DNA of 28,219 bases from a virus, in the IMG/VR virus record IMGVR_UViG_3300023109_000096, positions 1 to 28,219 of that record; one strand, written 5' to 3'. A program made the translations under genes and the position numbers. This document shows, in pieces, positions 1 to 28,219 of the stretch (its first letter is position 1; every line of letters starts with the position of its first letter). A model generated the notes under the pieces. The model did no database searches. It saw only the letters and a list, made by a program, of their open reading frames with translations, and was not told the DNA's origin.

Positions 1-425
1 TTACTATTCCAATTTACAGACAGTTTTCAACTCCTAATAAAATGACAATTGACACTACCAATAATTATTGGACTCACGATGAAACTGGAATTTACATATT
101 ACATATGATGTATAGACAATTGGCGGGTGGAGATCTTTGGACAATGTATGGAGTAGCAAAGAACGGAACGACAGATATTGTTGGCGTTACTGCTAGAATG
201 GGTTCTGAAAATGGTCACACTGAATCTTTTCACTTGCTTTATAAAGTAGACGATACGACAGCAAATTATAGAATACAAGGTTGGGTGCACAGTGGATCAA
301 GAACGATTAGCGGTACTCCAGTAGGGTATCCTAGTGGTTGGACATATTCTTGGTCTGATGGTGCAGTGGGGACAACTCATGGTAAATCATTAGACTTGAT
401 TGTCTATAAAATTTCAGGATTGTAA
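1..425 (+). CDS. Tail/fibre-type structural protein, 5' partial
   Basis: This reading frame is open from the first complete codon at base 3, with no stop before the ATG at 42. That ATG has no Shine-Dalgarno sequence (preceding bases cctaataaa), so the gene probably starts upstream of the window and only its C-terminal ~141 residues are seen. The sequence is rich in Gly, Thr, Ser, Tyr and Trp, with alternating polar and hydrophobic residues as in beta-rich virion proteins. It has no signal peptide or membrane segment and ends in a hydrophobic strand (LDLIVYKISGL). The next gene starts two bases after its stop and has a similar size, composition and strand-like C-terminus. I infer a tail, fibre or baseplate-associated protein from composition and neighbours; no specific family is recognised. 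Confidence 0.6.
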   Translation, partial: TIPIYRQFSTPNKMTIDTTNNYWTHDETGIYILHMMYRQLAGGDLWTMYGVAKNGTTDIVGVTARMGSENGHTESFHLLYKVDDTTANYRIQGWVHSGSRTISGTPVGYPSGWTYSWSDGAVGTTHGKSLDLIVYKISGL

Positions 426-427
426 AG

Positions 428-820
428 ATGGCATACGGTAAAATAGTAGCAGATCAGATTCAACACAGTTCAGAAGGTACTGTCGGTACGCAGTATGTTG
501 TGCATGGTAGTGCGAAGGCATATCAACACCACGATCAAGATCTTACGACCATGCATAAAAGTTTTAATTTAAGTTCATCGACAGATAATGGGCCAGGAGA
601 TTTTACTGCTAATTTTACTTCATCTTGGCTAGATGCTAGATACATGTATTCATTTGGTACTGATGATAATGATTATAATGATGCTACAGCTTATACTATA
701 AAAGGTTATATTTGGGCAACAGGTTCACATAGAACTAGAACATTGTTTACAAATAGTACAAACGAAAACTTTTTTGATCAAGATATGGCATGTATTATTT
801 GGCATGGAGACCTCGCATAA
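428..820 (+). CDS. Small tail/fibre-associated structural protein
   Basis: This 130-residue protein begins MAYGKIVADQIQHSSEGTVG, an N-terminus of the kind common in small structural proteins of marine T4-like phages ([AS]YG[KR]I.AD.I). The rest is rich in Ser, Thr, Asp and aromatic residues and looks beta-rich. It ends in a hydrophobic strand (MACIIWHGDLA), like the partial gene before it. AGGA at about 416-419 lies eight bases before the ATG and serves as ribosome binding site inside the upstream gene. Its stop overlaps the next ATG by one base (TAATG), which suggests translational coupling to the glycine-rich protein. The role as a virion or fibre component is inferred from context; no enzyme motif is visible. 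Confidence 0.65.
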   Translation: MAYGKIVADQIQHSSEGTVGTQYVVHGSAKAYQHHDQDLTTMHKSFNLSSSTDNGPGDFTANFTSSWLDARYMYSFGTDDNDYNDATAYTIKGYIWATGSHRTRTLFTNSTNENFFDQDMACIIWHGDLA

Positions 821-2166
821 TGACCAGTAAAACTCGATTACTCGCAAATCTGATTACCAATACTGGTGATGTGAAGTCCACTAGTCTTGACAATGCATCA
901 GGTGGCGGTGGCGCAACATCATATGCAAATGCTGCAGCATTACCAACCTCTGGAAATACGGCGGGTGATCTTGCATTTACGCTAGATAAAAAAGCATTGT
1001 TTAATTGGGATGGTTCTGAGTGGGACAGAGTTTATTCAGGCCCTAATGAGACGCTAACTTGGGACACACCATTAGCTGCATCAACTGGTTTAGTATTAAA
1101 TGGATCTCAACAAGTTATTGAAGTCGCGGCCGCGGCTGATAAAGAAGGATTTCCTATAGAATATAATTATGAATTATCTCCGGCTGCGCCTCAGCAATTA
1201 GATAGTAGTTTTACTATTATTGATAGTGATAACGGTAGATTTACTATTAAACCAACTACAAATATAGATCGTGCTGGAACATTTCAGTTTAGAGCAACTG
1301 CAACTGACGGTACTCATGTGATTAGTACAACCACTACTGCAGCACTTGCATTTACCTTCATTGCATCAGGAGTAGAAGCAGCAGGCGATCTCATTACAGT
1401 AAATGGTACTGAAACATGGCGTTATCATTTGTTTGATAGCAGTAGTACATTTACTGTAACTCAAGATATTGACAGCGCCGAGTATTTAATGATCGGCGCT
1501 GGAGGCGGCGGTGGATCTAATGGTGGTGGAGGTGGAGGTGCTGGTGGCTTCTTAAAAGGATCAGCCGCACTTACAGCAGGAACTTATACGTATTCAATTG
1601 GAGCCGCTGGAGCTTATAATGGTGTAGGAGCTGGAAATGATGCTATGTCTTCCAATTGGAATGGCGGTAATACTACTTTAAGTGGTGGCGCTGTAAGTCT
1701 TACTGCATATGGCGGTGGAGGCGGCGGCGCGCGGACTGGGTCAAGCCCATACGTTGAAGCTAGAGGTGCGGCAGGTGGTTCATCAGGCGGTAATGCTGGA
1801 AGTGATGGTACTGCATCATCACCATATGCACCATTAGTCAGCGGTGCTCAAGGTAATTCTGGTGGTGCTGATGGATCCACTGGAGTTAATGGTGCCGGTG
1901 GCGGCGGTGGTGGTGCCGGTGGGGCTGGCGGGGGTGGCGCATATCGCTTAGGTGGAAATGGCGGCGCTGGTTTACAAGATAACTTTACTAGTACATTAAC
2001 ATATTATTCTGCTGGTGGTGGCGGAGCAAGAACAGTAAATGGTACTTCGGGTAGTGCTGGTACAGGTCACGATTCAGCTGGGTACGGCATGGGTGGTCCA
2101 GGTGGGGGACAGCATGCCGCGGCAACTGGTGGCGTTTTAATACTTAGATATAAATTGGCAGGATAA
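820..2166 (+). CDS. Glycine-rich tail fibre/adhesin protein
   Basis: This 448-residue protein starts at the ATG overlapping the previous stop (TAATG); an upstream in-frame ATG at 790 would run through the preceding gene and is unlikely. Three parts can be seen. Residues 1-80 include MTSKTRLLANL and a segment ending FNWDGSEWDRVYSG, a type common near the N-terminus of marine phage fibre proteins. Residues ~85-190 are strand-rich and cadherin/Ig-like (GRFTIKP, GTFQFRATATDG). From ~215 to the end is a glycine-rich domain with long GGGGG runs, ending GGVLILRYKLAG. Comparable glycine-rich adhesins, such as gp38 of phage S16, fold as layered polyglycine helices at the fibre tip and bind the host receptor. 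I infer receptor binding. A paralogue-like protein lies at 3022-4083. Confidence 0.75.
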   Translation: MTSKTRLLANLITNTGDVKSTSLDNASGGGGATSYANAAALPTSGNTAGDLAFTLDKKALFNWDGSEWDRVYSGPNETLTWDTPLAASTGLVLNGSQQVIEVAAAADKEGFPIEYNYELSPAAPQQLDSSFTIIDSDNGRFTIKPTTNIDRAGTFQFRATATDGTHVISTTTTAALAFTFIASGVEAAGDLITVNGTETWRYHLFDSSSTFTVTQDIDSAEYLMIGAGGGGGSNGGGGGGAGGFLKGSAALTAGTYTYSIGAAGAYNGVGAGNDAMSSNWNGGNTTLSGGAVSLTAYGGGGGGARTGSSPYVEARGAAGGSSGGNAGSDGTASSPYAPLVSGAQGNSGGADGSTGVNGAGGGGGGAGGAGGGGAYRLGGNGGAGLQDNFTSTLTYYSAGGGGARTVNGTSGSAGTGHDSAGYGMGGPGGGQHAAATGGVLILRYKLAG

Positions 2167-2169
2167 ATT

Positions 2170-2631
2170 ATGCAGTTAAAAGAACTAAAATTATTTGACA
2201 GACTATGTTGGGCAAAAGAAAATCTTGAGCCATACCAATCAGACTATCGTGTTGTGTTTGAGCATAACGTTGATGAACCAGCAAGCGTACTAGTGCCTGA
2301 TCCAAATTGGATGGCATGTGCAATGAATGGTGGTATTCTTCCACCAGTATGGGTATATCATGAACTTGCAAGAGATGAAGCAATGCCAGGATTTAAGAAA
2401 CACACTCGTGGTTATCTGTTACATGAAACAGAACCAATGCCTCCTATGAGTGAAGAAGAGGCAATTGAGTATTTGATTATGAAAGACATTCCTAACCATA
2501 TCTGGCGTACATGGAATGAAGGTAATAAACCAAAGATGGTCATCTGTACAAAAGAGCAACTACCACAAACAAGAGAGTGGCGAAATGCTTGGAAGATAGA
2601 TCCTAATATAAATAATAAAGAAGCTGCTTAG
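2170..2631 (+). CDS. Conserved phage protein of fibre region, unknown function
   Basis: This is a soluble, mixed alpha/beta protein of 153 residues with many Trp, Pro and acidic residues, no signal peptide and no membrane segment. Near the C-terminus it reads LPQTREWRNAWKI, and a similar R-x-x-R-[ND]-A-W motif occurs in the next protein (SDRHFRDAW). The two may therefore share a short binding element. It lies between two glycine-rich fibre proteins, which suggests a fibre accessory or assembly role by position only. The start ATG is three bases after the upstream stop, with AGGA just before that stop. Its own stop overlaps the ribosome binding site of the following gene (TTAGGAGAT). I do not recognise a characterised family. 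Confidence 0.65.
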   Translation: MQLKELKLFDRLCWAKENLEPYQSDYRVVFEHNVDEPASVLVPDPNWMACAMNGGILPPVWVYHELARDEAMPGFKKHTRGYLLHETEPMPPMSEEEAIEYLIMKDIPNHIWRTWNEGNKPKMVICTKEQLPQTREWRNAWKIDPNINNKEAA

Positions 2632-2640
2632 GAGATTAAA

Positions 2641-3012
2641 ATGGCAACTACTTATATCGTTGACAAGGATGGAAATCAGGCTGATGCAAGTGCAGTAACT
2701 GTACCATCTGATCGTCATTTCCGTGATGCTTGGTCTTTGTCTGGTGATGTAATCAGTGAAGATCTGGATGCTGCAAAAGTATTATTCAAAGATAAGATTC
2801 GTGAGATTCGTAAACCTCTGTTAGAAGCAGAAGATGTAGCTGTAATGCGTGCTATCGAAGACGATGATGCGACTGCAAAAGCTGCGGCAATTGCAAAGAA
2901 AGCCGCTCTTCGTGATGCACCAAGTGCTGCTGCCATTGGTGCTGCAACCACTATTGCAGAACTCAAAGCTGCATGGGATGCAGATGTACTTGGTGATTCA
3001 CCATACGCATAA
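2641..3012 (+). CDS. Small fibre-region protein with R-x-F-R-D-A-W motif
   Basis: This 123-residue protein has three parts. The N-terminal ~25 residues look like a beta segment (MATTYIVDKDGNQAD). The motif SDRHFRDAWSLSG follows at residues ~23-36. The remaining part is long, Ala-rich and helical, with charged residues (KIREIRKPLLEAED, then KAAAIAKKAALRDAP), and resembles a coiled coil. Similar short proteins with a [DR]xxFR[ND]AW element followed by a helix occur near tail-fibre genes of marine phages, and tail fibre assembly proteins often have a related helical layout. A role in fibre folding or attachment is therefore plausible but unproven. AGGAGAT just upstream is a strong ribosome binding site, and the TAAGGA at its own stop serves the next gene. 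Confidence 0.65.
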   Translation: MATTYIVDKDGNQADASAVTVPSDRHFRDAWSLSGDVISEDLDAAKVLFKDKIREIRKPLLEAEDVAVMRAIEDDDATAKAAAIAKKAALRDAPSAAAIGAATTIAELKAAWDADVLGDSPYA

Positions 3013-3021
3013 GGAATAGAA

Positions 3022-4083
3022 ATGAGTAAGTCTCGTACAATTGCTGGAAATTTAGGTACCACATCTGGTGAAGGTGGCGGAGATGGAACTTCAATAACCT
3101 TTATTGATTCAGATGGTCTATTGCCTGATGCAACACTTTCTGGCGATTCAGGTGATCTGGTATTTTCACGTTCAACAAACACAATTTATGTGGGTGAAGG
3201 AAGTTATTGGAGATCAATAACCACCACAACTATCAATCCTATTGCTGAAATTTTGGTTGTCGCAGGAGGAGGTGGTGGATCCGGTGGAGGTGGTGGTGGT
3301 GCAGGTGGTCTTCTTTATTATGGATCCGAGACTCCGAAAACTCCAAATGGTACAGCAAAGGAATTTTATAAAGGTTCAACATATACAATTACGGTTGGTG
3401 CTGGCGGTTTAGCAAAACAAGATGATGGTCTGTTTACTTTGGCGGGGCGGCAAGGTGGAAATTCTAGTGTTGTAGGACTAGGATTAAATCTAGTTACCAC
3501 GGGAGGCGGCGGTGGTTCTGCTGGTGTCGCAAGTAATACTGGATGGGCTGGCGGCGATGGTGGTTCTGGTGGCGGTGGTGGTGCTAATGCTGCAACTGGC
3601 GGAGGAGCTGTTGTTGGTGGTGCAGGTACTGCAGGACAAGGTAACACGGGTGGTGCAGGTGCAAGATTAGCAAACTCACCTGCTGGTGGTGGCGGTGGTG
3701 CAGGAGCTGCAGGTGCCAATGTGAGTAGTAGTCCAACAGCAGGTGGAGTCGGACTTGCATACGATATTTCAGGTACAACCACATATTACGCTGGTGGCGG
3801 TGGCGGTGGTTCTTATAATGCTGGCGGTGCATCTGGAGGACTAGGTGGCGGAGGCAATGGTGCTAACTCCACGAACCAAGGTGCCGGAGCAGGCACAGCT
3901 AATACCGGTGGAGGCGGCGGTGGCGGCGGAACTAATACCGATGCACATGGTGGTTCCGGTGTTATTATTCTTCGTGTTCCGGCTGCTACTTCAGTTGCTA
4001 CTGTTACAGGTGGTGGTGCAGTAACAACTGATGGAGATTATAGAGTTTATACATTTACTAATGATGGCACAATTACTTTTTAG
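3022..4083 (+). CDS. Second glycine-rich tail fibre/adhesin protein
   Basis: This 353-residue protein opens with MSKSRTIAGNLGTTSG, closely resembling the opening of the 820-2166 protein (MTSKTRLLANL). The two probably share an attachment segment. A short module ending VGEGSYWRSI follows. From about residue 75 onward there is a glycine-rich domain with ILVVAGGGGGSGGGGGGAGG, repeated GGGGG clusters, and the closing strand HGGSGVIILRV. A further ~35-residue segment (DYRVYTFTNDGTITF) forms the C-terminus and has no counterpart in the first protein. The layout matches glycine-rich phage adhesins, whose variable loops between polyglycine stretches contact receptors. Receptor binding is inferred. 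The gene ends just before the first early-type promoter of the replication block, so it closes the structural region. Confidence 0.75.
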   Translation: MSKSRTIAGNLGTTSGEGGGDGTSITFIDSDGLLPDATLSGDSGDLVFSRSTNTIYVGEGSYWRSITTTTINPIAEILVVAGGGGGSGGGGGGAGGLLYYGSETPKTPNGTAKEFYKGSTYTITVGAGGLAKQDDGLFTLAGRQGGNSSVVGLGLNLVTTGGGGGSAGVASNTGWAGGDGGSGGGGGANAATGGGAVVGGAGTAGQGNTGGAGARLANSPAGGGGGAGAAGANVSSSPTAGGVGLAYDISGTTTYYAGGGGGGSYNAGGASGGLGGGGNGANSTNQGAGAGTANTGGGGGGGGTNTDAHGGSGVIILRVPAATSVATVTGGGAVTTDGDYRVYTFTNDGTITF

Positions 4084-4098
4084 AGTAACTAATTTTAG

Positions 4099-4127
4099 TT
4101 TACTTTTACTGCATTTTGTGATATAAT
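4099..4127 (+). promoter_or_regulatory. Early-type promoter before uvsY
   Basis: The -35 TTTACT (4099-4104) is followed by exactly 17 bases and the -10 TATAAT (4122-4127). The bases TGA directly before the -10 make an extended -10. It lies in the only gap between the fibre genes and uvsY, so it should start the recombination operon. Nine promoters of the same build occur in the window. Confidence 0.8.
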
Positions 4128-4149
4128 ATATAATTATGTTTGGAGTTAT

Positions 4150-4599
4150 ATGATGATTGATTTGAAATCCATCCACGATATGTGGGCAAAAGATTGTGAA
4201 ATAAATGGTAATGAACTTGATAAATCTTCTCGAGAACAACCAATCTTACATGCAAAATATCTAGAGCTTTTATCAACATATAAGCTTCAATTGAAACGTG
4301 CTGAGTTTCAACAAAAAGTTCTATTAAAAGAAAAATGGCTTTGGTATAATGGTAAAATGCCACATGATGAGATTATTGAAAAAGGTTGGAATCCGGATCC
4401 ATTCAATGGATTAAAAATCCTTAAGGGAGAAATGGACTACTATTACGATAGCGACCCTGAAATCCAAAGATCCGAGGAAAAAATTCAATATTATAATAAT
4501 GTTATAGATACACTAACAAATATAATCAATAATATCAATTGGAGGCACCAAACCATTTCAAATATTATAAAATGGAAGCAGTTTGAGGCCGGAAACTAA
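4150..4599 (+). CDS. uvsY: UvsY recombination mediator
   Basis: UvsY loads the UvsX recombinase onto single-stranded DNA covered by gp32 during recombination-dependent replication. The 149 residues are close to the T4 protein (137). They show the family pattern: an N-terminal helix with MWAKDCEI, then ILHAKYLELLSTYKLQLKRAE, the KWLWYNGK segment, and a C-terminal helix with NIIKWKQFEAGN. There is no nucleotide-binding motif, as expected for a mediator. GGAG at 4142-4145 lies four bases before the first ATG and seven before a second ATG at 4153, so the protein may start at residue 2. The promoter at 4099-4127 lies directly upstream and uvsW follows after 43 bases. Its partner UvsX is at 26453-27502. 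Confidence 0.9.
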   Translation: MMIDLKSIHDMWAKDCEINGNELDKSSREQPILHAKYLELLSTYKLQLKRAEFQQKVLLKEKWLWYNGKMPHDEIIEKGWNPDPFNGLKILKGEMDYYYDSDPEIQRSEEKIQYYNNVIDTLTNIINNINWRHQTISNIIKWKQFEAGN

Positions 4600-4642
4600 A
4601 AAACACATTTATTGCGTAAAGACATGGTAACCATAGGCTAAA

Positions 4643-6121
4643 ATGGAAATACTTAAAGTAGCAAAACTAAACCACGCTAATCTAAGAATACAGTGTGAAA
4701 GTGGTACTGCCCAGGAATTAAATGAATTCTTTTCATTTTATGTTCCTGGTTATAAATTTATGCCTATGTACAGAAATAGATTATGGGATGGTAAAATTCG
4801 TTTATTTTCAATTATGAGCGGAGAATTACCGGCCGGTCTTTATGAACATTTATTACAGTTTGCCGAACAAAGAGAATATGAAGTAATAGTAGATGAAACT
4901 GCATATGGTAAACCAGATAATTATAATCAGGTTAATGTAAAAGAATTATATAATTTTATTCAGTCGCTTAATATGCCGTACACCATACGCGATTATCAGT
5001 TTGATGCTGTATCAACTGGTATTCATCGCAAACGTGGTATCTTATTATCACCAACAGGCTCTGGTAAATCTCTCATCATTTATGCACTTACTCGTTGGTA
5101 CTTGGAAAACTATAATAAAATGGTTTTGGTTATTGTACCAACTACTGGTCTGGTAGAACAAATGTATGGAGATTTTAAGGATTATGGCTATGATGTTGAA
5201 AATGAAGTCCATAAAATCTATTCTGGTAAAGATAAAAATACACATAAAAGAATTGTAATATCTACTTGGCAATCCATTTACAAATTACCAAAACAATGGT
5301 TTCATAATTTTGGTATGGTAATTGGAGATGAGTGTCATGGCTTTAAATCAAAGTCTTTAATGTCAATTATGAATAAGGCATCTGAAGCAGAATATCGTTT
5401 TGGCACAACAGGAACATTAGATGGAGCCCAAACACATGAACTCGTACTCCAAGGTTTATTCGGTAAAATATATCGCGTTACCACAACAAAGTCATTACAG
5501 GATAACGATACTCTCGCCCAGCTCGAGATTAAAAGAGTCGTACTTAAATATGCAGAAACGGTACGTAAGGAATTTGGTAAAAGAACATATCAGGATGAGA
5601 TCGACTTCATTGTATCCAATGAGCACAGAAATAAATTCATTCGCAATTTGGCCTTAGATCTAAAAGGAAATACTTTGATCCTATATAACTATGTGGAAAA
5701 ACATGGTAAACCATTATTCAATTTAATTGAGGATGCTGCAGATGAAGATCGTAAAGTATTTTTTGTTTCTGGTGATGTTGCTACCTCCGACCGCGAAGCA
5801 ATACGAGGAATTGTGGAAAAAAGCAAAAGCGCAATCATTGTGGCTTCACTAGGTACGTTTAGTACTGGGATAAATATTAAGAACCTACATAATATTATCT
5901 TTGCTTCTCCAAGTAAATCTCAAATTCGTGTATTACAAAGTATTGGTAGAGGTTTAAGAAAATCAGACGACGGTAGTGCTACTACACTCTATGATATATC
6001 GGATGATATTAGTTGGCAAGGTAGAAAAAATTATTCGTTATTACACTCTTTCGAAAGATTAAAAATGTACCAAAAAGAACAATTTGAATATAAAACAGTA
6101 GAACTTGGTATTAAATCATGA
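4643..6121 (+). CDS. uvsW: UvsW-type DNA helicase (RecG-like activity)
   Basis: UvsW is a superfamily 2 helicase that unwinds branched DNA and R-loops, regresses forks, and shifts T4 from origin-dependent to recombination-dependent replication. The 492 residues match the T4 length (503). Visible motifs are the Walker A SPTGSGKS (residues ~136-143), the DECH box (229-232), the motif III-like GTTGTLDG, and the C-terminal motifs SLGTFSTGINIKNL and QSIGRGLRKS. The N-terminal ~110 residues correspond to the small substrate-binding domain of the family, including the segment MYRNRLWDGKIRLF. AGG at 4635-4637 is a weak ribosome binding site. The stop overlaps the following ATG (ATGA), so this gene and the next are coupled. 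Confidence 0.93.
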   Translation: MEILKVAKLNHANLRIQCESGTAQELNEFFSFYVPGYKFMPMYRNRLWDGKIRLFSIMSGELPAGLYEHLLQFAEQREYEVIVDETAYGKPDNYNQVNVKELYNFIQSLNMPYTIRDYQFDAVSTGIHRKRGILLSPTGSGKSLIIYALTRWYLENYNKMVLVIVPTTGLVEQMYGDFKDYGYDVENEVHKIYSGKDKNTHKRIVISTWQSIYKLPKQWFHNFGMVIGDECHGFKSKSLMSIMNKASEAEYRFGTTGTLDGAQTHELVLQGLFGKIYRVTTTKSLQDNDTLAQLEIKRVVLKYAETVRKEFGKRTYQDEIDFIVSNEHRNKFIRNLALDLKGNTLILYNYVEKHGKPLFNLIEDAADEDRKVFFVSGDVATSDREAIRGIVEKSKSAIIVASLGTFSTGINIKNLHNIIFASPSKSQIRVLQSIGRGLRKSDDGSATTLYDISDDISWQGRKNYSLLHSFERLKMYQKEQFEYKTVELGIKS

Positions 6122-6591
6122 AAGGTGAGTTTAAACAATTTAAACTTACCAATGGCGATGAAATGATTTGTGAATTGGTAGCTACTGGTGATGAAGATTC
6201 TACTGCAGACGTAATCGTTCGTCGCGCTATGAAAATCGTTGTTAAAGATGATCATGAGGAAAATATAAGGTATTACACATTAAAACCATGGATGTCATTT
6301 ATTGATGATACAACTGACATGATGGCATTAAATTCAATTCACATTGTTGGTGAAGCAACTCCATCTGAAACCATAATGTTACATTACGCTGCAGCATTAG
6401 CAGATGTAGATAAATATAATAGAATTAAAAATATTGGTCTTACATTTCAAGAAATTCAGCAAAAATTAAAAGAATTATCTGAAGAAGAAATGGATGAATT
6501 TCTAAAAGAAAAATTTAATGAATTACAAGATGATTCAGATATTGATAATGTTAATGTGATTCAGTTTAAACCGAAGGGTACTTTGCATTGA
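6118..6591 (+). CDS. Conserved phage protein, possible Sm-like N-terminal domain
   Basis: This 157-residue protein starts inside the stop of uvsW. Residues 1-80 look like a small beta-barrel: FKLTNGDEMICELVATGDED, then IVRRAMKIVV and YYTLKPWMSFIDD. That order recalls the Sm/LSm pattern of a strand with an NGDE turn followed by a second strand with a basic motif. Residues ~85-157 are helical and acidic (EIQQKLKELSEEEMDEFLKE) and end in a basic tail. Proteins of this type commonly follow uvsW in marine T4-like phages, but I know of no assigned function. RNA binding would be a guess from the fold resemblance. The next gene begins at a TTG overlapping this stop. Confidence 0.7.
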   Translation: MKGEFKQFKLTNGDEMICELVATGDEDSTADVIVRRAMKIVVKDDHEENIRYYTLKPWMSFIDDTTDMMALNSIHIVGEATPSETIMLHYAAALADVDKYNRIKNIGLTFQEIQQKLKELSEEEMDEFLKEKFNELQDDSDIDNVNVIQFKPKGTLH

Positions 6592-7220
6592 GTTTTTTGA
6601 TACATCCTTTACCACCACAAAGTGTATTGGTAAGGAAAGAATATCTTTATGATTTAGAAAAAGGGCATGGTGAATATACTCCCGGCATTTGGATTTCTGT
6701 TAAATCTACACAATATAAGGCATTATATTTTGAAACATTACTTACAGAATACGGCGCGCTCTATGATAAACTTCCTTTGTCGGCCTTCGTTTGGAAAAGA
6801 CCTCACGGTGACCTTCCTCTAGATGTGCTGCAGCTTTGGGATTGTTTTGATTATAACCTAACAGTAATTGAAAAACCACTCCTAAGTAAATGTGAGTTTT
6901 TTGGTAAAGATAAACAAATGCATTCCGGTGAATACCTTTTTACAATTGACAATGCACATCCAGATAAATCTACAATAGATATAAATTTTAGTGAGCACGA
7001 TCCGGAGCATAAATCATTTAATATTATTCAATTGGATAACGGACAATTTGCTGCACAACCAAATAATAGAGTTATTTGGAGAGACGCAAGTCTCACACCA
7101 GAAAATCTAAAACAACCAGATTTCAAAGTGTGCACACAAAATTATAGAGTGGAAACGGAACCTAAGTGGTCTGTTGGCCATACAGATGAATGGCAATATA
7201 AAACATTAGATGAATCTTAA
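6588..7220 (+). CDS. Conserved phage protein of unknown function (TTG start)
   Basis: This 210-residue soluble protein is rich in aromatic residues (GIWISVKSTQYKALYFETLL, VWKRPHGDLPLDVLQLWDCF). It has no membrane segment and no motif I can tie to an enzyme. The start must be TTG at 6588, since no ATG occurs in frame until about residue 110 and the sequence is colinear from the TTG. AAGGG at 6574-6578 is nine bases upstream. The TTG overlaps the preceding stop (TTGA), so the uvsY-uvsW-unknown-unknown group is one coupled unit. It is the last gene before the gp55 promoter. Its position suggests a role in DNA metabolism, but the function is not recognisable. Confidence 0.7.
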   Translation: MSFLIHPLPPQSVLVRKEYLYDLEKGHGEYTPGIWISVKSTQYKALYFETLLTEYGALYDKLPLSAFVWKRPHGDLPLDVLQLWDCFDYNLTVIEKPLLSKCEFFGKDKQMHSGEYLFTIDNAHPDKSTIDINFSEHDPEHKSFNIIQLDNGQFAAQPNNRVIWRDASLTPENLKQPDFKVCTQNYRVETEPKWSVGHTDEWQYKTLDES

Positions 7221-7286
7221 GATTCCCATCCTCCAAAAATATCTTAATTTATTATATCACATCTAGAAGAAATGTAAACAACTATT

Positions 7287-7310
7287 TTTTGATTTTATAT
7301 CAAAATTTTT
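7287..7310 (+). terminator. AT-rich hairpin with T-run, possible weak terminator
   Basis: TTTTGAT (7287-7293) can pair with ATCAAAA (7299-7305) around a TTTAT loop and is followed directly by TTTTT. The stem has only one G-C pair, so it would be a weak rho-independent terminator. Its position after the uvsW group and four bases before the gp55 promoter fits a transcription boundary. Confidence 0.35.
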
Positions 7311-7313
7311 ATG

Positions 7314-7342
7314 TTTACACAAGCGTAATTATTGTATATAAT
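7314..7342 (+). promoter_or_regulatory. Early-type promoter before gene 55
   Basis: The -35 TTTACA (7314-7319), a 17-base spacer and the -10 TATAAT (7337-7342) match the other promoters in this window. Transcription would start near 7349, leaving a short leader with the ribosome binding site AAAGGAGATGAT before the gene 55 start. Confidence 0.8.
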
Positions 7343-7365
7343 TAAACATAATTAAAGGAGATGAT

Positions 7366-7959
7366 ATGGCTCGACAAAAAAGACAAAGTATTCATTATGT
7401 GAATAACGCCGAGTTCTCTCAGGCAGTAGTAGATTATGTTACTATTGTACAAGAAGCTAAGAAAACTAAAATTCAACTACCCATTGTACCTGACTATATT
7501 GCCAGCTGTTTCTTACGAATCGCTGAGGGTTTGTCTCACAAATCCAATTTTATTCGCTATACATATCGCGAAGAGATGGTTATGGATGGAGTTGAAAATT
7601 GTTTGAAAGCAATCGAAAACTATAATATCGAAACTGCCACAAGAACAGGTAAACCAAATGCTTTTGCTTATTTTACTCAAATTACTTGGTACGCATTTTT
7701 ACGGCGTATTGCAAAAGAGAAGAAGCAACAAGATATTAAACTTAAATACTTAACAAAATCTGGCATCGAAAGCTTTATGGTCAATGAACACGGCGATGAT
7801 ATGTCCCAACAAGTGGTTGGAGCATTTATTGATACATTAAAAGGCCGTATTGAAAAAGTACGGAATGTTGATGGTGAAATTAAAGAATTTGCAAGAGAAG
7901 AAAAACAAAAACGAAAATCTCGTTCAGTTGACTCAGACCTAACGGAGTTTATGGAATGA
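7366..7959 (+). CDS. 55: gp55 late-promoter sigma factor
   Basis: gp55 replaces the host sigma factor on RNA polymerase and directs it to phage late promoters. In T4 it also contacts the sliding clamp gp45, which activates late transcription. The 197 residues compare with 185 in T4. The region NAFAYFTQITWYAFLRRIAK followed by EKKQQDIK corresponds to the sigma region 2-like core that binds polymerase and the -10 element. The C-terminus (SVDSDLTEFME) is acidic and hydrophobic, as expected for the clamp-binding tail of this family. AAAGGAG is a strong ribosome binding site and an early-type promoter lies directly upstream, so late transcription is switched on from an early gene. The stop overlaps the next small ORF (ATGA). 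Confidence 0.9.
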   Translation: MARQKRQSIHYVNNAEFSQAVVDYVTIVQEAKKTKIQLPIVPDYIASCFLRIAEGLSHKSNFIRYTYREEMVMDGVENCLKAIENYNIETATRTGKPNAFAYFTQITWYAFLRRIAKEKKQQDIKLKYLTKSGIESFMVNEHGDDMSQQVVGAFIDTLKGRIEKVRNVDGEIKEFAREEKQKRKSRSVDSDLTEFME

Positions 7960-15211: not shown

Positions 15212-15324
15212 TGACTTCTATTTGGAAATTCCTATTTAAAAAAGCAGGTTGCACAGCAGAGTCTATTGCAGAAATTGAACGTCAGATTAATGCTGATATC
15301 AATAGATTTGATAGGTATTGCTAA
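15211..15324 (+). CDS. 37-residue ORF coupled to the upstream gene
   Basis: This ORF starts at an ATG that overlaps the preceding stop (TAATG) and itself ends in TAATG, joined to a still smaller ORF. The 37 residues read MTSIWKFLFKKAGCTAESIA and continue as an acidic helix with ERQIN and DINRFDRYC. It has an amphipathic N-terminus. GGGATGG just upstream may act as a weak ribosome binding site, but reinitiation after the upstream stop is more likely. It has no recognised family. The one-base junctions on both sides support expression. Confidence 0.5.
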   Translation: MTSIWKFLFKKAGCTAESIAEIERQINADINRFDRYC

Positions 15325-15365
15325 TGTGGCCGTACACTGACGATGAGTGGAAAAAACTAAGGTAA
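15324..15365 (+). CDS. 13-codon micro-ORF before the terminator
   Basis: ATG overlaps the stop of the 37-residue ORF (TAATG), and the frame runs 13 codons (MWPYTDDEWKKLR) to TAA, five bases before the terminator stem. Two Trp, a Tyr and a charged C-terminus make it unlike random translation of an AT-rich spacer, which is why I list it. It could be a microprotein or simply a ribosome run-out site. Confidence 0.35.
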   Translation: MWPYTDDEWKKLR

Positions 15366-15370
15366 TATAT

Positions 15371-15400
15371 AAAAGGAGCAGGGTAGCTTGCTCCTTTTTT
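15371..15400 (+). terminator. Rho-independent terminator after the hsp20 cluster
   Basis: AAAAGGAGCA (15371-15380) pairs perfectly with TGCTCCTTTT (15389-15398) around the loop GGGTAGCT, and the arm ends in six T. The A-rich 5' arm could also work in the reverse direction. It closes the hsp20 cluster and stands 15 bases before the next start codon. Confidence 0.85.
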
Positions 15401-15412
15401 ACGGAGGTTTTA

Positions 15413-15568
15413 ATGCAAGGATCAGAAAGACATTGTAAAAAATGTGGACACAGATGTCATTGTCTTACTACTGATTGCAAAGAATGTGTAAATGATGTGT
15501 GCACACAATGTGATTGTGAAATGCCACTACGTGATTTACCAGATTCATTTATAAAGGAAAACACATGA
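15413..15568 (+). CDS. Cysteine-rich, probable zinc-binding small protein
   Basis: This 51-residue protein has nine cysteines in its first 35 residues (C8, 11, 15, 17, 22, 25, 30, 33, 35) plus three histidines, arranged as CxxC, CxC, CxxC and CxxCxC. It very probably binds two zinc ions as a compact zinc-ribbon or treble-clef-like unit. The start is ATG 15413, with GGAGG (15403-15407) upstream; an in-frame GTG at 15347 would read through the terminator stem and is rejected. The stop overlaps the lysozyme start (ATGA). Its role is unknown. Binding of RNA, DNA or a host protein would fit such a domain. Confidence 0.7.
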   Translation: MQGSERHCKKCGHRCHCLTTDCKECVNDVCTQCDCEMPLRDLPDSFIKENT

Positions 15569-16026
15569 ATTTAGAACAACTAAGAGAAGAAATTGCGGCT
15601 GACGAGGGAGTAAAATATGAAATTTATCTTGATCACCTCGGCCTTCCTACTTTTGGCATTGGCCATTTGGTTAGGGATGACGATCCAGAGTCTGGAGAAC
15701 CAGTCGGCACAGCTGTCAGCGAGGACAGAGTCAACGAGTGTTTCGATAAAGACGTTGAAATTGTTATCGATGACTGTAGACAATTATACGAGGACTTCGA
15801 TGATCTGCCGGGCGAGGCCCAACTCATTATAGCAAATATGATGTTTAATATGGGCAGACCTCGCTTGTCTCAGTTTAAGGGAATGAAGCGTGGTGTTGAT
15901 GCTCGTGATTGGGAAGCGGCAGCAGATGAGATGGTTGATTCTCGTTGGTATCGCCAGGTCACAAATAGAGCAGAACGACTAGTTCAAAGAATGCGTAATA
16001 TTACATTAAGTGAGATTCCTGTATAA
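15565..16026 (+). CDS. T4-type lysozyme (GH24 endolysin)
   Basis: This muramidase cuts the MurNAc-GlcNAc bond of peptidoglycan at lysis. The 153 residues compare with 164 in T4 lysozyme. The catalytic triad is visible at the N-terminus: E14 in ADEGVKYE, D23 in IYLDHLG and T29 in PTFGIGH, matching E11-D20-T26 of T4. The C-terminal part (NMMFNMGRPRLSQFKGM, SRWYRQVTNRAERLVQRM) also follows the family. No signal peptide or membrane segment is present, so a holin is needed for release; none is identified with certainty in the window. It is coupled to the cysteine-rich ORF and is followed by the gene 43 promoter. Confidence 0.92.
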   Translation: MNLEQLREEIAADEGVKYEIYLDHLGLPTFGIGHLVRDDDPESGEPVGTAVSEDRVNECFDKDVEIVIDDCRQLYEDFDDLPGEAQLIIANMMFNMGRPRLSQFKGMKRGVDARDWEAAADEMVDSRWYRQVTNRAERLVQRMRNITLSEIPV

Positions 16027-16033
16027 AAAACAC

Positions 16034-16062
16034 TTTACAAACGCTCCTAAATTGTTTATAAT
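16034..16062 (+). promoter_or_regulatory. Early-type promoter before gene 43
   Basis: The -35 TTTACA (16034-16039), 17 bases and the -10 TATAAT (16057-16062) follow directly after the lysozyme stop. The bases AAAAAACAC before the -35 recur before the promoter at 22734. TAGGAG at 16074-16079 then serves the gene 43 ATG. Confidence 0.8.
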
Positions 16063-16084
16063 ATACTTGTGATTAGGAGATTGA

Positions 16085-18607
16085 ATGTCGTTTTATACTT
16101 CGGTTGCCAGATATGGCAACAGCATGCTCTACCGTGGTTATGATAACTCCGGCAATAGAGTAATTAAAAAAGAAAATTTTTCACCAACATTTTTTGTTCC
16201 GTCAAAAACGGAAACTGGATGGCGTGGTCTAGATGGTGCTCAGATTGGCTCTGTCTCATTTGAAAATATGAGAGAAGCTCGTAACTGGCTGGATCAATAT
16301 AATGATGTTGGTGGATTTAAGATTTATGGTACAACAAATTATTTACACCAATATGTGCGAGAAAAGTTTCCACGTGACATAGAATTTGATCGTGATAAAA
16401 TCAACGTTTCTACTATTGACATTGAAACAGAATATGAAGATGGATTTCCACATCCTGATATTGCAGATCAAAAAATCCTTGCAATCACTTTAAAAAATAA
16501 TATCGATGGCATTTATTGGGTCTGGGGTTATGGTAACTATGATGTAGAGGCCGCACTTATCAAACCGGTACGATATATCCAATGTCGTGATGAACCAGAT
16601 CTGCTACTTAAATTTCTAGATTTCTATTCATCCCAGGAAAAATGCCCAGATGTTATTACCGGTTGGAATGTCAGGTTCTTTGATATTCCGTATCTTGTAA
16701 ACCGTACTGCAAAAATCCTAGGACTAGAACAAATGAAAAAGTTCTCTCCTTGGGGTTTAATTGAACACCGTAAGGTTATCAAAAGAAATAAACAAGAAAC
16801 AACATTTGAACTACGTGGTGTACAAATCCTAGATTATTTGGAATTATTTCAAAAATTTGGATATGCATATGGTACACAAGAATCATATCGTCTCAATCAT
16901 ATTGCATATGTTGTCCTTGGTGATAAAAAACTTTCATTTGAGGAATCTGGTTCTCTTAAAAATCTGTATAAAGATAATTTCCAAAAATACATCGACTATA
17001 ATATGAAAGATGTACAATTGGTTGATCGCCTTGAGGATAAGATGGGTCTTATCACTCTTGCCATGACCGTGGCATATAAGGGTGGTGTAAATTATCAAGA
17101 TGTATTTGGTACTGTTGCAATATGGGAATCCATCATTTATCGTAAACTGATGTCCAAAAAAGAAGTGCCACACATTGAATTAGGTCATAAATCTAAAACT
17201 GAATTTGTTGGTGGTTACGTTAAGGATGTGGCCGTTGGTATGCATGATTGGGTTGTGTCTTTTGATTTGAATTCACTATATCCTAATATTATTGTCCAGT
17301 GGAATATGTCGCCAGAAACTTTGCTTAAAAATCCTAACGATCAAGTTCATGGTGGTATTGACCATTTTCTTAATTATTATGGTTCTGAATCTGATCCATT
17401 ACACCCTGTCGTTAGACAAAAAAATGTTACGGTTGCTGCAAATGGCTCTACATACCGTAAGGATTTTGATGGTGTTGTCCCAACAATTATTACAGATTAT
17501 TATGATGAACGCCGTAGTGTTAAAAATATGATGCTTGCTGCAGAACAGGCATACCAAAAGGGTAAAACATATGATCTAGAAAAAGAAATTAACAGATTGC
17601 ATAACCAACAAATGGCCATTAAAATTTTGATGAACTCTTTGTATGGTGCTCTAGGTAATCAACACTTCAGATATTTTGATATCCGTGTGGCAGAGGCAGT
17701 AACCACTACTGGTCAGCTCGTTATCCAATGGGCAGAACGCGCAATGAATGAAGCAATGAATAAGGTAATGAAAACCGAAAAAGATTATGTCATTGCAATT
17801 GATACAGATTCACTTTATGTTAACTTTGGTCCTATGATAAAACAATTGAACCCAAAGGATCCAGTTAAATTTCTTGATAAAATTTGTAAGGAACACTTTG
17901 AACCTGCTCTTACAAAAGCGTATGATGATTTTTACCAAAAAATGAGTTGTTATAAACCAAGAATGGAAATGTCACGTGAAGTAATTGCAGATCGTGGAAT
18001 CTGGACTGCAAAGAAAAGATATATTTTGAATGTTCATAACAGTGAGGGTGTACAGTATGATGAACCAAAACTTAAGATCATGGGAATTGAAGCCATCAAA
18101 AGCTCTACGCCAGAAGTGTGTCGTGATAAATTCAAAGACATTTTTAATGTCATCATATCTGGCAGTGAAGCAGATACGCAAAAATTTATACAAAATTTCA
18201 AAAACGAATTCAAAAATCTTTCGCCGGAACAAGTTGCGTTTCCGCGTTCTGTCTCGAATATTACTGACTGGCACGATAGGAAACTTATATACAAAAAAGG
18301 TTCACCAATTCACGTGCGTGGCTCCTTGCTCTACAATAAGCAACTTAAGGACTCTAAACTCACCAAGAAGTATGAACCTATAGTAAATGGATCAAGAATA
18401 TTCTTTACTTATTTAAAATTACCAAATACAATCAAGGAAAACGTTATTGCATTTCCTGATCAATTGCCAGAAGAGTTCAAATTAAACCGCTATATAGATT
18501 ATGATCTACAATTTGAAAAAACTTTTGTGGACCCCCTTAGACTTATTCTGGATGCCATTGGATGGTCGACAGAAGAACAACAAACCTTGGAGGATTTTTT
18601 CTCGTGA
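16085..18607 (+). CDS. 43: gp43 DNA polymerase (family B)
   Basis: This is the replicative polymerase with 3'-5' proofreading. The 840 residues (T4: 898) form one uninterrupted frame. Exonuclease motifs: TIDIETEYEDG with D112 and E114, NVRFFDIPYL with D200, and YNMKD with D309. Polymerase motifs: A FDLNSLYPNI with D394, B KILMNSLYGALGN (513-525), and C AIDTDSLYVN with D573. The C-terminus QQTLEDFF(S) fits the clamp-binding pattern QxxhxxFF exactly, so it should dock on gp45. RegA may repress its translation, as in T4. GTG of the cupin gene overlaps the stop (GTGA). Confidence 0.96.
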   Translation: MSFYTSVARYGNSMLYRGYDNSGNRVIKKENFSPTFFVPSKTETGWRGLDGAQIGSVSFENMREARNWLDQYNDVGGFKIYGTTNYLHQYVREKFPRDIEFDRDKINVSTIDIETEYEDGFPHPDIADQKILAITLKNNIDGIYWVWGYGNYDVEAALIKPVRYIQCRDEPDLLLKFLDFYSSQEKCPDVITGWNVRFFDIPYLVNRTAKILGLEQMKKFSPWGLIEHRKVIKRNKQETTFELRGVQILDYLELFQKFGYAYGTQESYRLNHIAYVVLGDKKLSFEESGSLKNLYKDNFQKYIDYNMKDVQLVDRLEDKMGLITLAMTVAYKGGVNYQDVFGTVAIWESIIYRKLMSKKEVPHIELGHKSKTEFVGGYVKDVAVGMHDWVVSFDLNSLYPNIIVQWNMSPETLLKNPNDQVHGGIDHFLNYYGSESDPLHPVVRQKNVTVAANGSTYRKDFDGVVPTIITDYYDERRSVKNMMLAAEQAYQKGKTYDLEKEINRLHNQQMAIKILMNSLYGALGNQHFRYFDIRVAEAVTTTGQLVIQWAERAMNEAMNKVMKTEKDYVIAIDTDSLYVNFGPMIKQLNPKDPVKFLDKICKEHFEPALTKAYDDFYQKMSCYKPRMEMSREVIADRGIWTAKKRYILNVHNSEGVQYDEPKLKIMGIEAIKSSTPEVCRDKFKDIFNVIISGSEADTQKFIQNFKNEFKNLSPEQVAFPRSVSNITDWHDRKLIYKKGSPIHVRGSLLYNKQLKDSKLTKKYEPIVNGSRIFFTYLKLPNTIKENVIAFPDQLPEEFKLNRYIDYDLQFEKTFVDPLRLILDAIGWSTEEQQTLEDFFS

Positions 18608-18945
18608 AATTAAATATCAATGATGTTGGCGGAGAGGTTGTAAAGGATAATGAAACCTATTTGCTAAAGGACAATAAACTACTCAATAATTTGGTACTAA
18701 GTAGTACAGATCTAAAACCTAAAATGAGTACTCGAGGTCACGCACATCCTGGCCAAGAGGAAGTATATTATTTTATAAAGGGTTCTGGTAAAATGGAACT
18801 AATTGATACAAATGGTCAGCATCATGACACTTCAGTAAAAAGTGGAGATGTTATTCTAATTCAAGATGGTTGGTTCCATCGTGTTCATGCTGGACCACGT
18901 GGATGTTATTTTGTTTGTGTATTTGATGGAAAGAGAAATCACTAA
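18604..18945 (+). CDS. Small cupin protein
   Basis: This single-domain cupin has 113 residues from GTG 18604. GGAGG at 18589-18593 lies ten bases upstream, and the GTG overlaps the gp43 stop; an in-frame ATG inside gene 43 is less likely. Cupin motif 1 is GHAHPGQEEVYYFIKGSG with H46, H48 and E52/E53, and motif 2 is GDVILIQDGWFHRVHAG with H92. Metal binding is therefore likely. Cupins of this size include sugar-phosphate isomerases, dioxygenases and sugar epimerases. The nearby sugar genes make a carbohydrate substrate attractive, but the sequence does not settle it. Confidence 0.8.
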   Translation: MKLNINDVGGEVVKDNETYLLKDNKLLNNLVLSSTDLKPKMSTRGHAHPGQEEVYYFIKGSGKMELIDTNGQHHDTSVKSGDVILIQDGWFHRVHAGPRGCYFVCVFDGKRNH

Positions 18946-19322
18946 TGACTAATTTTAAGGACGTTGGAACATTTATGGAAACATTTGGCCAGGAGGTCAA
19001 AACTAAACCTGAATTTCCAGATGCTGATACAGTTGCACTTCGTATTGAATTGATTGGCGAAGAATTAAATGAATTTTGGGATGCATGTGAACAAAAAGAT
19101 ATCGTAGGTGTGGCAGATGCACTTGCAGATATTCTTTATGTGACATATGGTGCTGGACATGCTTTTGGTGTTGACTTGGATAAATGTTTTGCAGAAGTCC
19201 AAAGATCCAATATGTCAAAATTGGGTGAGGATGGTAAACCTATCTATCGTGAAGATGGTAAGGTTTTGAAAGGTCCAAATTATTCAGAACCAGCTTTAAA
19301 AAGTGTTTTACAAATACAATAG
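18945..19322 (+). CDS. MazG-like nucleotide pyrophosphohydrolase
   Basis: This 125-residue all-alpha NTP pyrophosphohydrolase-like protein carries the metal-binding pattern EELNE (39-43), followed by DALAD (58-62) in a second helix. The C-terminal loop SNMSKLGEDGKPIY and EDGKVLKGPNY is typical for MazG/PRA-PH-like proteins. These enzymes release pyrophosphate from nucleoside triphosphates. Phage versions have been proposed to recycle or clean nucleotide pools or to change host alarmone signalling, which cannot be judged here. Its ATG overlaps the cupin stop (TAATG), so it belongs to the gene 43 operon. Its last bases contain part of the following promoter. Confidence 0.8.
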   Translation: MTNFKDVGTFMETFGQEVKTKPEFPDADTVALRIELIGEELNEFWDACEQKDIVGVADALADILYVTYGAGHAFGVDLDKCFAEVQRSNMSKLGEDGKPIYREDGKVLKGPNYSEPALKSVLQIQ

Positions 19323-19335
19323 AATGTGATATAAT
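19307..19335 (+). promoter_or_regulatory. Early-type promoter before the glycosyltransferase operon
   Basis: The -35 TTTACA (19307-19312), 17 bases and the -10 TATAAT (19330-19335), preceded by TGA as an extended -10, overlap the end of the MazG-like gene. It should drive the genes from 19363 to 21759. Confidence 0.8.
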
Positions 19336-19362
19336 ATACTAAATTGAATCGGAGAATATATT

Positions 19363-20319
19363 ATGCTTTATCCACAATATCCAATATATATTATTTCCAA
19401 GGGTAGATGGGATAGTCGTATGACACAACGTACCATGGAAGACTTAGGTCTGCCATACAGAATTGTAATTGAAGAATCAGAATATGATAAGTATGCAGAA
19501 AATGTCCCTAAGGAAAAAATTCTGACACTTCCAACTGGTTTTCGTGATAATCCATTATACGCAATACCAGATGAAAAAACTGGTTTGATTGGTGGGTCAA
19601 TTCCAGTCCGTAATTTTGTTTGGGAACATTCTAAATCAGAGGGTCACGATCGACATTGGATTCTAGATGATAACATGCGACACATTTACAGACTGCATCA
19701 AAACAAAAAGATCAGAATGAATACTGGTTCTGGTTTTCGTATCATTGAGGACTTTGTTAACAGATATGAAAATGTAAGACTTGCCGGTATGAATTATGCA
19801 TTCTTTTGTCCTGCAATGACAAAACGGCCACCATATTACACTAACACTAGAATCTACTCTTGTATTCTTATTGATAATTCACTACAGTACCGCTGGCGTG
19901 GTAGATATAATGAAGATACAGATTTATCGCTACGTGTTCTAAAAGATGGTGATAACTGCACAATGTTATTTAATAACTTCCTAGTCGGTAAAGCGGCCAC
20001 AATGACAATGAAAGGTGGTAATACCGAAGAAGTTTACAACATTGATCAAGTTGGCGACCGTAGACACAGAGATGGATCTAGCTTTGATAATCGTAAAGAA
20101 TTTGCAGATTCATTGGTATCACAACACCCAGATGTTGTTAAACTAGCCTTTAAATGGGGCCGTTGGCATCATGACGTGGACTATTCAGTTTTTATTCAAA
20201 AACCGACAAAGAAATCAGGTCTAAATATTAAACGTGGTGTTAATGAATACGGAATGAAATTAGGAGAAATTTCGCCAGACGAAGGTGATGGTGAAGGAGA
20301 TGAAAACTATGGCGACTAA
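19363..20319 (+). CDS. TET-associated-type glycosyltransferase (GT-A-like)
   Basis: This 318-residue protein opens with YIISKGRWDSR, followed by a Rossmann-like segment (YRIVIEESEYDKYAE). It then has PVRNFVWEHSKSEG and HWILDDN, a DxN/DxD-like nucleotide-sugar and metal site (102-104). Further on is RGRYNEDTDLSLRVLKDG with an acidic pair (183-187). This order matches phage glycosyltransferases named TET-associated, found beside oxygenases that oxidise DNA bases and thought to glycosylate hydroxylated bases. The acidic, Gly-rich C-terminus (DEGDGEGDENYGD) is a tail. GGAG lies eight bases before the ATG. DNA as the acceptor is inference; the family call is from memory of the motif order. Confidence 0.7.
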   Translation: MLYPQYPIYIISKGRWDSRMTQRTMEDLGLPYRIVIEESEYDKYAENVPKEKILTLPTGFRDNPLYAIPDEKTGLIGGSIPVRNFVWEHSKSEGHDRHWILDDNMRHIYRLHQNKKIRMNTGSGFRIIEDFVNRYENVRLAGMNYAFFCPAMTKRPPYYTNTRIYSCILIDNSLQYRWRGRYNEDTDLSLRVLKDGDNCTMLFNNFLVGKAATMTMKGGNTEEVYNIDQVGDRRHRDGSSFDNRKEFADSLVSQHPDVVKLAFKWGRWHHDVDYSVFIQKPTKKSGLNIKRGVNEYGMKLGEISPDEGDGEGDENYGD

Positions 20320-20590
20320 TAAAAACAATGTAGATAATGTATCAAATAATCTTTTTATCCTATCCGGTGATGAGGATGAAAGAACACCTTATGATTGGGA
20401 TGACATGCCAGCTTTTGAACAACAACAGAAAGAAGATATTAAAATTATTGTGCGGTTTAAAACACAACAAGATGTAAGAGACTTTGCAGCTGCAATTGGT
20501 CAGAATAATATTACAGATCGCACAAAATCAATTTGGTATCCAGCACTAGATAAAAATCGTAACTCACTACTCCGTTGGATGGATGAATGA
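20309..20590 (+). CDS. Conserved small protein coupled to the glycosyltransferase
   Basis: I choose ATG 20309 (93 residues) because AAGGAG at 20294-20299 is nine bases upstream; earlier in-frame ATGs overlap that site. It overlaps the preceding gene by 11 bases. The N-terminal ~40 residues are polar and probably disordered. The C-terminal ~50 form a compact alpha/beta unit: IKIIVRFKTQQDVRDFAAAI, then TDRTKSIWYPAL and LLRWMDE. Phage proteins with a similar strand, helix and [KR]S[IL]WYP element are known to me, but I cannot name a function. The tight coupling to glycosyltransferases on both sides suggests a partner role. Confidence 0.65.
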   Translation: MATNKNNVDNVSNNLFILSGDEDERTPYDWDDMPAFEQQQKEDIKIIVRFKTQQDVRDFAAAIGQNNITDRTKSIWYPALDKNRNSLLRWMDE

Positions 20591-21759
20591 ATGTTTTTAT
20601 TATACCTTACTCATTTCACACTTTTTTCCAATATGAAAAACGTGTAAGTGGTGTTGATGAGGCATTACTAAAACAAATTGATGTTTTAAGAGAAATGGGC
20701 CATACGGTAGAAGTTTATATACCGTTTGGTAATTTGCATGAGCATCTAGCCGGCATTCACTATTTTAAAGATCATGTCCCAGATGAAGGTATAAAATCAT
20801 ATTTAAGAAAACAAAAAAATAAAAATGAAATCCTAAAAGACATACTAATTAGGATGATTAAATTTAAACCAGATGTGATTTTATCTAATGCATATTTTCA
20901 GAAAAAACTTTATGGTGAATTACAAAAAATGGATTCTCCAGTTGTTTATATGTCACATGCAATACCTGGTTTCTTTACAGATGTTGTAAGTGCAAATGAA
21001 TTAGGTAGTTTTATTGAATGCAATAATATTATTGCAGTATCCGATTATCATTCAAAAAGATTTAAAAAATATTATGAAAGAAGAAGAAAAGGCTGGACAT
21101 TTAAAAATGATATTGATGCCGATTCAGTTGTTTTTTCATCATATAGTTCCTTAGAAGATGTACAAGAATCCGATGGTGTTGTGAGACACGTTTCGGCGGC
21201 ACATAAGGAAAAACAAACATTTTTAATTCACGATATGCTAAGTGAAACCGAAATAAAATCCGAGGTATATACTACACTTGGGTTTATGGCAAAAGATAAA
21301 CTAAAAGATGCATATGTGAAAAAAGCATTTGAAAAATATGGTGAAGGAGACCGAAAAATATTTTTGGATGTAGATCACAAAGATATTATGGAAAAAATCA
21401 AAACCGCAAGTTGTTGCTTTGTTGGACTTGCATCATATGATACCTTTACCATTACTTCATTGGAATCTCTTTCACGAGGAGTTCCTATCATTGTGAAAGG
21501 TTATAAGGATTGGCATCCTGCAAAAGAAATGTTGGAACCAGAATACCAAAAATATGTACACATCTATAAAAATAAAGCAGATTTTATAGATAAGGTAAAG
21601 GAATTTTCTAATCTTACATTAGCCGAAAGAAAACAAATTGCACAATCATGTTACAATGTAACTTCAAAAAAGCAATACGGTATTAGTTTAGAATCTGCGC
21701 TAAATAAATCTATAATAAAATACAAAGAAAAAACAAAAAACTGTTTATTTTTCCAGTGA
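20587..21759 (+). CDS. GT-B-fold glycosyltransferase (GT4-like)
   Basis: This 390-residue protein starts inside the previous stop (ATGA). The N-terminal half opens with VFIIPYSFHTFFQYEKRVSG and GVDEALLKQIDVLREMGHTV, the usual acceptor-domain layout. IAVSDYHSKRF marks the domain linker. The C-terminal donor-binding region contains ASYDTFTITSLESLSRGVPI followed by IVKGYKDW, which corresponds to the E-x7-E/[EG]xP motif of GT4 enzymes, although the first acidic position is Asp here. It lacks a membrane segment. It likely transfers a sugar from a nucleotide donor; donor and acceptor are unknown. Its last codons contain the -35 and spacer of the next promoter. Confidence 0.75.
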   Translation: MNVFIIPYSFHTFFQYEKRVSGVDEALLKQIDVLREMGHTVEVYIPFGNLHEHLAGIHYFKDHVPDEGIKSYLRKQKNKNEILKDILIRMIKFKPDVILSNAYFQKKLYGELQKMDSPVVYMSHAIPGFFTDVVSANELGSFIECNNIIAVSDYHSKRFKKYYERRRKGWTFKNDIDADSVVFSSYSSLEDVQESDGVVRHVSAAHKEKQTFLIHDMLSETEIKSEVYTTLGFMAKDKLKDAYVKKAFEKYGEGDRKIFLDVDHKDIMEKIKTASCCFVGLASYDTFTITSLESLSRGVPIIVKGYKDWHPAKEMLEPEYQKYVHIYKNKADFIDKVKEFSNLTLAERKQIAQSCYNVTSKKQYGISLESALNKSIIKYKEKTKNCLFFQ

Positions 21760-21772
21760 TTTGTATTATAAT
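21744..21772 (+). promoter_or_regulatory. Early-type promoter positioned for a leaderless mRNA
   Basis: The -35 TTTATT (21744-21749), 17 bases and the -10 TATAAT (21767-21772) are followed after only six bases by the ATG of the next gene. The usual start point, about seven bases after the -10, falls on that ATG. No ribosome binding site is present. Confidence 0.75.
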
Positions 21773-21778
21773 ATACCT

Positions 21779-22705
21779 ATGATCAAATTAACAATATTTA
21801 ATAGTCTGTTTGACAATAAAACACATAAACGACTTGAGTTATCCGACTTCGACTCGTTTGAAAAATTCTTATATAAGCTTTCCGAAGAACCTAAGGCTAA
21901 TAAGAAAGATGCAGTACTTATATCTCCTGCGACATACCGACCGGATACCACTAGGGCAAACACAAATGTCATAGAATGGTCCGGTTGGTGTTGTGTTGAT
22001 GTAGATGAATATGAAACAACAGGAGACTTGAATGCTGATTTATGTGATCGTTTTTCTAATTATAGGTTCATTTGTTACAGCACTGCAAGCAGTACAGTGG
22101 ATACGCCTAAGTTCAGAATGGTGTTCCCTTTGCGAAGATCAATTGGACAAGAAGAAATTAGACACTTCTGGTTTGCTCTTAACAGAGAACTTGGAGAGCT
22201 CGGTGATGCTCAAACTAAAGACCTATCACGCATGTACTATATCCCTGCAAAATATTCTGGCGCTTTCAACTTTATTTTCAGTCATGATGGGAGTTCAATT
22301 AACCCTGATGATCTTATGAGGAAACATCCCTATGCCGAAAAAGCCAACCTCAATAACTTCTTCGACAGACTCCCGGAAGAACTCCAAAAACAAATCATCG
22401 AACACAGAAAAGGAGGAATGGATAACACTAATGTGGTGTGGTCGTCCTATCGCGATTGTCCCTTCTTCCCTCGTAAACTCGAAGCAGAATACCGCCTCAT
22501 TTCAAATACCGGATGGTACCACAAAATGTACCAAATAATGGTTGCCATTGCCGGTAATGCAGTAAAACAAAAATATCCAATTACAGCCAATGAGATTGCA
22601 AAATTGTGTCAAGCACTGGATATGGAAACTGGTAATTGGTATAAAAACAGACCACTCGATAAAGAAGCAGATAGAGCTCTCGAGTACGTCTATAAAAATA
22701 TGTAA
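21779..22705 (+). CDS. PrimPol/AEP primase-like protein
   Basis: This 308-residue protein resembles the archaeo-eukaryotic primase-like domain of phage and plasmid primases. SGWCCVDVDEYE provides the metal-binding D74-x-D76. RFICYSTASSTVDTPKFRMV follows, where related proteins usually have a His in the sxH motif (YTTHSH); here the equivalent is S-T-A-S. Then come FPLRRSI and KDLSRMYYIPAKY, the usual [PT]SRxxYxP element. Residues ~195-308 form a helical C-terminal part without helicase motifs. T4-like phages already carry a gp41/gp61 primosome, so a second primase-like protein is unexpected. It may be inactive or have another role. The start ATG is leaderless as described for its promoter. Confidence 0.65.
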   Translation: MIKLTIFNSLFDNKTHKRLELSDFDSFEKFLYKLSEEPKANKKDAVLISPATYRPDTTRANTNVIEWSGWCCVDVDEYETTGDLNADLCDRFSNYRFICYSTASSTVDTPKFRMVFPLRRSIGQEEIRHFWFALNRELGELGDAQTKDLSRMYYIPAKYSGAFNFIFSHDGSSINPDDLMRKHPYAEKANLNNFFDRLPEELQKQIIEHRKGGMDNTNVVWSSYRDCPFFPRKLEAEYRLISNTGWYHKMYQIMVAIAGNAVKQKYPITANEIAKLCQALDMETGNWYKNRPLDKEADRALEYVYKNM

Positions 22706-22733
22706 AAAATTTAAAATAATTTAAAAAAAACAC

Positions 22734-22762
22734 TTTACTTTTACCTAAAAATGGTTTATAAT
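22734..22762 (+). promoter_or_regulatory. Early-type promoter before 22793
   Basis: The -35 TTTACT (22734-22739), 17 bases and the -10 TATAAT (22757-22762) lie in the gap after the PrimPol-like gene, preceded by an A-rich tract and CAC as at 16034. AGGAGAT (22781-22787) then serves the ATG at 22793. Confidence 0.8.
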
Positions 22763-22792
22763 ATATTATAAAATCAAAAGAGGAGATATATT

Positions 22793-23047
22793 ATGAATCG
22801 CACCAAACATTACAAATTCACTGTAAATATGGAAAACGGATCACCGGTTGGTGATACAGTTGAAACCCTTCGTAAACAAATATCTGAAGCAAATAAAACA
22901 TCTGTGAAAAAACGTTATATTAAACTTCAGGCTCGTGGACCTCGTGCAGTACACTCACTTAGAGATTTTGGTAACAGTTGGAGATATGATATGTTTCTCC
23001 CTATGAAGTATGCAGTTACTGCCGACGTTTATGTTTATAATCGGTAG
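22793..23047 (+). CDS. Small basic phage protein, unknown function
   Basis: This 84-residue protein is strongly basic (many Lys and Arg in KKRYIKLQARGPRA, WRYDMF and YNR). It has beta-strand-like ends (HYKFTVNMENG, then YAVTADVYVYNR) around a helix (VETLRKQISEANK). The charge suggests nucleic acid binding, but no named domain is recognised. It has its own promoter and a strong AGGAGAT site. Its end (TAGGAGAT) contains the ribosome binding site of the GIY-YIG gene ten bases later, so both are one operon. Confidence 0.65.
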   Translation: MNRTKHYKFTVNMENGSPVGDTVETLRKQISEANKTSVKKRYIKLQARGPRAVHSLRDFGNSWRYDMFLPMKYAVTADVYVYNR

Positions 23048-23057
23048 GAGATAATTC

Positions 23058-23759
23058 ATGGCTGAATTTGGTAATAAGGATTTTTGGTCAAGTCTAGGCC
23101 AATATGTTTACGGTTATAAAAACCCAGAAACAAATGAGTGGCTATATATTGGCAAAGGTAATGACAATCGTGGTTCAGCTCATGTAAAACCTAAGGGTTA
23201 TGATATCAATAATCTTTATATCATTGCAAGAAATTTAGAATTATTTGAAAATAAAAAGGATTGGCAGTCATTTTTGCTAGAGACATTTTTAATTGAAGCA
23301 AATAATCCATCAGATAATCGCGCATCAGGTCACTATAAGGAGTGTTTTATTATGTCACGTTTTTCAACTTTATTTAAAGACTATAAGGATGGCCAATATG
23401 ATAATTTTCAAGAATTACCACAATGGTATATTGAAAATTATTCTAAATTAAAAGGTCGAATTAATGTTCTCTCTGTTAAATCTGGTAACACTTATATTCA
23501 AGGCCAGACCAGAAATTCTATGGAAATGCGGTTTTATGTGGATGCAATATCAGATCAGGTAACACAAGTCAATTTTTCCATTTGGGATGCGAAAGGAGTA
23601 AATTTAGAAGAATCTGCAGATGCTTTAGTATTAATTCTTAAAGAATCTGGCTATGATGATGTAAGTGAAACTGGTAACAGAAAAGCTCATAAAATCTTTG
23701 AAATTAATGAAACCGATGTTCAAAAAGTAATCGAACTATTTGATGAATTTTATAGTTGA
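23058..23759 (+). CDS. GIY-YIG nuclease-like protein (LEM-3-like)
   Basis: The N-terminal ~90 residues match a GIY-YIG nuclease fold: GQYVYGYKNPETNEWLYIGK supplies the two strands (YGY at 18-20 and YIG at 30-32), NDNRGSAH the arginine (R38) and His (H42), and SFLLETFLIE the metal-binding Glu (E75 or E80). The spacing and the KGNDNR stretch resemble the LEM-3/COG3680 type rather than T4 Seg homing nucleases. The C-terminal ~100 residues (LKGRINVLSVKSGNTYIQGQ onward) are of unknown fold and may bind DNA. It could act in host DNA degradation, repair or exclusion of rival phages. Activity is inferred from the motif only. Confidence 0.7.
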   Translation: MAEFGNKDFWSSLGQYVYGYKNPETNEWLYIGKGNDNRGSAHVKPKGYDINNLYIIARNLELFENKKDWQSFLLETFLIEANNPSDNRASGHYKECFIMSRFSTLFKDYKDGQYDNFQELPQWYIENYSKLKGRINVLSVKSGNTYIQGQTRNSMEMRFYVDAISDQVTQVNFSIWDAKGVNLEESADALVLILKESGYDDVSETGNRKAHKIFEINETDVQKVIELFDEFYS

Positions 23760-23789
23760 TGCATTACTATATACTGTGTGAGGTAAAAA

Positions 23790-24014
23790 ATGCCAGTAAA
23801 ATATGATGATAATTGTAGTATCACCTGCACTGATACTGATCAAACACAAACTGCTTATATCCTGGAATATAGAAAAGGAAACAAATTGGTAGTTGCAATT
23901 GCAGGTAATAAAATCAATATGAACTGGAATGGTAAGGTATATGTGGGAAGTGCTTCTCGCATGGAGTTTACTTCTTCTGGTCCAAAAGAAATTGTATATA
24001 AGGAAACAAGATGA
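23790..24014 (+). CDS. Small beta-rich protein, unknown function
   Basis: This 74-residue protein is predicted to be mostly beta strands (AYILEYRKGNKLVVAIAGNK, WNGKVYVGSASRMEF, KEIVYKET) with a central NxxWNGK turn, and has no membrane segment. GAGG about six bases before the ATG is the ribosome binding site. The stop overlaps the dehydrogenase start (ATGA), which suggests coupled translation. The short gap upstream contains TATACT (23770-23775) as a possible -10 with a poor -35. Function unknown. Confidence 0.6.
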   Translation: MPVKYDDNCSITCTDTDQTQTAYILEYRKGNKLVVAIAGNKINMNWNGKVYVGSASRMEFTSSGPKEIVYKETR

Positions 24015-24835
24015 AAAATATTGCTATTATCGGTCACGGATATGTTGGTAAGGCCGTTGAATATGGATTTCAAACTCAGTGGGTGAAACAAACACTTATT
24101 GATCCAGCACTCTATGGCAACAGCTTAAATGATCTACGAGGTACACGAGTTGATGTTGCATTTGTTTGTGTCCCTACACCTATGGATAAAGATGGTTCTA
24201 TTAACTCATCCATTGTAGAAAAAACCGTAAATGATTTAACTGCAATTACTACGGGTTTGATTGTAATTAAATCAACTGTCATTCCAAGTGTTGTTGCAAA
24301 ATTATCTGAATCTAATCCACAGGTAATTTATAACCCAGAATTTCTTACAGAAAAGAATGCACTGGATGATTTTATTAATCCACCGATGCATGTATTTGGT
24401 GGTGAAAAAGGTGCTACCGCCAAACTGGAAGAAATTTATAAAGAACACTCTCGATGTAAACCATGTAATGCATTCCATATGACTGCACTAGAAGCATCAT
24501 TTGTGAAATATGGAATTAATTCATTCCTTGCTACCAAGGTTTTATGGATGAATCAGTTTCAGGATCTTTGTGATAATTATCATGCTAAATATAATGTCGT
24601 TGCTAATGCAATTGGTTCTGATGCTAGAATTGGTCATAGCCATATGCAAGTGCCTGGTCCGGACGGCCGTAAAGGATATGGTGGTGCGTGTTTCCCTAAA
24701 GACACAAAAGCCTTTGCACATTTTGCCGAAGGTCAACTTACAGTACTCAATGCTGTCATCGAAGAAAATAATATCTATCGTTCTGCCTATGAATTAGATG
24801 ACCGTGAAAAAGAACAGAATGTTGTTTACATTTGA
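24011..24835 (+). CDS. UDP-glucose 6-dehydrogenase-like enzyme (short form)
   Basis: This family oxidises UDP-glucose to UDP-glucuronate (or GDP-mannose likewise) with two NAD+. Visible are the Rossmann motif IGHGYVG (G8-x-G10-x2-G13), FVCVPTPMDKDG, IKSTVIP, YNPEFLTEKNALDDF, the central-helix lysine and asparagine in SFVKYGINSFLATK (K166, N170), and the catalytic cysteine in GYGGACFPKDTKA (C227). At 274 residues it lacks most of the C-terminal sugar-nucleotide domain of the bacterial enzymes (~390-440). Short forms like this occur in marine phages. Substrate preference is not certain. It starts inside the upstream stop and is followed by an epimerase under its own promoter. Confidence 0.85.
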   Translation: MKNIAIIGHGYVGKAVEYGFQTQWVKQTLIDPALYGNSLNDLRGTRVDVAFVCVPTPMDKDGSINSSIVEKTVNDLTAITTGLIVIKSTVIPSVVAKLSESNPQVIYNPEFLTEKNALDDFINPPMHVFGGEKGATAKLEEIYKEHSRCKPCNAFHMTALEASFVKYGINSFLATKVLWMNQFQDLCDNYHAKYNVVANAIGSDARIGHSHMQVPGPDGRKGYGGACFPKDTKAFAHFAEGQLTVLNAVIEENNIYRSAYELDDREKEQNVVYI

Positions 24836-24853
24836 TTAGGTATGTGTTATAAT
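24825..24853 (+). promoter_or_regulatory. Early-type promoter before the epimerase gene
   Basis: The -35 TTTACA (24825-24830), 17 bases and the -10 TATAAT (24848-24853), with TGT before the -10, overlap the end of the dehydrogenase gene. AAGGAG (24862-24867) lies six bases before the epimerase ATG. This promoter probably also serves the cytidylyltransferase, the coiled-coil ORF and uvsX. Confidence 0.8.
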
Positions 24854-24873
24854 ATACACATAAGGAGAAATAT

Positions 24874-25830
24874 ATGGCTAAAATTGCAATTACTGGCCTA
24901 GCAGGTTTTATTGGTTTTCATCTAGCACAAAAACTACATGCCGCTGGACATCATGTTATTGGGTTTGATAATTATAATGATTATTATGACCCACAACTAA
25001 AAAAAGCACGAGCATCAAAACTGATTGATAATTGTGGCATTGTAGTTGAGAAAGGTGATCTAATAGATGCAGAATTTATGAATGACTGGATTAAATATAA
25101 AAGACCAGATATTGTAATGCATCTAGCAGCCTATGCCGGGGTTCGCCATTCTATGGTTGAACCAAATAACTATATTCAAAATAACATTGTTGGTACTCAT
25201 AATCTTATTGAAGCTTGTTGGGCCAATGATGTTAAAAAAGTAGTATATGCATCAACTTCTTGTGTAATGGCTGGTAATCTATTGCCATGGAATGAAAGTG
25301 AAAAATTAGGATATCAATTAAATCCCTATGGTTATACCAAGGCAACAAATGAATCCCAATTCATGGCCTCAACTATTCCTACAACAGTAGGTCTTAGATT
25401 CTTTACAGTCTATGGTCCGTGGGGTCGTCCTGATATGGCACTTTTTGATTTTACTCGCAAGATTATTGCCGATAAGGAAATTGATCTATTTAACTATGGT
25501 GACATGATTCGTGACTTTACATATGTCGATGATATTGTCCAAGGAATTTGTATTATTATAGAAAAAAGTTTGAAAGATACCTTTGCAAAAGAAATATATA
25601 ATATTGGCAATGGGAAACAAGTCCAACTTATGGACTTTGTAAAGAACATTGAAAAACAACTTGGTCGTACGGCAAAGAAAAATCTTGTTCCAAAACATCC
25701 TGCAGATACTCATGCAACATGGTCTGATACCACAAAATTACAGGCTTTAGGATACAAGGCTGAAACACCTATTGAATTAGGTGTGGAAAAATTTGTCGAA
25801 TGGTATAAATCATATTATGGAGTAAACTGA
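24874..25830 (+). CDS. UDP-glucuronate 4-epimerase-like SDR enzyme
   Basis: This 318-residue extended SDR has the NAD motif GLAGFIG (G8-x2-G11-x2-G14), FDNYNDYYDP, the AAYAGVRHSM segment, STSCVMAG with the catalytic Ser/Thr, and NPYGYTK with Y152 and K156. LRFFTVYGPWGRPDMALFDF and DMIRDFTYVDDIV follow. The DNYNDYYD..LK..R stretch and GRPDMA are characteristic of UDP-glucuronate 4-epimerases, which make UDP-galacturonate. The preceding gene could supply its substrate. Its length equals bacterial enzymes, so it appears complete. The stop overlaps the next ATG (TGATG). The substrate remains a family-level inference. Confidence 0.85.
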   Translation: MAKIAITGLAGFIGFHLAQKLHAAGHHVIGFDNYNDYYDPQLKKARASKLIDNCGIVVEKGDLIDAEFMNDWIKYKRPDIVMHLAAYAGVRHSMVEPNNYIQNNIVGTHNLIEACWANDVKKVVYASTSCVMAGNLLPWNESEKLGYQLNPYGYTKATNESQFMASTIPTTVGLRFFTVYGPWGRPDMALFDFTRKIIADKEIDLFNYGDMIRDFTYVDDIVQGICIIIEKSLKDTFAKEIYNIGNGKQVQLMDFVKNIEKQLGRTAKKNLVPKHPADTHATWSDTTKLQALGYKAETPIELGVEKFVEWYKSYYGVN

Positions 25831-26282
25831 TGATTGTAGCTCTTACTGCATCAACATTTGATCTTTTACATGCAGGTCACATTGCAATGTTGAGAGAAGC
25901 AAAAGCACAATGCGATCATCTTATTTGTGCTCTTCAAGTTGACCCAAGTATGGATAGACCAGAAAAAAACTCTCCAGTACAAACATTGGTTGAAAGACAT
26001 GCTCAATTATCAGCAGTAAGTTTTGTTGATGAGATTATTCCATATTGTACTGAGAGTGATCTATTAGATATATTGAATATGTATCCTATCAATATTAGAA
26101 TACTAGGTGAGGAATATAGAGATAAAGACTTCACCGGTAAGGATGAATGCCGTAAACGCGGTATTCAATTGTACTTTAATAAACGTGAACACAGGTTTAG
26201 TTCTAGTGATTTGCGTAAAAGAGTAGCAGAAAAGGAAGCTAACAATGCCACAGACTCAAGATTGGATAAAAGAAAAATTTAA
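25830..26282 (+). CDS. Glycerol-3-phosphate cytidylyltransferase-like enzyme
   Basis: This 150-residue nucleotidyltransferase has the HxGH motif in FDLLHAGHIAM (H14-A-G-H17) and the second signature HRFSSSDLRKRV (121-132), as in TagD-type enzymes that make CDP-glycerol from CTP and glycerol-3-phosphate. GEEYRDKDFTGKDEC and GIQLYFNKREHRFSS fit that subgroup. In bacteria CDP-glycerol feeds teichoic acid or glycan modification; related proteins can also use other alcohol or sugar phosphates. The start overlaps the epimerase stop. The 3' end overlaps the next ORF by 38 bases. With the two upstream genes it forms a nucleotide-activated precursor module. Confidence 0.82.
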   Translation: MIVALTASTFDLLHAGHIAMLREAKAQCDHLICALQVDPSMDRPEKNSPVQTLVERHAQLSAVSFVDEIIPYCTESDLLDILNMYPINIRILGEEYRDKDFTGKDECRKRGIQLYFNKREHRFSSSDLRKRVAEKEANNATDSRLDKRKI

Positions 26283-26451
26283 ACAAGAACAGGTTCTTGG
26301 TGTCAATGCTGAATATAATAATATGCGGTTAACTAGTGAAATTGAACAATTGAAAAATAGAATTAAGCAACTTGAGACGGATATGGCATATAATACTTAT
26401 GCCACTAGCCCTGAAGAACAACGAATATATGATTTAAGGAGAAAAGATTAA
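26245..26451 (+). CDS. Small coiled-coil protein before uvsX
   Basis: This 68-residue protein has a central heptad-like helix (MRLTSEIEQLKNRIKQLETD) that should form a coiled coil. AAGGAAG (26232-26238) lies six bases before the ATG, inside the cytidylyltransferase gene. The end of the ORF contains AAGGAG, the ribosome binding site of uvsX, whose ATG follows one base after the stop. Coupling suggests co-regulation with uvsX. Function unknown. Confidence 0.65.
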   Translation: MPQTQDWIKEKFKQEQVLGVNAEYNNMRLTSEIEQLKNRIKQLETDMAYNTYATSPEEQRIYDLRRKD

Positions 26452-26452
26452 C

Positions 26453-27502
26453 ATGTCAATTATGGACAAACTCAAGAAGAATTCAAAATTAAAAGCTACA
26501 GAAATTCTTTCTGAGTCTAAATTTTTTAATGAAAAAGACATGGTTGCAACTGATGTGCCTATGGTTAACGTAGCACTATCTGGTTCTACTGACGGTGGTT
26601 TAGCGCCAGGGCTTACGGTCCTGGCGGGCCCATCAAAACACTTTAAAACATCATTTGCCCTACTAATGGCAAGTGCGTATATGAAAAAATATAAAGATTC
26701 AGTAATGCTTTTTTATGATTCAGAGTTTGGTTCTCCACAAGCATACTTTGAACAATTTGAAGTAGATACATCTCGTGTATTACATACTCCAATTACAAAT
26801 GTGGAAGAACTTAAATTTGATCTTATTGGTCAATTGGAAGGCTTGGATCGTAAAGACAAAGTTATCATTGTCATTGATTCTATTGGTAATCTTGCTTCTA
26901 AGAAAGAAATGGAAGATGCGATTAATGAAAAATCAGTGGCAGATATGTCTCGTGCAAAGGCTTTGAAAGGCCTTTTCCGTATGACAACACCTTATCTTGC
27001 CATGAAGGATATTCCATTACTTGCAGTTAACCATACCTACCAAGAGATTGGATTGTTCCCTAAGGCTATTGTATCTGGTGGTACTGGCATTTATTATTCT
27101 GCCGATCAAATTTGGATTCTAGGTCGGAGACAAAACAAAAAGGGCACAGAAGTCACGGGTTATGATTTTGTAATCAATGTTGAAAAATCTCGGTATGTAA
27201 AAGAAAAATCTAAAATTCCTATTACAGTATCCTGGGAAGGTGGGGTTGAAAAATACTCTGGTCTTTTAGATGTTGCTATGATTGGTGGTTATGCACGAAA
27301 GCCTAGCAATGGTTGGTATGAAGCAATGGATCCATCAACTGGAGAAGTACTGACTGGTAAAACGCGTGAAGCAGGTACACTTGAATCTGAATTTTGGAAT
27401 CCAGTTTTTGAAAAAACAGACTTCAAAGATTATATTAAAAGAGCATATACGATTGGTTATAAATCAGAAATTGACATGGACGCATTGGTAGATGAAGCAT
27501 AG
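26453..27502 (+). CDS. uvsX: UvsX recombinase (RecA-like)
   Basis: UvsX forms filaments on single-stranded DNA and exchanges strands in phage recombination and repair, assisted by UvsY (4150-4599). The 349 residues compare with about 390 in T4. The Walker A is AGPSKHFKTSFA (58-69), the Walker B VIIVIDSIGNL with D142, and further RecA-type segments are FYDSEFGSP, LLAVNHTYQEIG and VSGGTGIYYSADQIWIL. The acidic C-terminus (SEIDMDALVDEA) is like other UvsX proteins and may contact gp32 or UvsY. An internal ATG at 26462 is possible but further from the ribosome binding site. The 3' end overlaps the next ORF by 11 bases. Confidence 0.94.
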   Translation: MSIMDKLKKNSKLKATEILSESKFFNEKDMVATDVPMVNVALSGSTDGGLAPGLTVLAGPSKHFKTSFALLMASAYMKKYKDSVMLFYDSEFGSPQAYFEQFEVDTSRVLHTPITNVEELKFDLIGQLEGLDRKDKVIIVIDSIGNLASKKEMEDAINEKSVADMSRAKALKGLFRMTTPYLAMKDIPLLAVNHTYQEIGLFPKAIVSGGTGIYYSADQIWILGRRQNKKGTEVTGYDFVINVEKSRYVKEKSKIPITVSWEGGVEKYSGLLDVAMIGGYARKPSNGWYEAMDPSTGEVLTGKTREAGTLESEFWNPVFEKTDFKDYIKRAYTIGYKSEIDMDALVDEA

Positions 27503-27803
27503 TGAAAATAAAACCTATTCACTAATACCTGGTGATGATGGTGATCAACATTGGAAAGTAAGATTCCTTGAAGGACCTTATTCAGAAACTACAATTCAAT
27601 ATGGGGCAATTAGTATTGATGGTCCGGACGATGGCAGAACGACCTTTAATTTTCTTATTGAATCTTCTCCGGATGAGGATTTAACGGTTGAGGATGTTGA
27701 TTTACAATTATGGGCAGGTGATGTTTTACATGAAATTATCAGAGATGCAATTGAAAATGATTATGCAATCTTAACCGATAAGGAAGATGAAAGTGAAAAA
27801 TAA
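27492..27803 (+). CDS. Conserved acidic protein downstream of uvsX
   Basis: This 103-residue acidic protein starts within the uvsX end. It has a beta-rich first part (YSLIPGDDGDQHWKVRFLEG, YSETTIQYGAISIDGPDDG, TTFNFLIESSPDEDLTVEDV) and a C-terminal helix (LHEIIRDAIENDYA). Similar proteins commonly follow uvsX in marine T4-like phages, but no function is known to me. No strong ribosome binding site precedes the ATG, so translation may depend on reinitiation after uvsX. The stop overlaps the next gene, which carries its own AAGGAAG. Confidence 0.65.
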   Translation: MKHSENKTYSLIPGDDGDQHWKVRFLEGPYSETTIQYGAISIDGPDDGRTTFNFLIESSPDEDLTVEDVDLQLWAGDVLHEIIRDAIENDYAILTDKEDESEK

Positions 27804-28219
27804 ATTCGCTAGATTTAATCTATTTCCTAATGATTGTTTCAATACCGAACTAGATGATATTGAAAATGATAATATTGCTAAGTATGCATATGAGTTAAAA
27901 GCATTAGATAGTAACGGTGTTAGAAAACCGGCTGAGGATGGATGGCAAAGTAGTGACATCATTTCACCTCCATTTCATTATGAAAATCTAATGAAAAATA
28001 TTTGTGAAGCTATGGATGAAGTTTGTGCACAACTGCAGCTTCCTCCAGTACAACTTTACAATACGTGGATCAATATTAATCCGCCTAACACATATATTGA
28101 TTTGCATACGCATGATAATGCTCTTTTTTCTGGTGTGTACTATATTAAAACTCCAGAAAATTGCGGTAATATTGTTTTTAAAAGAATGGATAATGCACGA
28201 TATTTTATGCCACTTATCA
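27787..28219 (+). CDS. 2OG-Fe(II) oxygenase, 3' partial
   Basis: The visible 144 residues run off the window end. NTWININPPNTYIDLHTHDN followed by ALFSGVYYIKTPENCGNIVF matches the putative 2OG-Fe(II) oxygenase family found in many marine phages, with a metal-binding HxH-type pair (H107, H109) and the conserved SGVYY strand. The distal His and Arg should lie beyond the edge. The ATG at 27787 sits directly behind AAGGAAG, which is too close. The in-frame GTG at 27793 has better spacing (eight bases) and may be the true start. It overlaps the preceding gene by about 17 bases. Substrate unknown; phage members are thought to hydroxylate proteins or small molecules. Confidence 0.82.
   Translation, partial: MKVKNKFARFNLFPNDCFNTELDDIENDNIAKYAYELKALDSNGVRKPAEDGWQSSDIISPPFHYENLMKNICEAMDEVCAQLQLPPVQLYNTWININPPNTYIDLHTHDNALFSGVYYIKTPENCGNIVFKRMDNARYFMPLI

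Follow-up and report, generated by a model that had tools for sequence, protein, structure and literature searches.

We analyzed a window of 28,219 nucleotides, corresponding to the viral record IMGVR_UViG_3300023109_000096, and our results indicate that its PrimPol-like (AEP) primase gene is very probably transcribed from its own sigma70-type promoter, starting at A21779, and that the resulting leaderless mRNA would be translated as such, this being the best explanation for the comparative sequence evidence presented below. Messages of this kind are familiar from some bacteria and from a few phage genes, with lambda cI as the standard phage case, and the primase gene appears to belong to this known class. 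For leaderless genes of bacteria, the accepted hallmark is a -10 box lying some 10-12 bp ahead of the start codon (PMC3160421), and on such messages 70S ribosomes bind the 5'-terminal AUG, a codon strongly preferred in E. coli (PMC9031893). On this basis, transcription from A21779 followed by leaderless translation is the most likely route: RNA polymerase would begin the transcript on the first base of the ATG (21779, within 1 nt), so that the mRNA has AUG at its very 5' end, and the ribosome would be expected to bind this terminal codon directly, as on known leaderless mRNAs. As in the bacterial and phage cases, the -10 element lies one helical turn before the AUG, no Shine-Dalgarno (SD) sequence is present, and the start is expected on the A; unlike them, the gene considered here is a replication gene of a lytic T4-like phage, from a lineage whose other genes carry strong SDs, and its 5' end, promoter activity during infection and initiation by 70S ribosomes are what we infer from the layout.

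The promoter elements and the gene are all encoded on the + strand. The -10 element TATAAT (21767-21772) is preceded by a weak -35-like element, TTTATT (21744-21749), placed 17 bp from it and kept in relatives, usually as TTTACA or TTGACA. Direct reading confirmed the coordinates given in the preliminary description, with TATAAT ending at 21772 and the ATG (21779-21781) following after the six bases ATACCT, so that the A of the ATG, our predicted transcription start, is the 7th base after TATAAT. It also bore out the reported absence of an SD sequence, as no AGGA, GGAG or GAGG was found upstream of the primase ATG. The upstream neighbor is a glycosyltransferase-like gene (20587-21759, +) whose stop codon TGA (21757-21759) falls inside the -35/-10 spacer; the primase promoter therefore overlaps the 3' end of this gene, and 19 nt separate stop and ATG. 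The primase gene itself (21779-22705) comprises 308 codons, and its predicted product begins MIKLTIF (MYELTLF in phage C48C1). The next in-frame ATG is codon 114, in agreement with the earlier reading, which had overlooked an in-frame TTG (21761-21763, +). This TTG was rejected as a start, for it lies inside the promoter, ahead of where transcription is expected to begin, and its use would extend the protein by 6 residues that are absent in relatives. Homologues align from residue 2-4 on, with Vibrio phage proteins among them starting at residue 2, and thus 21779 is the correct start. A folded 5' end was likewise discarded, the first 50 nt being structured no more than shuffled sequences (z 0.27). 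Within the window, an exact TATAAT 5-7 nt before the start was found for 1 of 42 gene starts, vs 0.20 expected from shuffling, a count that taken alone is only suggestive evidence against chance. The remaining gene promoters of the window are located 15-30 nt from their ATG, each with an SD, which upholds for this window the earlier statement that all other promoters leave a leader with a ribosome binding site; it does not extend to the lineage, where 14 gene families share the short layout.

Relatives of the primase were fetched from IMG/VR and their start regions were read, resulting in 124 distinct proteins. In 22 of these, a sigma70-type promoter was found with its -10 element ending 5-8 nt before the ATG, and none of the 22 displayed an SD; a further 99 fell into a class coupled to the preceding gene, with an SD-like word in 35 of them, and the remaining 3 were either SD-led or cut by the contig end. 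One coupled locus (L096) also has a TATAAT 8 nt before the ATG. Loci obtained by a pattern scan did not enter the unbiased counts, since such a pattern by its nature picks leaderless cases; without them, 13 homologues had the leaderless layout, 98 were coupled and 3 were otherwise arranged. An own promoter combined with an SD leader was not found among the 124 primase homologues. The leaderless-layout homologues share 47-99% identity with the window protein, include phage C48C1 as well as deep branches, and have an upstream gene that differs from locus to locus. Because the promoter lies so close to the ATG and this spacing is kept in distant relatives, the primase is probably translated without a ribosome-binding leader, and we consider the conservation of spacing to be the decisive evidence for a real feature. 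On the tree, the trait requires around 12 changes, of which well-supported branches force at least 7; this ruled out the leaderless state as the mark of a single clade. The layout is well supported, by these comparisons, as a conserved and repeatedly switched feature of this phage lineage.

In the coupled class, the upstream gene is usually MazG-like, and in 33 of the 57 coupled loci with a detectable promoter it starts 5-9 nt after the -10 element, so the same type of start may sit one gene upstream; as a caution, many of these loci carry TGGAG in the spacer, which could serve as an SD on longer transcripts. In L005, L041, L131, L135, L167, L177 and others, where PrimPol overlaps an upstream MazG-like gene, the start of that gene, some 400 nt ahead of PrimPol, is found 5-7 nt past a -10 element, and in close relatives of those loci the MazG-like gene has a leader with an SD (TGGAGATATAAATG).

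The distances between promoters and start codons were then considered over the fetched loci, defining a strong promoter as an exact TATAAT with a -35 element matching at least 5 of 6 positions and a 16-18 bp spacer, and taking the first ATG within the longest ORF downstream as the end point. For all strong promoters in the loci fetched at that stage, the distances were bimodal: gaps of 5, 6 and 7 nt occurred 17, 47 and 18 times, in no case with an SD, few cases lay at 13-16 nt, and a broad hump followed at 17-40 nt, mostly with an SD; the mode was 6 nt. The short peak persisted when the PrimPol and pattern-selected loci were removed (10, 23 and 15 cases at 5, 6 and 7 nt). We did not include distances of 9-12 nt in the leaderless class because several of these cases have a second ATG behind an SD. 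The short class depends on the -35 element, as it comprised 64 of 469 TATAAT sequences with a -35 vs 4 of 721 without it (Fisher 1e-22, a value to be read with the non-independence of homologues in mind). Across loci, the start codons at 5-7 nt were ATG in 64 cases, TTG in 7 and GTG in 1. Furthermore, in leadered promoters the pyrimidine-purine step most commonly has its purine at position 7 after TATAAT (69/145), and when the gap is 6 nt in the leaderless layout, position 7 coincides with the A of the start codon and position 6 is always a pyrimidine. The spacing in 22 homologues, the two distance classes and the initiator placed on the A together lend strong support to the leaderless mRNA originally predicted for this gene.

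Regarding the encoded protein, it matches the phage DNA primase family phrog_9765 (1.3e-48), and a search of PDB sequences returned nothing significant. An AlphaFold model built from 50 homologues of the window and IMG/VR (pLDDT 90) had a single PDB fold match below an E-value of 0.001, the AEP domain of the cyanophage S-2L PrimPol (6zp9; E 1.8e-4, probability 1.00). The predicted model thus displays the AEP fold of AEP/PrimPol primases, which agrees with the PrimPol-like label previously assigned; although S-2L PrimPol is its best fold match, the sequence identity is 9% and the window protein has an extra C-terminal helical part. Residues D74 and D76 (VDVDE) are invariant in the 50 homologues and constitute a putative active-site acidic pair. 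Nearby genes are of T4-type replication functions, namely gp43, gp44, gp45, gp46, gp47, gp62, RegA, UvsX and gp55, and the closest named isolate by both primase and polymerase is phage C48C1 (Kyanoviridae), for which our literature search found no paper. In the first 150 kb of C48C1 (L256-L258), the PrimPol-like gene is the sole gene annotated as DNA primase; since no other primase is annotated there, this lineage may use the AEP primase in place of the DnaG-type gp61.

Besides the primase, at least one leaderless-layout start was found in each of a total of 14 protein families in the fetched loci, including PrimPol, gp43 polymerase, MazG-like, TET-associated glycosyltransferase, D12-class DNA methyltransferase, gp46, gp62 and gp41. 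C48C1 harbors four cases, corresponding to the polymerase (ATG at 30980), the methyltransferase (33486), the primase (34380) and a lysozyme-like gene whose -35 is weak. No exact TATAAT at 5-7 nt was detected in T4 (100 kb), Syn9 (100 kb), S-SM2 (38 kb) or HTVC008M (100 kb), whose promoter counts are, however, small. The gp43 polymerase gene has its -10 element 5-7 nt before the ATG in C48C1 (L256 30967-30982) and in L090, L092, L102, L104, L111, L127, L145, L148, L149, L153 and L228; at this distance a T4-type leader operator for gp43 would not fit in those loci. The polymerase gene of the window has a leader with an SD, and so does its TET-associated glycosyltransferase gene (19363-20319), related to DNA modification; the latter family shows the leaderless layout in 6 of the 11 relatives found behind a strong promoter. 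A leaderless gene in L092 was considered as RegA and rejected, as its counterpart in the window (13282-13659) encodes the clamp-loader subunit gp62.

With these observations, we tentatively propose, as a possibility that we hold with less than even confidence, that in this marine T4-like lineage replication and DNA-modification genes (primase, gp43 polymerase, MazG-like, DNA methyltransferase, TET-associated glycosyltransferase, and occasionally gp62, gp46 and gp41) are repeatedly leaderless, which would free them of leader repressors such as the gp43 operator and RegA, and of SD-dependent competition, and make them a translationally distinct class during infection. The window primase resembles the gp61/gp43-type early and middle genes of T4 in genomic neighborhood, functions and the presence of a RegA homologue, but those genes have leaders with SDs and with RegA and gp43 operators, whereas the primase is of the AEP/PrimPol type and would lack a leader, so that leader operators could not exist on its transcript. 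If the leaderless state of core replication genes is confirmed, the control of T4-type replication proteins, classically exerted via the leader by RegA and the gp43 operator, must differ in the marine group. Among searchable papers, we found no report of leaderless mRNAs for core replication genes in lytic T4-like phages.

A more specific proposal, additional to leaderless transcription and raised for RegA in the preliminary description, is that the function of the leaderless start would be to evade repression acting through leaders (RegA or gp43-type operators). The window encodes a RegA homologue (13646-14056, +; PF01818 4.3e-44, phrog_242); in T4, the sites of RegA span the AUG or are placed directly 5' of it and contain an A-rich 5' tract, and the operator for gp43 is a hairpin located ahead of the start (PMC3014915). 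Thus, by analogy with T4, escape is plausible, as a leaderless message would be without the 5' part of RegA sites, with the AUG-proximal part remaining, and gp43 itself adopts the layout in several relatives. However, RegA might still recognize the AUG together with the bases after it, many relatives retain leaders on the same genes, and compact gene packing could account for the layout; we regard this purpose as rather unlikely.

Two further explanations concern the transcript itself, and to each we assign a low probability. The primase could be expressed mainly by readthrough of the upstream operon and reinitiation after the glycosyltransferase stop, the TATAAT promoter being minor; the ATG lies only 19 nt past that stop, which makes readthrough transcripts with reinitiation possible, and most relatives overlap their upstream gene, often without an SD. 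Nevertheless, no SD is available for reinitiation, and promoter and spacing are kept despite differing upstream genes; some readthrough from upstream genes probably also occurs alongside the leaderless transcription that we favor. Alternatively, the promoter could be real with transcription starting a few bases off the ATG, resulting in a leader of 1-5 nt or in an AUG partly removed, as start-site choice varies by about 1-2 nt and the spacing in relatives goes from 5 to 8 nt; however, the 6-nt mode and the conserved pyrimidine just before the A put the start on the A, and a leader of few nucleotides would act much like a leaderless one. It is very improbable that TATAAT is a chance match in an AT-rich genome (36% GC; 80 consensus matches found vs 65 expected) or part of a T4-type late promoter, given that it is conserved together with the -35 in many relatives and that TATAATATA differs from TATAAATA, which occurs only at 2607 and 13473; the late promoter, having TATAAATA at -10 and no -35, was rejected for the sequence TATTATAATATA found here.

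Leaderless transcription of the primase and related genes would also bear on annotation and on comparative studies, as gene callers that score SDs may mis-set starts in this lineage, and the switching of the same gene among leaderless, leadered and overlapping starts offers a natural series for comparing these modes. In C48C1 (L256 33474-33488), the annotated methyltransferase start (33480) is directly after TATAAT, and an ATG at 33486 lies 6 nt after the -10 element; the annotation may be 2 codons too long because this ATG fits a leaderless start. In the Pelagibacter phage HTVC008M (L264 20952-20971), the primase belongs to a different family (phrog_47), and two overlapping TATAAT sequences end 11 and 4 nt before its ATG with no SD, an arrangement consistent with a very short leader.
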